DNA from: Verrucomicrobiales bacterium
GTDB lineage: Bacteria > Verrucomicrobiota > Verrucomicrobiia > Verrucomicrobiales > DEV007
Assembly (NCBI GenBank): GCA_016795505.1
Contig: JAEUHH010000102.1
Location: 1 to 64,000 of the forward strand
Length of the DNA stretch: 64,000 bases
Direction of reading: 5' to 3'
Part shown: one piece after another, positions 1 to 64,000 of the stretch
Position numbering within the stretch: the first letter of the stretch is position 1
Layout: the number at the start of each line of letters is the position of its first letter
Made by a program: the position numbers and the translations under genes
Notes under the pieces: generated by a model
Databases searched by the model: none
What the model was told of the DNA's origin: nothing
Seen by the model: only the letters and a program-made list of their open reading frames with translations

Positions 1-2
1 CC

Positions 3-62
3 GGGATGCTCGACATGCGGGTGGATGGACCGGTGGTATCGCTGCGCTCAACCACCGGCTAA
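3..62 (+). CDS. Possible C-terminal tail of an upstream gene (partial)
   Basis: An open frame runs in from the left edge and stops at a TAA at 60-62. It would encode about 19 residues ending GPVVSLRSTTG, which reads like a final beta strand. The rest of the gene lies outside the window, so neither function nor reality can be judged. It is listed because no other feature explains the first 60 bases. Confidence 0.3.
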   Translation, partial: GMLDMRVDGPVVSLRSTTG

Positions 63-403
63 TGGCTGTGATGCCTCCGGCATCCAATCGGCAGGGCAAT
101 CGACCCGACGCCCTTAATCCCGTGCCATTCCGATCAGACCCTGTATGATCGGCGATCGAACAGGGTTCGATCGGAATCCGGCCCCGAGCAGATCGGCGCC
201 GGGTGCAGAGGGGGAGTGCGTCCCTTGGAGATTGGCGGACCCGCGATGCCTGACGGTGATAGCCGGGCTCATCGGAAACGCGCCAGATTTTTCGGATGAC
301 TTCCGGGGCGATCGCGGGCAGGGTCGCGGCGGCTGACAGCGTTTGCCGATGCCGACACCTTCATCCACGTATTCGACCACAACTCCTTCACCTTCTTATC
401 CTC
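63..403. other. Intergenic stretch before the RidA-family gene
   Basis: This is a gap of about 340 bases between the possible upstream tail and the RidA-family gene. It holds one 22-bp-phased repeat array at 128-179. I see no convincing tRNA, promoter consensus or conserved ORF. The short open frames here lack recognisable protein features. Confidence 0.5.
128..179. repeat. 22-bp-phased ACCCTGT array, locus 1 (inverted pair)
   Basis: Two cores, ACCCTGT at 138-144 and ACAGGGT at 160-166, lie 22 bp apart centre to centre. Each is flanked by CCGATC/GATCGG-type sequence, so the whole forms an imperfect palindrome of about 50 bp that begins TTCCGATC and ends GATCGGAA. The locus is intergenic, upstream of the RidA-family gene. 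It belongs to the nine-locus family described in the findings. Confidence 0.85.
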
Positions 404-847
404 ATGACTCCGCAGCAAAAAGCCGAAAGCCTGGGCATCGTTTTTGAAAAACTGACTCCGGGATACCTGAATCTCTGCATCCGGTCGGGCAATCAACTGC
501 TTTCGTCGGGCCATGTCAGCGATGCCAAAGGCAAGCTCGGCGCGGGCGTGTCGGTGGAGGAAGGCTATGCGGCGGCGAAAAATTGCATGGAAAAGATCCT
601 GCGCTCGGTCTGGAACACCCACGGCACGCTCGACGGGCTCAAGGTGATCAAGGTACTGGGCTGCGTGAACTCGGCGCCGGATTTCACGGACCAGCACCTC
701 GTCATCAACGGGGCGTCCGATTTGCTCCACGAGATTTTCGGCAAGGATGGCGACGGCTACCATGCCCGCAGTGCGCTGGGCTTTGCCTCGCTGCCGACCG
801 GCGTGGCGGTGGAGGTTGAGGCGATCTTCGAGGTGAAGGCGTCCTGA
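404..847 (+). CDS. RidA (YjgF/YER057c/UK114) family protein
   Basis: The product is about 147 residues if translation starts at the ATG at 404, which removes a non-conserved N-terminal extension. The sequence has the family pattern of an SG.LLSSGH strand near residue 30, a K-LG segment, a long central helix around LRSVWNTHGTLD and a C-terminal VEVEAIFEV strand. It resembles the longer, roughly 150-residue RidA-like subgroup rather than the 128-residue archetype. RidA proteins are small trimeric cytosolic proteins. Canonical members hydrolyse reactive 2-aminoacrylate from PLP enzymes, but the activity of this longer subgroup is less certain. The gene is followed head-on by rnhB, with only 7 bases between the stop codons. 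Confidence 0.85.
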   Translation: MTPQQKAESLGIVFEKLTPGYLNLCIRSGNQLLSSGHVSDAKGKLGAGVSVEEGYAAAKNCMEKILRSVWNTHGTLDGLKVIKVLGCVNSAPDFTDQHLVINGASDLLHEIFGKDGDGYHARSALGFASLPTGVAVEVEAIFEVKAS

Positions 848-854
848 GAGGGTT

Positions 855-1478
855 TCAAGCCCTGCGGCTGCCTGCGATCTCATCCACCGGCGCGAAACTG
901 CGGCGGTGGATGGGGCAGGGGCCGTGAGCCCGCAGGGCGGCGAGGTGGGCGGCAGTGCCGTAGCCTTTGTGCCGGTCGAAGCCGTAGCTGGGCCAGGTCC
1001 GATGGTGGGCCTCCATGAGGCGGTCGCGCTCGACTTTGGCGATCACGCTGGCAGCGGCGATGGACAGGCTCAGGCTGTCGCCTTTCACCAGCCCCCGGTG
1101 GGGCAGGGGAAAGTCGGGCACGGGGCGGCCGTCGATGAGGGTCATGGCGGGGGCGACGGCGAGGCTCTCGACGGCGCGGCGCATGGCGAGATGGGTGGCG
1201 CGGAGGATGTTGATGCGGTCGATCTCGTCGGCTTCGACCACGGCGTAGGCCCAGTGCAGGCCGGAGCCGGGCGCGGTGAGTTCGGCATGGATGGCCTCGC
1301 GGCGGGCGGCGGAGAGCTGTTTGGAGTCGTTCAGCGTGTCGTGGCGGAAGCCATCGGGCAGGATGACGGCGGCGGCGACGACGGGTCCGGCGAGTGGCCC
1401 GCGCCCGGCTTCGTCGATGCCGGCGATGAGCCGGTGACCGTCGGCGCGGAGGGCGTCTTCGTGAGCAAGATCGGGCAT
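855..1478 (-). CDS. rnhB: Ribonuclease HII
   Basis: The product is about 207 residues from the ATG at 1478. A longer frame to 1670 exists, but its extra N-terminus is low in conserved sequence. The catalytic signature AGIDEAGRGPLAGPVVAAAV is near the N-terminus and supplies the first Asp-Glu pair. The third carboxylate lies in TLIDG and the fourth in DSLSLSIAAASVIAKVERD. The enzyme cleaves RNA in RNA-DNA hybrids, including single misincorporated ribonucleotides, and acts with one or two metal ions. The gene is divergent from the giant synthase, with about 220 bp between the two start codons. The call rests on complete, well-spaced motifs. Confidence 0.95.
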   Translation of the reverse strand: MPDLAHEDALRADGHRLIAGIDEAGRGPLAGPVVAAAVILPDGFRHDTLNDSKQLSAARREAIHAELTAPGSGLHWAYAVVEADEIDRINILRATHLAMRRAVESLAVAPAMTLIDGRPVPDFPLPHRGLVKGDSLSLSIAAASVIAKVERDRLMEAHHRTWPSYGFDRHKGYGTAAHLAALRAHGPCPIHRRSFAPVDEIAGSRRA

Positions 1479-1699
1479 GGGCGCTGGGTGGCCGGGGTGG
1501 GCGAGGGGAGAGCCGATCGGCTGGCTATGGTGTCCGCGGAGCCGCGCTCCCGCAATCGGAAAAGGGGTGTGCGTTCCGGCGTTGTCATGCGACAAATGAT
1601 TGGTTGATGGAGACGAGACTCTGCGCTTGGTTCCGCCCTCCGAGTCGTCGTCTGTAACCGGTCTCGTCAACGTAAGTTTTGATCAATCCTGCCCTGCCT

Positions 1700-4600
1700 A
1701 TGTCTGATGGAGTGAACGCAACCCGCGAGCCTTTGGCGATCGTCGGGATGGCCTGCCGTTTTCCCGGTGGCGTGTCCGATCCCGCCTCGTTCTGGAAACT
1801 CCTCGTGGAACGCCGCTCGGGCATCATCCCGGTGCCGAAGGATCGCTGGAATCGCGAGCGCTGGTATCATCCGAACGCGGAGATCCCGAGCCGCATGATC
1901 ACGAAATGGGCGGCTTTCGTCCACGATTTCGACAAGTTCGACGCGCAGTTTTTCGGCATTTCGCCGCGTGAAGCACTCCGGATGGACCCGCAGCAGCGCT
2001 GGCTGCTGGAGGCGGCCTGGGAATCGCTGGAGGACGCCGGAATGCCCCCGATCGGCCTGCGGGGCTCGGACACGGGGGTTTTCATCGGCATTGCGTCGAA
2101 CGACTACGCGAATGTCGCGCAGAGTGATCCGAAGAATGTCGATGTGCACACGAACTCGGGCTCGACGCTGTCGATCGCGTCGAACCGGATTGCGTATCTC
2201 TTTGATTTCAAAGGACCGGCGGTGTCGGTCGATACGGCGTGCTCCTCGGCGCTGGTGGCGGTGAACCTGGCCTGCGAGAGCATCTGGTCGGGCCAGAGCG
2301 CGATGGCGCTGGCGGGAGGGGTGAATGCACTGCTGACGCCGGATGCGTCGATCGGATTCTCCAAGGCATCGATGCTTTCCCCGAGCGGGCAGTGCTTTGC
2401 TTTCGACGACCGGGCCAATGGCTACGTGCGCGGCGAGGGAGCGGGCGTGATCGTGATCAAGCCGCTGCGGCAGGCGATCGCGGACGGCGACCGAATTTAT
2501 TGCACCATCCGCGCGGCGGTGATCAACCAGGATGGCCACACCTCGTCGATGACGGTGCCTGGGGTCGAAACTCAGGCGGAAATGCTGCGAATCGCCTACA
2601 AACAGGCCGGGATGGAGCCGAAACGGGTGCGCTACATGGAGGCGCACGGCACGGGCACTCCCGTGGGCGACCCGATCGAGACGCGGGCGCTGGGGCAGGT
2701 GCTGGCACAGGGCCGCGACGAGGGCGACTGGTGCCTGATCGGCTCGGTGAAGACGAATATCGGCCACCTTGAGTCGGGTTCCGGCGTCGCGGGTTTGATG
2801 AAAGCCGCGCTGGTGCTGCATCACGACACGGTGCCGCCGAATCTGAATTTCAAGCGGCCCAATCCGAACATTCCCTTCGAGGAGTTCAAGCTGAAGGTCG
2901 CGACCGACCTGCAACCGCTGCCCCATTTGGGCGATTTCCTGCCGGTCACGGCGGTGAACAGCTTCGGTTTCGGCGGGACGAACGCCCACATCGTGCTGGA
3001 GGCGAATCCGAATGCCGAAGGACGCGCCACGAAGACGATCGTGACCTTCCCTGGCGGCAAGGAAGCGGATCGTCCGCTGTTGCTGCCGATCTCGGGTCGC
3101 ACCGATGGCGCGTTGCGAGACGCGGCGGTGCAGTGGCGTCATTATTTACGCGAGTCGGATGAAAAGCTGGCGGATGTCTCTGCTGCGGCGGGTCTTCACC
3201 GTGAGCATTTGGACAACCGGCTGGTGGTCATGGGCCGCGACCGGGAGGAACTTTGTCATCGGCTCACGCAATGGCTGGCGGGCCATCCGGAGGAGGGGAC
3301 GACGGTTTCCGGCAAGCCGGCTGCCGAGGTGCATCCGCTCGTTTTCGTATTCACTGGCCAAGGCGCGCAGTGGTGGAAGATGGGCCAGGAGTTGCTGGAG
3401 CGCGAGCCGGTGTTCCGCCGGACGTTGGAGGAAATCGACGCCTTCATCAAGCCGCTGGGCGGCTGGTCGCTGATCGAGGAGATGACGCGCGACGAGGCGT
3501 CGTCCCGGATGGAGCGCACGAACATCGCGCAGCCGGCCATTTTCGGCCTGCAGGTGGCTTTGGCCGAACTCTGGAAAAGCTGGGGCGTGGAACCGGCCAA
3601 GGTGGTCGGCCACTCCGTCGGCGAGGTCGCGGCGGCCTACGTGGCGGGCGCGTATTCGCTGGAGGATGCGGTGAAGGTGATTTTCCACCGCAGCCGGCTT
3701 CAGGACACTACAGGCGGTCATGGCCGCATGGTGGCGGTGGGCATTTCCACAGCGGAGGCGAAGAAGCTGCTCGCCGGCCGGGAGCATCAGATCCAGGTCG
3801 CGGTGGTGAACAGCCCCGGACTGATCACGCTGGCGGGAGACACCGCGCCGCTGGAGGAGGTCGTCGCGGGTCTGGAGACGGCGGGCAAATTTGTCCGCTG
3901 GCTGCGGATCGACTACGCCTTCCACACGCACCAGATGGAGCCGATCCGCGAGGAGTTGCTCGCGGCACTCGCCGGCATTCAGCCGCGGCCGACGCGGATT
4001 CCCTATTTCTCGACGGTGACGGGCGGACAACTCGCCGGGGAGAAGCTCGACGCCGAATACTGGTGGCGAAACGTGCGTGAGACGGTGCAGTTCGCCCCGG
4101 CGATCACGGCGCTGATCCGCGGTGGCGAGGATTCCTTCCTCGAACTCGGGCCGCACCCGGCTTTGCAGAATCCGATCCAGGAATGCCTCTCCGAGCAGGG
4201 GCGAAAGGGCGTTTATTTCAACAGCCTGAAGCGCAAGAGCGACGAGTCGCTGGAGATGCTGACGAATCTGGCGCAGATGCACCTGCGCGGCTATGCGATC
4301 GACTGGCAGTCGGTGAATCGCGGCTCGGGCGCATGGATCGATCTGCCGAAAAACGCCTGGCAGCGCGAGCGCTTCTGGTTGGAGTCCACCGAGGGCCACT
4401 ACCTGCGCTGCGGCGACGAGGAGCATCCGCTGCTCGGCCTGCGCCGCACGGCGTCGCGGCCGACGTTCCGTTTCGAACTCGATCCGAGGCTCTTCACCTG
4501 GCTGGACGACCACCGTTTCTGGGACAGCGTCGTTTTCCCCGCCGCCGGCTACGGCGAGATCGGGATCGCCTTGGCCCGCAAGTTGTTCCCCGGCGAGCCC

Positions 4601-7600
4601 TACGTGGTCGAGGAACTGGAGATGAAGAAGGCGCTCTTCGTCACCGAGTCGAAAGTGCCGACGGTGGAGGTCGTTTTCGATCCCGACACCCGGATTTTCC
4701 AGATTTTCAGCGCCACCGGCGACCGCAAGGAGTGGGATTTGAATGCCCAGGGCGTGTTGCGCAAGCAGCCTTTCCCCAAGGCCGCGGCACCCGTCAATTT
4801 CGAGTCCATCAAAGCAGGCCTGACCGATCATTTCGACCACGCGGGCTACTATCAGGACTACGCCGACGCCGGCTATCAGTTCCGGCCGATGTTCCAGCAT
4901 CTGCAGAATGTGTGGCGGAAAAAGGGCGAGTCCTTCGCCGAGATCGTCGCGCCCGAGGGGCTGCACCAGTCGATCCCGCATTTCCATTTCCATCCCGCCG
5001 TGCTGGATGCGTGTTTCCACACCGTCAAGGGCGGTCAGGTGCCGCCGGATGGCGCCAAGGGCACGGATTATTTCTATCTGCCGGCCGCGATTCGCAGCAT
5101 CCGTCTTTTCGTCGACAAGCCACCGCATCGCCTGTGGGGCCATGCCCGGGTGAACGACGACAACGACCGCGAATACATCATCGCCGACATCGATGTCTAT
5201 GACGACGCCGGTCGCCCCGTGGCGCAGATTCTTGGCTTCCGGGCCGACCGGGTGGAGCAAAACGACGGCGACGACCTCGAAAAATGCCTCTACCAGGCCC
5301 GCTGGGAGATTTCCCGGCTGAAAGGCACGCGCATCGACGGCACCGCGCAACTCGCGGCTCCGGCGGAGATCGTGACGGCCGCCGGCGAGGCGGTCGGGGC
5401 GCTCTACGAGCAGCGCCAACTGAACGAGCATTACGAGAAATTCATGCCGCTGATCGATCAGGCGTCGCGGCAATTCATTCTCAACGCCTACCTCGACCTC
5501 GGCTGGCATCCGGCTGTGGGCGATCTGGTGGAGGTCGCCTCGCACATGCGGCGGCTGAACATCGCGAATCACCACCGCAAGCTGGTCTTCGGACAGTTGA
5601 CCGCGCTGGCCGAGGGCGGCTGGCTGAAATCGGTGGGCGAGGAAACCTGGGAGGTGATTCGTCAGCCCGAGCGCGCCGATGCGATCGCCCTGCTCGACCA
5701 ACTGGCGGTGGAATTGCCGCGCTTCGCGTCCGAAGTCGATTTGCAGCGCCACACCGGGCCCAATCTGGCCGGCATCCTCAGCGGCGAGATCGATCCACTG
5801 GAGGTGCTCTTCCCCGGCGGTTCGTCGGAGATGATGGAGACCTTCTACCGTGAGGGAGCTGACTTCCCGGTGATCAATCCGCTGATCGGCGTGGCCCTGC
5901 GCAAAGCGATCGAAAAACTGCCGCCGCGCCGCGCCATCCGCGTGTTGGAGGTCGGGGCCGGCACCGGCTCGCTGACCAAGGAGATCCTGCCCGTTTTTCC
6001 GGCCGACCGGACGGAGTATCTGTTCACCGACAACGGCCCGTTGTTCCTGCAATCGGCCAAGGACAAGTTCGGCGAACCCTATCCCTTCGTCGAGTATACC
6101 CTGTTTGATTGCGAACGAGACCCTGTTGATCAGGGGATCGAACCCTGTTCCTTCGACATCGTGCTGGCGTCGAACGTCATTCACGCCACCGCCGACCTGA
6201 AGCAGACGCTCGCCAAGCTCGCCCGCTGCCTCGCGCCGGACGGGTTGTTGATGATGCTCGAAGTCACGTGGCGTCGGGCGCCGCTGGACAATGTCTTCGG
6301 CCTGTTGTCGGGCTGGTGGCGCTTCACCGATACCGATCTGCGGCAGCGCAGCGCCCTGTTGTCTCGTTCGGCTTGGGAAAAGCTGCTCGGCGACGCCGGC
6401 TATCGCGAAGCGACGAGTTTCATCAGTTCCCCGAAGCCGGAGGAGGACCAGCAGGCGTGCTTCATTGCCATCGCACCGCAGTCCGGAGTCGAAACGCCGG
6501 CGGAAACGGCTGAGGCTCCCGCGGCACCCGCCGAAACGCTGCTGGTGATCGGCGGCGATGAAAAACTGAAGGCGGGACTTGGCGAGTTGGGCTTGGCTCC
6601 GGCTGCCGTCGGCGCGGATTTGGATGAGATCGGCCAAAAGCTCGATGCGATTGATGCCGCGGGCGGAAAAGTCACGACCATCGTACACGCGCTGTCGCTG
6701 GATCATCCCGCGATCGACGGTCTCGACGCCGAGGCGCTCAACGCGGCTCAGGAAACCGGGGTGCGCCATGCCCACGGCCTGTTCAAGCTGATCACTGGCC
6801 GGGAATGGCCGAAGACCCGCCCGAAATTGTTTTTCCTCACGCGCGGCGCGCTGCCGGCGACGGCGGGTGATCCGCTTTCCGGGCTGGCGTCGTCGCCGCT
6901 GACCGGCTTCCTCCGCGTGGCGAACAACGAGAAGGCCGAGTTTCAATGGAACCTGATCGATCTCGACCCTACCGGTCCGGAGCATGAGATGCGCGACATT
7001 TGCGACGAGATCCGCCTGTCCGACGGCGAGCCAGAGGTGGCCTATCGAGGTCATCACCGTCATGTCCGCCGGGTGCGGCGGGTGAAGCGCGACGAACTGC
7101 CGATGCGTCGCCGCAACGCGGTGCGGCCCGACGGCTCCGTGCTGCCCTACCGCCTGCAAATCGACAAGCCGGGCATTCTCACCAACCTCAGCCTCAACGA
7201 AACCGAACGCCGCGAGCCCGGTCCGGACGAGGTCGAGCTGATCGTGAAGGCCGGCGGCATCAATTTCCGCGACGTGATGAAGGCGCTGGGGATGTATCCC
7301 GGCCAGCCGGTGGACCTGAAATGGTTCGGCGACGATTTCTCCGGCGTGGTCGAGCGTGTCGGCTCGAACGTGACCGACTTGAAGCCCGGCGACTCGGTCG
7401 TCGGCATGGCGCCGTATTGCTTCCGCAGCCATGTCACCGTGCACCGCCGGCTGGTTTTCCGCAAAGCCGACCGCATTTCCCACGCCGAGGCCGCCACGCT
7501 GCCGACGGTCTTCCTGACCGCGCACTATGCGATCAACGAACTCGCCCGGATGCGGAAGGGCGAGAGCATTCTCATTCATGCCGGCACCGGCGGTGTCGGA

Positions 7601-10600
7601 CAGGCGGCGATCCAGATCGCGCGCCATCTCGGACTGACCATTTTCGCCACCGCGGGCAGCGACGAAAAGCGCGCCCTGCTCCGCGACATGGGCGTGGATC
7701 ACGTGCTCGACTCTCGCTCGCTGGCCTTTGCCGACCGCATCATGGAAATCACCGGCGGCCGCGGGGTCGATGCGGTGCTGAACTCGCTGGCGGGCGATTT
7801 CATTCCGAAGAATTTCAGCGTGCTCGCGATGTTCGGCCGCTATCTGGAGATCGGAAAGGTCGACGTCTATGGAAACAGCCGGATCGGGCTGGAGCCGCTG
7901 CGGAACAACATCAGCTTCCACGTCATCGACCTGGCCCAGCATTTGCAGGCGAAGCCGGAGTACGTCGCCGAGATGTTCACCGAACTGGAGCGGCATTTCC
8001 AGGCGGGCGATTACCGGCCGCTGCCAAACAAGGTGTTTCCCATCACCCAGGTGGTGGAGGCGTTCCGCTACATGGCGGCGGGCAAACACATCGGGAAAAA
8101 CGTGCTCGACTTCGACGTGCCGGAGATCCTGGTCGGACCCGCCACGGAGGACGGTCACCGGCTCTCGGCCGAGGGCACCTGGCTCATCACGGGCGGCGCG
8201 GGCGGCTTTGGCCTCGAACTGGCCGGCTGGATGGCGCAAAACGGTGCGCGTCACTTCGCGCTGATGAGCCGCTCGGGCCCGAAGGAGGACGCTCTGCCAA
8301 AGATTCAGGCCCTGCGCGAGCTGGGCTGCACCGTGCTCGACGCGCGCGGCGACGTGGCGAAGCGGGCCGATGTGGATCGCGTCGTGGCCGAGATCCAGGC
8401 CGGTGGAGCGCCGCTGACCGGCGTGATTCACGGCGCCATGGTGCTGGACGACGAATTCATCGTCGAACTCGACCGCGAGCGCTTCGACCGGGTGCTGCTG
8501 CCCAAGATGCTGGGCGCGTGGAATCTCCACCAGGCCACGCTCGGTCTGCCGTTGGAGCATTTCATCTCGTTCTCGTCGTTCTCGGCCGTGATCGGCGCGG
8601 TGAAGCAGTCGAATTACAATGCGGGGAACGTCTTCCTCGACCAGTTGGCTTACTACCGTCGTTCGCAGGGCCTTCCGGCGCTGACGTTCAACTGGGGCGC
8701 GTTGAAAGGCGCGGGCTTTGTCGAGCGGAACGAAAAGACGCAGCAGTATCTCGAAATGGTTGGCCTCGGCGCGACCGAAATGGACGAAACGCTGGCTTTG
8801 TTCAGTTGGGGGCAGCCCACCGATGCCACCCAACTCGGGGCGGCACGGGTCGATTGGTCGGCGCTGGCCCGTTTCAGCCCGTCGGTCGGCAGCACGAAGA
8901 TGTTCGCTGCCGTGGTACCCCGCACCGGTGGTAGCGGAGGCGAATCGATGGCCGCCCGCATTCTCGAAGCACCCGCCGACAAGCGCATGGCGATGGTGGA
9001 GGATCTCATCGCCGCGCAGGTCGGAGCCGTGCTCGGCACCGAGGCCTCGCGCATCGACAAGGACACGCCGCTGACGAATCTGGGCCTCGATTCGCTGATG
9101 GCGATCGAACTGGTCAACCGGATCGAGGACAAACTCGGCATGGCCATGCCCATGGGCTCGGTGCTCAACGGACCGAACATCCGCGACCTGTCGATCCCCG
9201 TGTTGGAAAAACTTCTCGACTCCGCCGGCGACCTGTCGGGCGGTGGGGCGACTTCGACGGACCTGGTGCCGTTTGAGGCGACCGGTGAAATGCCGTCCGT
9301 GCTGCCCCTTTCGGAAGGACAACGCGCCCTGTGGTTCCTCAACCGCCTCGCGCCCGAGTCCTCGGCCTACAACCTGATCTTCTCCGGCAAGTTCCGCCCG
9401 CTGCTCGACATTGAGGCGATGAAGAAGGCCTTCGCGCTGCTGTTCGAACGGCATCCGCTTTTCGACGTGACCTTTACCACGCGCGATGGCGAGCCGGTTC
9501 AGATCGTGCAGAAGGGACGCACCATCGACTTCCGCGAGCACGACTGTTCGTCGCTGAACGACGTGCAGTTGAAGGCGCTGATCAGCGATCACGCGAACCG
9601 ACCCTTCGACCTCGAGCGCGGTCCGGTGGCGCGGCTGGAACTGTTCCGCACCGCCGACGCGGCCCACGTCGCGCTGCTGTCGATGCATCACATTGTCTCC
9701 GACGCTTGGTCGGTGGCGGTGCTGATCCAGGACCTGATCGAGTACTACTTCTCCGCCAAAGCCGGACGCACCCCGCGGGTCGAGCCGCTGCCGGCGAGCT
9801 ACGCCGACTTCGTCCGCTGGGAGCGTGCCCACCTCGACAGTCCAGCGGGCGACACCCGCCTCGCGTATTGGTCACATCGTCTGGCCGATGCGCCCGTGGC
9901 TCTCGACCTGCCGACCGACCGACCCCGTCCGCCGGTGCAGAGTTTCAATGGCGGCACCCACGGCTTTCAGATCGACGAGGCCCTCACCGGAGAGATTGTG
10001 GCTTTCTCCAAAGCCCATCACGCCACTCTGTTTACCACGCTGCTGTCCGCCTACGAGATCCTGCTGCATCGCTACTGCCGCCAGGACGATCTGGTCGTCG
10101 GCGTGCCGCTGGCGGGCCGGAATCAATCCGAACTGCAGGGCGTGGTCGGCTATTTCATCAATCCCGTGCCCATGCGCAGCCGGGTCGACGACGATCCGAC
10201 CGTGGCGGCTTATCTGGAACGTAACCGCGAGGAGGTCAATGGCGCGCTGGAACACCAGCAGTTCCCGCTGGCTCGGCTGGTGGACAAGCTCCGCGTCCCG
10301 CGCGACCCCGGCCGCTCGCCGTTGTTCCAGGTCACGTTCTCGATGGAGCGCATCCCCGGCATCGACGAGCAGGGGATCGCGGTGTTCCTCATCGGCCAGG
10401 GCGGCCATACCTTCCATGTTGGCGACTTGTCGATGGAGACGGTCGATTTGACGACGCGGCAGGCGCAGTTCGAGATCACGCTGGTGGTCGAGGAGGCCGG
10501 AGGCAACCTGTTCGGCTGCTGGCAGTACAACCGCGATCTGTTTGACGAAAACACCATCGCCGAACTCAATGCCCTCTACGCCCAGGTCCTGCGCGGCATG

Positions 10601-13600
10601 GTGGCGAATCCCGAGGCGCGGATTTCCGAGATCGAACTGCTCTCGACCGATGAGCAGCGCAAGGTCCTGACTGAGTGGAACGCCACCGCAGCCGAGTTTC
10701 CGCGCGAGACACTGCTCCACGAGTGGGTCGCGGAAAGCGCCGCCCGCCATGCGGACAAAACCGCGGTTGTCTGCGGCGATCGCGAACTCGGCTATGGCGA
10801 ACTGAATCGCCTCGCCAACGGCGTGGCCAAGCGCCTCACCGCCCTCGGCGTGCAGCCCGGCGACAATGTCGGCGTGCTCATCGACCGGTCGCCTGCGATG
10901 GTTGCCGCGCTGCTGGGCGCCCTGAAATCTGGAGCCACCTACGTACCGCTTGATCCCGAGTTCCCCGAGCAGCGTCTGGCTTTGATGTTGTCCGATGCTA
11001 CCCCGAAGGTACTGCTCACTTCCCGTGAACTGGCCGGCGAACTGCCCGGCGGCGCTTGGCAGGTCCTCGCGATGGAAGATGTCGAGCCCTCCGCCGACCC
11101 GCCCGCCGTGTCGGGACTGACGCCCGAGTCGCTCGCCTACATCATTTACACCTCCGGATCGACCGGCACGCCCAAGGGCGTCGAGATTCCGCACCGCGCG
11201 GCGGTCAATTTCCTCGCCTCCATGCGCCGCGAACCGGGACTTTCGGAAAGTGACCGCCTCCTGGCCGTCACCACGTTGTCCTTCGACATTTCGTTGCTGG
11301 AAATGTTCCTGCCGCTCGTCACCGGCGCCACTGTGGTCATCGCCACGCGGGAGGAAGTGAAGGACGGTCGCCGTCTGGCCAATCTGCTCAACGACGAGGA
11401 CATCACTGTCATGCAGGCGACACCCGCGACCTGGCAGATGCTGCTCGATTCCGGCTGGGAAGGCCGCAGCGAGTTGCGCCTATTCTGCGGTGGGGAGCCC
11501 CTGTCGCGTTCGCTCGCCAACGTGCTCGTCAATTCCGCCAGCGAGGTCTGGAATCTCTACGGGCCGACTGAAACGACCGTCTGGTCGACCCTCCAGCGCG
11601 TCACCGAAAGCGACGAAGCCGTCACCATCGGCCGACCAATCGCCAACACCCAGGTTTACGTGCTCGATGCCGCCCACCGGCCCGTGCCGGCTGGCTTCAC
11701 CGGCGAACTGTGGATCGGAGGCGCCGGTCTGGCCCGCGGCTACCGCAACCGGCCCGAACTGACCGCCGATGCCTTCGAGGAGATCACGCTGCCCACCGGG
11801 GAGACGAGCCGGCTTTACCGCACCGGCGACCTTGCCCGCTGGACCCGTGACGGCGTGCTCGAGTGTCTCGGCCGCGTCGATTTCCAGGTCAAAGTCCGCG
11901 GGGTCCGCATCGAACTCGGCGACATCGAGGCCCAGCTCGAGCAGCATCCCGCCATCAGTCAGGCCGTCGTCGCCAAGCGCGCCGATCTGCCCGGTGGCGA
12001 GGGACTCGCAGCCTACCTTATTCCCACGGGCGAGAGCCTGCCGGACGCCACCGCTTTGCGCCAGTATCTGGCCGAAAAACTGCCCGCCAGCTACATTCCG
12101 GCCGCCTTTGTTCAAGTCAGCGAATTCCCGCTCACGCCCAATCGCAAGATCGACCGCAAGCGGCTGCCCGCGCCGACTCTGGCCAGCAGTCCGGCCGGCG
12201 AGCGGGTTGCTCCGCGCACGCCCACCGAGCAGAAGCTGCACGGCATTTTCGCCCATCACTTCGATCCCGCCAGCTTCGGCATCACCGACGGCTTCTTCGA
12301 ACTCGGCGGCGATTCCCTGCTCGCCCTGCGCATCGTGGTGGAGACCTCCGAGGCCTTCAATCGCCAGGTGCCGGTCGATGCCTTCCTCCGCCATCCTACG
12401 ATCGAGCAACTGGCTCACTACCTCGACAGCTCGGAAAGCGGCGTCGCTCCCGACGAGGAGGCGCTCGTCTCCGGACCCGTGGCGTCGATCGACGATCTCG
12501 ACCACATCGAAGTTGCCTTCGCCGGCGGGGACGAGGAGGTGCCCGCGCTCGATGCCGTGGCCCTGACCTACGTGCCCGAGGCGCTCGCCGCGCTGGCCGG
12601 CGTGCCGCGCGATCGCATCGCCGAGCACTGGTTCGGCGGCAGACCCCGCCTGACCAATGTGTATGAACTGCCCCAGGGCCGCATCGGCGTGGTCATGCTC
12701 CCGCGTTTCGAAATCGATTTCTACAAGGACCCCGAGGGCGTCCGCGGACCCGTCATCGAGGCCCTCGAACTGGCCGCCAAAGCCGGCGCTCGGACCGTTT
12801 CGCTGACGGGCGTCATTCCTTCCGCCACCAATCACGGGCGCGACATCGCCGGCTGGATCGACGGACGGAAGGATCTGCCGGTCATCACCACCGGCGACGC
12901 CACCCGCTCGGCCACCATCGTGCGCAGCGTGGAGGGAATGCTGGAGAAAGTCGGTCGCGACCTGGCGAGGGAGACTCTGGCCGTCGTTGGCCTCGGCTCC
13001 ATCGGCCACGGCACCATGCTGCTGCTGCTGAAAGTGCTGCCGCATCCGAAGCGACTGATTCTGTGCGATCCCTATCAGAATGACGACCAACTGGCCCGCG
13101 CCCGCGACGAAGTCCGCGCGGCCGGCTACACAGGCGAGGTCAACATCGTCGCCAACGGTGGCGCCCTGCCGCCCGAGGTCTATGACGCCAGTTTCATCGT
13201 CGCTTCGACGAACCTGCCCGGCATCCTCGACATCCGCGGATTGAAACCCGGCACCCTGGTGGTCGATTATAGCTTCCCGCCCGTGTTCCGCGTGGCCGAT
13301 GCCATCCGGCGCGTCCGGGAGAGCGGCGACATCCTGTTCACCACCGGCGGTGAGCTGAAATTGCCCGGCGTCGTGAAGGAGACGGTTCATGTCCCCGAGA
13401 ACGTCGATTCACTCGGCGAGGGTCAGGAGGATGGCTTTGTCCGCTTCCTCGGCAGCCGCGATCCCGAGGAGATCACCGGGTGCGTGCTCGTCAGCCTGCT
13501 GACCGGCCAAAAGCCCGGCATCCAGCCCACTCTCGGGCCGCTCTCGATCGAGGACGCGCTGGCCCACTATAACTATCTGACCGAACTCGGCATTCAGCCC

Positions 13601-13684
13601 GCCCGCCTGCAAATGAGCGGTTGGTTCGTCCCGGAGGAGACCATCGTCGCCGTCCGCGAATCGAAGGTTTACGAAGGAACCTGA
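1700..13684 (+). CDS. Iterative-type hybrid PKS-NRPS (KS-AT-DH-cMT-ER-KR-ACP-C-A-PCP) with terminal acyl-ACP-reductase-like domain
   Basis: The product is about 3,994 residues from ATG 1700; a TTG at 1679 would add seven. Domains by position: KS 1730-3010 (Cys codon 2240 in DTACSS, His at 2645 and 2765); AT 3330-4220 (Ser in GHSVGE at 3614); DH 4400-5270 (HxxxDxxxxP at 4511, Asp at 5006); C-methyltransferase about 5800-6480 (LEVGAGTG); structural KR 6530-7090; ER 7160-8120 (HAGTGGVGQ); KR 8170-8750 (TGGAGGFG, VLDD, SNYNAGN); ACP 8990-9220 (LGLDSL); C 9290-10640 (HHIVSDAWS); A 10690-12160 (YTSGSTGTPKG, NLYGPTE, YRTGD); PCP 12215-12430 (LGGDSL). The last 390 residues resemble acyl-ACP reductase (ITTGDATRSATIVRSVE, VVGLGSIGHG). 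One fully reducing, methylating PKS module feeding one NRPS module matches fungal HR-PKS-NRPS enzymes and suggests iterative chain building, amino acid capping and reductive release. No phosphopantetheinyl transferase is visible in the window. Domain order is confident; product and iteration are inference. Confidence 0.93.
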   Translation: MSDGVNATREPLAIVGMACRFPGGVSDPASFWKLLVERRSGIIPVPKDRWNRERWYHPNAEIPSRMITKWAAFVHDFDKFDAQFFGISPREALRMDPQQRWLLEAAWESLEDAGMPPIGLRGSDTGVFIGIASNDYANVAQSDPKNVDVHTNSGSTLSIASNRIAYLFDFKGPAVSVDTACSSALVAVNLACESIWSGQSAMALAGGVNALLTPDASIGFSKASMLSPSGQCFAFDDRANGYVRGEGAGVIVIKPLRQAIADGDRIYCTIRAAVINQDGHTSSMTVPGVETQAEMLRIAYKQAGMEPKRVRYMEAHGTGTPVGDPIETRALGQVLAQGRDEGDWCLIGSVKTNIGHLESGSGVAGLMKAALVLHHDTVPPNLNFKRPNPNIPFEEFKLKVATDLQPLPHLGDFLPVTAVNSFGFGGTNAHIVLEANPNAEGRATKTIVTFPGGKEADRPLLLPISGRTDGALRDAAVQWRHYLRESDEKLADVSAAAGLHREHLDNRLVVMGRDREELCHRLTQWLAGHPEEGTTVSGKPAAEVHPLVFVFTGQGAQWWKMGQELLEREPVFRRTLEEIDAFIKPLGGWSLIEEMTRDEASSRMERTNIAQPAIFGLQVALAELWKSWGVEPAKVVGHSVGEVAAAYVAGAYSLEDAVKVIFHRSRLQDTTGGHGRMVAVGISTAEAKKLLAGREHQIQVAVVNSPGLITLAGDTAPLEEVVAGLETAGKFVRWLRIDYAFHTHQMEPIREELLAALAGIQPRPTRIPYFSTVTGGQLAGEKLDAEYWWRNVRETVQFAPAITALIRGGEDSFLELGPHPALQNPIQECLSEQGRKGVYFNSLKRKSDESLEMLTNLAQMHLRGYAIDWQSVNRGSGAWIDLPKNAWQRERFWLESTEGHYLRCGDEEHPLLGLRRTASRPTFRFELDPRLFTWLDDHRFWDSVVFPAAGYGEIGIALARKLFPGEPYVVEELEMKKALFVTESKVPTVEVVFDPDTRIFQIFSATGDRKEWDLNAQGVLRKQPFPKAAAPVNFESIKAGLTDHFDHAGYYQDYADAGYQFRPMFQHLQNVWRKKGESFAEIVAPEGLHQSIPHFHFHPAVLDACFHTVKGGQVPPDGAKGTDYFYLPAAIRSIRLFVDKPPHRLWGHARVNDDNDREYIIADIDVYDDAGRPVAQILGFRADRVEQNDGDDLEKCLYQARWEISRLKGTRIDGTAQLAAPAEIVTAAGEAVGALYEQRQLNEHYEKFMPLIDQASRQFILNAYLDLGWHPAVGDLVEVASHMRRLNIANHHRKLVFGQLTALAEGGWLKSVGEETWEVIRQPERADAIALLDQLAVELPRFASEVDLQRHTGPNLAGILSGEIDPLEVLFPGGSSEMMETFYREGADFPVINPLIGVALRKAIEKLPPRRAIRVLEVGAGTGSLTKEILPVFPADRTEYLFTDNGPLFLQSAKDKFGEPYPFVEYTLFDCERDPVDQGIEPCSFDIVLASNVIHATADLKQTLAKLARCLAPDGLLMMLEVTWRRAPLDNVFGLLSGWWRFTDTDLRQRSALLSRSAWEKLLGDAGYREATSFISSPKPEEDQQACFIAIAPQSGVETPAETAEAPAAPAETLLVIGGDEKLKAGLGELGLAPAAVGADLDEIGQKLDAIDAAGGKVTTIVHALSLDHPAIDGLDAEALNAAQETGVRHAHGLFKLITGREWPKTRPKLFFLTRGALPATAGDPLSGLASSPLTGFLRVANNEKAEFQWNLIDLDPTGPEHEMRDICDEIRLSDGEPEVAYRGHHRHVRRVRRVKRDELPMRRRNAVRPDGSVLPYRLQIDKPGILTNLSLNETERREPGPDEVELIVKAGGINFRDVMKALGMYPGQPVDLKWFGDDFSGVVERVGSNVTDLKPGDSVVGMAPYCFRSHVTVHRRLVFRKADRISHAEAATLPTVFLTAHYAINELARMRKGESILIHAGTGGVGQAAIQIARHLGLTIFATAGSDEKRALLRDMGVDHVLDSRSLAFADRIMEITGGRGVDAVLNSLAGDFIPKNFSVLAMFGRYLEIGKVDVYGNSRIGLEPLRNNISFHVIDLAQHLQAKPEYVAEMFTELERHFQAGDYRPLPNKVFPITQVVEAFRYMAAGKHIGKNVLDFDVPEILVGPATEDGHRLSAEGTWLITGGAGGFGLELAGWMAQNGARHFALMSRSGPKEDALPKIQALRELGCTVLDARGDVAKRADVDRVVAEIQAGGAPLTGVIHGAMVLDDEFIVELDRERFDRVLLPKMLGAWNLHQATLGLPLEHFISFSSFSAVIGAVKQSNYNAGNVFLDQLAYYRRSQGLPALTFNWGALKGAGFVERNEKTQQYLEMVGLGATEMDETLALFSWGQPTDATQLGAARVDWSALARFSPSVGSTKMFAAVVPRTGGSGGESMAARILEAPADKRMAMVEDLIAAQVGAVLGTEASRIDKDTPLTNLGLDSLMAIELVNRIEDKLGMAMPMGSVLNGPNIRDLSIPVLEKLLDSAGDLSGGGATSTDLVPFEATGEMPSVLPLSEGQRALWFLNRLAPESSAYNLIFSGKFRPLLDIEAMKKAFALLFERHPLFDVTFTTRDGEPVQIVQKGRTIDFREHDCSSLNDVQLKALISDHANRPFDLERGPVARLELFRTADAAHVALLSMHHIVSDAWSVAVLIQDLIEYYFSAKAGRTPRVEPLPASYADFVRWERAHLDSPAGDTRLAYWSHRLADAPVALDLPTDRPRPPVQSFNGGTHGFQIDEALTGEIVAFSKAHHATLFTTLLSAYEILLHRYCRQDDLVVGVPLAGRNQSELQGVVGYFINPVPMRSRVDDDPTVAAYLERNREEVNGALEHQQFPLARLVDKLRVPRDPGRSPLFQVTFSMERIPGIDEQGIAVFLIGQGGHTFHVGDLSMETVDLTTRQAQFEITLVVEEAGGNLFGCWQYNRDLFDENTIAELNALYAQVLRGMVANPEARISEIELLSTDEQRKVLTEWNATAAEFPRETLLHEWVAESAARHADKTAVVCGDRELGYGELNRLANGVAKRLTALGVQPGDNVGVLIDRSPAMVAALLGALKSGATYVPLDPEFPEQRLALMLSDATPKVLLTSRELAGELPGGAWQVLAMEDVEPSADPPAVSGLTPESLAYIIYTSGSTGTPKGVEIPHRAAVNFLASMRREPGLSESDRLLAVTTLSFDISLLEMFLPLVTGATVVIATREEVKDGRRLANLLNDEDITVMQATPATWQMLLDSGWEGRSELRLFCGGEPLSRSLANVLVNSASEVWNLYGPTETTVWSTLQRVTESDEAVTIGRPIANTQVYVLDAAHRPVPAGFTGELWIGGAGLARGYRNRPELTADAFEEITLPTGETSRLYRTGDLARWTRDGVLECLGRVDFQVKVRGVRIELGDIEAQLEQHPAISQAVVAKRADLPGGEGLAAYLIPTGESLPDATALRQYLAEKLPASYIPAAFVQVSEFPLTPNRKIDRKRLPAPTLASSPAGERVAPRTPTEQKLHGIFAHHFDPASFGITDGFFELGGDSLLALRIVVETSEAFNRQVPVDAFLRHPTIEQLAHYLDSSESGVAPDEEALVSGPVASIDDLDHIEVAFAGGDEEVPALDAVALTYVPEALAALAGVPRDRIAEHWFGGRPRLTNVYELPQGRIGVVMLPRFEIDFYKDPEGVRGPVIEALELAAKAGARTVSLTGVIPSATNHGRDIAGWIDGRKDLPVITTGDATRSATIVRSVEGMLEKVGRDLARETLAVVGLGSIGHGTMLLLLKVLPHPKRLILCDPYQNDDQLARARDEVRAAGYTGEVNIVANGGALPPEVYDASFIVASTNLPGILDIRGLKPGTLVVDYSFPPVFRVADAIRRVRESGDILFTTGGELKLPGVVKETVHVPENVDSLGEGQEDGFVRFLGSRDPEEITGCVLVSLLTGQKPGIQPTLGPLSIEDALAHYNYLTELGIQPARLQMSGWFVPEETIVAVRESKVYEGT
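6069..6157. repeat. 22-bp-phased ACCCTGT array, locus 2 (direct, inside the PKS-NRPS gene)
   Basis: Cores ACCCTGT start at 6098, 6120 and 6142, and a weaker ACCCTAT starts at 6076, all in the same direction and exactly 22 bp apart. The third and fourth units carry GATC flanks. The array lies in the methyltransferase-domain coding region, where the protein still reads like a normal PKS methyltransferase (SFDIVLASNVIHAT follows). Because 22 is not a multiple of three, each unit is read in a different frame. Confidence 0.65.
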
Positions 13685-13807
13685 GTCCGCGCCGAATGGA
13701 AGGAACTGCCGTCCATCTGCCTGCGACCGGAGATTTTGCCGCGAATTTTTTTGGCAAAAGCCGGCCCCCGGGAGGCTGCCGGAGGGCTGTCTTTTTCTTT
13801 CCGGTTT

Positions 13808-13856
13808 TCCGATCCAACCCTGTCTCATCGGAGAGACAACAGGGTTGGATCGGAAA
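13808..13856. repeat. 22-bp-phased ACCCTGT array, locus 3 (inverted pair)
   Basis: Cores ACCCTGT at 13817-13823 and ACAGGGT at 13839-13845 are 22 bp apart. The outer arms TTCCGATCCAACCCTGT and their reverse complement match over 17 bp without error. The locus sits between the ends of the convergent PKS-NRPS and SDR genes, so transcripts from either side could fold into a hairpin there. There is no T-tract, so a terminator role is not shown. Confidence 0.9.
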
Positions 13857-13865
13857 TCGTGCGGG

Positions 13866-14591
13866 TCAGAGGGGCTTCAAGGTGGAAAGTCCGCCGTCGA
13901 TCGCGATGACCTGGCCGGTCAGGAAGACTGATTCCGCACCGAGGAGAAATTCCACGGCGGCGGCCAGGTCGTTGGGATCGCCGATGGCCCGGAGCGGATG
14001 CCGCTGGCGGGCGGCTTCGGCTTTTTCCGGCGTGCTGAGCAGCGGAGCGGCCAGCGGGGTGTCGGTCAGGGAGGGCGCGAGGACATTGACCCGAATGGCC
14101 GGGGCGAGTTCGGCGGCGAGGGAGCGGGCCAGAGCCTCGACAGCCCCCTTGGCGGCGGCGATGCTGGCATGGAAAGGGAGGCCGATTTTGGCGGCGACGC
14201 TGGAAAACAGCACCACCGAGGCGCCGGAGCCGGCTTTCTTCAGCGCGGGCAGGGCGGCGCGGAGCAGCCGGACCGCACCGAGGAAATTGATCTCCCAGTC
14301 GCGTTGGAAATCCTCATCGCGCAGGCGGGAGAAGGGCCGCAGTTCGATGGTGCCGGGGCAATAGACCAGCCCGTCGAGGCGATCGGGCAGGGCCGCGGCC
14401 GACAACGGCTCGGCCACGGTGGCGTCGAAGGGCAGGCACTCGACTCCGCGGAGGAATTCCAGCGGACCAGGCCGGCGAACGGCGCAGATGATGCGGCAGG
14501 GATCCGGCGCTGCGGCGAGGCGGTGAACGGTGGCGAGTCCGATGCCGGAATTGCCGCCGGCGATGAGATAGGTCTTTCGCGAGTCTTCCAT
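13866..14591 (-). CDS. Atypical short-chain dehydrogenase/reductase lacking the catalytic Tyr
   Basis: The product is 241 residues with an N-terminal Rossmann signature (IAGGNSGIG), a strand ending VVLFSSVAAK with the usual catalytic Ser, and a C-terminal TGQVIAIDGG. The expected YxxxK motif reads IAAAK, so the Tyr is replaced by Ile while the Lys remains. This fits an atypical SDR subgroup that may use another acid or may bind NAD(P) without classic catalysis. It is the last gene of a possible minus-strand run with the DUF1080 gene (58-bp gap) and the LON-domain gene. It converges on the giant PKS-NRPS gene, so a tailoring role in that pathway is possible but unsupported. Confidence 0.85.
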   Translation of the reverse strand: MEDSRKTYLIAGGNSGIGLATVHRLAAAPDPCRIICAVRRPGPLEFLRGVECLPFDATVAEPLSAAALPDRLDGLVYCPGTIELRPFSRLRDEDFQRDWEINFLGAVRLLRAALPALKKAGSGASVVLFSSVAAKIGLPFHASIAAAKGAVEALARSLAAELAPAIRVNVLAPSLTDTPLAAPLLSTPEKAEAARQRHPLRAIGDPNDLAAAVEFLLGAESVFLTGQVIAIDGGLSTLKPL

Positions 14592-14649
14592 GGAGGCGTC
14601 GCAAGCCGTTACGACCCGCGGACGCCGTTCGGATGGGAGGAGCGACCGC

Positions 14650-15585
14650 TTATTTCGTTGGCGCGGCCGCCGGGGCGGCGAGATCGGCGGGCGTGAGGTT
14701 GCGCCACTGGAGATTCCGATACTGGGCGCGGGTCATGAAACTGGCGATGCCGACGGGCACGCACAGTTCGATGTCGCCGGGGCGCAGGCTGATCTTTTTG
14801 TCGCCGATCTCGAGATTCACCATCTGCCGTTCGTCGATCCAGGCCTCGATCTTGGCGTCGGTGACACGAACCTTGATTTTGTACCAGACGTTGGTTTCGA
14901 ATCCCTCGATGTTCATCGTCTCGTTCTCCGAGGCATCGAGGTCATCCACCGAGGACAGGCCGACGATCCCGCCGCCCCAGCCGCCGATGACGAAGGTGGC
15001 ATGGCTGTCTTTGACCGGGAAGGTGAGGGCGCAGAAAAAGTCGTTCCCGTCGAGTTTCATCGCCTCGAGGGTGATCTCGTAGTTGGTCTTTGCCGGCGGC
15101 TCCTCGGACCAATTGACGCCGGTCATGATGGCGCCGAAGTCGAACTCCAGGTTGCCTTCCTCATCGACAGTGACTTCGCCTTCGCCGCCGAATTGGATCG
15201 GCTTCCACTTGCCGAGGCCCTTGCCATCGAACAGGGGAATGAGATTGGGATCTTTTTTGGCGAACAGTCCGCCGAACTTCGGCTTTTCCGGAGCCGGTGC
15301 CTCGGCGGGAGCGGGTGGCGCGTCTTTCGCCGGGGTGGGGGAGGCCGGGGCATCGGCGGTGGTAGCCGCTGGCGCCTCAGTGGTGGCGGCGACGGCGGGC
15401 GGCGTCAATGAAGCGGGCAGGACGCCGGCGGTGCGGACGATGCGGCGCTGGCCCTCGGCATCGACTTGGGCAGACCATTCGAAAAGGCCGATGCTTTTGT
15501 GGCGGGCGACGTGCCAGGCGTTGCCGACGATGAGGAGGCCGATCACGCCCCAGAGAGTGTATTGAAGGGGTTTCACGCCGGCCAT
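14650..15585 (-). CDS. Membrane-anchored DUF1080 (3-keto-disaccharide hydrolase-like) protein
   Basis: The product is about 311 residues from the ATG at 15585; an upstream TTG at 15612 is less likely. Residues about 8-22 form one hydrophobic segment (LWGVIGLLIVGNAW). A long Ala/Pro/Thr-rich linker follows to about residue 100. The DUF1080 domain then opens with LIPLFDGKGLGKWKP and ends with FMTRAQYRNLQWRNL. DUF1080 proteins have a concanavalin-like beta-sandwich fold and are abundant in Verrucomicrobiota and Planctomycetota; some members act on 3-keto-glycosides. The linker and anchor suggest the domain faces the periplasm. Substrate is unknown. Confidence 0.85.
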   Translation of the reverse strand: MAGVKPLQYTLWGVIGLLIVGNAWHVARHKSIGLFEWSAQVDAEGQRRIVRTAGVLPASLTPPAVAATTEAPAATTADAPASPTPAKDAPPAPAEAPAPEKPKFGGLFAKKDPNLIPLFDGKGLGKWKPIQFGGEGEVTVDEEGNLEFDFGAIMTGVNWSEEPPAKTNYEITLEAMKLDGNDFFCALTFPVKDSHATFVIGGWGGGIVGLSSVDDLDASENETMNIEGFETNVWYKIKVRVTDAKIEAWIDERQMVNLEIGDKKISLRPGDIELCVPVGIASFMTRAQYRNLQWRNLTPADLAAPAAAPTK

Positions 15586-15657
15586 CGTGTCCGAGCCGCC
15601 GCCGCCGCGCAAGCGAATTCGCGGTCCCGGTTTGCGGATTGGCTGGCAGGCTGGGGA

Positions 15658-16275
15658 TTACGACTGCCCCGCGATCAGCGTCTGAACGAACTGATTGACG
15701 CAGTGGAGCCGCTCGACGACATCGCGGGTCTCGAGCAGCCGCTGTCGCTCGGTCGCTCCGGTGACGAAGGTGTGGGCGATGACATCGGCGACGGCGGAAG
15801 GATCATTGAGCAGGCGCAGGTTGTCGTGCAATTTCACGGACATGGTCTGATCGGGGCCGGTCAATTCCTCGACGAGGTCGATGGTCTCCGAGGCCAGCCG
15901 CTCGGCTAGGTCGGCGTCTTCGATCTCGCAGTCGATGGGCTCGATGGTCGCAATGCGGAAGGGCGCCATTTGCCGCCAGCCCGTGAAGCGGATGCGCTTC
16001 GTGCCGACGAGGATGAGGTGGGAGGTGCCATTTTCATGGGTGACGCAGGCCCGAACCAGCCCGGCGGTGGAGATGGGGGCGATGTCATCGGGTTCGCCGC
16101 CCTCCGGCACAGTGCCGATGCAGAACATCCGATCCGCGGCGAGGGCGGTGGAAAGCATCGCCCGATAGCGGGGCTCGAAGATGTAGAGCGGCAGCAGGCA
16201 GTGCGGGAACAGGGTGCAGGGGAGCACCATGACGGGGATCGACTCCGGGAGCTTCTCTAGAGTGGCGGGAACCAT
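15658..16275 (-). CDS. LON-substrate-binding-domain protein
   Basis: The product is 205 residues from the ATG at 16275. The N-terminus carries the typical pattern MVLPCTLFPHCLLPLYIFEPRYR of a Lon N-terminal domain, followed by beta-rich sequence (GLVRACVTHENGTSHLILVGTKRIRF) and a helical second half. There is no AAA+ or protease domain, so it is one of the stand-alone PF02190 proteins found in many bacteria. Its role is not established and it probably binds a protein or peptide. It is divergent from rpsO. Confidence 0.9.
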   Translation of the reverse strand: MVPATLEKLPESIPVMVLPCTLFPHCLLPLYIFEPRYRAMLSTALAADRMFCIGTVPEGGEPDDIAPISTAGLVRACVTHENGTSHLILVGTKRIRFTGWRQMAPFRIATIEPIDCEIEDADLAERLASETIDLVEELTGPDQTMSVKLHDNLRLLNDPSAVADVIAHTFVTGATERQRLLETRDVVERLHCVNQFVQTLIAGQS

Positions 16276-16495
16276 GGGGGGCTAGGATCGGGCGCGGGTG
16301 GGCTGTCTGGAAGGGGTTCGAGGGATTACGCTTTCCAAGCCAATCCGGTGGCAGTATCGCAAAAAACGGCCGGAAGCGGCGGACTTTTCATTGCGCAATC
16401 CGATTCTTGTGTTTATTTCGCGGCCACGAAACAAAGAAAAAACAAAGAACCATCCCCACAACCCATGGCGTCAAGGTGATGCCACCCGTTTGGCA

Positions 16496-16753
16496 ATGAG
16501 TGAACTAGCTACAGATATCAAAGAATTCCAGCTGCATGAAGGTGACACCGGCAGCGCGGACGTTCAGATCGCCCGGCTTTCCTGGCGGATCTCGGAACTG
16601 ACGGAGCATCTCTCCCGTCACAAGAAAGATTTTTCCTCGCGCCGTGGCCTGCTGATGCTGGTCGCCCAGCGCCGCAAACTGCTCGACTATCTGGCTTCCA
16701 CCGACGGCGAGCGCTACCAGAAAGTGATCAAGGCCCTGAAACTGCGTCGGTGA
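16496..16753 (+). CDS. rpsO: 30S ribosomal protein S15
   Basis: The product is 85 residues from the ATG at 16496, slightly shorter than the usual 88-89. It contains the S15 core: [41 protein letters not shown] and the C-terminal [13 protein letters not shown]15 binds the central domain of 16S rRNA and is a primary binder in 30S assembly. The rpsO-pnp gene order downstream is the conserved bacterial arrangement. Confidence 0.97.
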
Positions 16754-17231
16754 TTCACCGGCGCGTTTTCGTTTCCCGTTTTTTCGATCGGGTCGGTCTT
16801 GGGGCGCCACGCTTCAAGTCCTTTGGTTTCTTCCTTCCTGCGAAAGCTTTCCCCAATCGGGAAGTTTCGGCAGGGAATGTCTGGAGTTCCGTGAGGCGCT
16901 CTGAGACGCTGGAGGCCCGATTGAAACGGGAGCGGACCCCGGCCTTTGACTGACCGACCGAAGGTCGAAAAGGGGATGCCGGGTCGATAAGCGATCCGAA
17001 TCTGAAAGAGCCGTCGAATCCCGCCTGAACCCAATCCGGTCGGGAGTCAGGCGACCGACTGCCGGGGAACCGGTCGCGGAAAAAGCCGAGCGCCCCCTGC
17101 CTGTGAAGGCCGAATCCCTGATGGATCGGTCGAATTAAACTCAGGCCGACAGCGCGGCAGGTCCGGAGCCTCTGGGGCGGCCGGGCCAAAAAAAGAACCT
17201 ATTTTTACACCAAACAAGAAAGAAAAACACC
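16754..17231. other. rpsO-pnp intergenic leader
   Basis: This stretch of about 480 bases has no convincing ORF. It starts with a small hairpin CGGTGATTCACCG at 16748-16760 that overlaps the rpsO stop and is followed by T-rich sequence, so it may be a weak terminator or processing site. A second perfect hairpin CGACCGAAGGTCG lies at 16955-16967. In other bacteria pnp mRNA is autoregulated through structured leader RNA; a similar role here is inference. The last 30 bases before pnp are A-rich (17210-17231). Confidence 0.4.
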
Positions 17232-19385
17232 ATGAGTATCGAAACCATCAAGTGCCGGATCGGCACCCAGGAAGTGACCCTCGAGTCGGGCAAATACGCC
17301 AAATTGGCGGACGGCGCCGTGACCCTGCAGGTCGGAGAAACCATCGTGCTGGTCACGGCCGTCTCGGCCACCAGCGTCAAGGAAGGGCAGGATTTCTTCC
17401 CGCTCTCCGTCGAATACAAGGAAAAGGCCGCTGCTGCGGGCCGTTTTCCGGGCGGCTACTTCAAGCGCGAAGGCCGGCCGACCGAGAAGGAAATCCTTAC
17501 CTGCCGCATGACTGACCGTCCGCTGCGACCGCTCTTCCCGAAGGGCTACTACTACGACACCCAAGTCGTGGCCCTGCTGCTGAGTGCCGACGGTGAGAAC
17601 GACGCCGACATTCTGAGCATGAACGGCGCCTCCGCTGCCCTGCTCATCTCGGACATTCCCTTCGCCGGTCCCATCGGTGCCGTGCGTGTGGGCCGGGTGA
17701 ACGGCCAGTTCGTCGCCAACCCCACCTTCACCGAGCGCGCCGAGAGCGATCTCGACCTGGTCTATGCCGGTCTGCGCGACAAGGTGATCATGATCGAAGG
17801 CGCCGCCCAGGAGCTGACCGAGGCTGAGTTCAAAGCCGCCCTGGAGTTTGCCCAGCAGGCCATCCAGCCCGTGCTCGACGCCCAGGAAGAGCTGGCCCGC
17901 CGCGTGGGCAAAGCCAAGCGCGTCGTCGCCCTCAAGGACGTGCAGGACGACTTGCTGGAGATCGCCTACCAAGTCGCCGGCGACCGCATCGAGGACGCCC
18001 TCTACAAGCCCAGCAAGGTTGAGCGCGGCAAGGCCGTGAAGGCCCTGAAGGACGAAGTTGACGCCGCCATCAAGGCCAAATACCCCGAGGCCGGCTCCTT
18101 CGAGATCGGTCAGGCTTTCGATTATCTGCAAAAGAAGGCTTTCCGCATCAGCATTCTGGAGAAAGGCCATCGCTGCGACGGCCGCGACTCCGATACGATC
18201 CGCCCGCTGTCGGCCGAGATCGATCTGATGCCCCGCACCCACGGCTCGGCCCTGTTCGCCCGCGGTGAGACCCAGGCTCTGGCACTGGCGACCCTCGCGC
18301 CGCTGGACGAGAAGCAGTTCGTCGACAATTACGCCGGCGGCGAAGACACCAAGCGCTTCCTGTTGCACTACCACTTCCCGCCGTTCAGCGTGGGCGAGAC
18401 CGGCCGCATGGGTGGCCTGAATCGCCGCGAGATCGGCCACGGCGCCCTCGCCGAGCGCTCCATCGAGCCCATGCTGCCCGGTGAAGATGTTTTCCCCTAC
18501 GCCCTGCGCGTCACCAGCGAGGTGATGGAGTCCAATGGCTCCACCTCCATGGCCTCGGTCTGCTCCGGCACCATGGCCCTGCTCGCCGCCGGCGTGCCGA
18601 TGATCCGCCCTGTCGCCGGGATCTCCTGCGGCCTGGTCACCGAATACGACGAAGCCGGCACCCTGAAGCAGTACCGCACCCTGATCGACATCATCGGCAG
18701 CGAGGACCACTTCGGCGACATGGACTTCAAACTTTGCGGCACCAGCGAAGGCATTACCGGCTACCAGCTCGACCTCAAGCTGCCCGGCATCCCGCTGAGC
18801 ATCCTGTTCGAAGGCATCGACAAGGCCGCCAAAGGCCGCCTGCAGGTCCTCGACGTGATGAATGCCGTCATCTCCCAGCCGGCCAAGCTCAGTGAGCACG
18901 CGCCCCGCATCGAGACCGTGCAGATCGATCCCAGCAAGATTGGCGACCTCATCGGACCCGGCGGCAAGCACATCAAAGGCATCCAGGCCGAGACCGGCGC
19001 CGAGATCAGCATCGAGGACGACGGCCGCGTGCACATCTACGCCGCCAAGAAGGAAGCCCTCGAGCGCGCCATCGAACTGGTCCGCAACCGCACCGCCGAG
19101 ATCGAGATCGGCCGCATCTACCACGGCAAGATCGTCTCCGTGACCAACTTCGGCGCCTTCGTCGAAGTGCTGCCCGGCAAGGACGGCATGATCCACATCT
19201 CCGAGCTGGCCGACTTCCGCGTCGGTCGGGTCGAGGACGTCGTCAAGGTCGGTGACATGGTTTACGCCAAGTGCATCGGCATCGACGAGAAAGGCCGCGT
19301 CAAGATGAGCCGCAAAGCCGCCATGGCCGAGCGCGCCGTCGCCGCCGGCAAGGAACTCGGCAACGACGAAGAAGACCGCGGCTGA
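17232..19385 (+). CDS. pnp: Polyribonucleotide nucleotidyltransferase (PNPase)
   Basis: The product is 717 residues, the usual length. Two RNase PH domains are present: the first carries GRFPGGYFKREGRPTEKEIL, and the second RTHGSALFARGETQ and TGRMGGLNRREIGHG. A KH domain (SKIGDLIGPGGKHIKGI) is followed by a C-terminal S1 domain (GKIVSVTNFGAFVEVLPG). The enzyme degrades RNA 3' to 5' using phosphate and takes part in mRNA turnover. The start is the ATG at 17232, preceded by an A-rich stretch with little Shine-Dalgarno character. A strong intrinsic terminator follows at 19461-19520. Confidence 0.98.
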   Translation: MSIETIKCRIGTQEVTLESGKYAKLADGAVTLQVGETIVLVTAVSATSVKEGQDFFPLSVEYKEKAAAAGRFPGGYFKREGRPTEKEILTCRMTDRPLRPLFPKGYYYDTQVVALLLSADGENDADILSMNGASAALLISDIPFAGPIGAVRVGRVNGQFVANPTFTERAESDLDLVYAGLRDKVIMIEGAAQELTEAEFKAALEFAQQAIQPVLDAQEELARRVGKAKRVVALKDVQDDLLEIAYQVAGDRIEDALYKPSKVERGKAVKALKDEVDAAIKAKYPEAGSFEIGQAFDYLQKKAFRISILEKGHRCDGRDSDTIRPLSAEIDLMPRTHGSALFARGETQALALATLAPLDEKQFVDNYAGGEDTKRFLLHYHFPPFSVGETGRMGGLNRREIGHGALAERSIEPMLPGEDVFPYALRVTSEVMESNGSTSMASVCSGTMALLAAGVPMIRPVAGISCGLVTEYDEAGTLKQYRTLIDIIGSEDHFGDMDFKLCGTSEGITGYQLDLKLPGIPLSILFEGIDKAAKGRLQVLDVMNAVISQPAKLSEHAPRIETVQIDPSKIGDLIGPGGKHIKGIQAETGAEISIEDDGRVHIYAAKKEALERAIELVRNRTAEIEIGRIYHGKIVSVTNFGAFVEVLPGKDGMIHISELADFRVGRVEDVVKVGDMVYAKCIGIDEKGRVKMSRKAAMAERAVAAGKELGNDEEDRG

Positions 19386-19460
19386 TCCGTTCGCCCCGGC
19401 CTTCCCTCACCGCTGCGGGGAGCCCGTCATTCGGGCCGCCCCGCGGATCGGTCATTTTTG

Positions 19461-19520
19461 CGCCGCGATCGCTCCACTGCTGGTGGGAGCGGTCGCGGCG
19501 TTTGGGTTTTTGGTTTCTGA
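19461..19520 (+). terminator. Intrinsic terminator of pnp
   Basis: A 15-bp stem pairs CGCCGCGATCGCTCC at 19461-19475 with GGAGCGGTCGCGGCG at 19486-19500 across a 10-base loop. There is a single G-T type mismatch. The stem is followed directly by the T-rich run TTTGGGTTTTTGG. It lies about 75 bases after the pnp stop codon. Confidence 0.85.
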
Positions 19521-20021
19521 GGGCGCTAATCGTTATCGCCGACACCTTCACTCTGTGAAGCTGCCGCCTCGCAGGCGGCCTGATCCTCAGCGCCAATGCC
19601 TTTTGTGCGTTTAATGTGGAGCGACTCCTGCAGCTGTTCGCGGTGAAAGAGACTATTCATCGGCGGATAACTGCATTTTCGGACCTGATTGGTGGCGCGC
19701 CTCCCCCGGATGGTTCTCGATATCGTTCACTGGCTGAGCAGGATGAAGTCCCATGAGAGAGTCGCCATTTGGTGATTGTACGGTGGGTGGAAACCCGTGG
19801 ACGTCAGCGCCGAATCGATTTCGCAACGACTGGGCGGGAACTGTTCGCTTGCCGAGGGAATGGGAGAGAACGGGGGAGTCTCGGGATTGATTGAAGGAGG
19901 GTCCATTCTGGCCCAGTGTCGCCGGGTAGGCCTCGACACCGGGCGGTTTTCGCGGACATGAGTGTCTCTCACAAGACGTCCGGGTCGGTCACTGGGGTCC
20001 CATTGACCGCTGCGTTAAACC
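19521..20021. other. Gene-free stretch between pnp terminator and the biosynthetic cluster
   Basis: About 500 bases lie between the pnp terminator and the end of the minus-strand cluster. Two small perfect hairpins sit next to each other: CTTCACTCTGTGAAG at 19546-19560 and GCCGCCTCGCAGGCGGC at 19563-19579. The remaining sequence is less GC-rich than its neighbours and I recognise no gene in it; short open frames on both strands show no family features. Confidence 0.4.
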
Positions 20022-20885
20022 TCACCGACGAGCCAGCACGAACGTCTGCAAGCCGGTGGCATCGTGGCTGAATGTCACGTTCGACCAATGCATCTCTGAG
20101 AAGATGGCGCGCACTTCGTCGACATTGCGGTAGTGGGTGTCAAGTTCGAAGGCCCGGAGCAAATAGTCGCTGCCCTCTTCGCGGTTGGTGGCGCTAGTGA
20201 AAAAAACGCCACCCGGTCGTAGAACGTCAAACACGCAGCGGTAAAATACCCGCAACTGGATGTCGTCGAGGAATTCGCCGAGACCGGTGCTGACCACGAT
20301 GTCCTGCGGTGGTTCGGGATAATCGGATTTGTTGAGCGCGTCGCCACGTCGAAACTCGGCGCGGGCGAGCATCCCGGGCATCTCGGTAGCGAGATGCACC
20401 CGGGCGGCGTCCAATACGACTGGATCAATGTCCATGCCAACGTAACGGAGCGCCGCTACGTCGCCACTGAGGCGGGAAATGTCCCTGGGAATTCCACAAG
20501 GTATGGCGAGTACGCTGACCGTTTCCTCATGACCCACGATGTCGAGCGCCTTGCGGATGACGCGCTCCGATTCCACGGCACGTTGCCGCATTCCTTGTGC
20601 GGCTCGAGTATTGAGCAGCACGCGGTCAAGAATTGCGCCGATGAGGCAACGACCCGAGGCGCGGTTCCTGTAAAGGTGGTCAGCGAAGCGATAACTGCCG
20701 CTGTGATCGATGGCTTCGCGGGCGAGATCGCTCAATCGCATGAGCCAATAGATGGGAATGAGGTGCCACCGACCGTCGCGGCGGAATTTGGCGACGAGAT
20801 TGCCGGTGCGGCGTGTCAGATTGTGCGGCCGAAAGTCAGCCACCGACCCGGCCGAGGCCGGGGAGTTCGTTAATGCGGTGTTCAT
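20022..20885 (-). CDS. Class I SAM-dependent methyltransferase (last gene of carrier-protein cluster)
   Basis: The product is 287 residues from the ATG at 20885, or 293 from 20903. The SAM-binding region is recognisable around VLAIPCGIPRDIS (motif I), YVGMDIDPVVLDAA (motif II with the acidic residue), DIVVSTGLGEFLDD (motif IV) and VFDVLRPGGVFFTSA (post-motif region). The usual E/DxGxGxG of motif I is replaced by IPCGIPRD, as in a divergent class I subgroup. The gene overlaps the end of the upstream diiron gene by about 50 bases, so translation is probably coupled. By context it should methylate the cluster product or a carrier-bound intermediate; the acceptor cannot be read from sequence. Confidence 0.8.
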   Translation of the reverse strand: MNTALTNSPASAGSVADFRPHNLTRRTGNLVAKFRRDGRWHLIPIYWLMRLSDLAREAIDHSGSYRFADHLYRNRASGRCLIGAILDRVLLNTRAAQGMRQRAVESERVIRKALDIVGHEETVSVLAIPCGIPRDISRLSGDVAALRYVGMDIDPVVLDAARVHLATEMPGMLARAEFRRGDALNKSDYPEPPQDIVVSTGLGEFLDDIQLRVFYRCVFDVLRPGGVFFTSATNREEGSDYLLRAFELDTHYRNVDEVRAIFSEMHWSNVTFSHDATGLQTFVLARR

Positions 20886-21393
20886 AAGGTTGGATTTCGT
20901 CAAAAACTTGCTGGTCGATAATACGGAAACGTTTTAGGCAGGCGGCGGCTCCAGGCCGGCCGCGGAGCCAGCCCGCCACCCATCCGAGATGGTCTCTTTC
21001 ATCATCAATCATGCGGGCCAGCGCTTCCCGAACGGGTTCGGGCTGGTCGGCTTCGTTTAACTCATCCTGGAACCGTTGATGCACGCGCCGCTCGAAAATT
21101 TGAGTGAAGCACAACACTTCGAGCAACGAAGCCGGTGGTCCGCTATGACTCAGGAAAAAACTCTGATAGCTGCGATGAATGCGTATATGGGGCATGCCGC
21201 AGCGATGGATGGCGTCGGCCCAGAGGCGGGCATGCTCGGCCTCCTCGGCGGCATGGCGGGTAAGTCGTCTGCAAAGTTCTCCGTCCTCCGCCAGTCCGGC
21301 CATGCGGCCCAGCAGTAGGGCTCCTTCTAGTTCACTTTGGCGATACCAGTTCAGCCGCCAGGCGAGATTGTCTTTCGTGTTCATGACTTTCAC
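20836..21393 (-). CDS. Ferritin-like diiron protein 2 of the carrier-protein cluster
   Basis: The product is 185 residues from a GTG at 21393 whose bases overlap the upstream TGA, or 182 from an ATG at 21384. The sequence is helical and shows a complete four-helix diiron pattern: Glu23 in SELEGALL, E51-x-x-H54 in EEAEHARLW, Glu101 in QIFERRVHQRF, and E132-x-x-H135 in DDERDHLGW. This resembles MiaE- and rubrerythrin-related ferritin-like enzymes that activate O2. Its place between another diiron-like protein and a methyltransferase suggests oxygenation of a carrier-bound or released intermediate. The substrate is unknown; an iron-storage role is unlikely in this operon. Confidence 0.75.
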   Translation of the reverse strand: MKVMNTKDNLAWRLNWYRQSELEGALLLGRMAGLAEDGELCRRLTRHAAEEAEHARLWADAIHRCGMPHIRIHRSYQSFFLSHSGPPASLLEVLCFTQIFERRVHQRFQDELNEADQPEPVREALARMIDDERDHLGWVAGWLRGRPGAAACLKRFRIIDQQVFDEIQPYEHRINELPGLGRVGG

Positions 21394-22106
21394 GCGGCTT
21401 GGATGTCGGCGAGCCTGCTGGACATTTTTCTGCCGGTCAGTCGCTCGATCTTACGGTTGATGGCCAGGATGGCGGCAAAATCGTTTTTCTGAGCCACTGG
21501 TGTGGTGGGCAGGACCAACTCGCCGATGTGCTGGAAATGGATCGCTTCATCGAGCACATCGTCGATCTCCTCGGGATGGTGCGCCAAGCGCAGCGCGAGC
21601 AGATCGCATCCGAACTGGCAGTGCCGCACCTCATCCTTCGCGACGAGATGCAGGATGTGGGCGAGCACCGGGTCCAGCGCCTGTTTTGCGTCCTTAAAGA
21701 AGTGATGGGCGGCGAAGTGTTCGCTCATAAGATACCGCGTCAACAGACGGGCAGGATGGTCAAAGTGCAGGCCAGTCTGGCGGCGGCGGATGGCCACGAC
21801 TTCCTCATCCCGAATCGGCCGGTAATCCACAGCGGCGAGATACTGGGCAAAAACGTGAAAATGCTTGTAGCTCTCGTATAGCTGGACGCTGAAGATGGCG
21901 GTGCTTGTGACACAATCCCACATCAGGTCCAGCACGCGGGGAGTGAAGATGGGAAAAAAGGACTCGATCAACGCCGAGTCTCGGACGCGGTCCAGCAAGT
22001 CGGGCTGTGAGAGTGAGAGTCCGGGCTGGATGTCGTCCCAAGCGATGTCGGTGTCGAGAATCCAGCGGGTCATCTCTGATGTGGTCAGGTAATCTCCGTA
22101 GTTCAT
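21390..22106 (-). CDS. Ferritin-like/AurF-like diiron protein 1 of the carrier-protein cluster
   Basis: The product is 238 residues, all-helical by composition. Candidate metal ligands are Glu78 and His82 in LYESYKHFHVF, Glu129 and His134 in SEHFAAHHFF, and E159-x-x-H162 in AKDEVRHCQFGCDLL. The last motif is the clearest and is typical of diiron oxygenases such as AurF-type N-oxygenases and ferritin-like proteins. The start ATG at 22106 overlaps the carrier-protein stop as ATGA. Next to an amino acid:carrier-protein ligase, a reasonable guess is oxidation of a carrier-bound aminoacyl group, for example at nitrogen or carbon. The assignment to a named family is tentative. Confidence 0.6.
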   Translation of the reverse strand: MNYGDYLTTSEMTRWILDTDIAWDDIQPGLSLSQPDLLDRVRDSALIESFFPIFTPRVLDLMWDCVTSTAIFSVQLYESYKHFHVFAQYLAAVDYRPIRDEEVVAIRRRQTGLHFDHPARLLTRYLMSEHFAAHHFFKDAKQALDPVLAHILHLVAKDEVRHCQFGCDLLALRLAHHPEEIDDVLDEAIHFQHIGELVLPTTPVAQKNDFAAILAINRKIERLTGRKMSSRLADIQAA

Positions 22107-22345
22107 TGTGTCGTCACGGTGGTGATTTTTTGGGCGATGACGCCGGTCAGGGTGTCGAGCGTCATGGTGGGTGAAAATTCAGATTCGGCGATGCGCACTC
22201 CGAACTCCTCATGGATCGCACAGAGCAGTTCCACCGTGTCCATGCTGTCTAGGCCGAGTTCGTGTAGGGGAGTTTCTGCGCGAAATTGAGGCGCGAGGCG
22301 CGGCAGACAATGCCGCAGGTGGTCGAGTATTTCTTTGGTGTTCAT
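22103..22345 (-). CDS. Acyl/aminoacyl carrier protein 2
   Basis: The product is 80 residues with the carrier-protein fold signature: an N-terminal helix, then LHELGLDSMDTVELLCAI, where the Ser of DSM is the phosphopantetheine site. It starts with an ATGA overlap on the ligase gene immediately upstream. That adjacency makes it the most likely acceptor of the amino acid activated by the ligase. It needs a phosphopantetheinyl transferase, and none is visible in the window. Confidence 0.9.
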   Translation of the reverse strand: MNTKEILDHLRHCLPRLAPQFRAETPLHELGLDSMDTVELLCAIHEEFGVRIAESEFSPTMTLDTLTGVIAQKITTVTTQ

Positions 22346-23061
22346 CTCAGTGAAGATGCGGTAACCCAGCGTTCCAGCCCGAATGCCACGCAGGCACTGT
22401 GGGCGGGCTTCCCATCGGTCAGGGATATTTGAAAGCGCCCCCCGAAAAAATCGCGGTGGCGGTTGATGCTCGCGATCGACAGCCCATCGGCCAGTGTGAA
22501 CTCAATCTTTGTCTTCAGCAGGCGCTGCAGCGCTGCCTTGGCACGCGACTTCGTTTGGGGTAGGAAGAAGGGATCAGTCGCCTCCTCCCACCCACCTTCG
22601 ATGCCGAGTTCGCGTGCCAGTCGCCCGATATCGTCCCGCATCGTGCCAAGTCTGCGGTCGATCCACTGTGGAGCGCCAATGAAGATCAGTTCACGCATCT
22701 GAAATTCAATCTGTCGGCGGCCTGGCATTAGCGTGGCGGGATCTTCGCGTCGGAAGCAACGCCCTCGGGCGGCCAAGACTATCCCGCCTTCCGGGTCCGT
22801 CAGCGTATGCCGATGTAGCGAAGCGTAAGCATGATAGCAGACCGCGGGGGATAGATCGTAGTCCGTGGCGGCGAGATGTTCGACCGGCCATCCCGGTCGC
22901 TCGTTGGCTGCTGCCGTCATGAGGAGATGGGGGAATGATTCATAGTAACCGGCCAGCCGCAGGGTGGTCCGCGGAATCAGCGCTGGCCAATCTTTCTCTT
23001 CGGCTTCAAGGCCCAGTGACCAGTCACGCAATCGGGCATCAATGGTTTCAATGGGATTCAT
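22342..23061 (-). CDS. Amino acid:[carrier protein] ligase (atypical seryl-tRNA-synthetase-like, class II aaRS fold)
   Basis: The product is 239 residues with a class II aaRS catalytic core and no tRNA-binding domain. Motif 2 is GRCFRREDP (residues 100-108) and motif 3 is ACVAFGLERW (223-232). Cys75, Glu124 and Cys224 are spaced like the three zinc ligands of methanogen-type SerRS and of the characterised Bradyrhizobium amino acid:carrier-protein ligases. Those enzymes activate a small amino acid such as glycine or alanine and load it onto the phosphopantetheine of a stand-alone carrier protein. The gene lies between two carrier-protein genes with 4-bp overlaps on each side, which supports this role strongly. 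Amino acid identity cannot be read here. Confidence 0.85.
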   Translation of the reverse strand: MNPIETIDARLRDWSLGLEAEEKDWPALIPRTTLRLAGYYESFPHLLMTAAANERPGWPVEHLAATDYDLSPAVCYHAYASLHRHTLTDPEGGIVLAARGRCFRREDPATLMPGRRQIEFQMRELIFIGAPQWIDRRLGTMRDDIGRLARELGIEGGWEEATDPFFLPQTKSRAKAALQRLLKTKIEFTLADGLSIASINRHRDFFGGRFQISLTDGKPAHSACVAFGLERWVTASSLR

Positions 23062-23324
23062 GTGAACGCGTCTAAAATGGTGGAAATGCTATGGAAGTGT
23101 TTCATGTTGACCAGATGATCAGGAACCGGCATGCCAGTGTGCTCCTCGATCGTGCCGATCAGGTGTAGGATGGCGAGGCTGTCAACGATGCCGTGCTCGA
23201 AAAGTGGCGTGTCGCTTGTAACCGCCGAGTAGACTCGCGATGGACGCAGCGCGGGAAGCACTTCATTCACGAGACGAAGCAGGGCGCTTTCAAGCTCGGG
23301 CGTGGATGTGTCGGTGGAGGACAT
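23058..23324 (-). CDS. Acyl carrier protein 1
   Basis: The product is 88 residues from the ATG at 23324; an ATG at 23336 is an alternative. The recognisable core is LFEHGIVDSLAILHLIGTIEE, with the phosphopantetheine Ser in VDSL, followed by VPDHLVNMKHFHSISTILDAF. The open frame extends much further upstream, but that part is the out-of-frame reading of the SDR gene. The start overlaps the SDR 3' end by about 35 bases, and the stop overlaps the ligase start as ATGA. The divergent sequence relative to carrier protein 2 suggests a different partner, possibly the KAS III-like protein or the reductase. Confidence 0.85.
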   Translation of the reverse strand: MSSTDTSTPELESALLRLVNEVLPALRPSRVYSAVTSDTPLFEHGIVDSLAILHLIGTIEEHTGMPVPDHLVNMKHFHSISTILDAFT

Positions 23325-24249
23325 AGCGGGTGACATGTGAAACAAGTGTGCGCCAGTCAGAGTGCGCAGGTTCGCAAATGGCGTCTGCGCCCGCCGTGTC
23401 ATAGATGCGGGGGAATGACAGGGCTGGGAGAAAGTACTTCGCGTCGGAGAGTACGCGCTGGAACAACAGATCTCCGCTCTGCGCCACCGTCTCCCCGAAC
23501 AGGGCGAACGTCTTTCCATCCACCAGCTCCGGAGGCATGATCGAGCCACGCCGCCACGTGGCGGACAGGCCCGCGAACTCCCCTGCCAGGTGTGCGAGGA
23601 GCTCCCCCAAGGCAGGAGCACGGAGCCCCGCGCACGCGTGCAGAACCGGTGGGACATCTCGTGCCAGAGCTGCCGCTACGATCAGCCGCCCTGCATGTTC
23701 GGTTGAAATCAGATCGACTTTCGCCTCTGCGCTGCCCGGTATCATGGGGACCAGGCCCTTCCACAGCCAAAACAGCAGGTGATGAAGCGCGCCCGGCCGA
23801 AGCACACGCCCGTCTGTCTCGCCCCCGGCCGCCGTCGAGAGTCTTACGATCGTAGACGGCAACCTGCTCCTGGCGACCAAATCCTCGGCTTCCCATTTAC
23901 TACGTTCGTAATCATTCACGAATCTCGATGGTCGGGGCAATGGGGCCTCGTGGATCAGACCGGAGGCTGCGCCGCAAACGCAGGCTGTGCTGATATGCAC
24001 GAAACGCCGCAGCCGTGGACAAGCCTCCGCGAAATCGAGCAATTTTTTCGTCAACAACACGTTTGCCGAATGCAATTCCTCCCACGGCGCGCGAAACGCG
24101 GTCAATGCCGCGCAGTGAATGATGATCTCGCAGTCCTTCGCTGCTACGGGATCGTCGCCGCGAGCTAGTTCCACCACCCGATATCCGCGCAACTGCCGGG
24201 CGACTTCGCTTCCGATGTTGCCTGTTACTCCGGTCAGCAAAATGGTCAT
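23290..24249 (-). CDS. Thioester-reductase-like NAD(P)-dependent SDR (epimerase/NAD_binding_4 type)
   Basis: The product is 319 residues from the ATG at 24249, which overlaps the KAS III-like stop as ATGA; a longer frame to 24291 adds unconserved residues. The N-terminus is an extended-SDR Rossmann motif (ILLTGVTGNIGSEVARQL), followed by VHISTACVCG and the catalytic YERSK (YxxxK). The layout resembles stand-alone versions of the terminal reductase domains of NRPS and carboxylic acid reductases. In this cluster it could release a carrier-bound acyl or aminoacyl chain as aldehyde or alcohol. A plain sugar-epimerase-like dehydrogenase is the alternative. Confidence 0.8.
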   Translation of the reverse strand: MTILLTGVTGNIGSEVARQLRGYRVVELARGDDPVAAKDCEIIIHCAALTAFRAPWEELHSANVLLTKKLLDFAEACPRLRRFVHISTACVCGAASGLIHEAPLPRPSRFVNDYERSKWEAEDLVARSRLPSTIVRLSTAAGGETDGRVLRPGALHHLLFWLWKGLVPMIPGSAEAKVDLISTEHAGRLIVAAALARDVPPVLHACAGLRAPALGELLAHLAGEFAGLSATWRRGSIMPPELVDGKTFALFGETVAQSGDLLFQRVLSDAKYFLPALSFPRIYDTAGADAICEPAHSDWRTLVSHVTRYVLHRHIHARA

Positions 24250-25235
24250 GATAGCACGAGGTCGGTGGTTTCCAACAGCATCGCGGACCAACTCGATCCG
24301 AATCCGTAAGCAAAGAGTAGTACCCTCATACCCGGCCGTAGGATTCCCGCAGCGAAAGCTTGCTCGAGGTACAGAAAGCTGTCCGCCGATATCGTGTGTC
24401 CGAATCGCACCGTGGGCGCGAACAAGCGATCCTCGGCAATGGAGCAGAGGCGCATCAGGATAGGCCAGGACAGTGCGTTCACTCCCGTGGGAATTACCAG
24501 GTCGACATCCCTCGGACGACAGCCCGACTGACTGAGTGTTTGCCGAATCGTTGCTGCGGCGGTGGGGAAATATGCCGCTACGATCTCACTCTGGCGGTTC
24601 GGCACATCCCAATACCAGCCTTTTGATACTTGATGCTGGCCCAGCCAACGATAGCGGGCATTTTCACGAGAGACGACCACCGCGCTAGCGGCGTCGCTGA
24701 TCACATTGTAGAGCACCTCGCGACCCGCGCCCGGAGGAAATGCATCAGCGCCCACGCAGAGTATGTGATTCAGCGCGGGCTCGGCTAGGAGCAGCGCTCG
24801 GGCCTGCCGCAGCGCCGCGAACATGCCCGCGCAGCCCTGCTGCGCTATTCCGCAGACGAAGGCCCTTTCAAGTCCCAATTCCTCCTGAGCCCAACTCCCT
24901 CGGTAGCAAAACTGACTGAGCAATGGATCGGCTTCTGGGTGGGTGCTGGCCCGGCCATGCCCGTCAGGCAGAGATCCTGCCCAGAACAGCGCGTCTATAT
25001 CGTCCGCCCGGAGCCCGGCTTCCGCGATCACCGCCCCCGCTGCCTTCACGGCGAGTGCGGAAACGTCATCACAAATCCAGGCGCCATCGAATCCGAAAGC
25101 AGTTAGATTCTCTGCGGGGGACAGATTACGCAGTTCGCTGAGAGGAACGTAACGATCAGGCAGCAATGATCGATGCGCGCGAAGGCCAATCGAGGATATG
25201 AGTTTGCCGGAGCCGACATTATTCATGACGGCCAT
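24246..25235 (-). CDS. KAS III-like (FabH-fold) enzyme with altered catalytic triad
   Basis: The product is 329 residues with a thiolase-fold N-terminal half and a C-terminal FabH-type end (MRVLLFAYGFGSSWSAMLLE). The nucleophile is Cys135 in QQGCAG. The His of the family PHQAN motif is Thr250 (IPTGVNALS) and the Asn of GNT is His280 (FGHTISADS). Loss of the standard Cys-His-Asn triad argues against ordinary decarboxylative condensation and for acyl transfer, as seen in some KAS III-like acyltransferases, or an unusual condensation. It is the first gene of the minus-strand cluster. A second in-frame ATG lies at 25226. Confidence 0.8.
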   Translation of the reverse strand: MAVMNNVGSGKLISSIGLRAHRSLLPDRYVPLSELRNLSPAENLTAFGFDGAWICDDVSALAVKAAGAVIAEAGLRADDIDALFWAGSLPDGHGRASTHPEADPLLSQFCYRGSWAQEELGLERAFVCGIAQQGCAGMFAALRQARALLLAEPALNHILCVGADAFPPGAGREVLYNVISDAASAVVVSRENARYRWLGQHQVSKGWYWDVPNRQSEIVAAYFPTAAATIRQTLSQSGCRPRDVDLVIPTGVNALSWPILMRLCSIAEDRLFAPTVRFGHTISADSFLYLEQAFAAGILRPGMRVLLFAYGFGSSWSAMLLETTDLVLS

Positions 25236-25544
25236 TCTTTATCGCTGAAACAAACTTGTTAAAAATCGATAATACGACCATTAATCATCGATTCAGACGA
25301 TGAAGGTTCCATGAGAGCCGGGAGACAAAAGCGAGGTTTCCCTTTTGCGGAATGGCTACATCGAATGCGCCCTTGCGATTAAAACGATGAGACAGGGTCT
25401 GATCTCCGACGGGACAGGGTTGAATCGAAATCCGAGGGGATTGAATGCATCGGAAATCGCGACCTTCGTGACCGTGGAGAACATATGAATCTTTTAGCCC
25501 GCGTTTCCCTGACCCTTTCGCACAGTTCCCTACCCACCTCCACC
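25236..25544. other. Intergenic region upstream of the carrier-protein cluster
   Basis: This stretch of about 310 bases lies between the cluster start and the end of avtA, both on the minus strand. The part nearest the cluster (25236-25300) is markedly AT-rich and is the likely promoter region; on the minus strand it holds a TATTAT box without a good matching -35 element. One 22-bp-phased array lies at 25385-25432. No ORF is supported. Confidence 0.45.
25385..25432. repeat. 22-bp-phased ACCCTGT array, locus 4 (direct pair)
   Basis: Two ACAGGGT cores at 25392-25398 and 25414-25420 lie in the same direction, 22 bp apart, with GATC or near-GATC flanks. The locus is downstream of avtA and about 150 bases upstream of the first gene of the carrier-protein cluster. 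Confidence 0.85.
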
Positions 25545-26837
25545 TCAACCCTCCCCGTAGGCGCGGGCGATTTCTTCGGCCAGAATGGCGATGCCGCGGC
25601 GGACGGTGTCCTCGCTCTGGGTGTGGCTGAGACGCAGGCATTCGTGGCTGTGGGGCCAGTCAGCGGTGTCGAGGCCGTAGAAAAAGGATTCGCCGGGGAT
25701 GATGAGGGTCTTGCGGGCTTTGAGGCGCTGGTAGAGTTCGCGGGTCGGGATGGGCAGGTGCTCGCACCACAGCCAGAGGAAGAAGGCGCCTTCCGCACGG
25801 TGGACCCGCCAGGGGAGGTCGGCGGGCAGGCTGCGGTGCAGGCAGTCGAGGGCGAAGTCGGCTTTGGCCCGGTAGAAGGGGCGGATCAGGTCGCGGCTGA
25901 TCCGCAGGATGTCGCCGGACTCCATGAGCGGCCGGGTGAGGGCCTGACCGATGTTGTTGTTGGCGAGGCTGGTGATGGCATTGATGGCGGACAACTCCTC
26001 GATGATGTCCTCGCGCGCGACGACGATGCCGGTGCGGGTGCCGGGGAGACCGAGCTTGCTGAGGCTGAGGGAGAGGATGATGTGGGGCTCCCAGACGGGG
26101 GCGGCATCTTCGAAAATGACGCCGGGAAAGGGCACCCCGTAGGCATTGTCGATGAGCAGGGGCACGCCTCGCTCCCGGGCGAGGGCGCTGAGGCGATCGA
26201 TCTCGGGTCCGGTGAGGACGTTGCTGCTGGGATTGGTGGGCCGGGAGATGGCAATGGCGGCGATGTCGTCGGTGAGCGCGAGGCGGTCGAAATCGATGTG
26301 ATATTTGAAGCTGTGATCGCCAATAAGTTCGATGGCGGGGCGCCGGGCGGTGAACAGGTCGGCGCCGACGGCTTGATCGGCATAGCCGATGTATTCGGGC
26401 ACCAGCGGCAGCAGGATACGGCGGTGGCTGCCGTCGTCGAAATCGCCGGCGAAGCGGTTGAACAGAAAGAAAAACGCGGTTTGACCACCGTTGGTGACGG
26501 CGATGTTTTTCGCGGTGAGCGGCCAGCCAAACGTGCGCTGCAACAGGTCCGCGACGGCGGCGCGGAAGCCGGGATGGCCGGCCGGCTGATCGTAGTCGCC
26601 GAGCATGGCATCGAAGGCCGGGGCGTCGGCCAGCAGTTCGGTCATGCGTTGGCGCCAGAGGGCCTGGATCTCGGGGATGTGGCCGGGATTGCCACCGCCC
26701 ATCATGAGCAACTCACCGCGCCCGGTGGTCATGGCCTCACCGAGATCCTCCATGAGTTGGACGGTGCCGGTGCGGCGGGCCAGATTGTGGCCAAAGCGGC
26801 TGCGCGGCCAAAAGGGGACTGGGGGGAGATCGCTCAC
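25545..26837 (-). CDS. avtA: Valine--pyruvate aminotransferase (AvtA-type PLP enzyme)
   Basis: The product is about 430 residues if translation starts at the GTG at 26837. That start gives the N-terminus FWPRSRFGHNLARRTG, which aligns with the start of E. coli AvtA. Residues match AvtA closely along the length: LMEDL, GGGNPGHIPE, EYIGYADQAVG, SRPTNPSSNV, LIDNAYGVPFPGVIF, the PLP lysine in LSLSKLGLPGTRTG, and EGAFFLWLWCEHLPI. The enzyme moves amino groups between valine/alanine and their keto acids in the cytosol. The frame stays open far upstream, but that part is not conserved and overlaps the preceding gene. Confidence 0.92.
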   Translation of the reverse strand: MSDLPPVPFWPRSRFGHNLARRTGTVQLMEDLGEAMTTGRGELLMMGGGNPGHIPEIQALWRQRMTELLADAPAFDAMLGDYDQPAGHPGFRAAVADLLQRTFGWPLTAKNIAVTNGGQTAFFFLFNRFAGDFDDGSHRRILLPLVPEYIGYADQAVGADLFTARRPAIELIGDHSFKYHIDFDRLALTDDIAAIAISRPTNPSSNVLTGPEIDRLSALARERGVPLLIDNAYGVPFPGVIFEDAAPVWEPHIILSLSLSKLGLPGTRTGIVVAREDIIEELSAINAITSLANNNIGQALTRPLMESGDILRISRDLIRPFYRAKADFALDCLHRSLPADLPWRVHRAEGAFFLWLWCEHLPIPTRELYQRLKARKTLIIPGESFFYGLDTADWPHSHECLRLSHTQSEDTVRRGIAILAEEIARAYGEG

Positions 26838-26904
26838 GAAATCCGGAAATGGCCCGTCGGGGCGGGGCACGAGTCGATCCGGCAGGCGGGCCGGAGAGGG
26901 GAGG

Positions 26905-27717
26905 TCACGGGATCTGGCCTTCGATAACCTCGAAGCCGTTGGCGCGCAGGACGATGATGCCGTCGGCGGACCGCGGCTGGACGAAGCTGTTGCCGGCGGT
27001 GAGAGTGGGGCCTCCGGCGAGGATGAGCCGGCCACCGGCGGGGTCGTAGGTGGCCTGGGTGGCGTGGGCGACCTCCAGCAGTCCGGCGGTGGTGCGTTTC
27101 TCCACCCGAATGCCCTCGCCGTGGGCGACGAAGGCATTGACGGGCGCATCGGCTTCGTCGCCGGCGGCGGTCAGCTCGATGCGATCGGCGGTGAGGATGA
27201 AATCGGGGTGGTGCAGCACCACATCGCCCTCATAGAGCAGACGGCCGGGAGCCGGGTGCGACTGCGATTGCGCCGAGACGGACACGACGGCGAGGGAGAG
27301 GGGGAGGTCGGTTGCGGAAGCCGGAAGTGGGGCGATCTGACCGGCCGGGGCGGGCAGGTCGGTCTGGACGGTGGCGGTGACGGTTTCGGGAGCGAGCGAG
27401 ACGAGGCGATGGGTCTGGCTGGCGCGGGACTGCGGGGCCACGGCGCGCTGGGAAAGGAACAGGCCGAGGACGGTGAGTGACAGGGCGACGATGGCGGCGA
27501 TCTGGAGCCAATCGCGGCGGGAGGTGGCGCGGGGACGCAGGCGGGGGGCGGCGAACTCGACGGTGGCGAGGGGCCGCGCGACGGTGCGGGCGCGGATGGA
27601 GGCGAGGAGGCCCTCGTCGTCGAGATTGCCGAGCCGCGCGTGTTCGCGGAGCAAGGCATCGACCAAGTCGTCCGGGGCAGGGGACTTGGGGCCGGTATCG
27701 GGATCGCTGGGAGTCAT
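26905..27717 (-). CDS. Single-TM protein with LptA/OstA-like periplasmic segment, paired with an ECF sigma factor
   Basis: The product is 270 residues from the ATG at 27717, which overlaps the sigma-factor stop as ATGA. The N-terminal 60 residues are soluble and charged (DDLVDALLREHARLGNLDDEGLLASI), as in verrucomicrobial/planctomycete anti-sigma-like proteins. One membrane segment follows at about 70-90 (LQIAAIVALSLTVLGLFL). The C-terminal half has repeated short strands like LptA/OstA (GDVVLHHPDFILTADRIEL, ATYDPAGGRLILAGGPTL). The gene position suggests control of the sigma factor from the envelope side. The LptA resemblance is by pattern only; whether it binds lipopolysaccharide is unknown. 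Confidence 0.65.
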   Translation of the reverse strand: MTPSDPDTGPKSPAPDDLVDALLREHARLGNLDDEGLLASIRARTVARPLATVEFAAPRLRPRATSRRDWLQIAAIVALSLTVLGLFLSQRAVAPQSRASQTHRLVSLAPETVTATVQTDLPAPAGQIAPLPASATDLPLSLAVVSVSAQSQSHPAPGRLLYEGDVVLHHPDFILTADRIELTAAGDEADAPVNAFVAHGEGIRVEKRTTAGLLEVAHATQATYDPAGGRLILAGGPTLTAGNSFVQPRSADGIIVLRANGFEVIEGQIP

Positions 27718-28328
27718 GGGAGGTCCTCGGAGTTGAGAGATATTGCGTGGCGGGCGGCTTTTTGTGACAGGGGATCGAGCTTTTTCTCCACGCAGTCGCG
27801 GAGGAGTTCGCGGGCGCGCTGGAGGCGTTTGCGGATGGCGGCGGGCTCGCATCCGAGTGACACGGCGGCCTCCTCGCTGGTCTCGCCGCGGTAGTAGCAG
27901 GCGTGGACGGCGGCGCGGAGGTTCTCGGGCAGCCGCTGGAGGCACTGGTCGAGGGCATCGAAGACACCCGAGCCGCCATGGGCGCGGTGGGCCTGCCATC
28001 CGGCGACGGCGGCGTCGATGAGGGCGAGTTCGTTCTCCGCCATCTCGGGGCGGCGGTGGCGGCGCAGCCACTCGCGCCATTTGTTCCGCACGATGCCGCG
28101 CATCCAGGCGGCGAAATCACGGGTCACGTCGAAGGCGTCGATCTTCTCGAAGGCGGCGACGAAGGCATCCTGAACGATTTCGCGCGCGGTGAGTTCGTCG
28201 CGGGTGAGGGCGAGGGCGTAAACGAGCAGTTCGCGGTGATGCTCGCGGACGAACTGAGAAAAGCCCTCCGGATCCCGTGGATCGGGAGCGGGGCGGTCGG
28301 GATCGCTGATGGCGGCCGGGGTGGGCAT
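27714..28328 (-). CDS. ECF-family RNA polymerase sigma factor
   Basis: The product is 204 residues with sigma region 2 (GFSQFVREHHRELLVYALAL, TAREIVQDAFVAAFEKIDAF, DFAAWMRGIVRNKWREWLRR) and region 4 (LQRLPENLRAAVHACYYRGE, AAVSLGCEPAAIRKRLQRAR). The organisation is that of small sigma factors used in verrucomicrobial and planctomycete genomes, usually co-transcribed with a membrane anti-sigma protein. The 4-bp overlap with the next gene supports such a pair. Target promoters are not evident in the window. Confidence 0.9.
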   Translation of the reverse strand: MPTPAAISDPDRPAPDPRDPEGFSQFVREHHRELLVYALALTRDELTAREIVQDAFVAAFEKIDAFDVTRDFAAWMRGIVRNKWREWLRRHRRPEMAENELALIDAAVAGWQAHRAHGGSGVFDALDQCLQRLPENLRAAVHACYYRGETSEEAAVSLGCEPAAIRKRLQRARELLRDCVEKKLDPLSQKAARHAISLNSEDLP

Positions 28329-28389
28329 CGGAGTCGCAGGGAATAGGCACCCGGCCCGGCAGGTTGTGACCGGAAAAACGCGCGCCGGA

Positions 28390-28974
28390 TCACTCGCGGA
28401 AGGTTTCGACGCGAAATCGCTCGATGCGGAGCCTCTCGTCGGGCCGCAGGCCGGCCTCTCGGCGGATGGCGGCGAGTTGTTTGTCCACCGTGTTCAGATC
28501 GGGCCGGTTGGGCAGCATGACACCGCGCTGGCCGGTCTTGGTGGCCGTCAGGATGACGCCGTAGATGTCGGGATCGAGTTCGATGATGGACTCGACCCGC
28601 TCCGTGGCGCCGAGAATGGCAACTTCGATGGTGAGTTTTTTCAATTCCTTGGCATCGACGATGGCTTCGGTCTTTCCGCCGCTGCTCGGCTGGGCGGCGA
28701 GCCGGGCGCTGGCGGCGGTTTCGGTGACCAGATCGGACTGGGTGGCCTCAAGCGATCCGACACTGGCCCGAACGGAGCCGTCGGGGGCGAAGAAGGTGAC
28801 AAAAACTGGCCGCTTTTGAGCGAGATAGCCGGTGGCGGCCGGCCAGGACGAGGCTTTCGGCGCCTTCCCGGTGCATTCGGCCAGCAGGGCCGCGCGGGCG
28901 ACGGCGGGGAGGGCTGAACCGTCTTCGGCATCCGCGCCGGAGTTGGCTGGGGAGGCGGGTGTGGGCGGGATCAT
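28390..28974 (-). CDS. AMMECR1-domain protein
   Basis: The product is 194 residues from the ATG at 28974. The AMMECR1 pattern is visible as RPVFVTFFAPDGSVRASVGSL near residues 55-75, followed by a helix with ETAASARLAA and later VEVAILGATERV. The hallmark LRGCIG reads VRASVG, so the invariant Cys is a Ser and the Gly an Ala. AMMECR1 proteins are widespread but poorly understood; some accompany radical SAM and dioxygenase partners, which are absent here. The gene lies upstream of the ECF sigma factor on the same strand, with a gap of about 60 bases. Confidence 0.75.
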   Translation of the reverse strand: MIPPTPASPANSGADAEDGSALPAVARAALLAECTGKAPKASSWPAATGYLAQKRPVFVTFFAPDGSVRASVGSLEATQSDLVTETAASARLAAQPSSGGKTEAIVDAKELKKLTIEVAILGATERVESIIELDPDIYGVILTATKTGQRGVMLPNRPDLNTVDKQLAAIRREAGLRPDERLRIERFRVETFRE

Positions 28975-29137
28975 GGCGTGTCGGCAGAGGTTGGCGATGG
29001 GAACTCCGGTTCCGGCCGGGACCCGCTTCCGGTGTGCCCTGTCGCCAGATCCCGCCGAGGCTGCGGAGCAGCGGGCGGAATGCCGGACCACCGAACGCCG
29101 ATCTTCACCGGTTCATGGGTTCACACTATATCGTTTT

Positions 29138-29488
29138 TCATTCCAAGTCCGTATATTTCTTGTGGGAGCCGCGCGCTTTTTCGACGGGATACTTGGCGGC
29201 ATTCTTCGCAAGTTTTGATTCCATCGCGGCAAGAAGGTCGATATCGAGCAGATCGGCGAACTCCGCGAGGTAGATGGCGATATCGGCCATCTCGTCGGCA
29301 ATGGCTTCGCGAGCCTCTCGGGCGTGCGCCTGGCTTTCCTCAAAACTGCGCCACTGGAAATGCTCCAGCAACTCCGAGGCCTCCAGGGAGATCGAAATGG
29401 CGAGGTTTTTGGGATTGTGAAACTGGAGCCAGTCGCGGGCGTCGCGAAAAGCGCGGATCTGGGCCTGAATGTCGGAAAGCGTGGGCAT
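29138..29488 (-). CDS. MazG-like nucleotide pyrophosphohydrolase
   Basis: The product is 116 residues, a length typical of the small dimeric MazG-like (iMazG/dCTPase-type) enzymes. The metal-binding pattern is complete: EASELLEHFQW supplies the ExxE pair and DEMADIAIYL the later acidic residues. The C-terminus KLAKNAAKYPVEKARGS is also typical of the family. Such enzymes hydrolyse non-canonical or excess (d)NTPs to monophosphates and pyrophosphate, protecting DNA synthesis. Substrate preference cannot be judged. Confidence 0.9.
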   Translation of the reverse strand: MPTLSDIQAQIRAFRDARDWLQFHNPKNLAISISLEASELLEHFQWRSFEESQAHAREAREAIADEMADIAIYLAEFADLLDIDLLAAMESKLAKNAAKYPVEKARGSHKKYTDLE

Positions 29489-29745
29489 GACACACTCAAG
29501 CGCCAGCCGGTCGGGAACGGCAAGCGGCTTTCTTGTGTCTTGGTGGGCGGGCGGCTTTTGAGGAAAATTTGATCGATAAATACCTCTGATTCTGAATTGT
29601 CAGGCCATTTTTCACACAGAACACGAGTAAAAACGCTCCCCGTCTCTCTCCCCACAAATCAGGCCCCTCTGGTCGTCCTTCGCAGAAACGCGGGTGGCGC
29701 GGGCAGGTGTCTTGCCAGGAGCGTCGAACCCTGATAAAAGCGAGG

Positions 29746-31278
29746 ATGCCTTCGATCTCATTCCCCCGAGCCTGTGTCGCTGCCACCCTGCTGGCTGCGG
29801 TCTCGATGTCGCTCCCCCGTGAGGCATCGTCGCAGGAAAAGCCCGCCGCGCAGACGCCGAATGTGGTGGTCATTTTCATCGACGACCTCGCCTATGCCGA
29901 CATCGGGCCCTTTGGAGCGAAAGGCTATGAAACGCCGAATCTGGACCGCCTCGCCGCCGAGGGGCGGAAATTCACTCGCTGGTATGCCTCGCAGCCGGTT
30001 TGCTCCGCTTCGCGCACCGCGCTGCTCACGGGCTGTTACTCGAACCGCATCGGCATCCACGGTGCCCTCGGACCGGGCAGCCGGGTCGGCATCGGGGACG
30101 GCGAATTGACCTTGGCCGAGATGTTCAAGCAAAAGGGCTACGCGACGGCCTGCTTCGGCAAGTGGCACCTCGGCGATCACGAGCGATTCCTGCCCACCCG
30201 GCATGGCTTTGACGAGTATTTCGGCATTCCCTACTCAAACGACATGTGGCCCGCCCATCCGACCGCGGGCCGAAATTTCCCACCGCTGCCCATTTTCGAG
30301 GGCGAGCGCCGGCTGCGACACTCGGACGAGCATGACCAGAAAATGCTGACCACGTGGCTGACCGTCCGGGCGGTGGATTTCATCAACCGCCATCGCACGG
30401 AGCCGTTTTTCCTCTACGTGCCGCATCCCCAGCCGCATGTGCCGCTCTTTGTCAGCGACCGCTTTGCCGGCAAGACCGAGCGGGGGCTCTTTGGCGACGT
30501 GATTGCCGAGCTCGACTGGTCGGTTGGCGAGATCATGAACGCCATTGACACGAACGGACTCGCCGAGGACACCCTGATCGTCTTCACCAGCGACAACGGC
30601 CCGTGGCTCAGCTACGGCGACCACGCTGGTTCTGCTGGGCCGCTGCGGGAGGGGAAAGGCACCGTGTGGGAGGGGGGAGTCCGCGAGCCCACCCTGATGC
30701 GCTGGACTGGACGGATCCCCGCCGGTTCGGTCTGCGACGCGCCAGGCATGACGATCGATCTGCTGCCGACCCTCGCCGGGATCATTGGTGCCGACCTGCC
30801 CGGCCACCCCATCGACGGACGCGACATCCGGCCGCTCCTCGAAGGCCGACCGGGGGCGGAGAATCCGCACTCCAGCTACTGGTTTTACTACAAGACCAAT
30901 GAACTGCACGCCGTCACCCAGGGCCGGTGGAAGCTTTTCCTGCCTCACGAATACCGCACCCTCGCAGGCAAACCCGGTGGGACCGGCGGCACGCCCGTGG
31001 CCTATGCCTCAGCCCAGGCGGGGCTGGAACTCTACGATCTGGAGACCGATCCCGGTGAGAAAACGGACGTGTCCAAAGACCACCCCGAGATCGTCCAGCA
31101 GCTTTTGGCCGAGGCGGAGAAAGCCCGCGCCGAATTGGGCGACACCCTGACCCGCCGGCAGGGAGCCGGCGTCCGCGAGCCCGGCCGGCTCACCGATGCC
31201 GAAGCCGCCGCCCTCGAAGCCATCCACTGGCCCCAGGGCCGGCCCGAAGCTCCCAAGAAGAAGGCCCGGAAAGGCTGA
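29746..31278 (+). CDS. Secreted sulfatase (arylsulfatase A family)
   Basis: The product is about 510 residues from the ATG at 29746, preceded by GCGAGG as ribosome-binding sequence. The first 28 residues form a signal peptide (ACVAATLLAAVSMSL). The metal site is set up by VVIFIDDLAYADIGPFG. The formylglycine motif is VCSASRTALLTG, with Cys as the residue to be converted; downstream GKWHLGD and TSDNGPWLSYGDH complete the active site. The enzyme should hydrolyse a sulfate ester in the periplasm or outside the cell and needs a formylglycine-generating enzyme, not seen here. Sulfatases of this type usually act on sulfated polysaccharides in these phyla. Confidence 0.93.
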   Translation: MPSISFPRACVAATLLAAVSMSLPREASSQEKPAAQTPNVVVIFIDDLAYADIGPFGAKGYETPNLDRLAAEGRKFTRWYASQPVCSASRTALLTGCYSNRIGIHGALGPGSRVGIGDGELTLAEMFKQKGYATACFGKWHLGDHERFLPTRHGFDEYFGIPYSNDMWPAHPTAGRNFPPLPIFEGERRLRHSDEHDQKMLTTWLTVRAVDFINRHRTEPFFLYVPHPQPHVPLFVSDRFAGKTERGLFGDVIAELDWSVGEIMNAIDTNGLAEDTLIVFTSDNGPWLSYGDHAGSAGPLREGKGTVWEGGVREPTLMRWTGRIPAGSVCDAPGMTIDLLPTLAGIIGADLPGHPIDGRDIRPLLEGRPGAENPHSSYWFYYKTNELHAVTQGRWKLFLPHEYRTLAGKPGGTGGTPVAYASAQAGLELYDLETDPGEKTDVSKDHPEIVQQLLAEAEKARAELGDTLTRRQGAGVREPGRLTDAEAAALEAIHWPQGRPEAPKKKARKG

Positions 31279-31331
31279 CTTTCCGGCTTTCCCTCGCCAG
31301 TCCCGCCTGTTATAATCCGGCCCAATCACCC

Positions 31332-31844
31332 GTGAAAGAATTCGCCTACATCCACGACGAGGGGCACATCCCCCAGATGCTCCAGAATGTGCCCTTTCTG
31401 GAGTCCTTCAGCGAGGATCACCTCAATGACGTACTGCACTCCAGCGCCATCGTCGAGTGCGATCCCGGCGACGTGATCATCGCCGAGGGCGAGGATGCCA
31501 GCCGGATTTTCATCCTCCTCAGTGGCGAGGTCGACGTGGTCAAGGAAGGCGACGTGCTCGTCACCATGCGGCATGCCGGGGACATCTTCGGCGAACTCGC
31601 GGCGCTGGAGGACGAGGTGCGCTCCGCTTCCGTCGTCGGCCGGACCAAGGCCTACTGCCTCGCCGTGGATCAGCGATTCCTCGAGTATGCCATGCCGAAG
31701 GAGGAGAATCCCACCTTCTACGCCTCGCTCTACGAATTCATCGCCAAACTCACCGCCAAGCGGCTCAAAGCCACCTCCGAGGTGCTTGCACGGGTGGATC
31801 GCGAGCTCAAGCAGCTCAAAGCCTCCCTCGCCGCCGGCGCCTGA
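31332..31844 (+). CDS. Cyclic-nucleotide-binding-domain protein without HTH
   Basis: The product is 170 residues from a GTG at 31332. Residues about 20-130 form a CRP-type binding domain, with FLESFSEDHLNDVL, GDVIIAEGEDASRIFILLSG and the phosphate-binding cassette IFGELAALEDEVRSASV. The Arg and Glu that contact the cyclic nucleotide are in place. The C-terminus is a helix-rich coiled stretch (FIAKLTAKRLKATSEVLARV) with no DNA-binding motif. It converges on the FHA-cyclase gene with 22 bases between the stops, suggesting that cyclase and effector evolved as a unit. Downstream partners are unknown. Confidence 0.88.
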   Translation: MKEFAYIHDEGHIPQMLQNVPFLESFSEDHLNDVLHSSAIVECDPGDVIIAEGEDASRIFILLSGEVDVVKEGDVLVTMRHAGDIFGELAALEDEVRSASVVGRTKAYCLAVDQRFLEYAMPKEENPTFYASLYEFIAKLTAKRLKATSEVLARVDRELKQLKASLAAGA

Positions 31845-31866
31845 GCGGGCTCGCCGATCCGGGGGC

Positions 31867-32778
31867 CTACTCCGGGTATTCCCGTACCCGCCAGACTTCC
31901 ACCGGTTGGGCGCGGCCTTTGACCTGCCGCACCCCGAGGCTCTCGCAGTAGTGCCGTCCCTGCGGCCAGTCGCGGAGGAAATCGCCCGTCACCAGCACTG
32001 GCTCACCCATTTCCCGGGTGATGTTCTCCAGGCGGAATGTCAGATTCACCGGGTCGCCCACCAGCGTGAATTCCCGCTGGCTCATGCCGCCGTAGGCCAC
32101 TTTGCCCACGTTGATCGCCACGCCGGAGTGAAATTTCTGCCCGATCGTCGAGAAAATCTCCTCGTGGCCGGCCTGGATCTGTCCGCAGGCCTCGATCAGC
32201 TCACGCGCCGCCCGCAGCGCGGCGGCATGCGTCTCCGGCGTCACCTGGGTCCAGTAGGCCAGCACACAGTCGCCGATGAATTTGTCCACCGTCGCTCCGT
32301 GGCGACCCAGGATCATCTCACAACTGCCATACCAGCCGCCGATGACCTGCGCCAGGTCGTCCGGAGGCAGCTTTTCCGACAGGGAGGTGAAACCCGCCAC
32401 ATCGCTCACCAGAATGATCACCGGCGTCGAGCGAATCAGGGCGATGGTGGAGCTGCCGAAGCCCTCCTCGCCATCCTCGCTCTCCCCGATCGACGAGCCC
32501 CATTGGTCAAAGCGGTAGAGATTGTCCGCAAACTCCAAAACATCTCCCGGCGACAGCTTTCGGGCCGCCGTGACCCGGGCGCCGTTCAGGTAGCTGCCAT
32601 TGAAACTGCCCAGGTCGAAAAACCAGTAGCCATCGTCCTGCCGGCGGATCATGGCGTGGCGACGCGAGACGCGGGGATCCGCGATCACCACATTGCACTC
32701 CGCGCTGCGCCCCAGCATGGAGACAGGGGGCAGTTCGCAGCGTTCGCCGGTGGTGGTGTTTTCGAGAAAGCCTTTCAC
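31867..32778 (-). CDS. FHA-domain class III adenylate/guanylate cyclase
   Basis: The product is 303 residues from a GTG at 32778. Residues 15-90 are an FHA domain (MLGRSAECNVVIADPRVSRRH, GSFNGSYLNG) that binds phosphothreonine. The cyclase catalytic domain follows, with metal Asp in LVSDVAGFTSL and KFIGDCVLAYW and the transition-state Asn/Arg in GDPVNLTFRLE. The Lys in VDKFIGD fits adenylate specificity, but cGMP cannot be excluded. No membrane segment is visible. Control through a Ser/Thr kinase that phosphorylates an FHA ligand is a reasonable inference; no kinase is encoded nearby. Confidence 0.9.
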   Translation of the reverse strand: MKGFLENTTTGERCELPPVSMLGRSAECNVVIADPRVSRRHAMIRRQDDGYWFFDLGSFNGSYLNGARVTAARKLSPGDVLEFADNLYRFDQWGSSIGESEDGEEGFGSSTIALIRSTPVIILVSDVAGFTSLSEKLPPDDLAQVIGGWYGSCEMILGRHGATVDKFIGDCVLAYWTQVTPETHAAALRAARELIEACGQIQAGHEEIFSTIGQKFHSGVAINVGKVAYGGMSQREFTLVGDPVNLTFRLENITREMGEPVLVTGDFLRDWPQGRHYCESLGVRQVKGRAQPVEVWRVREYPE

Positions 32779-32881
32779 GTGCGCCGATTAGACACCAAGC
32801 GGCGGGAAAGGGCAAGCCGGCTCCGTTCCGATCGGCCGGTAAATGACGGAAAACCGACCGGAGGGCCGGCTTTGGCTCCCA

Positions 32882-33334
32882 TCACAGCGGGCCGCCATCT
32901 CCCTCGGGCAGATCCGTCAGCTTGATCAGCAGTCGCAACAGGTCCTGAATGTCGCCGGGTTCGAGATGCACCCCGAGTTGCTCTTCGATGGTGGCTTCGA
33001 TCCGTTCGCACACCGGCACCAGGTCCCGGCCCCGGGCCGTCAGCCGCACCTGCTTGCGGCGACCGTCGTCCCCATCGCTCACCAGCGCCACCAGGCCCGC
33101 TTTTTCCATCCGCCGCACCGCGCCGGTCACGCTGCTCTTGGCCTGGTCCAGCCGCTGGGCCAGTTCCGAGATCGACAGGCCCACGTCGCCCGCCAGCATG
33201 CAGAAAATCGGCCGCATGCCCGGATTGATCTCTTTCTCGATCCCGTTTCGGGAAATTTCCCGCATCAATAGACCCTGCATCAGGTGATGCGCGCGGCTGA
33301 GATGGTGTATGAGGAGGGCTACTTCGGAATCCAT
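32882..33334 (-). CDS. MarR-family transcriptional regulator
   Basis: The product is 150 residues with the winged-helix core LSISELAQRLDQAKSSVTGA (recognition helix) and RRMEKAGLVALVSDGDDGRRKQVRLT (wing). Flanking helices form the usual dimer interface. MarR proteins generally repress adjacent genes until a small ligand binds. The closest divergent gene is GH16 at 33483, with about 150 bases between starts, which makes that gene a candidate target. No clear operator palindrome was seen by eye. Confidence 0.92.
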   Translation of the reverse strand: MDSEVALLIHHLSRAHHLMQGLLMREISRNGIEKEINPGMRPIFCMLAGDVGLSISELAQRLDQAKSSVTGAVRRMEKAGLVALVSDGDDGRRKQVRLTARGRDLVPVCERIEATIEEQLGVHLEPGDIQDLLRLLIKLTDLPEGDGGPL

Positions 33335-33482
33335 CGACGGATGGCCAATTAATCCAAGCCACGGACTAACGCAAGTGAAATAACATGAAAATTGAGCCGC
33401 ACAGAGCCCCGTCGAGTCGGCGGAGGCGATCCGGGAAGGAAATCATTGAATCCTCTTGCGCCGGGAGCGACAGTCTTCGGGC

Positions 33483-34280
33483 ATGACCTGCCTCCCGCGC
33501 CCCATTTCCCTCGCCGCCGCCGTCGCGATCCTCGCCTGCCTCCAGGCCGCTCCGGCTGCCGAGCCCGCGCCGCCCGGTCCCGGCTGGACCCTGGCTTTTG
33601 CGGATGATTTCGACGGGGAGGCGATTGACCGGAGAAAGTGGAATGTCACCGACCCCTGGGAAGTCGAGCGCAACCGCGAGTTGCAGGCTTACGTGCCTGG
33701 CAATATCGAGATCGCCGACGGACGGCTCCGGCTCAGGGCACAGCGGCAAAAGGCCTTTTACGATGGCAAGGTGCGCCAATTCACCTCCGCCATGGTGACG
33801 ACCGCGCGCAAGTTTTCCCAACAATTTGGCCGCTTTGAGATCCGCGCCCGGGTGCCGAAGGGCAGGGGACTATGGCCCGCCTTTTGGATGCTGCCCGATC
33901 CCCCCGCCTGGCCGCCGGAGATCGACGTGCTGGAGATCCTCGGCCACGAGCCGGATAAAATCTACCTCACCCACCACTGGCCCGACCCGGCGAATCCCGG
34001 CGGGCGGTCGAAATCCGTCACCGGCGAGTTCAAAGGCCCCGATTTTTCCGCCGATTTCCACACCTTTGCCGTCGAGTGGGAAGCCACCGAGATCCGCTGG
34101 TATGTCGACGGCGAATTGCGCCATCGCTCCGCCGAGTCGATCCCCCGGCAGCCGATGTTCCTGCTCCTGAATATCGCCGTCGGCGGCGAGTGGCCCGGCG
34201 CCCCCGACGAGAGCACCGTCTTTCCCGCCTGGTATGAAATCGACTGGGTGCGGGTGTGGCAGCGATCCTCTGAATCCTGA
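33483..34280 (+). CDS. Secreted glycoside hydrolase family 16 enzyme
   Basis: The product is 265 residues from the ATG at 33483. A signal peptide (ISLAAAVAILACLQAAPAAE) is followed directly by one GH16 domain. The catalytic signature is PPEIDVLEILG (ExDxxE), with upstream FGRFEIRARVPKGRGLWPAFWML and downstream FHTFAVEWEATEIRWYVDGE. GH16 enzymes cleave beta-1,3 or beta-1,4 glucans and galactans such as laminarin, agar and carrageenan. Substrate cannot be set from this domain alone. It lies upstream of an exopolysaccharide-type cassette, from which it is separated by repeat array 5. Confidence 0.92.
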   Translation: MTCLPRPISLAAAVAILACLQAAPAAEPAPPGPGWTLAFADDFDGEAIDRRKWNVTDPWEVERNRELQAYVPGNIEIADGRLRLRAQRQKAFYDGKVRQFTSAMVTTARKFSQQFGRFEIRARVPKGRGLWPAFWMLPDPPAWPPEIDVLEILGHEPDKIYLTHHWPDPANPGGRSKSVTGEFKGPDFSADFHTFAVEWEATEIRWYVDGELRHRSAESIPRQPMFLLLNIAVGGEWPGAPDESTVFPAWYEIDWVRVWQRSSES

Positions 34281-34323
34281 TCAGACAGGGTCTGATCGGA
34301 GATCAAACAGGGTACGATCGGAA
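34277..34323. repeat. 22-bp-phased ACCCTGT array, locus 5 (direct pair)
   Basis: Two ACAGGGT cores at 34285-34291 and 34307-34313 lie in the same direction, 22 bp apart, each flanked by GATC on both sides. The array starts at the GH16 stop codon and ends about 70 bases before the glycosyltransferase start. With locus 6 it brackets the glycosyltransferase/O-antigen-ligase cassette. Confidence 0.9.
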
Positions 34324-34390
34324 CCCGCCGAAGCCGGGACCTCTGTCCGTGACAAGACCACCCGGCTGGCGCATCGTGGGCGGTGGCGGC

Positions 34391-35581
34391 ATGAGCGAGC
34401 GACTCCTTTTTCTTTCCAATCTTTTCCCCGACGCGTCGGAGCCGATCCGGGGGCTCGATAATGCGACCCTGCTCCAGGCGCTGATCGATGCCGAGGGCTG
34501 GGACGTGCGTTCGCTGGCGCTGCGGCCGCGGCTGTCGCTGCGGGCGCCGGGCACGCTGAGCGATTTGGCCCCGCGGGCAGGCGACGAGCGGCTCGGGCCG
34601 GAGTACGTGGGCATCCGCTACCTGCCCAAGGTGGGCAGCCGGTGGAATGACGGGTTGGTGGCAGCCGATCTGGCGCCGGCGTTCGCGCGCACGGTCGCGG
34701 CATGGCGGCCGGACATCGTGCTGGCTTCGTGGCTGTATCCGGATGGCTGCGCGGCGGCGACGCTGTGCCAGCAGGCCGGGCTGCCGCTGGTGTTGATCAC
34801 TCAGGGCACGGACACCCACGGCTACCTGCGTGATCCGGTGCGCCGGCGGAAGATTGTGCAGGCGGTCGCGGCCAGTCGGGCAACGATCTGCCGCAGCGCG
34901 GATCTGGGCCGTCTGCTGGTCGGGGCGGGCGCGCCGCCGGAGCGGCTGAAAACGGTCTACAACGGGGTCGATACGGCGATTTTTCGCCTGCGCGACCGGC
35001 AGGAAGCCCGGCGGGAGGTCGGGATCGATCCGGAGGGGCCGGTGCTGCTCTTTGTGGGCAATCTGTTGCCGGTGAAAAATCCGCTGTTTCTGATTCGGGC
35101 CGTCGCCGGGGTGAATCGCCAGCGCCGTTCGGCCGGGCTGGCTCCGGCGCGGCTTTACCTGATCGGTGATGGGCCGATGCGGCCGACGGTGACGCGGGAG
35201 ATCGCCGATCAGGATATGGCGACGACCGTGACGCTGCTGGGGCGGCGTCCGCCGGTGGAGGTGGCTGCTTGGATGGCGGCGGCGGATCGCCTGTGCCTGA
35301 CGAGCCACAACGAAGGCTTTCCCAATGTCATATTGGAGGCACTGGCCTGTGGCCTGCCCGTCGTATCGACGCGGGTGGGGGGCATCGGCGAGAAAATCGA
35401 CCGCCCGGCCTGCGGGCAACTCGTGACGCCCGGCGACGAGGCGGCCTATGAGGCGGCTCTGTTGGCGGCGTTGGCCGATCCGTCCAGCCGCGAGTCGCTC
35501 ACGGACGGCGATCCGGGCTGGCCGGCGGCGGCAAGGGCCTACGGCGAGATCCTGCGAACCGCCCGGTTGGCGGTGGGATGA
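34391..35581 (+). CDS. Glycosyltransferase family 4 protein (first of cassette)
   Basis: The product is about 396 residues from the ATG at 34391; an upstream in-frame start at 34349 is possible. The GT-B fold shows in the N-terminal LLFLSNLFPDASEP and in the C-terminal donor site (TVYNGVDTAIF, LLFVGNLLPVKNP, LYLIGDGPMR, SHNEGFPNVILEALACGLPVV). The E(x7)E motif of GT4 retaining transferases is present in the last segment. It should transfer a sugar from a nucleotide donor during assembly of an exopolysaccharide or lipopolysaccharide. An O-antigen-ligase-like gene follows. Confidence 0.9.
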   Translation: MSERLLFLSNLFPDASEPIRGLDNATLLQALIDAEGWDVRSLALRPRLSLRAPGTLSDLAPRAGDERLGPEYVGIRYLPKVGSRWNDGLVAADLAPAFARTVAAWRPDIVLASWLYPDGCAAATLCQQAGLPLVLITQGTDTHGYLRDPVRRRKIVQAVAASRATICRSADLGRLLVGAGAPPERLKTVYNGVDTAIFRLRDRQEARREVGIDPEGPVLLFVGNLLPVKNPLFLIRAVAGVNRQRRSAGLAPARLYLIGDGPMRPTVTREIADQDMATTVTLLGRRPPVEVAAWMAAADRLCLTSHNEGFPNVILEALACGLPVVSTRVGGIGEKIDRPACGQLVTPGDEAAYEAALLAALADPSSRESLTDGDPGWPAAARAYGEILRTARLAVG

Positions 35582-35664
35582 TGGAAAAACAAAGCGTTTT
35601 TTGATTTTTCAGGTTTTCCCGGCAAGTTACGCCCCGTGGCCGCCCTGCGTGGGGCGGGTTTGTG

Positions 35665-37152
35665 ATGGAGTATCGCCTCGCCCTGTTTTTTGTCTCGTTC
35701 TACTACCTGCGGCCCCAGGACTGGGTGCCGGGGCTGGCGGGCATGAATCTGGTGCAGCCGATCATCGGGCTCTGGATTCTGGTGCTGTTCGCCTATCGGC
35801 AATACCAGTCGCCCGTGCCAGGCCTGGTCCGCACGCCGCATGACTGGCTGATGCTCACGTATTTCGCCTACATCATGTGGACGACGCCGGACTGGAATTT
35901 CGCCTTCAGCGATATCTTCTCTCTGGTCACGTTTTATGCGCTGACCGTGCAGTCACTGACGAACTGGTCGCAGGTCTACGGCTATCTGCGGTGGTGGAAT
36001 GCCATGATGCTGGCCATCGCGGCGATCGGCCTGCTCAGCCTGGTGGGCGTCGATCCGACGGGCGCCATCCCGTTGACGGAGAGCAAATACGGGCGCCTGT
36101 CGATCGGCACCTGGCTGCACAACAATCCGAATGCCCTCGGGCACACCGTGGTGGCCATCATCCCGCTGAGCTACTTCCTGTTTTTCTGGCGCGGCACGGT
36201 CAGCGGGCGTTTCATCGTGTTTCCACTGTGCTTTCTGGCGGCGGGGGCCTGCGCATGGTTCACCGAGTCGAAGGGGGCTTTCCTGGTCGGCGGCATCCTG
36301 GTGGTGCTGATTTTCGTGATCGGCCGCCATCGCATCGTGCAGATCTCGGCCATCGTGCTGGCGATGACGGTGGGCGTTTCGGCTCTCAGTTTCCTGCCCC
36401 GCATGGAGCACATGGGCAGCATCCAGTCGGACGAAGGGGTGATTGGGCGCGTCATGGCTTGGGATCTGGCCCGCACGGCGACGCGGGAGAATGCCACCGG
36501 AGTCGGCTATCGTCAGTTCCGCGCCCTGATCGACTGGGTGGACGGCACGCGGGTCTATCACGACATCCCCAAGGCGACCCACTCCAGCTACATCTCGGTG
36601 GGGGCAGATCTTGGCATCTACGGGCTGGCTTTGTATCTGGGACTGATGTGGCTGGCGCTGCGAACGGTGGCTTTCATGAAAACCGGCAACGATCTGGAGG
36701 AGCGTTGTCGGCGCTCGATGGTGATCCTGCTGCTGGCGAACGTGATCTCGGGCTGGATGATCAATCGCGGCTATCACACGGAGTTTTTCCTCCTCATCGC
36801 GGTGTCGGCAGCCATGCACCGGCTCCGGCTGGCGGCGGCGCGTCCCGCCACGGCCGAGGCGGATGCCGACGGTCCGGTGCCGGTAGCGGGCTACGAATTG
36901 CCCGCTGGCAGCCTGATTCCTGCCGGGGCGGGGGGCGGAATGGCGGTGGCCTTGCCCGACCGGGTCTTTTCCCTGCCCGGCGATGGTCTGGCGCCGGCTT
37001 ATCCGCTGGAGGGTGGCGCTCGGCGGGCTGCCGCGCCGACCGTGCCGAAGAAAAAAATCTGGAACCGGTTCGACTGGATTGATGTCGCCGCCATCGTCGC
37101 GGCGACCTGGGCGGTGCTGGAGGTGTGGGACTACGTCATTGGGATGATCTGA
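35665..37152 (+). CDS. O-antigen ligase/polymerase (Wzy/WaaL-like) family membrane protein
   Basis: The product is about 495 residues with many hydrophobic segments, starting at the ATG at 35665 (a GTG lies directly before it). Typical sections are LVQPIIGLWILVLFAY, a cytoplasmic/periplasmic switch around WLHNNPNALGHTVV, and GVGYRQFRALIDWVDG in the large loop near the C-terminal ligase domain. A hydrophilic tail of about 100 residues and a last membrane segment follow. It should polymerise or ligate polysaccharide repeat units at the periplasmic face of the inner membrane. Its 3' end overlaps the convergent glycosyltransferase gene by 17 bases. Confidence 0.88.
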   Translation: MEYRLALFFVSFYYLRPQDWVPGLAGMNLVQPIIGLWILVLFAYRQYQSPVPGLVRTPHDWLMLTYFAYIMWTTPDWNFAFSDIFSLVTFYALTVQSLTNWSQVYGYLRWWNAMMLAIAAIGLLSLVGVDPTGAIPLTESKYGRLSIGTWLHNNPNALGHTVVAIIPLSYFLFFWRGTVSGRFIVFPLCFLAAGACAWFTESKGAFLVGGILVVLIFVIGRHRIVQISAIVLAMTVGVSALSFLPRMEHMGSIQSDEGVIGRVMAWDLARTATRENATGVGYRQFRALIDWVDGTRVYHDIPKATHSSYISVGADLGIYGLALYLGLMWLALRTVAFMKTGNDLEERCRRSMVILLLANVISGWMINRGYHTEFFLLIAVSAAMHRLRLAAARPATAEADADGPVPVAGYELPAGSLIPAGAGGGMAVALPDRVFSLPGDGLAPAYPLEGGARRAAAPTVPKKKIWNRFDWIDVAAIVAATWAVLEVWDYVIGMI

Positions 37153-38287
37153 CCACGCCGGCGAGCCGATCGTAAAGCGCCGCATAGCCGGCGACCATGG
37201 CGTCGAGGGAAAAGCGTCGCTCCGCCGTCTCGCGTGCGCCCTGCCCGAGCCGGGCGAGATTGTCGGGCCGGGCGATGACCTCGGCGAGGCAGTCGGCCAG
37301 GGCGTCCGGCGTTTCCACCGCCTGCAGCAGCCCGCTGTCGCCATCGGCGATCACCTCGCTGGCGCCGCAGGCCGGGTGAGCCAGAGCCGGCACGCCACAG
37401 GCCATGCCCTCGAGCAGGGCATTCGACAGGCCCTCGCTGGCCGACGGCATGGCCTGGAGGTCCATCGCCTGATAAAAGGGCAGGGGATCGGCCTGATGAC
37501 CGGCCCACCGGATGCGCGGCGCGAGGGGATGAGTCGCGATGCGGGCGAGGATGCGCTCTTTTTCCGGCCCACCATCGCCGAGCAACAGGAGCCGGCAGCG
37601 GTCATGGGCCGCCGGCGCCTGCCCGGCGAGCCGGGTGAAGGCGTCGAGCAGCAGCTCGTGGCGCTTGCTGGCGATGAAGCGCCCCACCAAGCCAATCACG
37701 AAGTCCTCCGGCCCGTAGCCAGCGGCGACTTTGGCTGCGGCGCGGTCCGAGGGCGGTTGGTAGCGCCGGCAATCGACCCCATTGATCACCGCCGTGATCT
37801 GTCCGGCGGGAAAGCCGTGGTCGATGAGATGCTGCCGCAGCGACTCGGACACGGTGTGGACGGCCTGGGCGAATCGATAGCCAAAGCGGCGCTGCCGCAG
37901 GCGTCTCGGGTCGAGATCGTCGCCCTGCAGCGCCCCATGCTCGCCGTGCAGGATGGGGATGCCCCAGCGCCCGCTCGCGCTGCGACCCAGGATGGCGTAG
38001 ATGAGCGGGCCGAGATTGTGGCTGTGGATCACGTCGGGTCGCTCCTTCCGGAGCCAGCGGGCCAGCCGCGCCACGGTGGTCCGGTCAAAGCCGGGCCGGC
38101 GGCCGAACGCCTCCACCGCGATCCCTGGACGCAGCCGGGAGACGAAAGCGCCGCCAATCTCCAGACACAGGATGGTGGTGCGGTAGCGGTCCGGATCGAG
38201 CCCGTTCGACAGGTTCACCACCCCATTTTCCATGCCTCCCGGCTCGAGGGAAAAAACGACATGGGCGATGTGGAGCGGGCGGGACAT
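37136..38287 (-). CDS. Glycosyltransferase family 4 protein (second of cassette)
   Basis: The product is 383 residues with a GT-B fold: IAHVVFSLEPGGMENGVVNL at the N-terminus, HSHNLGPLIYAILG, then the C-terminal donor half with AVINGVDCRRY, IGLVGRFIASKRHELLLDAF, LLLLGDGG and SASEGLSNALLEGMACGVPAL. The last segment holds the E(x7)E signature of GT4 enzymes. It is transcribed towards the O-antigen-ligase-like gene and overlaps its end. It probably works in the same surface polysaccharide pathway, but donor and acceptor are unknown. Confidence 0.9.
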   Translation of the reverse strand: MSRPLHIAHVVFSLEPGGMENGVVNLSNGLDPDRYRTTILCLEIGGAFVSRLRPGIAVEAFGRRPGFDRTTVARLARWLRKERPDVIHSHNLGPLIYAILGRSASGRWGIPILHGEHGALQGDDLDPRRLRQRRFGYRFAQAVHTVSESLRQHLIDHGFPAGQITAVINGVDCRRYQPPSDRAAAKVAAGYGPEDFVIGLVGRFIASKRHELLLDAFTRLAGQAPAAHDRCRLLLLGDGGPEKERILARIATHPLAPRIRWAGHQADPLPFYQAMDLQAMPSASEGLSNALLEGMACGVPALAHPACGASEVIADGDSGLLQAVETPDALADCLAEVIARPDNLARLGQGARETAERRFSLDAMVAGYAALYDRLAGVVRSSQ

Positions 38288-38314
38288 GGCAGGCGGCGCA
38301 CGGTAGCACGGCTT

Positions 38315-38364
38315 TTCCGATGGAACAGGGTACGATCGGAGATCAGACCCTGTCTGATCGGAAA
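38315..38364. repeat. 22-bp-phased ACCCTGT array, locus 6 (inverted pair)
   Basis: Cores ACAGGGT at 38325-38331 and ACCCTGT at 38347-38353 are 22 bp apart, in the opposite relative order to loci 1 and 3. The ends are TTCCGAT and GATCGGAA. The array lies between the second glycosyltransferase start and the porin terminator. Confidence 0.9.
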
Positions 38365-38383
38365 TCCCCGGCCGGGGAATGAG

Positions 38384-38413
38384 AAAAGGCGGAGCCTCGC
38401 GGCCCCGCCTTTT
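38384..38413 (-). terminator. Terminator-like hairpin downstream of the porin gene
   Basis: AAAAGGCGG at 38384-38392 pairs with CCGCCTTTT at 38405-38413 across a 12-base loop. The A-tract and T-tract within the stem make it usable from both strands. It lies about 45 bases after the stop of the minus-strand porin gene. Confidence 0.75.
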
Positions 38414-38458
38414 CCGTTCGAATACATCCCAAACGAAGGATGAGACAAAAATCCGGCC

Positions 38459-39604
38459 TTACCAACTGATGCGCACGGCGGAGGTGAAGCCCCAGCCATC
38501 GTAGGCGCCGCCGTCGTTGGCGACATCGGTCGCGGTGGTGTACTCCACGCCGTTTTGCCATTTCAGCTTGTGGCCGCAGATGTAGTAGTTCACTCCGGCG
38601 AAGAACTCGTGGATCTCGTCCACCCGGCCGCTGACGGTCCGGTTCTCGTAGCGGTCGAGGCGCACGCCGTTGGCGCCGGAACTGCCCACGTAGTTGTAGC
38701 TGGCGACGAGTTGGACCTTTTCGCTGATGCTGTAGTAGGGGGTGATGGCAAGGCCGAAGACTTCGCTCTGGCTGCTGCCATGGCCGGAGCCGGCAGAGAT
38801 GTCAGCCCGGACGCCCCAGGGGCCTTTTTCCAGAATGGCATTGATCGAGCCGATCTGGTCGTGCAGCCGGGTGCCGATGGTGTCGCTGTCGGCGTTGAGA
38901 TCGGTGATGACGAGGTCCGCGGCGATCAGGGCTTTGTCCAGCCCGAGAGCTTCGCCAAAGTCGTAGCCGATGGTGGCGGCACCGAAGGAGCCGGCGTCGA
39001 ACTCGCTGAACTCGTTCGCGGCGTCGGCGGAGAAGTAGCCGATGGAGTACATCCACTTGTCGATCTCGCCCTTGGCGGCCACGCCGGTGAAGTAATTGAC
39101 CGGGAACCACAGGTTTTCGGAAAGGACGTTACGTTCGGGGCGGAGGATCTCCTTCGAGGAGGTCCGGCCGTCCAAGGTGAACTTGGTGCCCAGCTTGCCG
39201 AAGGTGAGCTCGAAGGCGTCCGATGGCGCCCAGGTGACGTTCGCGTCGGTGATGCGACGATAGACCGGGGACTGATCGACCAGGTCGAAATCGACTTCCG
39301 AGTGGATGATGAATTGATCGAGGACCGTGGCCTTGAAGCCGTTACGGGCCCGCCGCCAGTTCAGGGAGTCGAAATCCTCGTCTCCACCGGAGAAAAACGC
39401 CGCGTCGGCCTGAAGGCGGCCGGTCATGGCGAATTTCTGGATGAAGGGATTCTCCTTGTCGGAGTAGAACGTGGCGCGGTCGAACAGATCGCAGAGCGAT
39501 TGATCGGCTTCCACCATCGTATCGATGACTTGCTTGGAGTCCCCGGCAAGCGCCACGCCCGCTGAGGCGAAAGTGGCGAAAATGGCACTGAGAGTTCGTT
39601 TCAT
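38459..39604 (-). CDS. Outer-membrane porin, phosphate-selective porin O/P-like
   Basis: The product is 381 residues. A signal peptide (MKRTLSAIFATFASAGVALA) is followed by a beta-barrel-like sequence rich in alternating polar and aromatic residues, and the chain ends in an aromatic residue (SAVRISW) as outer-membrane barrels do. Internal sections such as FKATVLDQFIIHSEVDFDL and FELTFGKLGTKFTLDGR resemble the OprP/OprO family. It should form a diffusion channel for anions such as phosphate or polyphosphate, but specificity cannot be read. A perfect TGTGAC/GTCACA palindrome lies about 150 bases upstream of the start. Confidence 0.85.
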   Translation of the reverse strand: MKRTLSAIFATFASAGVALAGDSKQVIDTMVEADQSLCDLFDRATFYSDKENPFIQKFAMTGRLQADAAFFSGGDEDFDSLNWRRARNGFKATVLDQFIIHSEVDFDLVDQSPVYRRITDANVTWAPSDAFELTFGKLGTKFTLDGRTSSKEILRPERNVLSENLWFPVNYFTGVAAKGEIDKWMYSIGYFSADAANEFSEFDAGSFGAATIGYDFGEALGLDKALIAADLVITDLNADSDTIGTRLHDQIGSINAILEKGPWGVRADISAGSGHGSSQSEVFGLAITPYYSISEKVQLVASYNYVGSSGANGVRLDRYENRTVSGRVDEIHEFFAGVNYYICGHKLKWQNGVEYTTATDVANDGGAYDGWGFTSAVRISW

Positions 39605-40040
39605 TACGTGAGCTTAGGTTGAGTTGATTGCTGGGTTCTCGGCAGGGACTCCGCTGGGTTGGTCGTGTGACTTTTCCGCCCGATGGAGCCTCTGTCTGAC
39701 CCTCCGTGCGCAAGTAGTGGCGTGATTAGCCCCGGAGTTCACCCTATGATGTGTGACGGTTTTGTCACAATGGATTTAGTCGTTCGTGGCGAGTCAGGTT
39801 CGGAAGTGAGCAATTTCTTATCAAAGTTGATTGTTTGAAAAACTAAAGCAATCGGCCAGCCCGGCATCAAGTGACGACTTTGTGAGGTAAATTGGAACCC
39901 GAGGTCGGAATCTCAGCGTTTTGCGACGGGTTGTTCATGATTGCCCTGAGACGGGATGAGCGTGTGATTTTTTGGAAAAACTTGAGGGTGATCCCAAATT
40001 TTTATCGATTCTGCCTGGCAATCGGCTCAGACTGTGGACA
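39605..40040. other. Intergenic region between porin and sulfatase 2
   Basis: This stretch of about 435 bases lies between two divergent genes. It is clearly more AT-rich than the flanking coding DNA and holds the palindrome at 39752-39769. Short ORFs here (for example from 39892) run into the sulfatase in another frame and have no support. Promoters for both genes are expected here, but no consensus box pair stands out. Confidence 0.5.
39752..39769. promoter_or_regulatory. Candidate operator palindrome upstream of porin
   Basis: TGTGAC and its reverse complement GTCACA are separated by six bases. The half-sites resemble CRP-family boxes, but the inner TGTGA...TCACA spacing is eight rather than six bases. 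It lies 148 bases from the porin start codon and 272 from that of sulfatase 2. A dimeric regulator site is plausible; no regulator is assigned. Confidence 0.4.
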
Positions 40041-41498
40041 ATGGCTTCGAAACTCCTTCTTCGCGTCGTCTGGGGCTGGTGCCTGGCTTTGCTGGCTGTC
40101 GGCGGAGGCTCGGCGGCGGCGATTCCACCGGCGAAACCGAATTTTATCGTCATTTTTTGCGACAACCTCGGCTACGGGGACATCGAGCCCTACGGCTCGA
40201 CCCTGCACCGGACGCCGCACCTGAATCGGATGGCGGCTGAGGGGCGGCTGTTCACCCACTTCAGCGTCACGTCGGGTGTCTGCACCCCCTCGCGGGCCAG
40301 CCTGATCACCGGTTGCTATGCCCAGCGGGTGTCGATGCATCGGAACGAGCGCGATCATCATGTGCTGCGTCCGATTTCGCCCTATGGTCTCCATCCGGAT
40401 GAAATCACGATCGCCGAAGTGCTGAAGGCCGAGGGCTATGCGACGGGGATGATCGGGAAGTGGCATCTCGGCGATCAGACTCCGTTTTTGCCGACGCGGC
40501 AGGGCTTTGACTGGTTTTTTGGCATTCCCTACTCGGACGACATGACCGAGCGGGTCTGGGAGATGGATGGCTCGCACTGGCCGCCGCTGCCGCTGATGGA
40601 AAATGAGACGGTCATCGAGGCGCCGGTGGATCGCGACGGCCTGACGCGGCGCTACACGGAGAAGGCGCTGGAGTGGATCGAGGCGCACCGGGACGGGCCG
40701 TTTTTCCTCTACCTGCCGCAGGCCATGCCCGGGAGCACTCAGGAGCCCTTTGCCAGCGAGGCGTTCAAAGGCAAAAGCCGGAATGGCCCGTGGGGCGACT
40801 CGGTGGAGGAACTGGACTGGTCCACCGGGCAGATCCTCGACAAGCTGGTCGAGCTGGGGATCGATCGGAACACCTGTGTGATCTGGACCTCCGACAATGG
40901 GGCGCCGTCAAATCCCACGCCGGGCGATCTGCGGCGGGGCTCGAATCTCCCGCTCTCGGGGCGCGGCTATACGACGGCGGAGGGCGGTTTCCGGGTGCCG
41001 GCGATCGTCTGGTGGCCGGACCGGGTGCCGGCTGGCACGGTCTGCGGGGAATTTGCCACCACCATGGATCTGCTCCCCACGCTGGCCCGGCTGGCTGGCG
41101 GCGAGCCCCCGTCGGACCGGCGGATCGACGGGCATGACATCCGTCCGCTTCTTTTTGGCGAAGCCGGGGCGACAAGTCCCTACGAGTCCTTTGCCTATTA
41201 CCATCTCGATCACCTCCAGGCCGTGCGCAGCGGTCCTTGGAAACTGGTGCTGGCCGAGACGGTGTCCCCGCGGAAAAAGGCGCCGCCCGCGCCGATGACG
41301 CCCCGGCTTTACCACTTGGTTGATGATGTGGCGACGACCCGCGATGTCGCCGCGGAGCATCCCGAGGTGGTCGAGCGCCTGCTCGGGTATGCGGAGGCCT
41401 TTCGCGCCGATCTCGGTGACCGGGATCAGCCTGGTCCGGGCATCCGGCCGATCGGGCGGGTGGAAAAGCCGGTCCCGCAGGTGAAGCTGGCGCCGTGA
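40041..41498 (+). CDS. Secreted sulfatase 2 (arylsulfatase A family)
   Basis: The product is about 485 residues from the ATG at 40041. A signal peptide spans roughly residues 1-27 (LLLRVVWGWCLALLAVGGG). The mature enzyme begins KPNFIVIFCDNLGYGD, with metal ligands, followed by the formylglycine motif VCTPSRASLITGCYAQR (canonical CxPSR), GKWHLGD and WTSDNGAPSNP. It is shorter at the C-terminus than sulfatase 1. It should remove sulfate from an extracellular substrate. Its stop lies 24 bases from the convergent YebC gene, with the small hairpin TCGGCTCAGCCGA between them. Confidence 0.93.
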   Translation: MASKLLLRVVWGWCLALLAVGGGSAAAIPPAKPNFIVIFCDNLGYGDIEPYGSTLHRTPHLNRMAAEGRLFTHFSVTSGVCTPSRASLITGCYAQRVSMHRNERDHHVLRPISPYGLHPDEITIAEVLKAEGYATGMIGKWHLGDQTPFLPTRQGFDWFFGIPYSDDMTERVWEMDGSHWPPLPLMENETVIEAPVDRDGLTRRYTEKALEWIEAHRDGPFFLYLPQAMPGSTQEPFASEAFKGKSRNGPWGDSVEELDWSTGQILDKLVELGIDRNTCVIWTSDNGAPSNPTPGDLRRGSNLPLSGRGYTTAEGGFRVPAIVWWPDRVPAGTVCGEFATTMDLLPTLARLAGGEPPSDRRIDGHDIRPLLFGEAGATSPYESFAYYHLDHLQAVRSGPWKLVLAETVSPRKKAPPAPMTPRLYHLVDDVATTRDVAAEHPEVVERLLGYAEAFRADLGDRDQPGPGIRPIGRVEKPVPQVKLAP

Positions 41499-41522
41499 TC
41501 GGCTCAGCCGACCGGGCTCGCG

Positions 41523-42233
41523 TCAGGCGATGTTGGTGTAAACGGCCTGAACGTCTTCGTCGTCCTCGATCTTGTCGATGAAGGTCTCGATGTCCTCCAT
41601 CTGCTGCTCGGTGAACTCCGCGGGCGAGTTCGGGATGCGTTTCAGCGAGGCTTTCGACGGGGTGATGCCGAGGTCGATGACGCCCTGGTTCAGGCGGCCG
41701 AAGTCCTTGAAATCGCCGTAGGCGTAGGCGGTGCCCTCGGAGACTTCCAGCTCTTCGAGGCCGGCATCGATCAGGGACAGCTCGATCTCGTCGAGGGCCT
41801 GGCCGTCCGGCACGGTGAATTCGATCACTGCTTTTCGGTCGAAGAGGAATTCCAGCGAGCCCGTCGGCACCATCTGGCCGCCGGCTTTGTTGAAAATGGT
41901 CTTGAGGTTGGAGACGGTGCGGTTGGTGTTGTCCGTGGCCGACTCGATGAAGACGAGCACGCCGTGGGGGCCTTTGCCCTCGTAGTTGACCTCCTCGTAG
42001 CTGGTCGAATCCTTCCCGGCGGCGCGCTTGATGGCCGACTCGACATTGTCCTTGGGCATGTTCTGCGCCTTGGCATTGGCGATGGCGAGGCGCAGTTTGG
42101 CGTTCGATTCCGGGTCGGGGCCGCCCTCCTTGACGGCCATGGTGATGGCGCGTGACAGCTTCGGGAAGATTTTGGACATGCGGTCCCAGCGGGCCTCCTT
42201 TGAGGCGCGGCGGTATTCGAAGGCTCTACCCAT
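41523..42233 (-). CDS. YebC/PmpR (TACO1) family protein
   Basis: The product is 236 residues from the ATG at 42233; the frame continues upstream over the tRNA gene, which is not coding. The family features are intact: an N-terminal KIFPKLSRAITMAVKEGGPD, the NMPKDNVESAIKRA helix, EEVNYEGKGPHGVLVFIESATDN, NLKTIFNKAGGQM and the acidic C-terminus. YebC-type proteins act as transcriptional regulators in some bacteria and as translation factors at difficult sequences such as polyproline in others. Which applies here is not resolvable. Confidence 0.95.
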   Translation of the reverse strand: MGRAFEYRRASKEARWDRMSKIFPKLSRAITMAVKEGGPDPESNAKLRLAIANAKAQNMPKDNVESAIKRAAGKDSTSYEEVNYEGKGPHGVLVFIESATDNTNRTVSNLKTIFNKAGGQMVPTGSLEFLFDRKAVIEFTVPDGQALDEIELSLIDAGLEELEVSEGTAYAYGDFKDFGRLNQGVIDLGITPSKASLKRIPNSPAEFTEQQMEDIETFIDKIEDDEDVQAVYTNIA

Positions 42234-42333
42234 GATGGTGTGGTGGGGGGCTGAAAGGGGATGAAAAAGTCGGGAAAAGGCAATCGGCGGCGACCGGTGG
42301 GCGGGCTCCCCGCCGCGGGCGGTGGAGAGTGGC

Positions 42334-42403
42334 TGCCTCGTAAGGATTCGAACCTTAACAAACAGAGTCAGAATCTGTCGTGCTACCGTTACACCACGAG
42401 GCA
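42334..42403 (-). tRNA. tRNA-Gln (anticodon CTG)
   Basis: The minus strand folds as a cloverleaf. A 7-bp acceptor stem pairs TGCCTCG with CGAGGCA, and the D arm contains AACGGTA. The anticodon stem pairs ACAGA with TCTGT around the loop TTCTGAC, giving CTG as the anticodon. A 4-base variable loop follows, then the T stem TAAGG/CCTTA with loop TTCGAAT. CCA is not encoded. The U1-A72 pair is typical of tRNA-Gln. Confidence 0.93.
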
Positions 42404-42680
42404 AGCGGGTCTGGCCAGGGTCGCCGGGCCGGAAAGGTCGCCAAGAAAGCGCAAGTGGCCGGGGGATTCAACCGGGATTTCGGGTGGATGAAGGCGGAAA
42501 CCGCCATGTGATGGGTTTTCAGCGCTGCCGAAGCCGATGGGGGCGGCACGGTGATCGGCTCTGGTGGCGAGAGGGGGATGGAGAACGGGCCGCCTCCCCG
42601 TTCCGGTCATTTTGCCGCGCAGTCGATCGCGCCAGCGGTTTTCCTTTGTGCGACGCGGGCTTTGTGGCTCTAATGGGGCC

Positions 42681-43718
42681 ATGAAAACGACCCCAGTCCT
42701 GTTTTGCCTGCTGGCGCTCGGCCTGAGCGGCCCCGCCACCACCGTTCGCGCCCACGATGCCGTCGCCGAGATGGCGGAAGCCGCCTCAACCTTGCTTGCG
42801 GCGCTGGATGCCGACCAGCGCGAGAAGGTCACCTATGAGATCAAGGATCCCGAGCGGACCAACTGGCATTTCATTCCGAAGCCCTTCGAGGGCGAGGGCA
42901 TGCGCGGCGGGCTGCCGCTGCGCGACATGCGGCAGGAGCAGCGGGCGCTGGTTTTTGCCCTGCTCAACACCGGCCTCAGCGACACGGGCTTTGTCAAAGC
43001 CACCACCATCATGAGTCTGGAGCGGGTGCTCTGGGAGCTGGAGAACCAGTCCGAGCGCCGGAATCCCGAGATGTATTACGTCAGCATCTTCGGCGAGCCG
43101 GGCGCGAAGGCCTGGGGCTGGCGGGTCGAGGGGCACCACCTGTCGATCAATTTCACCATCGCCGACGGCAAGCTGGTCTCGGGAACGCCCAACTTCCTCG
43201 CCACCAATCCCGGCGAAGTGCTCGAAGGACCGCGCAAGGGGCTCCGCGTGCTGGAAGATGAGGAGGAAATCGCCCGTGGCCTGGTGAAATCCCTCGATGA
43301 GGCCCAGCGCCAGGTGGCGGTGATCGAGACCGAGGCGCCGAAGGACATTCTCACCGAAGCCAAGCCGCAGGTCGATCCGTTCGAGAACAAGGGCGTCACC
43401 GCCGACAAACTGACCGAGGCCCAGAAAAAGACCCTCCGCGAGCTGATCGACGTGTATGTCCACCGGCTGCGGCCCGAATTCGCCGAGGCTGACCTGAAGA
43501 AGATCGAGGCGGCCGGCTTTGACAAGATCGTCTTCGCCTGGGCGGGCGGTCTGGAGCGCGGTCAGGGCCACTACTACCGCGTGCAGGGGCCGACCTTCCT
43601 GTTGGAGTATTGCAACGTCCAGAACAACGCCAACCACGTCCATGCCGTCTGGCGCGACTTCAAGGGTGACTTCGGCCGCGACATCCTGCGCGAACACCTG
43701 GCGACGACGCCTCATTGA
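42681..43718 (+). CDS. Secreted DUF3500-family protein
   Basis: The product is 345 residues from the ATG at 42681. A signal peptide (LFCLLALGLSGPATTVRA) precedes a single domain. Conserved-looking sections are FIPKPFEGEGMRGGLPLRDM, YYVSIFGEPGAKAWGWRVEGHHLSINF and HYYRVQGPTFLLEYCNVQNNANHVHAVWRD. These match DUF3500, a family of exported bacterial proteins without known function. The His-rich end (NNANHVHAVWRDF) could bind metal, but this is a guess. It stands alone between tRNA-Gln and the glyoxalase gene. Confidence 0.8.
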   Translation: MKTTPVLFCLLALGLSGPATTVRAHDAVAEMAEAASTLLAALDADQREKVTYEIKDPERTNWHFIPKPFEGEGMRGGLPLRDMRQEQRALVFALLNTGLSDTGFVKATTIMSLERVLWELENQSERRNPEMYYVSIFGEPGAKAWGWRVEGHHLSINFTIADGKLVSGTPNFLATNPGEVLEGPRKGLRVLEDEEEIARGLVKSLDEAQRQVAVIETEAPKDILTEAKPQVDPFENKGVTADKLTEAQKKTLRELIDVYVHRLRPEFAEADLKKIEAAGFDKIVFAWAGGLERGQGHYYRVQGPTFLLEYCNVQNNANHVHAVWRDFKGDFGRDILREHLATTPH

Positions 43719-43762
43719 TTAGGAATCCCGACTGCGCTCCGCCATCGTAACCGCTTCGACTC

Positions 43763-44182
43763 ATGATCCACTTCCTCCATACCCGTATCCGCGTCAGTGA
43801 TCTGGAAAAGACGATCGCCTTTTACGAAAAACTGGGTTTCCGCGTCACCCGGCGCACCGACAAGTCGCCGGCCGGGAATCAGCTCGCGTTTCTGGAGATC
43901 GAGGGGTCCAAGCACTTTCTCGAGTTGTGCTACTCGCCCGATTTCGAGGTGGAATTCCCCGAGGATCTCATGCACACGGCCATCGGGGTCCCGGACATCG
44001 TGGCGTTCTGTGATCGGCTGGAGCGCGAAGGCGTCGAGATCTGGCCCGGCGACTGGCGGGAGGCGTTTCCCTCCGGCACGAAGCCGAAGATGGCCTTCGT
44101 CACCGACCCCGACGGCTACGAGGTGGAAATCCTCGAACGCGCGCCGGAGGGGGGAAAGGCGGAGGCCAAAGTGCTCGGGTAA
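43763..44182 (+). CDS. Glyoxalase I-like (VOC superfamily) protein
   Basis: The product is 139 residues, one vicinal-oxygen-chelate domain pair. The sequence resembles lactoylglutathione lyase: FLHTRIRVSDLEKTIAFYEKLGF, NQLAFLEIEG, HFLELCYSPD, DLMHTAIGVPDI and FVTDPDGYEVEIL. The four metal-ligand positions (His6, Glu in LELCY, His in MHTAIG, Glu in YEVEIL) are filled. The reaction with methylglyoxal hemithioacetal is likely but not certain, since VOC proteins also include dioxygenases and resistance proteins. Confidence 0.85.
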   Translation: MIHFLHTRIRVSDLEKTIAFYEKLGFRVTRRTDKSPAGNQLAFLEIEGSKHFLELCYSPDFEVEFPEDLMHTAIGVPDIVAFCDRLEREGVEIWPGDWREAFPSGTKPKMAFVTDPDGYEVEILERAPEGGKAEAKVLG

Positions 44183-44205
44183 TGGGGGCGTGACGGCAAT
44201 TGAAA

Positions 44206-44308
44206 CTGGGGACAGGATTAGCAGACAGGATTGACTGGATTGGGGACAGGATTGACGGGATTGGGGACAGGATTGACGGGATTGGGGACAGGATTGGCGG
44301 GATTGGGT
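44206..44308. repeat. Tandem repeat of a 21-bp unit
   Basis: The unit TTGGGGACAGGATTGACGGGA occurs about four times, with the first copies degenerate and the last ones nearly identical. Similar GACAGGATT-type repeats are common in noncoding DNA of several environmental phyla. It lies right after the glyoxalase gene and about 55 bases from repeat array 7. It has no coding potential that I would trust. Confidence 0.9.
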
Positions 44309-44359
44309 GATGAGGAAGCCCGCACAATCCGTCTCGTTGCCCGGAGCCTATTCCCGCGC

Positions 44360-44427
44360 TGATGAAACCCTCTTTCTCCTTCGGTCCAACCCTGTCTCTC
44401 TGGCGATCCAACCCTGTCTGATCGGAA
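44360..44427. repeat. 22-bp-phased ACCCTGT array, locus 7 (three direct units)
   Basis: Direct units start at 44364 (AAACCCTCT, degenerate), 44386 and 44408 (both CCAACCCTGT), with exact 22-bp steps. The last unit ends GATCGGAAA as in other loci. The array lies 40 bases beyond the end of the RND efflux operon. Confidence 0.88.
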
Positions 44428-44466
44428 ACGGGGCGAACCGGGTCGAGTGGCAGGCGGGTGCGGAGA

Positions 44467-45930
44467 TCACTTGGTTGCCGGGTGACCGAGGGCGGCGAGG
44501 AGTCGGTGTTGAGCGATGTTGTAATCGAGCACGGCACTGATCTCGGCCTGACGCGCTTCGGCGAGAGTCTGGATGGAGGCGAGGGCCTCGATGGGCAGGC
44601 CTTGGGATTGCTGGAGACGCTCGGTGGTGAGCTGATAGGCTTTGCGGGCGTGGGTGGCGGCTTTTTGACCGAGGGACAGGCGGTCGCGCCGGGCCAGCAG
44701 ATCGGCGCGGAGGGTGGTGACCTGATAGGCGATGTCGTCGAGGAGGCGGGACTCCTCCAGCCGGGCGAGGGCCAACTCGCTCTCGCGCTCGCGGGTGGCG
44801 GCTTTGTTGCCGAGGCCGAGACCGTCGAGTTTCCAATAGATGAGGGCGGCCACCTCGTCGCGGGCGTCGGAGCGCTCGGTGCTGGAGCCACGGCCGGCGG
44901 CGAACTCGAAATTCGAATAGCCGGCGGCGAGGTTGGGCAGGAAGGGCTGGATTTTCTGGGCGGTGAACCGGTGGGCGGCGGCGGCGACTTCGGCCTGCAT
45001 GGCTACGGTCTCGGGGCGGCAGCGCAGGGCGGTGGCGACGAGGCGGCCGGGGGATTCGTCGGGATCGACGAGATGGGTGGCGGCGATGCTGTCGGTGGCG
45101 GGGACGAGGGTCAGGGTGATGGGCAGGTGCAGGAGACGGGCGAGGGCGGCGGATCGCTGGCGGAGCTGGGCCTGGGCGTCGGCGGTATCACCCTGGCGGA
45201 GGAGATGGGTGGCGAGGGCGCGCTGGGCATCGGCCTCGAGGCCCTCGCCGGCTTGGGCGAAGTCTTCGGTGGCTTGGGCGAGCTTTTGCGAGGCGGATTC
45301 GATCTCGCGGGCGATGCGGAGGCGGCCATGGGCGCGGACGAGCTCGAAGTAGCCAGCGGCGGCGTCGGCGAGGACCTGATGCTCGTGGGCTTGGGCGGCG
45401 GCTTCGGCGGCTTTCCGATCCTGCTGGGCGGCGAGGGGCTCGAAGATGGCGCTGCCCACGGAGAGATCGAGCCAGACGCCGGGCACGCCGGAGGCGGTGC
45501 CGAGGCCGGCGGAGCGGCTGACGCGCTCGGTATCGATGGGGGCGCCGCCGATCTCCTGGAGCAGGCCATGTTGCTTGGCGAAATTCGCCCCGGCATTGAG
45601 GTCGGGCAGGATGGATAACCGGGCCTGGTCGGACTGGGCGGCGGCGAGGCGGGCTCTCTCCACGGAGCGGGCGAGATCGAGATTGCGTCCGGCAGCAAGC
45701 TGGAGGGCGCTGTCGAGATCGATGCGGTAGGTGGCATCGGGGTCGTCAGGCACGGGGGGCGGGGCCGGTTTTTCGGCGGGATCGGTAGCGACGGGGGCGG
45801 CTTTTTCGGCAACGGTGTCGGTGGCGGCTTCCGGCCGGGTGGTCTCTGAGCAGGACAGGAGGAGGGTGCCGCCGAGCAGGCAGAGGCCGAGCCGGTAGGC
45901 GGGCGGTAGGTGGCCGGGAGTGGGCATCAT
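44467..45930 (-). CDS. TolC-family outer-membrane factor of RND efflux system (lipoprotein)
   Basis: The product is 487 residues from the ATG at 45930, which overlaps the pump stop as ATGA. The N-terminus has a lipoprotein signal (LGLCLLGGTLLLSCSE), so Cys is the likely lipidated residue. Two long helical repeats of the outer-membrane-factor family follow, with SALQLAAGRNLDLARSVERA and later AALIYWKLDGLGLGNKAA. It should form the outer-membrane channel for the adaptor and pump encoded upstream. Repeat array 7 lies just downstream. Confidence 0.9.
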   Translation of the reverse strand: MMPTPGHLPPAYRLGLCLLGGTLLLSCSETTRPEAATDTVAEKAAPVATDPAEKPAPPPVPDDPDATYRIDLDSALQLAAGRNLDLARSVERARLAAAQSDQARLSILPDLNAGANFAKQHGLLQEIGGAPIDTERVSRSAGLGTASGVPGVWLDLSVGSAIFEPLAAQQDRKAAEAAAQAHEHQVLADAAAGYFELVRAHGRLRIAREIESASQKLAQATEDFAQAGEGLEADAQRALATHLLRQGDTADAQAQLRQRSAALARLLHLPITLTLVPATDSIAATHLVDPDESPGRLVATALRCRPETVAMQAEVAAAAHRFTAQKIQPFLPNLAAGYSNFEFAAGRGSSTERSDARDEVAALIYWKLDGLGLGNKAATRERESELALARLEESRLLDDIAYQVTTLRADLLARRDRLSLGQKAATHARKAYQLTTERLQQSQGLPIEALASIQTLAEARQAEISAVLDYNIAQHRLLAALGHPATK

Positions 45931-48900
45931 GGCTGGGTGGGCTGGGGTGCGAAGTGGGGGCTCTCGGGGTCCGCCGGGTCGAGGGAGGCGGAGCGCACGA
46001 TCTTTCCGGAAAGGAGGGCGAAAACGGCCGGGAGGACGAATAGGGTCGCGAGGGTGGCAAAGATCAAGCCGCCGACGACGGCGCGTCCGAGTGGGGCGGT
46101 CTGGTCGCCGCCCTCGCCGAGTCCGAGGGCGAGCGGCATCATGCCGGCGATCATGGCGCAACTGGTCATGACGACGGCGCGGACGCGGGAGCGGGCTCCC
46201 GCCACGGCGGCGGCAGCGGGGTCGGCGGAAGGGCCGCGGTGGTGCTTTTTGAAGGGCTCGACGATGCCGCCTGAGACGGCCTGGGAGTCGGTGGTGTTTT
46301 CCCGCCGGAAGCTTTCGGCGAAGGTGACGAGAAGAATGGCATTCGCCACGGCGACGCCGACGGCCATGATGGCACCGATACCGGACTGGATGTTCAGGGT
46401 GGTGCCGGTGAGCAGGAGCATCACGATGATGCCGGCGAGGGCGGCGGGCGTGGTGGAGACGACGGCGAGGGCGAGGCGCACGGACTGGAAGTTCGCGCAG
46501 AGCAGCAGGAAGATGACGATGATGGCGATGATGAGTCCGGACCCGAAGCCCTCGGCGAGTTGGTTGTAGGGGACGACCTGGCCGCGCAGGGCGACCTTGG
46601 ACTTGCCGTCGGCGGGGGGACCGACGTCTTGCATCGCCTTTTCGACGGCCCGGATGGCGCTGCCGAAGTCGGTGTCGTGGAGGTTGGCGGTGATGCTGAC
46701 GACGCGGGCGAGATTATAGCGCTCGTAGGTGCCGACCGTGGTGGTCTCGGTGAGGTCGACGAGATTGCGGAGCAGGACGGGCTCGCCGAATTTCGACCGG
46801 ATCGGCGTGTTGCGCAGGTCTTCGAGCGACTGGGTGCGCTCTTCGGGGATCTGGACTTGGATGTTGAAAGAAATGCCGGTCTTGGGATCGGCCCAGAAAT
46901 TCGGCACGGTGAAACGCGAGGAGGTGGTGGCGGCGACGAGGGAGCGGGCGATATCCTCGACCTCGACGCCGAGGAGACCGGCGCGCTCGCGGTCGATCTG
47001 CACGTTGATGGTGGGGAACTCGAGGTCCTGCGAGATCTGCACGTCGCGCAGGGTGGGAATCTCCTGGAAGGCGGCGAGCAGCTTCTGCGCATGGGCTTTG
47101 CTGGCAGTGAGGTCCGGACCGCTGACGGCGACTTCGATGGGCGTGGGGGCGCCGAAGCTCATGACGCGAGAGACGATGTCCTGGGGCTCGAAGGAAACCT
47201 TCACCTCAGGCATCTCTTTGCCGAGCACGTCGCGGAGGCGTTCCTTGAGATCGGCGATCCGGACATCCGCCCCCTCGGCGAGCTGGATGGCCAGGAAGCC
47301 CTCGCCGGGACCGCCATTCCAGAGGTGGACGAGGTTCACGGGGAAGGAGGAATTGTGCACCCCGACCATGCCGATGGAGAAGGCGACGTTTTCCGCGCCA
47401 CCCACCTCGCGGGCGATGGTGTCGAGGATGCGGGTGGCGAGCTTTTCGGTGGTGGCGACCTGAGTGCCGGACGGGGCGCGGAAGCGCAGGGCGAACTGTC
47501 CCGAATCGATTTGCGGGAAAATCTCGCGCCCGAGCACGGGACCGAGGAGCAAGATCACGCCGAAGGTGGTGGCGAGATACAGCGGAACGAGCACCCAGCG
47601 GGTGGCGACGGCGGCGCGGACGAGCGGTGTGAAGAGTCGATAAAAGGGGCCTTCGGGCTTTTGGTGATCCGATGAGGTCTCATGGGGAGGCGACTTTCTG
47701 AGCAGCCAGACGGAGAGGATGGGCACGAGCGTGCTGGAGAGGAAGAAGGAGGCGATCATCGCGAAGCCCACGGCAAGGGCGAGGGGCACGAAGAGCGCCC
47801 GGGCCGCGCCGACCATGAAGAAGGCGGGGATGAAGACGGCGAGGATGCAGACCATGGCGAGGAAACGCGGCAGGGTCGTCTCGCGGGTGCCGACAGCCGC
47901 GGCTTCGGCGAGGGTGGCACCGCGGGCGAGATGGGCGTGGATATTCTCCACGGCCACGGTCGCCTCGTCGACGAGGATGCCGACGGCGAGGGCGAGGCCG
48001 CCGAGGGTCATGAGGTGGATGCTTTGTCCCGAGATCCACAAAGCCAGGCAGGCGGCGAGGAGGGAGAGCGGGATATTGACGATGACGATGAAGGCGGTGC
48101 GCCAGTCGCGGAGGAAGAGCAGCACCATAAGGCCGGTGAGTACGGCTCCGAGAGCGCCTTCTTTGAGCAGATCGCGGATGGAGCGCTCGACGACGGGCGA
48201 TTGGTCGAACTCGTAGGAGACGCTGATGCCCTCGGGAAGGAGCTTCTGGAACTCGGGGATGTTTTCGCGGACGAGTTTCACGACCTCGAGGGTCGAGGCA
48301 TCGGCGCGCTTCGTAACGGGCAGGTAAACGGTGCGTTTGCCATTGGCGAGCGCGTAGGAAGTGGTGACGTCGGCGCTGTCACTGACGGTGGCGATGTCGC
48401 GGAGGAAGATGGCGCGGCCGGCTTCGGTCCTCAGGGCAACGCTCTCGAGTTCCTTCACGTCGCGGACGATCGCGTTGGTGGGAACGATGGGGTATTTGCC
48501 GTTGAGGTTGAGGTTGCCCGAGGGGCTGATGACATTTCCCTTGGCGAGCGATTGCACGATCTCGTCGGGCGACAGGCCGGCGGCGCGCATCTTCTCGGGA
48601 TCCACGTTCACGACGATGGCACGCGACGATCCGCCAAAGGGAGGGGGAGCCGAGACGCCCGGCAGCGTCGCGAAGGAGGGGCGTACTTTGTTGAGCGCCT
48701 GATCCTGCATCATGTTGAGCGTGATGTCGGGGCGGTCGGTCGAGAAGACGAGGTGTCCGACGGCGACGCTGCCCGCGTCGAAGCGCATGATGAAGGGCGC
48801 CACGGTGCCGGGCGGCATGAAGGCGCGCGAGCGGTTCACCTGGGCGACCGTCTCGGACATGGCGGCGGACATGTCGGTACCGGGATGAAACTGGAGCTTC

Positions 48901-49172
48901 ATTATCGAGGCTCCCTGGATCGACTTCGACTCGACGTGGGAAATGCCGGCGATGTAGAGGAAGTGATACTCGTAGCGGTAGGTGAGGTAGCCCTCCATCT
49001 GCGCGGGGTCCATACCGCCATAGGGCTGGGCCACGTAGATCGTGGGAATGCCGAGTGGCGGAAAGATGTCGCGTGGCATCCGCTGGATCGCGACGACGGC
49101 TCCGAGCACGACGGCGACCGAGAGCACGACGATCGTGAGGGGACGGCGCAGGGCTAGAGTGAGGAGGGTCAT
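45927..49172 (-). CDS. RND-family efflux pump (AcrB/HAE1-like inner-membrane transporter)
   Basis: The product is about 1,081 residues from the ATG at 49172, the expected size. Features in order: TM1 (LTIVVLSVAVVLGAVVAI), periplasmic porter domain with FPPLGIPTIYVAQPYGGMDP, the TM block with proton-relay Asp in AVGILVDEATVAVENIH, second porter half, and C-terminal TM block with AIMAVGVAVANAILLVTF. It should use proton motive force to export drugs, dyes or other amphiphiles, with the MFP and TolC proteins of the operon. Substrate is unknown. The sequence GILVDEA has a single Asp-Glu pair rather than the Asp-Asp of AcrB. Confidence 0.93.
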   Translation of the reverse strand: MTLLTLALRRPLTIVVLSVAVVLGAVVAIQRMPRDIFPPLGIPTIYVAQPYGGMDPAQMEGYLTYRYEYHFLYIAGISHVESKSIQGASIMKLQFHPGTDMSAAMSETVAQVNRSRAFMPPGTVAPFIMRFDAGSVAVGHLVFSTDRPDITLNMMQDQALNKVRPSFATLPGVSAPPPFGGSSRAIVVNVDPEKMRAAGLSPDEIVQSLAKGNVISPSGNLNLNGKYPIVPTNAIVRDVKELESVALRTEAGRAIFLRDIATVSDSADVTTSYALANGKRTVYLPVTKRADASTLEVVKLVRENIPEFQKLLPEGISVSYEFDQSPVVERSIRDLLKEGALGAVLTGLMVLLFLRDWRTAFIVIVNIPLSLLAACLALWISGQSIHLMTLGGLALAVGILVDEATVAVENIHAHLARGATLAEAAAVGTRETTLPRFLAMVCILAVFIPAFFMVGAARALFVPLALAVGFAMIASFFLSSTLVPILSVWLLRKSPPHETSSDHQKPEGPFYRLFTPLVRAAVATRWVLVPLYLATTFGVILLLGPVLGREIFPQIDSGQFALRFRAPSGTQVATTEKLATRILDTIAREVGGAENVAFSIGMVGVHNSSFPVNLVHLWNGGPGEGFLAIQLAEGADVRIADLKERLRDVLGKEMPEVKVSFEPQDIVSRVMSFGAPTPIEVAVSGPDLTASKAHAQKLLAAFQEIPTLRDVQISQDLEFPTINVQIDRERAGLLGVEVEDIARSLVAATTSSRFTVPNFWADPKTGISFNIQVQIPEERTQSLEDLRNTPIRSKFGEPVLLRNLVDLTETTTVGTYERYNLARVVSITANLHDTDFGSAIRAVEKAMQDVGPPADGKSKVALRGQVVPYNQLAEGFGSGLIIAIIVIFLLLCANFQSVRLALAVVSTTPAALAGIIVMLLLTGTTLNIQSGIGAIMAVGVAVANAILLVTFAESFRRENTTDSQAVSGGIVEPFKKHHRGPSADPAAAAVAGARSRVRAVVMTSCAMIAGMMPLALGLGEGGDQTAPLGRAVVGGLIFATLATLFVLPAVFALLSGKIVRSASLDPADPESPHFAPQPTQP

Positions 49173-49215
49173 GGGAGGCACGGCCGAGGGCCGCGTTGAA
49201 GGATGGCTCTAAGAC

Positions 49216-50304
49216 TCAAGGGGCCACCGACTGTCCGGTGGCGAGATCGCCAGTGAGGACGGCTTTGAGGCCTTCGACGGTGTGGACGGTGACGGGAACT
49301 TTTTTCTCCGCGCCCTCGGTGGTGACGAGGACGAAGCGCGAGCCATCGGTATCGGTCCTGACGGCGCTGAGGGGGAGCAAGGCTGCGGACTCGAGCTTGG
49401 CCAGGGTCATGGTGGCGGTGCCGAAGGTGCCGGGGAGCAACCCGGAGCCGGCGAGGTCGACTTCGGCGGTGACGGTGCGGGTCGCCGGATCGAGCGAGCC
49501 GGAAACGCGGGCGAGGGCGGCTTTGAATTCGCGGCCGCCGAGCTTCAAGGTTACCCCCTGTCCGGCCTTGGCGAGGGTCGCGGCCTGCTCGGGCACATGG
49601 AGTCGGACCCGGAGGGGGTCGACCTGCTCGAAGACGAAGAGCCGGGCGCCTTTTTCACCCGAGCCGAGGAAATCGCCCAGTTCGGCGTGCCTCTCGACGA
49701 CGAGGCCATCGTAAGGGGCGGTGATCCGGGTGTAGGCGAGCGCGGCTTCGGCTTCGGCGGCACGGGCGTCGGCGGCGAGGGCCTCGGCTTCGGCGGCGGC
49801 GATGCCGGCCAGGGCTTCGCCTTCTCTGGCTTTGGCCGCGAGGGAGCGGGCCTCGGCTTCGTCGCGGGCCTTGTTGGTGACGGTTCCCTTGCCGGCGAGG
49901 TCGCGGAGGCGGGAAAACTCCGAATCGGCGGCGCGGGCCTCGGCCTTGGCGGAGTCGAGGATGGCCTTCGCCTGGGTGATCTTTTGCCTGGCGGAGCGCG
50001 CCTCCTCGGCGCGCGCGTCGCGGGAGGCGACGAGTTCGGGGGCGCGGATGGCGGCGAGGAGATCGCCTTTTTTCACCTGCGAACCTGTATCCGCATCGAC
50101 GGACTCGATCCAGCCGGTCGCGGGGGTGCCCAGGGTGATGCGGTAGTATGGAGCGGCTTCGGCTGGCAGAGTGATCGTCTTTTCCCACGGGCCGACTGTC
50201 ACGGGGAGGGGCGGAGGCGGCGCGGGTGGGGGAGTCTGGGCGCAGACGTTTCCGATCCCGCTCAACAGCGCGGGGATCAGCAGGCATTCGAGTCTCACGT
50301 TCAT
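49216..50304 (-). CDS. RND efflux periplasmic adaptor (membrane fusion protein)
   Basis: The product is 362 residues from the ATG at 50304. A signal peptide (LECLLIPALLSGIGNVCA) precedes the barrel-sandwich start (GWIESVDADTGSQVKKGDLLA). A long Ala/Glu-rich helical hairpin follows (about residues 95-185), then the second lipoyl half (YTRITAPYDGLVVERHAELG) and the beta-barrel (VRLHVPEQAATL). It links the inner-membrane pump to the TolC channel. The gene heads the three-gene efflux operon and lies next to the two-component system genes on the same strand, which may control it. Confidence 0.93.
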   Translation of the reverse strand: MNVRLECLLIPALLSGIGNVCAQTPPPAPPPPLPVTVGPWEKTITLPAEAAPYYRITLGTPATGWIESVDADTGSQVKKGDLLAAIRAPELVASRDARAEEARSARQKITQAKAILDSAKAEARAADSEFSRLRDLAGKGTVTNKARDEAEARSLAAKAREGEALAGIAAAEAEALAADARAAEAEAALAYTRITAPYDGLVVERHAELGDFLGSGEKGARLFVFEQVDPLRVRLHVPEQAATLAKAGQGVTLKLGGREFKAALARVSGSLDPATRTVTAEVDLAGSGLLPGTFGTATMTLAKLESAALLPLSAVRTDTDGSRFVLVTTEGAEKKVPVTVHTVEGLKAVLTGDLATGQSVAP

Positions 50305-50418
50305 GGCAGCGGATCGATGGAGGCACCCGCTCCCTAAGAAGGGAAGGGACGGGCGCTGATTGACCGCCATTATTGAAAGGAAGCCGTGGCCCGCCACGAC
50401 GAAATCCTGAAGATTCGT

Positions 50419-51882
50419 TCAGGTTCGGGCCGTCCGGGACTCTCCGGTCTGGTCGCGCAAGGGCAGGCGGACCTGGAACCGGCTGCCCACACCGGGCTCG
50501 CTGCGCAAGGCGATGGTGCCTCCGAACATCTCGATCGATGTCCTGGCGATGGCCAGCCCGAGTCCGGTGCCGCCCTCGGCGCGGGAGCGGGCCCGGTCGA
50601 TGCGGTAGAATCGCTCGAAAATCCGCTCCTGATGTTCCGGCGCGATGCCGGGGCCCTGATCGGTCACCTCAATGACGGCTTCGGTCCCTTCGGAAAAGCA
50701 GGAGACCCGGATTGTCGTCTCGCTGGGGCTGTAGCGGATCGCATTGTGAACGAGGTTCATGAGGGCCTGGCGCAGGAGGACGGCATCGGCCGTGACGATA
50801 AAGCCGGGCATGATGGAGACATCGAGGCGCTGGCTTTTCTCCGCCGCGACGACCTCCAGCCTGTCGACCACTTCCTCCACGACCTCGGCGGCGGCCACGA
50901 TCTCGGTATGGATGGGCAGGCGGCCGCTTTCCGCGCGAGTCAGCAGGAGCAGGGTGTCGGTCAGTTCATGGAGGCGGTGAGCCTCCTCCAACATGCTGGC
51001 GATGGTGTCACGGAGTGCGTCGGGCTCACGAGTCTCCCGCAGAGAGACTTCGCCGACGCTTTTCAGGGCGGTCAGGGGCGTCCGGAGTTCGTGCGAGGCG
51101 TCGGCAGTGAACTGGCGCAGGGAGGAAAAGGACTTTTCAAGTCGTTCCAAGGTCTCGTTGAAGACCTGGGCGAGCCGGCCGAGTTCGTCGTGGGGATTGG
51201 GATTGGGCAGGCGCTGGCTCAGGGATTCGGAAGTGATCTGCCGGGCCTGCCGGGTCATCTCGACGATCGGTCGGAGGGCGCGGCCGGCCATGTAATAGCC
51301 TCCGGCGGCGGCCAGCAGGACGGCTATGGGCACGCCGAGGACAAGCCCGGTGAGGATGCCGTGGAGGGTCTGTTGGAGCCGGGTCTTGTCGAGAAAAACC
51401 CGCAGCGTCAACGGGCGCCCGCTGATGGAAGCCGGCTTTTGCAGGGTGCGGGCGGGCCGGTTACCGGAAAACGTGAGATCGTAGTAGCCCACGCCGGATT
51501 CACCTGGCCGAGGGGGTGTTTCCATGCGGACACCGTGCCTGGGCCAGTGGCTCATCAGGGGGGCGGTGTCCGACCAGACATCGAACCACGACTCGGCATA
51601 GCCACCGCGCTCAAGAGTGGAGGGGCTGTCCTTTTTCCAACGGATCCCGCCCTGTTCATCGGACTCGAGGTGCGCCTCGATGAGTGACCAGTCGATCGCG
51701 AGCTGGCGGTCGATGTCGGTGTTCAGTTGCCGACCGATGCTCACATAGACAAAAGGCAGCAGGCTGAGCAGGAGCAGGCAGGCGATGAGGGCGAACCAAA
51801 AGGCCAGCCTGAGTTTTAGCGAACGGCGTTTCCACCAGGTGGTGGGGAGCGATCCGCTGGAACTGGGCGGGGAAGGCGTCAT
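50419..51882 (-). CDS. Sensor histidine kinase (OmpR-partner type)
   Basis: The product is 487 residues from the ATG at 51882, which overlaps the response-regulator stop as ATGA. There are two TM segments (LAFWFALIACLLLLSLLPFV and LVLGVPIAVLLAAAGGYYMA) enclosing a periplasmic sensor of about 130 residues. HAMP (ALRPIVEMTRQARQI), the dimerisation/phosphoacceptor box with His in FTADASHELRTPLTALK, and the ATPase boxes (NLVHNAIRYSP, DQGPGIAP, GGTGLGLAIA) follow. It phosphorylates the adjacent regulator. The ligand is unknown; proximity suggests envelope stress or an efflux substrate. Confidence 0.94.
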   Translation of the reverse strand: MTPSPPSSSGSLPTTWWKRRSLKLRLAFWFALIACLLLLSLLPFVYVSIGRQLNTDIDRQLAIDWSLIEAHLESDEQGGIRWKKDSPSTLERGGYAESWFDVWSDTAPLMSHWPRHGVRMETPPRPGESGVGYYDLTFSGNRPARTLQKPASISGRPLTLRVFLDKTRLQQTLHGILTGLVLGVPIAVLLAAAGGYYMAGRALRPIVEMTRQARQITSESLSQRLPNPNPHDELGRLAQVFNETLERLEKSFSSLRQFTADASHELRTPLTALKSVGEVSLRETREPDALRDTIASMLEEAHRLHELTDTLLLLTRAESGRLPIHTEIVAAAEVVEEVVDRLEVVAAEKSQRLDVSIMPGFIVTADAVLLRQALMNLVHNAIRYSPSETTIRVSCFSEGTEAVIEVTDQGPGIAPEHQERIFERFYRIDRARSRAEGGTGLGLAIARTSIEMFGGTIALRSEPGVGSRFQVRLPLRDQTGESRTART

Positions 51883-52586
51883 GGCGTTTTCCGGTGAGGT
51901 AAGCCAGGATTCGGGGCGCCGCATCGAAAACCCACGCCCCGGATGGTCTGGATCAGCCGGATGGGGCGTCCCTCGTCGACTTTTCGGCGCAGCCGGGCCA
52001 GATGGACGTCGATGACGTTGTCCAGAGGAGTGGTGCGATTGGTTTCCCGCCAGATGTCGCGAGCCAGCATCGCGCGGGTCACGTCCTGGCCCTCATGACG
52101 CATCAGGTAGTGGAGCACATCGAACTCGCGGGGCGTGAGGGGCAGTTCCTCTTCTCCCCGCAAGGCCCGACGAGTCTGGAGGTCGAGCACGAGGTCGGCC
52201 ACTTGATGGCGCAGGGCTTCATCCCCGGTCGATCGCCGCAGCAGGGCGCGCACTCGGGCGAGCAGTTCCGCAAAGGCGAAGGGTTTCACCAGATAGTCAT
52301 CCGCACCACTGTCGAGCCCCTGGACGCGGTCCTCCACGGCATCCCGGGCCGTGAGCAACAGTACGGACAGTTTGTCGCCGCGCTGTCGGAGATCGCGCAG
52401 GATCTCGATCCCGTCGCGGCCGGGCAGCATCCAGTCTAGGATGACCAGGTCGAAGGTCCCGGCCTGAATACGTGACAGCCCCTCGTCGCCGGTGAGGGAC
52501 ACGATGGGGGTGTAGCCTTCGGCTTCGAGGCCGGAGCGGATGGCGTCCGCTGTCTTGGGATCGTCTTCGACTATCAGGATCTTCAC
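51879..52586 (-). CDS. OmpR-family response regulator
   Basis: The product is 235 residues from a GTG at 52586. The receiver domain has the acidic pocket IVEDD, the phospho-Asp in DLVILDWMLPG, and conserved Thr/Lys (LLLTARDA, DDYLVKPFAF). The C-terminal winged helix has LPLTPREFDVLHYL and NVIDVHLARLRRKVDEG, typical of OmpR-type DNA binding. It is translationally coupled to the kinase. The RND operon downstream on the same strand is its most likely target. Confidence 0.95.
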   Translation of the reverse strand: MKILIVEDDPKTADAIRSGLEAEGYTPIVSLTGDEGLSRIQAGTFDLVILDWMLPGRDGIEILRDLRQRGDKLSVLLLTARDAVEDRVQGLDSGADDYLVKPFAFAELLARVRALLRRSTGDEALRHQVADLVLDLQTRRALRGEEELPLTPREFDVLHYLMRHEGQDVTRAMLARDIWRETNRTTPLDNVIDVHLARLRRKVDEGRPIRLIQTIRGVGFRCGAPNPGLPHRKTP

Positions 52587-52789
52587 GGGGCTGGGAGCGT
52601 GGGGACCATCGCCCGCGCCGCGGCGATCACAAGCAGAGGTCGATCACATCTCTCCGGGTGGCGGTTTCGTCCCGGCTTTTGCTGTAAAACGGGGCCAAAG
52701 CTGAATTTCGGCCGTATTCTTTTCAAAGGCTTCGATTCACCGACGAAAGTCCTGTAAATTTCTGTCCAAGTAACACCGTCCCCAAAAAC

Positions 52790-53893
52790 ATGATGACCGT
52801 TGGCTGTCCCAAGGAAATCAAGCCGCAGGAGAACCGCGTCGCCCTGACGCCGTCGGGGGCCGCGCAACTCGTTCGTCGCGGGGTGTCCGTCGTGGTCGAA
52901 GCCAACGCCGGTCGCGGGGCCGATTACGATGACGAGGAATACCTCAAAGCCGGCGCCGCGGTCGTCCCGACGGCGGCCGAGGTCTTCGCGCGGGCCGATT
53001 TGATCGTGAAGGTCAAGGAGCCCCAGCCGGTCGAGATCGCGATGCTGCGGGAGGGGCAGACGCTGTTCACCTACCTGCACCTCGCCGCCTCGAAAAAACT
53101 GACCGAGGATCTCGTCGCCACCGGCGTCACCGGGATCGCCTACGAGACGGTGCGGATCGGCCGCCGCCTGCCGCTGCTGGAGCCGATGAGCGAGGTGGCC
53201 GGGCGCATGTCGGTCATTGTCGGGGCTTATTTTCTGGCGAAACACTCGGGAGGCCGCGGCACCCTGCTGGGGGGCGTTCCCGGGGTTCTGCCCGGTCGCG
53301 TGGCGATCATCGGGGGCGGCACCTGCGGCACCAATGCCGCCAAGGTGGCCACCGGTATCGGCGCCGACACGACCATCCTGGAGGTGGACAGCGAGCGCAT
53401 GACCTGGCTCGACACCGCCATGCCCGCGGCGCGGACTCTCTACTCCACCGAGGCGGCGCTGGTCGACCTGCTGCCGCGCACCGACCTGCTCATCGGGGCC
53501 GTGCTGGTGCCGGGGGCGCGGGCGCCGAAACTGGTGACCCGCGAGATGTTGCGCTCGATGCGGAATGGCACCGTCTTTGTCGACATCGCCGTCGATCAGG
53601 GCGGCTGCGGGGAGACGACCCGGCCCACGACCCATGAGGCCCCGGTTTATGTCGAGGAGGGCGTGATCCATTACTGCGTCGCCAACATGCCCGGCGCCTA
53701 TGCCCGCACCTCGACCCAGGCGCTGACCAGCGTCACGCTGCCCTACGTGCAATTTCTCGCTACCGAGGGACTCGCCGGCGCCTGCCGCCGCCATCCTGAG
53801 TTGGCCGGTGGCATCAACTGCCAGCAGGGGCGCCTGACCTGCCGCGAGGTCGCCGAGGCTCATGGGATGGAGTGGTCGGAGGCGGTGTGCTGA
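52790..53893 (+). CDS. ald: Alanine dehydrogenase
   Basis: The product is 367 residues, the usual length; the ATG at 52790 is followed by a second ATG. N-terminal VGCPKEIKPQENRVALTP is typical. The pyruvate-binding Lys lies in LIVKVKEPQ and the catalytic His in TYLHLAAS. The NAD-binding part has VAIIGGGTCGTNAAKVA, a Gly-to-Cys variation of the usual GGGxVG. The enzyme interconverts alanine with pyruvate and ammonia using NAD. The gene is divergent from the response regulator. A PhyH-type gene follows 14 bases after its stop and may be co-transcribed. Confidence 0.95.
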   Translation: MMTVGCPKEIKPQENRVALTPSGAAQLVRRGVSVVVEANAGRGADYDDEEYLKAGAAVVPTAAEVFARADLIVKVKEPQPVEIAMLREGQTLFTYLHLAASKKLTEDLVATGVTGIAYETVRIGRRLPLLEPMSEVAGRMSVIVGAYFLAKHSGGRGTLLGGVPGVLPGRVAIIGGGTCGTNAAKVATGIGADTTILEVDSERMTWLDTAMPAARTLYSTEAALVDLLPRTDLLIGAVLVPGARAPKLVTREMLRSMRNGTVFVDIAVDQGGCGETTRPTTHEAPVYVEEGVIHYCVANMPGAYARTSTQALTSVTLPYVQFLATEGLAGACRRHPELAGGINCQQGRLTCREVAEAHGMEWSEAVC

Positions 53894-53907
53894 GGGAGCG
53901 GTCGTTC

Positions 53908-54573
53908 ATGATGTGCGAGGTTGAACAGTTTGGCTATTCCTGGGCTCGCGGATTCCTGACGGAGGAAGAGATCGGGACATTGGGGGGTGCTTTGGGAAAC
54001 GTCACCGGTGCGGGACGGCGAGGTGTTCTTGAAATACCCGAGGTGAGGGTATTGGCGGGTTCGGAGCAGATCCGATCACTGGTTCAGCGTTTCGTGGGCG
54101 GACGGCCCAGGCCGGTGAGGGCGATTTTTTTCAACAAGTCATCAGATTCGAATTGGCTGGTGTCGTGGCATCAGGATCTGAGTATCGCGGTGAAGGAGCG
54201 TATCGAAATTGCCGGCTTTGGCCCTTGGAGCGTCAAGGAAGGGGTGTGTCATGTCCAGCCTCCGGATTCCGTGCTCGAGAGAATGATCACCCTCAGGATT
54301 CATTTGGATGATGCCGATGAGACAAACGGCGCACTAAAGGTTCTCCCCGGCACCCATTGCCTCGGGCGGTTGTCGGCCGATGAAATCGGGCAATGCAGGA
54401 GTTCTATTCCTGAAACGCTTTGTCAGGCCAACCGCGGTGATGCCCTACTGATGAGGCCGATGATCCTTCACGCATCGTCCCGTTCGACAGTGGTGAGACC
54501 CCGTCGGATACTGCACATCGAATACGCATCCCAGGATCTCCCGTCCGGGCTCGAATGGTATGATGACGTGTGA
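53908..54573 (+). CDS. Phytanoyl-CoA dioxygenase (PhyH)-family Fe(II)/2-oxoglutarate oxygenase
   Basis: The product is 221 residues from ATG 53908 (ATG 53911 is equivalent). The iron-binding facial triad is visible as HQD in LVSWHQDLSIAV and the distal His in ILHASSRS, followed by the 2-oxoglutarate Arg region RPRRILHIEY. GALKVLPGTHCLG is the usual strand before the second ligand. The enzyme should hydroxylate an unknown small molecule. The sequence is visibly more AT-rich than its neighbours, which may mean recent transfer. The gene lies 14 bases after ald. Confidence 0.88.
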   Translation: MMCEVEQFGYSWARGFLTEEEIGTLGGALGNVTGAGRRGVLEIPEVRVLAGSEQIRSLVQRFVGGRPRPVRAIFFNKSSDSNWLVSWHQDLSIAVKERIEIAGFGPWSVKEGVCHVQPPDSVLERMITLRIHLDDADETNGALKVLPGTHCLGRLSADEIGQCRSSIPETLCQANRGDALLMRPMILHASSRSTVVRPRRILHIEYASQDLPSGLEWYDDV

Positions 54574-54669
54574 TTGGGTTGTGATCGGTGCTGAACGATT
54601 TTTTGGGAAATGCCGTGCTGGCGCTAATCCGTAGTTTGGATTCTCCGAGGAATTGTATACAATTCACCA

Positions 54670-57390
54670 GTGACCGAATCTGCCTGCCATCCGACGCGAC
54701 TCGCTGCCTGCTGCCTCGCCGCCGCGCTGGCTTGGGTGTCGCCGGCTTGGGGCATCGATGCCGAGAAGGCGGCGGGGTGGTGGTCGGTACGGCCGATTGC
54801 GATCGAACCCTCTTTGATCGGAGAGGCAACAGGGTTGGATCGGAACTGGGGGCGCAATGAAATCGACCGTTTCGTCCTCGCGAAGTTGAAGGAACAGGGG
54901 CTGGAGCCTTCGCCCGAGGCGGTGCCGGAGGTGTTGTGCCGCCGGCTGTATTTTGACCTCACCGGCCTGCCGCCGACGCCGGAGCAGGTCGCGGCATTTC
55001 GAAAAGCCCACGCCACTGACCCGGAGGGCGCCTACGAGCGGCTGGTGGACGAATTGCTGGCCAGTCGGGCCTATGCGGAAAAATACGCCCGCCACTGGCT
55101 CGACATCGCCCACTACGCGGACACCCATGGCTTTGAACGGGATCAGCTGCGGCCAAATGCGTGGCCTTACCGGGATTATGTGATCCGCTCGCTGCTCGAC
55201 GACAAGCCCTACGACCGCTTCCTCCGGGAACAGATCGCGGGCGATGTGGTGGCGCCGGACGATCCCGAGGCGGTCACCGCGACGGGCTTCCTCGCGGCGG
55301 GGCCGTTCGATTTCGTGGGGCAGGTGGAGACCAAGAGCGACGAACTGCGCCGCTCGGCGCGGGCGCTCGATCTCGACGACATGCTGACTCAGGTGATGAC
55401 CGCGACCCTGGCGATGACGGTCAATTGCGCGCGCTGTCACGACCACAAGCTCGATCCCATCCCGCAGCGGGAGTATTACCAACTCGCCTCGGTCTTCGCC
55501 GGCCTGCGCCGGGCCGACCGGCCGGTGAGCGAGGCCGCGAGGCAGCGTTATGAGGCGGAGAAAAAGCGACTCGACGGCGAGTTTGCCCGCGTCAGTCACG
55601 AGATCGGCCGGCTGCGGGGGCAGGGGATCGACTTGGCCGATGTGGTCGGCGGCGGCAACGGTTTGGGCACGGGTAAGCCGCGCCAGGGGCTCGATCCGCG
55701 GACCGCGCAGGTGCAGGAGCGCGACTTCGGCAATCTGGGCAATGTGAAGGTGAACACTTTCGCCGCCTGCGGGCATCAGGCGTTCGTCGATGGGGTGGTC
55801 ATTCCCGATGGCGGTCCGGGTGGCGGCGCGGCGGTGCCGATCAGCTCCACGGGGCTCACGGTGACGGATGTGCCGGACACCTCCGGCCTCGCCTGGGACG
55901 TGATCCGCAACGGCCGGGTGGCGAGCCAGTTTTCCACCGAGCTGGGCGGAGTCGATTATGCGTCGGCTGGCCATTCCCTGCTCGGGATTCACGCCAATGC
56001 CGGGATCACCTTCGACCTCGCCGCCATCCGTGAGGCCAACCGGGCGGGCGCGATGACGCTCTCGGCCGTGGCTGGCTATGGCGGACGCGAGGGGCCGCAT
56101 GGGGCGGAACTTCGGCTCTATCTCGATGGAAAGCCGGCCTTTTCCCACCGCCTGAGCCGGAAGGGCGGCGCTGTGGCGGTGGAAATCGCGATTCCGGAGC
56201 CGGTCCGGTTTCTCACCGTGCTGTCCACGGATGGCGGGGACGGCTACGCGAATGACCAAGTCTTCCTGGGCGATGCGCGGCTGCGTCCGGCGACGCCCCC
56301 GACTGCGACGGAGGCGGATCTGGAGCGGCTGAGCCGGTTGGAAAGCGAGCTGAAGACCATCGAGGCGGCGCGCCATGAGTTGGGGCCACCGCCGACCGTC
56401 TATGCCGTCGTGGCCGATCCCGATCCGCCCGTGGTCCGGGTTCTGGAGCGGGGCGATCCCGAGTCGCCGGGCGAGGCCGTCGGTCCCTCGGCGCTTTCCT
56501 GGCTGGAAGCGCACCTGCCTGCGGCCATCGGTGACGCGTCCCTGCCCGAGGGTGAACGCCGCCGGGCTCTGGCCGACTGGATCGTCGATCCGCGCAACCC
56601 GCTGACGAGCCGGGTGATCGCGAATCGGCTCTGGCATTGGCATTTCGGCCAGGGACTCGTCACCACGCCGAGCGATTTCGGGCTGGGTGGAGACACGCCT
56701 TCCCATCCCGAGTTGCTCGACTTCCTCGCCGACCGCCTGCTCCGCGAGGGCTGGTCGCTGAAGGCCCTGCACCGTCTCATTGTGACCAGCGCCACCTGGC
56801 GGCAGGGTTCGGGCTGGAATGCCGCCGCCGCCGCGGTCGACGCGCAGAATCGGTTGCTCTGGCGGATGAATCCCCGCCGGCTCACCGCCGAGGAGGTGCG
56901 CGACGCGGTGCTGGCGACGACCGGCAAGCTCAATCCCGAGCCCTTCGGCCCCGGCTATCGTGATTTTGCCTACCAGGAGGCCTATGCACCGATCTACACC
57001 TACACCACGGCTGATTCGCCCGAACTGTGGCGGCGGAGCGTTTACCGCTTCGTGGTGAGAACGACGCCGCACGATTTCATGACCGCGCTCGACTGCCCGG
57101 ACCCGGCCAATCTGACTCCGAAGCGGCTCACCACCACGACGGCTCTGCAATCTCTGGCCCTCTACAACAACGATTTCATGATCCGGCAGGCCGGCTATCT
57201 GGCCGGGCGGCTGGAGCGGGAAGCCGGCGCGGCTCCCGAGGCCCAGGCAGAGAGGGCCTTCCGGCTCGCCTTTTCCCGGGAACCAGCGGCCGCGGAGAAG
57301 GCGGAGGCGGCGGTCTTCATCCGCGAATCGGGACTCTTTGCCTTTTGCCGGTCGTTGCTGAATGCGAACGAGTTTGTTTATGTGGATTGA
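54670..57390 (+). CDS. DUF1549/DUF1553 (PSD1-type) secreted protein with inserted NPCBM-like domain
   Basis: The product is 906 residues from a GTG at 54670. A signal peptide (LAACCLAAALAWVSPAWG) leads to the DUF1549 part (NEIDRFVLAKL, LYFDLTGLPPTPEQV, HWLDIAHYADTHGFE, NCARCHDHKLDPIPQREYY). A galactose-binding/NPCBM-like segment occupies about residues 390-540 (LLGIHANAGITFDLAAI). DUF1553 follows (RRALADWIVDPRNPLTSRVI, LWHWHFGQGLV, RFVVRTTPHDFMTALDCP). CARCH could bind a c-type haem. The pairing with a downstream DUF1501 gene is classic for Planctomycetota and Verrucomicrobiota and is usually linked to polysaccharide use. The substrate is unknown. Repeat array 8 lies in the linker after the signal peptide. 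Confidence 0.88.
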   Translation: MTESACHPTRLAACCLAAALAWVSPAWGIDAEKAAGWWSVRPIAIEPSLIGEATGLDRNWGRNEIDRFVLAKLKEQGLEPSPEAVPEVLCRRLYFDLTGLPPTPEQVAAFRKAHATDPEGAYERLVDELLASRAYAEKYARHWLDIAHYADTHGFERDQLRPNAWPYRDYVIRSLLDDKPYDRFLREQIAGDVVAPDDPEAVTATGFLAAGPFDFVGQVETKSDELRRSARALDLDDMLTQVMTATLAMTVNCARCHDHKLDPIPQREYYQLASVFAGLRRADRPVSEAARQRYEAEKKRLDGEFARVSHEIGRLRGQGIDLADVVGGGNGLGTGKPRQGLDPRTAQVQERDFGNLGNVKVNTFAACGHQAFVDGVVIPDGGPGGGAAVPISSTGLTVTDVPDTSGLAWDVIRNGRVASQFSTELGGVDYASAGHSLLGIHANAGITFDLAAIREANRAGAMTLSAVAGYGGREGPHGAELRLYLDGKPAFSHRLSRKGGAVAVEIAIPEPVRFLTVLSTDGGDGYANDQVFLGDARLRPATPPTATEADLERLSRLESELKTIEAARHELGPPPTVYAVVADPDPPVVRVLERGDPESPGEAVGPSALSWLEAHLPAAIGDASLPEGERRRALADWIVDPRNPLTSRVIANRLWHWHFGQGLVTTPSDFGLGGDTPSHPELLDFLADRLLREGWSLKALHRLIVTSATWRQGSGWNAAAAAVDAQNRLLWRMNPRRLTAEEVRDAVLATTGKLNPEPFGPGYRDFAYQEAYAPIYTYTTADSPELWRRSVYRFVVRTTPHDFMTALDCPDPANLTPKRLTTTTALQSLALYNNDFMIRQAGYLAGRLEREAGAAPEAQAERAFRLAFSREPAAAEKAEAAVFIRESGLFAFCRSLLNANEFVYVD
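54799..54846. repeat. 22-bp-phased ACCCTGT array, locus 8 (inverted, inside the DUF1549/DUF1553 gene)
   Basis: Cores ACCCTCT at 54807-54813 and ACAGGGT at 54829-54835 are 22 bp apart, with GATC flanks and the ending GATCGGAA. The array encodes the linker IEPSLIGEATGLDRN between the secretion signal and the first conserved motif of the protein, a region where length and sequence normally vary. Confidence 0.85.
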
Positions 57391-57418
57391 TGACAAACTC
57401 ATTTTCTGCATTCGCCCA

Positions 57419-59203
57419 ATGAACACCACCGTCCTCCCCGCCCTCGGCGCGCTCGCCATGTGCCTCGCATCGGCCCAGGCCGGACCACTGGTCCTGCATC
57501 CGCAGGGCCGGCCGCTCCCAACGGAGCAGCAGGGGCCCTTTGTCACCACTGGTGACGGGGGCATTCTCTGCATCGATGCCCGGCAGGCCTGGCGCAGCAC
57601 GGACGAGGGCGCCACGTGGACGAGCACGCCGCTGTTCGCCGATGAGACGAAATTCGAAGTTAGCAGCGAGCGGGCTCTGGTCCGCACCCGGAGCGGCGTA
57701 GTGGTGGCGGCTTGGATGAATTTGAAGGAGCGCCAGTCGCCGCCCTGGGATCAGTGGGGCGGCTCGGAGGAGATTTTCCGGCAGTTCATCCTGCCCACTT
57801 ACGTGTGCCGCAGTCTCGACGACGGCAAAACCTGGGAGACGCCCATCCGGATCAATCAGCCTTGGTGCGGCTGCATCCACAGCCTGATCGAGACCCGCAG
57901 CGGACGCCTCGTGCTGGTGGGGCAGGAGATCGTCTATCCGGGCTGGCGGCACGCCACCGTGATGTTTGTCTCCGACGACCAGGGCCTGACCTGGCGGCGC
58001 AGCAACGTGATGGACATCGGGCAGGGGAGTCACGACCACGCCGGCTCCATCGAGGGCACCGTGATCGAGCGGGGCGATGGCTCGCTCTACCTCCTGCTGC
58101 GCACCGAGACCGGCTTCCTCTATGAATCGACCTCGCGGGATGGCGGATTGACGTGGGAAAATTTGGGGCCGTCAAAAATCCGTTCCGTCACCTGCTGCGC
58201 CCAGATGGCTCGGCTCGCGGACGGGCGCGTCGCCCTGCTGTGGAATCATCCGCCGCGCCACAAGCCCGAGAGCGGCACCAGCCGGGAGGAGCTATCCCTC
58301 GCGTTTTCCTCCGATGACGGCCGCACCTGGTCAAACCCGGTGGTGGTGGCGGCGAGGCATGACGATCCCACCGGGCGTGAGTCGCGGATCCGCAATGTCT
58401 CCTATCCCTACTTCTACGAGCGCCGGCCTGGCGAGTTGTGGATCACCACCATGCAGGGAAATCTGCGGATGCGCATCGCCGTCGACGATCTGGGCAAGGG
58501 CGAGATCCCCGTGGCCAAGCCACCCGTGGCCGTGGCGCCGGCGGATGGCGGCATCTGGATGTTCGGGGACTCGACGACCGCCCTCCGACCGGGCAGCGTG
58601 GAACAGGTCTATTCGGTCCGCGTTCAGGAGGCGCTGCTGGGAATGGGCAGTTCGCTCAATGTTTACAATGCCGGGGTCGGCGGAAACACCACCACGGCGG
58701 CTCTGGCGCGATTTGACCGGGACGTGCTGCGGCATCGGCCGCGGGTGGTGGTGATGCAGTTCGGCATCAACGACGCGGCGGTGGATGTCTGGAAAACACC
58801 GCCGGTGACCCAGCCACGGGTCGATGCCGCCACCTACGAGTCCAATCTCCGCGAGCTCGTCGCGAAAGCCCGCGAGGCCAAAGCCAAGGTGATCCTGATG
58901 ACGACCAATCCCGTCACCTGGACGAGCCGGCTGAAGGAACTCTACGGAAAGCCGCCCTACGATCCTGGGAAAGCCGAGGGCTTCGACGTGCCGGTGCTGG
59001 CCGGCTACAACGACATCATCCGCCGGGTGGCGAAGGAGCTGGGCACGGGTCTGGTCGATGTCCGCGCCGCCTGGGAGGCCCACGCCGCCAAGCCGGACGC
59101 CTCATTCAACGATCTGCTCCTCGACGGGATGCACCCCAACGATCGCGGCCATGCCCTGGTGGCCGAACTCCTCACCCCCGCAATCCGCGAGCAGGTGCGC
59201 TGA
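57419..59203 (+). CDS. Sialidase-like (BNR/Asp-box) domain fused to SGNH/GDSL hydrolase
   Basis: The product is 594 residues from the ATG at 57419; an in-frame ATG at 57362 is out of context. A signal peptide (LGALAMCLASAQA) precedes a six-bladed-propeller-type half with five Asp boxes: STDEGATW, SLDDGKTW, SDDQGLTW, SRDGGLTW and SSDDGRTW. The C-terminal 210 residues are an SGNH esterase: FGDSTTA (block I), GVGGNTTT (Gly block), FGINDAAVD (Asn block) and DGMHPNDRGH (Asp-His). Exo-sialidases and carbohydrate esterases together would strip acylated sugars, for example O-acetylated residues. Sialic acid specificity is not shown. Confidence 0.88.
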   Translation: MNTTVLPALGALAMCLASAQAGPLVLHPQGRPLPTEQQGPFVTTGDGGILCIDARQAWRSTDEGATWTSTPLFADETKFEVSSERALVRTRSGVVVAAWMNLKERQSPPWDQWGGSEEIFRQFILPTYVCRSLDDGKTWETPIRINQPWCGCIHSLIETRSGRLVLVGQEIVYPGWRHATVMFVSDDQGLTWRRSNVMDIGQGSHDHAGSIEGTVIERGDGSLYLLLRTETGFLYESTSRDGGLTWENLGPSKIRSVTCCAQMARLADGRVALLWNHPPRHKPESGTSREELSLAFSSDDGRTWSNPVVVAARHDDPTGRESRIRNVSYPYFYERRPGELWITTMQGNLRMRIAVDDLGKGEIPVAKPPVAVAPADGGIWMFGDSTTALRPGSVEQVYSVRVQEALLGMGSSLNVYNAGVGGNTTTAALARFDRDVLRHRPRVVVMQFGINDAAVDVWKTPPVTQPRVDAATYESNLRELVAKAREAKAKVILMTTNPVTWTSRLKELYGKPPYDPGKAEGFDVPVLAGYNDIIRRVAKELGTGLVDVRAAWEAHAAKPDASFNDLLLDGMHPNDRGHALVAELLTPAIREQVR

Positions 59204-59227
59204 CCCGCTTTTCAACGAAACCCCGCC

Positions 59228-60694
59228 ATGAAACGCTGCTCCGGCTCCGATCGTTCGCCGCTCTCGCGACGCGACTTCCTCACCCATGCCGGCGGGGGGC
59301 TCGGAGGCGTCGCGCTGACGGCAATGCTGGGTCGCGAGGCCCGCGCCGCTCAAGCCATCGATCCCCTGGCGGCCCGGCCGGCGCCCCATCCGGCGCGGGC
59401 GAAGCGGGTCATCCAGATCTTCTGCCCCGGCGGGCTGAGCCATGTCGATACCTTCGACTACAAGCCGGAACTGGTCCGGCGCGCCGGCACGCCCTTCGAT
59501 CCCGACGGGAAGCTCCAGTTTTTTGCCTCCAAGCCGGGGAATTGCCAGCCCAGCTACTGGCCCTTCCGCCAGCACGGCGAATCAGGCCTGTGGATGTCCG
59601 ACCTCTTTCCCCGTCTGGCCGGCTGCATCGACGACATCGCCTTCATTTACTCCATGCAGAGCAAGACCGCGCTCCACGGGCCCGGTTGCTTTTTCATGAA
59701 CACCGGCTTTACCCTGCCCGGCTTTCCCAGCATGGGCGCCTGGGTGACCTACGGGCTGGGATCGGAGACGGAAAACCTGCCCGCCTTCGTGGTGCTGCCC
59801 GATCCCCGCGGGCTCCCGCCGGGCGGGCAGATCAACTGGGGCGCCGGCTTCCTGCCGGCCGTGCACCAGGGCACCACCATGACCGTCACCGAGGGCCGCG
59901 CGCCGCTCGCCGACCTGTTCCCGCCCCGGGAGGCGCCCGGCGTGTCGCCGGAGGGGGACCGGGCCGGGCTCGGCTTCCTGCGTCGGCTCAATGACCGCCA
60001 TCGCGATCTTCGACCCGGCAACAGCGAACTCGACGCCCGCATTGCGGCTTATGAAATGGCGGCACGCCTTCAGCTCAGCGCGCCCGAGGCCACCGACCTG
60101 CGCGGCGAATCGGAGGCGACGCGCCGGCTCTACGACATCGACGATCCCGACACCGGACCCTTCGGACGGCAGTGCCTGCTGGCCCGGCGGCTGGCGGAGC
60201 GGGGCGTGCGCTTCGTGCAGATCTATTGCGGGGCCGAAAACACCACCGCCAAGGCGATCCGGCCGAACTGGGACAGCCACGAGGACCTCGTGCGCGATCA
60301 CGGCTACTGGGGCCGGGTCCTCGACACCGGCGCCTCGGCCCTGCTCATCGATCTCAAGGCCCGCGGCCTGCTGGAGGACACCCTGGTGATCTGCACCACT
60401 GAGTTCGGTCGTCAGCCCGCCGCCCAGGGAGCCGGGGGCAAGGGCCGCGACCACAATGCCGGCGCTTTCACCGCCTGGCTGGCCGGAGGCGGCATCCAGG
60501 GCGGCGTCGGCTATGGCGCGACCGATCCGCTCGGTTTCAAAGCCGAGGACCGGGCGAAATACTGCTACGATCTCCACGCCACCGCGCTGCATCTCCTCGG
60601 CATCGACCACGAGCGGCTCACCTATTACAACAACGGCGTCGAGCGCCGCCTCACCGACGTGCATGGCCACGTGATCAAGCCGATTCTGGCTTAG
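59228..60694 (+). CDS. DUF1501-family secreted protein (Tat signal)
   Basis: The product is 488 residues. The twin-arginine signal SRRDFLTHAGGG is in the first 25 residues, so folding occurs before export. The DUF1501 domain follows, with QIFCPGGLSHVDTFDYKP, GLWMSDLFPRLAGCIDDIA, YGGENT-like CGAENTTAKAI, DTLVICTTEFGRQPAAQGAGG and KGRDHNAGAFTAWLAGGGIQGG. The fold is related to alkaline phosphatase/sulfatase enzymes. Members accompany PSD1-type proteins in these phyla, but the biochemical role is unknown. The 3' end overlaps the convergent MFS gene by 20 bases. Confidence 0.9.
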   Translation: MKRCSGSDRSPLSRRDFLTHAGGGLGGVALTAMLGREARAAQAIDPLAARPAPHPARAKRVIQIFCPGGLSHVDTFDYKPELVRRAGTPFDPDGKLQFFASKPGNCQPSYWPFRQHGESGLWMSDLFPRLAGCIDDIAFIYSMQSKTALHGPGCFFMNTGFTLPGFPSMGAWVTYGLGSETENLPAFVVLPDPRGLPPGGQINWGAGFLPAVHQGTTMTVTEGRAPLADLFPPREAPGVSPEGDRAGLGFLRRLNDRHRDLRPGNSELDARIAAYEMAARLQLSAPEATDLRGESEATRRLYDIDDPDTGPFGRQCLLARRLAERGVRFVQIYCGAENTTAKAIRPNWDSHEDLVRDHGYWGRVLDTGASALLIDLKARGLLEDTLVICTTEFGRQPAAQGAGGKGRDHNAGAFTAWLAGGGIQGGVGYGATDPLGFKAEDRAKYCYDLHATALHLLGIDHERLTYYNNGVERRLTDVHGHVIKPILA

Positions 60695-61976
60695 CCGGGC
60701 CGGTCGCCGCCAGCCGCTGGCCGGGATCGACGAGAGCCCAGCACAGGGCGCCGGTCAGATAGATGGCGGCGAAGATCAGCAGCACGAGATTCCAATTTTC
60801 CGTCCGCTCGAACAACAAACCGACCAGCGGCGGACTGGCGGCGACGGCGAAGTTGCCGATCATGTTCATCAGACCGAAGACCTGGGGCGTGTGGCGTCCC
60901 CCGATATCGATGGTGGCGGAAAAGGCGCAGGGACCGGCCAGCGCGGCGAAGAGCGAGCCCAGGGTGAGCAACGCCACGGCCAGGCCGACGCTCTCGACGA
61001 ACCACGCCGCCAGGATCAGCAGCCCGCAGGCCCCGAGGAAGGTCGCGCCCACGCCGCTGCGGCTGAGGCGCAGGCTTTTCGTCCGCCGCCAGATCAGGTC
61101 GGTCAGCCAGCCGCCCAGCAGGCAGCCCGTCAGCGTCCCGCTGAACACCAGCGCCTGGAGGTAGCCGGAATCTTTGACCGATAGATCCCGGGTCTCCTGC
61201 AAAAAGGTGGGAAACCAACTCGCGAAGAACATGTAGCCCGCCGCCCGGCAGATCTGCTGGCCGCAGAGCCACCAGATGGCCGGATTCCGCGCGATGGCCA
61301 GCCAGGGCGTCGGCTCGGCGGCTTCCTCGGCGGAGGACATCGTCGGCTCCTCGCGGTCACGGGCGATCAATTCGCGCTCCGCGGCATTGACCCGTGGATC
61401 GGACCGGGGATCGTCGCGGAAGCGCAGCCAGAAGCGCACCGTCCAGACCAGCCCCGGCAGGGCGAAGCATACAAAGACCCAGCGCCAGCCGATCTGCCCG
61501 ATCAGGATGCCCGTCAGCAGCGCCGCGGCGATCGCGCCGGCCTGCATGCCCGTCGTGAGCACTCCGCAGGCGAAGGAGCGGCGGGCGAGGGGAATCCAGT
61601 GCGAGATCGACAGGCACGAAGCCGGAAACAACCCCGCCTGGGCGATGCCCATGAGGAACTGAGCCACGATGAGCAGCCAGAAAGCCGGCGCCAGCCCCAG
61701 CAGCAGCGTGGCCAGCGAACCGGTCAGGACAAAGAGCGTCATTGCCACCCGCGTGCCGCGCCGGTGCGACAGAGCCCCGCCGGGCACCTGGAAGAGCGCG
61801 TAGGTCCAGAAAAAGGCCCCCATGAACCAGCCGGACTGCGTCTCGGAGAGCTGGAACTCCTCGCGGATGGTGCTCTCGGCCACGCCGATGGCCGAACGGC
61901 AGAGATAAGCCAGCAGCGCGGCCAGCGTGAGCCAACCCACCACTCCGAAGCGCACCCTGGTGGGACGCTCGCTCAT
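60675..61976 (-). CDS. MFS transporter, anion:cation symporter-like (sugar acid)
   Basis: The product is 433 residues from the ATG at 61976, which overlaps the preceding gene's stop as ATGA. There are about 12 hydrophobic segments, including WLTLAALLAYLCRSAIGVA, LLIVAQFLMGIAQAGLFPAS, FACGVLTTGMQAGAIAAALL and GFMFFASW-type AAGYMFFASWFPTF. The MFS signature between TM2 and TM3 (GGALSHRRGTRVAM) is present. The features match the anion:cation symporter family that imports hexuronates, galactonate or tartrate-like acids with protons. Being next to an enolase-superfamily sugar-acid dehydratase supports sugar-acid uptake. Confidence 0.85.
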   Translation of the reverse strand: MSERPTRVRFGVVGWLTLAALLAYLCRSAIGVAESTIREEFQLSETQSGWFMGAFFWTYALFQVPGGALSHRRGTRVAMTLFVLTGSLATLLLGLAPAFWLLIVAQFLMGIAQAGLFPASCLSISHWIPLARRSFACGVLTTGMQAGAIAAALLTGILIGQIGWRWVFVCFALPGLVWTVRFWLRFRDDPRSDPRVNAAERELIARDREEPTMSSAEEAAEPTPWLAIARNPAIWWLCGQQICRAAGYMFFASWFPTFLQETRDLSVKDSGYLQALVFSGTLTGCLLGGWLTDLIWRRTKSLRLSRSGVGATFLGACGLLILAAWFVESVGLAVALLTLGSLFAALAGPCAFSATIDIGGRHTPQVFGLMNMIGNFAVAASPPLVGLLFERTENWNLVLLIFAAIYLTGALCWALVDPGQRLAATGPAKPESA

Positions 61977-63355
61977 GCCAGGGCGCGGAGGGCTTCGGTG
62001 AGCGCCGTTTCGAGCCGTTCCAGGCTGCCGCGGTCGAAAGGCGTCTGCCACACCTGGTAGAGATCGTCATCGTAGCGCTCCGCCGGCGGCAGGTAGCCGA
62101 TGGAACCGTTGGCCAGATTCAGATAAGCGACGGCGTTGTCCGGCAAAGCCGCCCGCAGGTGGCGCTGGATGCGATTGTAGGCCTCGGCCATGTTCGCCGC
62201 CAGCAGGGCGTCGCCGATTTGCCAGATCCAGACGGGGAAGGCAAAGGTCGCGCCGTCCCCGATCCCGCGGCGGATGGACAGCTTGCGGCGCAGACGCTCC
62301 TGCATCACCCGGTCGGGTGTGGCCGCCAGTTCCGCCTCCAACTCGGCCGCGCTGGGCCAATCCTTTAGCGGCAGATCGACCGTGATCTTCCGGGCTTTCA
62401 GCGTCGAGGGGTGCCGGGCCGGCTCTCGCCGCCACACCGCCAGCGGGGCGCCGGATTCGCGGACGCCATCGTAGGCCAGTTGCTGGCCCGGCGGCTCCAT
62501 CCCTGCCAGCGTGGCGAGGACGGCATGACCCAGCTCGCGCCCGTGGGCATCGGCCACCGCCGGATCGCCGACATACTGGTAGCGCGGCGACAATTCGCCG
62601 GAGGCTCCCTGAAGGAACAGGGTCAGACCGGAGGAGAGACCCTGTTCGATCGTCTCCCGCATTGCGCCGGGGAAGTCGGGGGAGATGAGGCGGTTGTCCC
62701 AAGCCAGCGTGGTCGGGTGGCAGGCGTAATTTACCACCGTCGCCAGGTGGCTCCCGTCGTCCGAGGCGCAGACCCGGCCGACCAGCAGAGTGTCATCGGC
62801 CGGCGCGGCCGGATCGTAGCCGCACACGATGCGTCCGGGCTGCTCGGGATCGACCAGATCGCGCCCCGTGGCGAGGCCGCAGCGACCGGTGCGCCATTCC
62901 AGCACCGCGGGACGCAGACCGGCCAGAGCCGCGCGGATGGCGGCGAGCGTGGCCGCCCGCACCTGCTCCAGATAGGGCGCCAGCAGATCGCCGCCCTCCC
63001 AGCCGGGCTCGATGCGGTCGGTCAGCGGCGGGGCGGCGTGGGTGTGGGTGAGAGCAAAAATCAGGCGCGCCTCGTCGAGCCCCAGCGCATCGAGCAGCGA
63101 GCCGCGGAAGGCCCGCTCCGTCTCCGGCGAGCGCCACCAGCCCAGGTCGGCATCGACCAGCACCAGCGGCTCGGCGCCGTCCGCGGTGGCGGACAAAGCC
63201 AGCGCCGTCACCGCGAGCGGGCGGTGGATGCCCTCGGCCGCGTCGTGCCGGGCGGCGCCCCAGTTGCGCGCGTAGATGCCGACAGGCGGCGTGATGTCCG
63301 AGCGGGCCGCGCCGGCCCAGCCCGAGAATCCGGCGGGTTTGGTTTGCAAGATCAC
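61973..63355 (-). CDS. Neutral/alkaline non-lysosomal ceramidase N-terminal-like protein
   Basis: The product is 460 residues from the GTG at 63355; a TTG at 63391 would add 12. Features typical of the family are [33 protein letters not shown] (zinc-type His), [24 protein letters not shown] and [18 protein letters not shown]. No signal peptide is clear, and the family's C-terminal domain is absent. Many such proteins are carbohydrate- rather than lipid-related in Verrucomicrobiota. It is co-transcribed with the MFS gene, so it may process an imported sugar acid. Substrate is unproven. Array 9 is inside the gene. Confidence 0.75.
62614..62656. repeat. 22-bp-phased ACCCTGT array, locus 9 (inverted, inside the ceramidase-like gene)
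   Basis: Cores ACAGGGT at 62618-62624 and ACCCTGT at 62640-62646 are 22 bp apart, with the relative order of locus 6 and a GATC after the second core. The encoded protein segment [18 protein letters not shown] reads like the normal family sequence, so either the array was tolerated there or the match is partly convergent. Confidence 0.7.
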
Positions 63356-63408
63356 CCGATCAGGTTGTAGCGGTTCTTTGCGCCGATGCAATCCCGCGAA
63401 TCCTGCCC

Positions 63409-64000
63409 ATGAAAATCACCGCCATCGAAACCCACGTCTGCCATGCCCGGATGCGGAACTGGATCTTCGTCAAGGTCCTCACCGACCAGCCCGGCCTGCA
63501 CGGCTGGGGCGAGGCCACCCTGGAGTGGCACACCAAGAGCGTGATGGGCGCCGTCGAGGATCTCTCCGGCCTCCTGATCGGCGAGGATCCGCGCCGGGTC
63601 GAGCATCTCTGGCAGATGATGCACCGGCAGCATTTCTGGCACGGCCACGGCGTGGTGCGGGCCACCGCCATCGCCGGCATCGACCTCGCCCTCTGGGACA
63701 TCCTCGGCAAGGTCGCGAATCTGCCCTGTTCCCAGCTCTGGGGCGGCCCGGTGCGCGATTACGTCCGCACCTACTGCCATCTCGGCGGGGGAAAGCTGGA
63801 GGATTTCTACCGCACCGCCGCTGATGACGCCAAACGCTTCGCCGAACTCGCCCAGCAGGCCGTCGCCGAGGGCTACACCGCCTTCAAGACCATGGCCGTG
63901 CCCCCGACCATGCCCATCGAGGGCCTACAGCCCATCCGCACCGCCGAGGCCGCCGTGGCGGCGATGCGCGACGCCGTCGGCGACGCCATCGACATCATGG
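63409..64000 (+). CDS. Mandelate racemase/enolase-superfamily enzyme, sugar-acid dehydratase-like (partial, 3' end cut)
   Basis: The first 197 residues are present; the frame is still open at the window end. The N-terminal capping domain has [36 protein letters not shown] and [20 protein letters not shown], which match the DgoD/galactonate-dehydratase type. The start of the barrel domain is [12 protein letters not shown] (Lys of the KxK-like position) and ends at AVGDAIDIM. Catalytic His and acidic metal ligands lie beyond the edge, so substrate class is not confirmed. It is divergent from the ceramidase-like gene, with 53 bases between starts. Confidence 0.88.

Follow-up and report, generated by a model that had tools for sequence, protein, structure and literature searches.

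The PKS-NRPS gene in the 64,000-nucleotide stretch of Verrucomicrobiales DNA that we analysed (hereafter the window) very probably ends in a release domain belonging to the TAD/AAR superfamily, in which a conserved cysteine would carry the acyl chain next to a bound NAD(H), whatever product is then released. AAR stands for acyl-ACP reductase; TAD, as used in the PDB titles of structures from the carmabin pathway, we take to mean terminal amidation domain.

The gene (1679..13684, + strand) is a single open frame of 4,001 amino acids counted from a TTG codon, with the first ATG at 1700, and its product matches 24 Pfam families at E ≤ 0.01. Pfam and fold comparisons together give the order KS-AT-DH-MT-ER-KR-ACP-C-A-PCP-TAD, with all domains on the + strand: ketosynthase (1727..2851; PF00109/PF02801), acyltransferase (3341..4294; PF00698), dehydratase (4424..5263; PF21089/PF14765), a methyltransferase whose position suggests the C-methyl type (5897..6406; PF08242/PF13489), enoylreductase (7220..8107; PF08240/PF00107/PF13602), ketoreductase (8174..8707; PF08659), ACP (9005..9193; PF00550), condensation domain (9299..10666; PF00668), adenylation domain (10730..12148; PF00501/PF13193), PCP (12263..12424; PF00550), with the phosphopantetheine serine in GGDSL near 12314, and the terminal AAR-fold, TAD-like domain of 374 amino acids (12560..13681), recognized by sequence, profile and predicted structure. 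Fungal PKS-NRPSs share the order KS-AT-DH-MT-ER-KR-ACP-C-A-PCP followed by a release domain, which in some of them is Dieckmann-cyclising, and the Pfam matches of the window protein follow this fungal-type highly reducing arrangement. The open frame of 2,228 codons that runs antisense to the gene (3146-9832, - strand) is most likely a shadow frame of the coding DNA. The genome also holds two phosphopantetheinyl-transferase-type genes.

The adenylation code in the window is DILQFGLV. A full code could be read in 43 of 49 family loci, as DILQFGLV in 31, DILQLGLV in 10, and DIMQFGLV and DILQLGMV in one each; among the remaining loci, two gave a partial code, two a match without coverage of the code and two no match. 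The code is conserved and its substrate is probably glycine, given that we take codes of the DILQLGLI type to specify glycine and regard DILQFGLV as glycine-like. A literature search for the code returned no papers.

At E ≤ 0.01, Pfam found neither a thioesterase nor the SDR reductase family PF07993 on the protein; within the last 500 residues the carrier domain was the sole Pfam match, and the last 374 residues matched no Pfam family. The initial annotation had proposed an AAR-like end in place of a thioesterase or SDR reductase, and the profile search and structure prediction that it suggested bear this out while placing the carmabin TAD nearer still. As a single sequence, the domain matched the carmabin TAD over its full length (E = 4e-73) and PigE weakly (E = 1e-7, last 374 residues), and its match to the AAR model TIGR04058 (E = 0.0065, 15.8 bits) fell short of the curated cut-off of 449.7. 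A profile built from 16 relatives matched the carmabin TAD at E = 1.5e-108, PigE (4ppm) at E = 6e-10 and AAR chains at E = 5e-6. An alignment was made of 13 verrucomicrobial copies, and a structure was predicted for the window domain (pLDDT 86.6, pTM 0.89). Its top fold matches by Foldseek and VIA-align were five PDB structures (9E4S, 9E4U, 9E4X, 9E50 and 9E56) that bear the title “TAD from Carmabin Biosynthetic Pathway”, with Z of 45.9-47.5, rmsd of 1.9-2.5 Å and 36-38% identity (369 residues aligned at Z 47, 1.9 Å and 37%). AAR entries ranked second (Z 26.1-26.8, 3.5-3.7 Å, 19-20% identity over about 310 residues), and unrelated Rossmann proteins followed at Z 13.6 or less. The predicted model thus supports an AAR-like fold for the terminal domain, with a likeness above chance. 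In the domain tree, the window-type domains stand apart from AAR plus PigE with 99/99 support, on very long branches that the program flagged as unsure.

Both motifs named in the initial annotation lie where it had put them: the ITTGDATRSATIVRSVE segment, which contains TTGDAT, at 12884..12934 (+ strand; position computed from the translation), and the GxGxxG dinucleotide loop VVGLGSIGHG at 12983..13012 (+). The nucleophilic cysteine, which that annotation had left unplaced, is predicted to be the acyl-carrying Cys308 (EITGCVLVSLL; 13481..13483, +), aligned with AAR Cys294, a position fixed by the AAR C294S chain (6jzz). Residues were counted over 49 other family loci, one per genome, avoiding duplicate rows (L002/L078 and L004/L087). 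Cys308 is kept in 49/49, hence in 50 copies with the window, and also in the AAR, PigE, TAD, Pantoea and two Streptomyces rows of the tree alignment. Gly144 and Gly149 are likewise kept in 49/49 loci, and the middle glycine of GxGxxG is lost in five. Asp170, which follows the second strand (13067..13069, +, from alignments) and is a determinant of the NADH type, is invariant in the 49 loci, and the carmabin TAD has an aspartate at the same place; the loop and Asp170 together point to an NAD(H) site like that of the TAD. The acyl group of AAR is borne by C294, with the NADPH C4 3.14 Å from the stearoyl C1, and NADPH specificity is ascribed to R189, R193 and R314 (PMC7089970). No matching arginine is present in the alignment of the window domain. 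Because these arginines are missing, Asp170 is invariant and the same aspartate occurs in a TAD crystallised with NADH and NAD, we predict NADH over NADPH as the cofactor.

Two further positions separate the verrucomicrobial copies from their relatives. Asp113, directly after TTG (12896-12898, +), is asparagine in AAR and PigE and histidine in the carmabin TAD, and among the 49 verrucomicrobial loci it is Asp in 43, Asn in four and Glu in two. Tyr237 (VDYSFP; 13268..13270, +, from alignments), which is aspartate in the carmabin TAD, is tyrosine in 49/49. Judged by their neighbourhood in AAR, both would lie near the predicted active site. The His113/Asp237 pair occurs in 4/4 non-verrucomicrobial TAD-like rows (carmabin TAD, Pantoea and both Streptomyces), without being established as defining the TAD, and is absent from 50/50 verrucomicrobial copies.

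The carmabin TAD is like the window domain in its whole fold, in its nucleophilic cysteine, in its dinucleotide site, where an Asp follows strand 2, in a helix absent from AAR (about residues 245-254 in window-domain numbering), and in its place at the C-terminus of an assembly-line protein directly after the last PCP. It differs at positions 113 and 237 and in its host protein, the verrucomicrobial enzyme being a one-module highly reducing PKS-NRPS. NAD and NADH appear in the titles of the carmabin TAD entries, as does a Cys2238-dephospho-CoA disulfide (9E56); a search of a limited literature collection found no paper on these structures. The VatR and HcaD domains of the vatiamide and hectoramide lines also follow the last PCP, in lines that lack a thioesterase and yield amides; they are described as terminal-amidation domains (PMC10949194), and we set them alongside as putative TAD homologues. 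AAR itself (6JZQ/U/Y/Z) shares the fold, the TTG segment, GxGxxG and the cysteine, but is a free-standing, NADPH-dependent enzyme with ADO as its partner. The thioester-reductase domains of PigE and TamH are AAR-type Cys domains in natural-product pathways as well, fused to aminotransferases and more distant from the window domain; they are believed to convert thioesters into aldehydes (PMC8341465; PMC9594044). The initial annotation had also proposed a new release mode. That claim is not supported, since the same type of domain, already crystallised with NAD and NADH, ends the cyanobacterial NRPS line of carmabin and is described for vatiamide and hectoramide. The novelty lies in the occurrence in Verrucomicrobia, in the changes at residues 113 and 237 and in the linked sulfotransferase described below.

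Within the family of the window organism, the domain was found in 50/74 genomes, 34/41 good genomes and 11/18 genera. Many of the copies belong to frames of about 4,000 residues, and others to shorter ones that are often close to the end of a contig. The domain set of the window PKS-NRPS recurs in a distant member of the family (G017). A second, short match in one genome (G021:C15:144233-144376, - strand; E = 1e-10) covers 48 positions at the C-terminus of the domain, lies on a different contig from the main copy and looks like a remnant. A search of 387 genomes of the phylum gave 16 matches, with a strong match in the window’s own genome alone; the other 15, short matches of about 50-75 positions around residues 186-262 with E near 1e-4, were not counted, since we regard them as Rossmann proteins of the FolD-like or another kind. 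Outside Verrucomicrobia, relatives were found on three plasmid records. The Streptomyces fungicidicus plasmid (L006) encodes a PKS-NRPS with a TAD-like C-terminal end after A-PCP, which differs in its 36% identity, its two A domains and its lack of a DH, MT or ER match. Plasmid pCN101 of Pantoea stewartii encodes a free-standing TAD-like protein (L005:14836-16125), which shares 43% identity with the carmabin TAD across 94% of the latter, in an NRPS cluster between a luciferase-like monooxygenase gene and NRPS genes. The Streptomyces sp. NBC_00470 plasmid carries a distant, free-standing TAD/PigE-like gene (L007:9773-10966), annotated as hypothetical, near ACP and ketosynthase genes.

No gene flanking the window PKS-NRPS recurs broadly among the flanks compared. 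Across five genera, ten genomes have a PF13469 sulfotransferase gene beside the PKS-NRPS gene, in one case as a contig-end fragment. In seven (G017, G464, G466, G463, G019, G032 and G011) a sulfotransferase of about 370 amino acids follows in the same orientation, no more than about 80 bp after the end of the domain match, as at G017:C48:64928-66040, G019:C95:17439-18551 and G011:C77:2720-3826, downstream of the PKS-NRPS; in the others it is the contig-end fragment (G460), 1.5 kb away (G016) or divergent upstream (G018). Strong sulfotransferase hits (E ≤ 1e-40) occurred in 48/50 TAD-positive vs 2/24 TAD-negative family genomes by hand tally, with Fisher p of 2e-14 by genome and 4e-4 by genus, values confounded by ancestry. 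The window’s own genome has an unlinked copy (G000:C67:6184-7266), which is likely, though weakly so, to be orthologous to the linked genes, because linked copies straddle a weak root in the sulfotransferase tree. SDR homologues are found near the PKS-NRPS in G017 and G019, and the window SDR is weakly similar (83 bits). Elsewhere in the window, a small biosynthetic-looking cluster (20022-25235, - strand) contains genes for a methyltransferase, a weak class II tRNA-synthetase-like protein, an ACP-like protein, an NAD_binding_4 reductase/epimerase and a KAS III-like protein; the last served as the single-gene control for co-occurrence but, being unmatched at full length across the 73 remaining genomes of the family, was uninformative in that role.

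In the mechanism that we propose, an iterative-type highly reducing PKS, whose iteration we infer, and one NRPS module would build an acyl-aminoacyl chain, probably an acyl-glycyl one, held on the PCP as a thioester. The chain would then pass to Cys308, giving an acyl-enzyme next to NAD(H) in the Rossmann domain, from which it would be released. The likeliest last step is hydride transfer from NADH to give an aldehyde, with a second reduction to an alcohol perhaps following, although we hold this at even chances. We lean slightly towards reduction because the His/Asp pair is missing and the NAD(H) site is kept; the aldehyde is unproven, since the carmabin, vatiamide and hectoramide lines with such domains make primary amides, and the amides of these nearest relatives of known product were counted against a reductive step. 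Also on the opposing side, a search of the whole genome of the window organism found no ADO (TIGR04059) and no separate AAR, and hence no downstream partner of the AAR type. By analogy, then, the relatives divide, with the nearest suggesting an amide and those further off an aldehyde. Amide release, in which ammonia would attack the Cys308 acyl-enzyme or the PCP thioester to yield a primary amide of the N-acyl-glycinamide type, the outcome presumed for carmabin, vatiamide and hectoramide, is a substantial possibility that we nonetheless rate below even. NAD(H) would then be structural, or be used in a redox-neutral aldehyde-hemiaminal-amide route. The closest solved relative comes from the carmabin pathway, and carmabin A carries an amide at its C-terminus (PMC6164609). 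Amide ends are also described for hectoramide and for vatiamides E and F, and terminal amidation is the role given to the domains that follow the PCP in their lines, by a mechanism unstudied as of 2024 for which ammonolysis was proposed (PMC10949194). Set against this is the loss, in every verrucomicrobial copy, of the pair kept by the TAD, Pantoea and two Streptomyces rows. Ring closure in the manner of fungal R* Dieckmann domains, or hydrolysis, appears very unlikely: the fungal domain order would fit it, but there is no SDR family match, and such chemistry would need neither the conserved cysteine nor the NAD(H) site.

Release by reduction could also go as far as an alcohol. A four-electron reduction would give an N-acyl-glycinol (an N-acylethanolamine), and the linked sulfotransferase, which suggests that the product is sulfated, could then act on its hydroxyl. 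The adjoining gene and its co-occurrence with the TAD speak for this outcome, which we nevertheless consider improbable: the co-occurrence is confounded by genome completeness as well as ancestry, the hydroxyl could sit on the polyketide chain, AAR takes its reduction no further than the aldehyde, and the sulfotransferase hit in genus g2 clusters with an lpxB-type gene in 7/10 loci (Pfam-identified in one) and may be another enzyme. More doubtful still is the complete scheme of a one-protein lipid factory carried by the family as a whole, in which an iterative PKS would make a methyl-branched chain, the NRPS module would add glycine, NADH-dependent release by a TAD variant with an altered active site would give an N-acyl-glycinal or -glycinol, and sulfation by the linked sulfotransferase would produce an N-acyl-aminoethyl sulfate; if true, that product would be a shape-mimic of N-acyl taurines.

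These findings extend release domains of the AAR fold beyond cyanobacteria, to a PKS-NRPS that is encoded by a single gene and widely retained within one family of Verrucomicrobia. The natural contrast between His/Asp and Asp/Tyr at positions 113 and 237 offers a handle on how the TAD ends a chain and on whether it uses NAD(H). Should the verrucomicrobial domains prove reductive, the TAD family would embrace two chemistries, amide-forming and reductive, set by two residues.

Follow-up and report, generated by a model that had tools for sequence, protein, structure and literature searches.

A compact verrucomicrobial operon suggesting an NRPS-free, carrier-protein-tethered amino-acid pathway

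What pathway might be encoded where an aaRS-like ligase lies among two carrier proteins, two ferritin-like proteins and a thioester-reductase-like enzyme in a Verrucomicrobiales genome? In the window, the whole 64,000-nt stretch of DNA analysed here, an ORF and coordinate check places eight overlapping genes on the minus strand at 20022–25235, in the order KAS III-like protein, SDR, carrier protein 1 (CP1), ligase, carrier protein 2 (CP2), ferritin-like proteins 1 and 2 (diiron 1 and diiron 2) and methyltransferase; family assignments bear out this order, as given in a preliminary description of the locus. Neighbouring genes overlap by 4 bp at five junctions (KAS/SDR, CP1/ligase, ligase/CP2, CP2/diiron 1 and diiron 1/diiron 2), and the two longer overlaps, put at about 35–50 bases in that description, are 35 bases (SDR/CP1) and 50 bases (diiron 2/methyltransferase). 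With all seven junctions overlapping, the proposal of a single translational unit is supported.

The full operon, in identical order, is observed in four other Verrucomicrobiota genomes (L011–L014), and a MAG contig that ends inside the operon (L015) carries everything except most of the KAS gene, the start of which is lost. Five copies are thus complete and the sixth ends within KAS, with four families represented. Such conservation of eight genes in the same order shows that this is not a chance array. The operon is nevertheless sporadic, being missing from nearly all relatives of the genomes that carry it. In samples of ~385 genomes, matches to the ligase and to diiron 1 fall in exactly the same five genomes, the co-occurrence of ligase and ferritin-like genes for which the preliminary description had advised a search. 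All five genomes tested encode phosphopantetheinyl transferases. Conservation does not extend to any transporter, regulator or resistance gene, and secretion of a natural product would therefore be conjectural.

An aminotransferase gene upstream (25545–27149) was considered as a ninth member and rejected, as it lies ~310 bp away and does not adjoin the operon in L011–L014 (L015 ends there). Congeners have gat genes after the aminotransferase gene and different genes again after pnp, and these differing neighbours indicate that the junction in the window is rearranged and is not a simple insertion. An Rfam scan gave no match, promoter matches were no more frequent than in shuffled sequence, and a terminator scan gave 9 matches against 5.4 expected.

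The ligase (22342–23061, minus strand; a short form of 239 aa) had been described as SerRS-like, with the zinc ligands of amino acid:carrier-protein ligases, and both points hold: it matches NF005479 (1.3e-32) and Bll0957 (PDB 3mey, 1.5e-21), an alignment of five operon ligases with 3mey shows Cys75, Glu124 and Cys224 to be invariant, the L015 ligase has these residues too, and the motif-2 R104 and motif-3 R231 are invariant across the same five. A single core-domain match extends over the 239 aa, corresponding to a class II core without a tRNA-binding domain or arm, and the protein looks like a retired tRNA-charging enzyme that now couples an amino acid to a carrier protein. Its score of 113 bits against the curated NF005479, where the cut-off is 357, makes it a relative outside the curated equivalog. 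In a tree of aaRS-like amino acid:carrier-protein ligases the operon ligases form a distinct short clade, whose nearest neighbour is a clade from Streptomyces and Tistrella (sister-clade support 80/91, moderate). The sister-clade ligases lie mostly inside AurF-type diiron oxygenase–carrier protein–ligase cassettes (L040, L042 and L043), which makes this a recurring module, while the diiron enzymes of one group show no detectable closeness to those of the other. In S. clavuligerus, also a member of the sister clade, no diiron gene is annotated within the stretch read.

Which carrier protein would the ligase load? CP1 (23058–23324, minus strand; the end is 23058 and the start at 23324 is probable, set by homologue starts) matches PP-binding (2.9e-6) with a DSL/DSM phosphopantetheine site, and CP2 (22103–22345, minus strand) matches PP-binding (2.2e-9) with a DSM site and is nearer to the AcpP-type ACPs of fatty-acid synthesis (TIGR00517, 8.9e-9). 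Against an HMM of carrier proteins adjoining such ligases elsewhere, CP1 scores 44–49 bits and CP2 16–30 bits. This resemblance favours CP1 as the likelier partner, in place of CP2, which had been put forward for loading assays. The best named-family match of CP1 is the ornithine-lipid carrier protein OlsHI, and one might accordingly imagine that the KAS III-like protein and CP2 supply a fatty acyl group for the amino acid, yielding a membrane aminolipid instead of a secreted metabolite. Such a product would be consistent with the absence of a conserved exporter and with a hydrophobic N-terminal extension on the L014 methyltransferase; however, the OlsHI match is weak (31.5 bits, far under the cut-off of 130), the extension occurs in one methyltransferase only, and the operon contains no Ols- or PlsC-type acyltransferase, making a modified lipid distinctly unlikely.

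The KAS III-like acyltransferase or condensing enzyme (24246–25235, minus strand; Pfam ACP_syn_III_C, 6.6e-16) was aligned with FabH structures and with its homologues. Cys135 is invariant, whereas Thr stands in for the FabH His (VIPTGVN; in L014 the residue is Asn) and an invariant His280 for the FabH Asn (FGHT), so that the FabH-type Cys-His-Asn triad is not present. As the Cys is kept and both the FabH His and Asn are lost, a transacylase role would fit better than decarboxylative condensation.

Neither ferritin-like protein reaches a Pfam cut-off, and the assignment is based on invariant motifs and weak matches to several diiron families, joined in diiron 2 by a confident structure model; profile comparison detects no relation between the two. 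Diiron 2 (20836–21393, minus strand) has a complete and invariant set of metal ligands in alignments (E21, E51xxH54, E101 and E132xxH135; four Glu and two His). Its AlphaFold2 model (pLDDT 90.4) best matches aldehyde-deformylating oxygenases (VIA Z 17.1, rmsd 2.7, 169 residues), as would be expected if the reductase made an aldehyde that diiron 2 then deformylated, in the manner of the cyanobacterial acyl-ACP reductase and aldehyde-deformylating oxygenase. MiaE and a phenylacetic-acid-degradation-like protein (both Z 16.2) are, however, tied with these matches within 1 Z unit, identity is ~14%, and a common fold is no proof of function; an alkane- or amine-type route of this kind therefore seems very improbable.

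Diiron 1 (21390–22106, minus strand), of the R2/acyl-ACP-desaturase superfamily, is the most conserved protein of the operon (57–84% identity by tblastn). Against the acyl-ACP desaturase family PF03405, each of the six proteins gives an E of 0.1 or lower (lowest 0.0047; the window protein scores 14.4 bits, cut-off 22.7), a Cupriavidus relative passes the cut-off, and there are weak matches to PF00268. A plasmid search returned one weak Cupriavidus match, in whose surroundings no genes of the cluster were recognised, and no relatives were found among viral contigs. A search of genome contigs, seeded by exact peptides and hence liable to miss distant copies, found a further copy in L015 alone. 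A structure model built from the window and L015 sequences only had a pLDDT of 35 and was left unused. The residues observed are E48, S79 (with E78), H82, E129, E159 and H162, placing Ser79, with an invariant Glu78 beside it, where the metal Glu of the second-helix ExxH is expected. With one canonical Glu ligand missing, diiron 1 may be no diiron oxidase at all; the earlier view of two diiron proteins thus stands for diiron 2, with its full ligand set, and carries a caveat for diiron 1.

Would such proteins oxidise carbon or nitrogen? N-oxygenases of the FDO type are reported to have, as a distinguishing feature, a seventh His that precedes the last metal Glu by four residues (PMC13061610). 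His occupies this position in the L040, L042 and L043 oxygenases, and Val155 and Met128 occupy it in diiron 1 and diiron 2, respectively. Both miss the gathering cut-off of PF11583 (AurF), with weak matches in one of six diiron 1 members (best E 0.063) and one of five diiron 2 members (0.00042). Judged by sequence, the AurF type of N-oxygenase is represented by neither of the two proteins. The pair might instead turn a carrier-bound amine into a hydroxylamine, oxime or nitro group, with release by the reductase as a signal or metallophore, as in the ham pathway (valdiazen, fragin). That pathway offers a precedent with the same tether-oxidise-reduce logic (PMC11659414), and sister-clade ligases adjoin AurF-family oxygenases, with nitronate monooxygenases in two of three such loci. 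We consider this unlikely given the missing seventh His, scores below the AurF cut-off and an operon that has no nitronate monooxygenase. The absence of the seventh His from both proteins and the Ser in place of a metal Glu in diiron 1 make C-oxidation more likely than N-oxidation; the suggestion that the amino acid is oxidised hence stays plausible, with oxidation at nitrogen disfavoured.

The two remaining proteins would complete a tethered route. The thioester-reductase-like SDR (NAD_binding_4; 23290–24249, minus strand) has a Pfam match (4.7e-24) and a match to Thioester-redct (TIGR01746, 8.4e-20; 71 bits, below the curated cut-off of 213), and its TGVTGNIG (TGxTGxxG) motif at 6 and YERSK (YxxxK) motif at 114 are intact and kept in four aligned homologues. 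The class I SAM methyltransferase (Methyltransf_20; 20022–20885, minus strand; Pfam 6.7e-11) is kept in all six operons, that of L014 alone bearing the N-terminal hydrophobic extension.

We think it probable that these eight genes encode a stand-alone pathway that works without an NRPS on a thioester-held amino acid; such NRPS-free logic had already been proposed for the locus and is supported here. The SerRS-like ligase would use ATP to activate a small amino acid and load it onto CP1, where both ferritin-like proteins would oxidise the carrier-bound substrate, with desaturation or hydroxylation at carbon likelier than attack on nitrogen. Diiron 1, with its altered ligand set, would serve either as a partner subunit or as an oxidase with an unusual cofactor. 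The KAS III-like enzyme, through a Cys-His dyad, could then shuttle the acyl group between CP1 and CP2 or, alternatively, join the substrate to an acyl group supplied by CP2, before reductive cleavage by the thioester reductase sets free an aldehyde or an alcohol for the methyltransferase to cap. The sequences themselves show the gene content with its order and conservation, the intact ligase motifs, the likeness of CP1 to ligase partners and the altered residues of the KAS III-like protein and diiron 1; from these we infer each reaction, the succession of steps, the kind of amino acid and the nature of any product, and more than one reaction order is compatible with the gene set. A bolder proposal, which we advance tentatively and with rather more doubt than belief, is that the aaRS-derived ligase in place of an NRPS, a KAS III-like Cys-His transacylase bridging two carrier proteins and a Ser-for-ligand ferritin-like protein that performs or enables a new oxidation of a carrier-bound amino acid together constitute a natural-product assembly of a new type. 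As a source of natural products, Verrucomicrobia have received little attention. With eight genes in 5.2 kb the operon is a minimal, self-contained setting, and since two lineages link such ligases with diiron enzymes, the idea that the ligase supplies a diiron enzyme with its substrate can be tested directly.

The open-access full texts searched yielded no described pathway or cluster with the same eight genes, as had been anticipated, and we infer that the pathway is new. Bll0957-type ligases (PDB 3mey; NF005479) share with the operon ligase the catalytic core, zinc ligands, motifs, an adjoining carrier-protein gene and the lack of a tRNA-binding domain, whereas the operon ligase is N-terminally shorter, falls in a separate clade and has other gene neighbours; Bll0957-like copies in related Verrucomicrobia lie beside a carrier protein, an acyl-CoA dehydrogenase and other genes and are distant from the operon ligases. 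The Streptomyces/Tistrella cassette (L040, L042, L043), of which no published description was found in the open-access literature, has the nearest ligases, each immediately preceded by an ACP gene and adjoined by a diiron enzyme, but that enzyme is a true AurF family member with the seventh His, a nitronate monooxygenase is present in two of three loci, and neither a thioester reductase nor a second ferritin-like protein lies alongside. In azaserine biosynthesis, as set out in the portion of the source consulted (PMC13274452), the 3-oxoacyl-ACP synthase AzsD acts as a carrier-to-carrier transferase, passing a nitrogenous acyl group between carrier proteins much as proposed here; the pathway differs in its hydrazine chemistry, its loading by AzsP and its later NRPS, and that portion describes no aaRS-like SerRS-type ligase. 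The ham (valdiazen/fragin) and pvf systems differ in that loading and reduction both fall to an NRPS (HamD), the oxygenase resembles AurF and the ham cluster lists no KAS III-like gene, while their overall logic is close to that proposed for the operon, with an amino acid held on a carrier (valine in ham), oxidised by a diiron enzyme and released by a reductase (PMC11659414).

The operon lies on the minus strand at 20022–25235, where the preliminary description had placed it and in the order given there: KAS III-like protein, thioester-reductase-like SDR, carrier protein CP1, SerRS-like ligase, second carrier protein CP2, ferritin-like proteins DI1 and DI2, and methyltransferase (MT). Five of the seven junctions are indeed 4-bp overlaps, while the other two, put at about 35–50 bases, measure 50 bases (DI2/MT) and 35 bases (SDR/CP1), the latter assuming that CP1 starts at 23324, the position pointed to by its homologues. 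Overlaps or near-overlaps are kept at the junctions in most operon copies. The G+C content of the operon is about 59%, against 65–70% in some flanks. Its flanking genes are pnp (17232–19385) and an AvtA-like aminotransferase gene identified by eye (25545–27149); in congeners the gat genes come after the aminotransferase gene.

A ligase search gave matches in 5 of 388 genomes of the phylum, the window genome included, and the other four each carry the complete gene set in unchanged order. The suggested co-occurrence with ferritin-like genes was upheld, as a DI1 search of 384 genomes of the class returned exactly the same five. Order, family and genus searches added only an Akkermansiaceae MAG, whose 5-kb contig starts within the KAS gene and keeps the remaining genes. 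DI1 is the best-conserved protein of the operon (57–84% identity to the window copy, versus 43–69% for most others), and a phosphopantetheinyl transferase is present in each of the five genomes tested. Occurrence is rare and patchy, the operon being found in one of 48 genomes of one genus and in none of three congeners of the window genome, which suggests horizontal transfer or repeated loss. Empty-site comparison with congeners revealed a rearranged junction in the window, the operon-flanking genes lying elsewhere in the congeners.

The closest named relatives of the ligase are the amino acid--[ACP] ligase family NF005479 (1.3e-32, 113 bits, below the cut-off of 357) and Bll0957 (PDB 3mey, 1.5e-21). 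All three zinc ligands claimed for it are kept, as are the motif 2/3 arginines. The six operon ligases form a single clade (support 100/99) in a 20-ligase tree, with Streptomyces and Tistrella plasmid ligases as a moderately supported sister group (80/91). Identity with the Bll0957-like ligase of other Verrucomicrobia was rejected; that ligase sits with a carrier protein and acyl-CoA dehydrogenase. Its loci (L033–L036), a second, only distantly related ligase locus of Verrucomicrobia, contain acyl-CoA dehydrogenase, beta-mannosidase-like and alpha/beta-hydrolase-like genes (by eye), and a carrier protein in L033–L035. At three further loci (L044, L048, L049) aaRS-like ligases adjoin genes for ACP, 3-hydroxyacyl-CoA dehydrogenase and acyl-CoA dehydrogenase; such a combination may be reminiscent of aminomalonyl-ACP formation.

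Three of the four sister loci, on Streptomyces and Tistrella plasmids, encode, in this order, an AurF-family diiron oxygenase, an ACP and a short ligase of the aaRS-like type (L040:7824–10772, L042:7691–12001, L043:7777–9777). This arrangement supports the view that ligases of this kind feed diiron enzymes. The cassette, of which we found no description in open-access full text, suggests a carrier-tethered N-oxidation route; in L040 and L042 a nitronate monooxygenase gene comes next after the ligase. The fourth locus, on S. clavuligerus plasmid pSCL4, departs from this layout: its short-form ligase, together with a carrier-like protein that is annotated as hypothetical (L041:8929–10185), adjoins a phosphopantetheinyl transferase, with a condensation-domain gene nearby.

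We infer all the reactions of a pathway in which the ligase would load an amino acid onto CP1, DI1 and DI2 would oxidise it there, the KAS III-like protein would transfer or join it via CP2, the reductase would release it and MT would cap it. In one copy (L014:11226–12494) a long, hydrophobic extension at the N-terminus lengthens MT to 422 aa, versus about 285, suggesting attachment to the membrane.

CP2 had been proposed as the ligase's partner, a role that the comparison of carriers did not bear out. Against an HMM built from 12 carrier proteins adjoining aaRS-like ligases elsewhere, the six CP1 score 44–49 bits and the six CP2 16–30; diiron-cassette carriers alone give 22–37 versus 1–12. 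Because of these scores, and because CP1 immediately precedes the ligase as the ACP does in the cassettes, CP1 is the likelier partner. CP2 resembles fatty-acid ACPs more closely (35 bits against TIGR00517) and could be the carrier for the transferred or acyl partner.

DI2 has the complete canonical ligand set (E21, E51xxH54, E101, E132xxH135), and the structures that best match its confidently predicted model are aldehyde-deformylating oxygenase (Z 17.1) and, effectively tied with it, MiaE and a phenylacetic-acid-degradation-like protein (both 16.2). DI1 matches no family above cut-off; all six members weakly match acyl-ACP desaturases, and a distant relative from Cupriavidus (tblastn E 4e-3) passes that family's cut-off (31.5 bits). 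In alignment with this relative, DI1 retains His82 of the second-helix ExxH but carries Ser79 in place of the expected Glu, next to an invariant Glu78. According to PMC13061610, every ferritin-like diiron oxidase has six ligands, with a seventh, a His, in N-oxygenases. The Streptomyces and Tistrella oxygenases possess this His; in the alignment it is absent from DI1 (Val155) and DI2 (Met128), so that C-oxidation is favoured over N-oxidation.

Aligned to FabH structures, the KAS III-like protein keeps Cys135, with Thr (Asn in L014) for the catalytic His and His280 for the catalytic Asn. A putative Cys-His dyad that lacks the FabH pair speaks against the usual decarboxylative condensation. AzsD of azaserine biosynthesis (PMC13274452) is a precedent for a carrier-to-carrier role, and the two carrier proteins of the operon are compatible with such a step. 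No described pathway with this eight-gene set was found in open-access full text, to which the literature check was confined, so an earlier description may exist in a subscription journal. The operon's logic parallels that of ham/pvf (PMC11659414), with the NRPS replaced.
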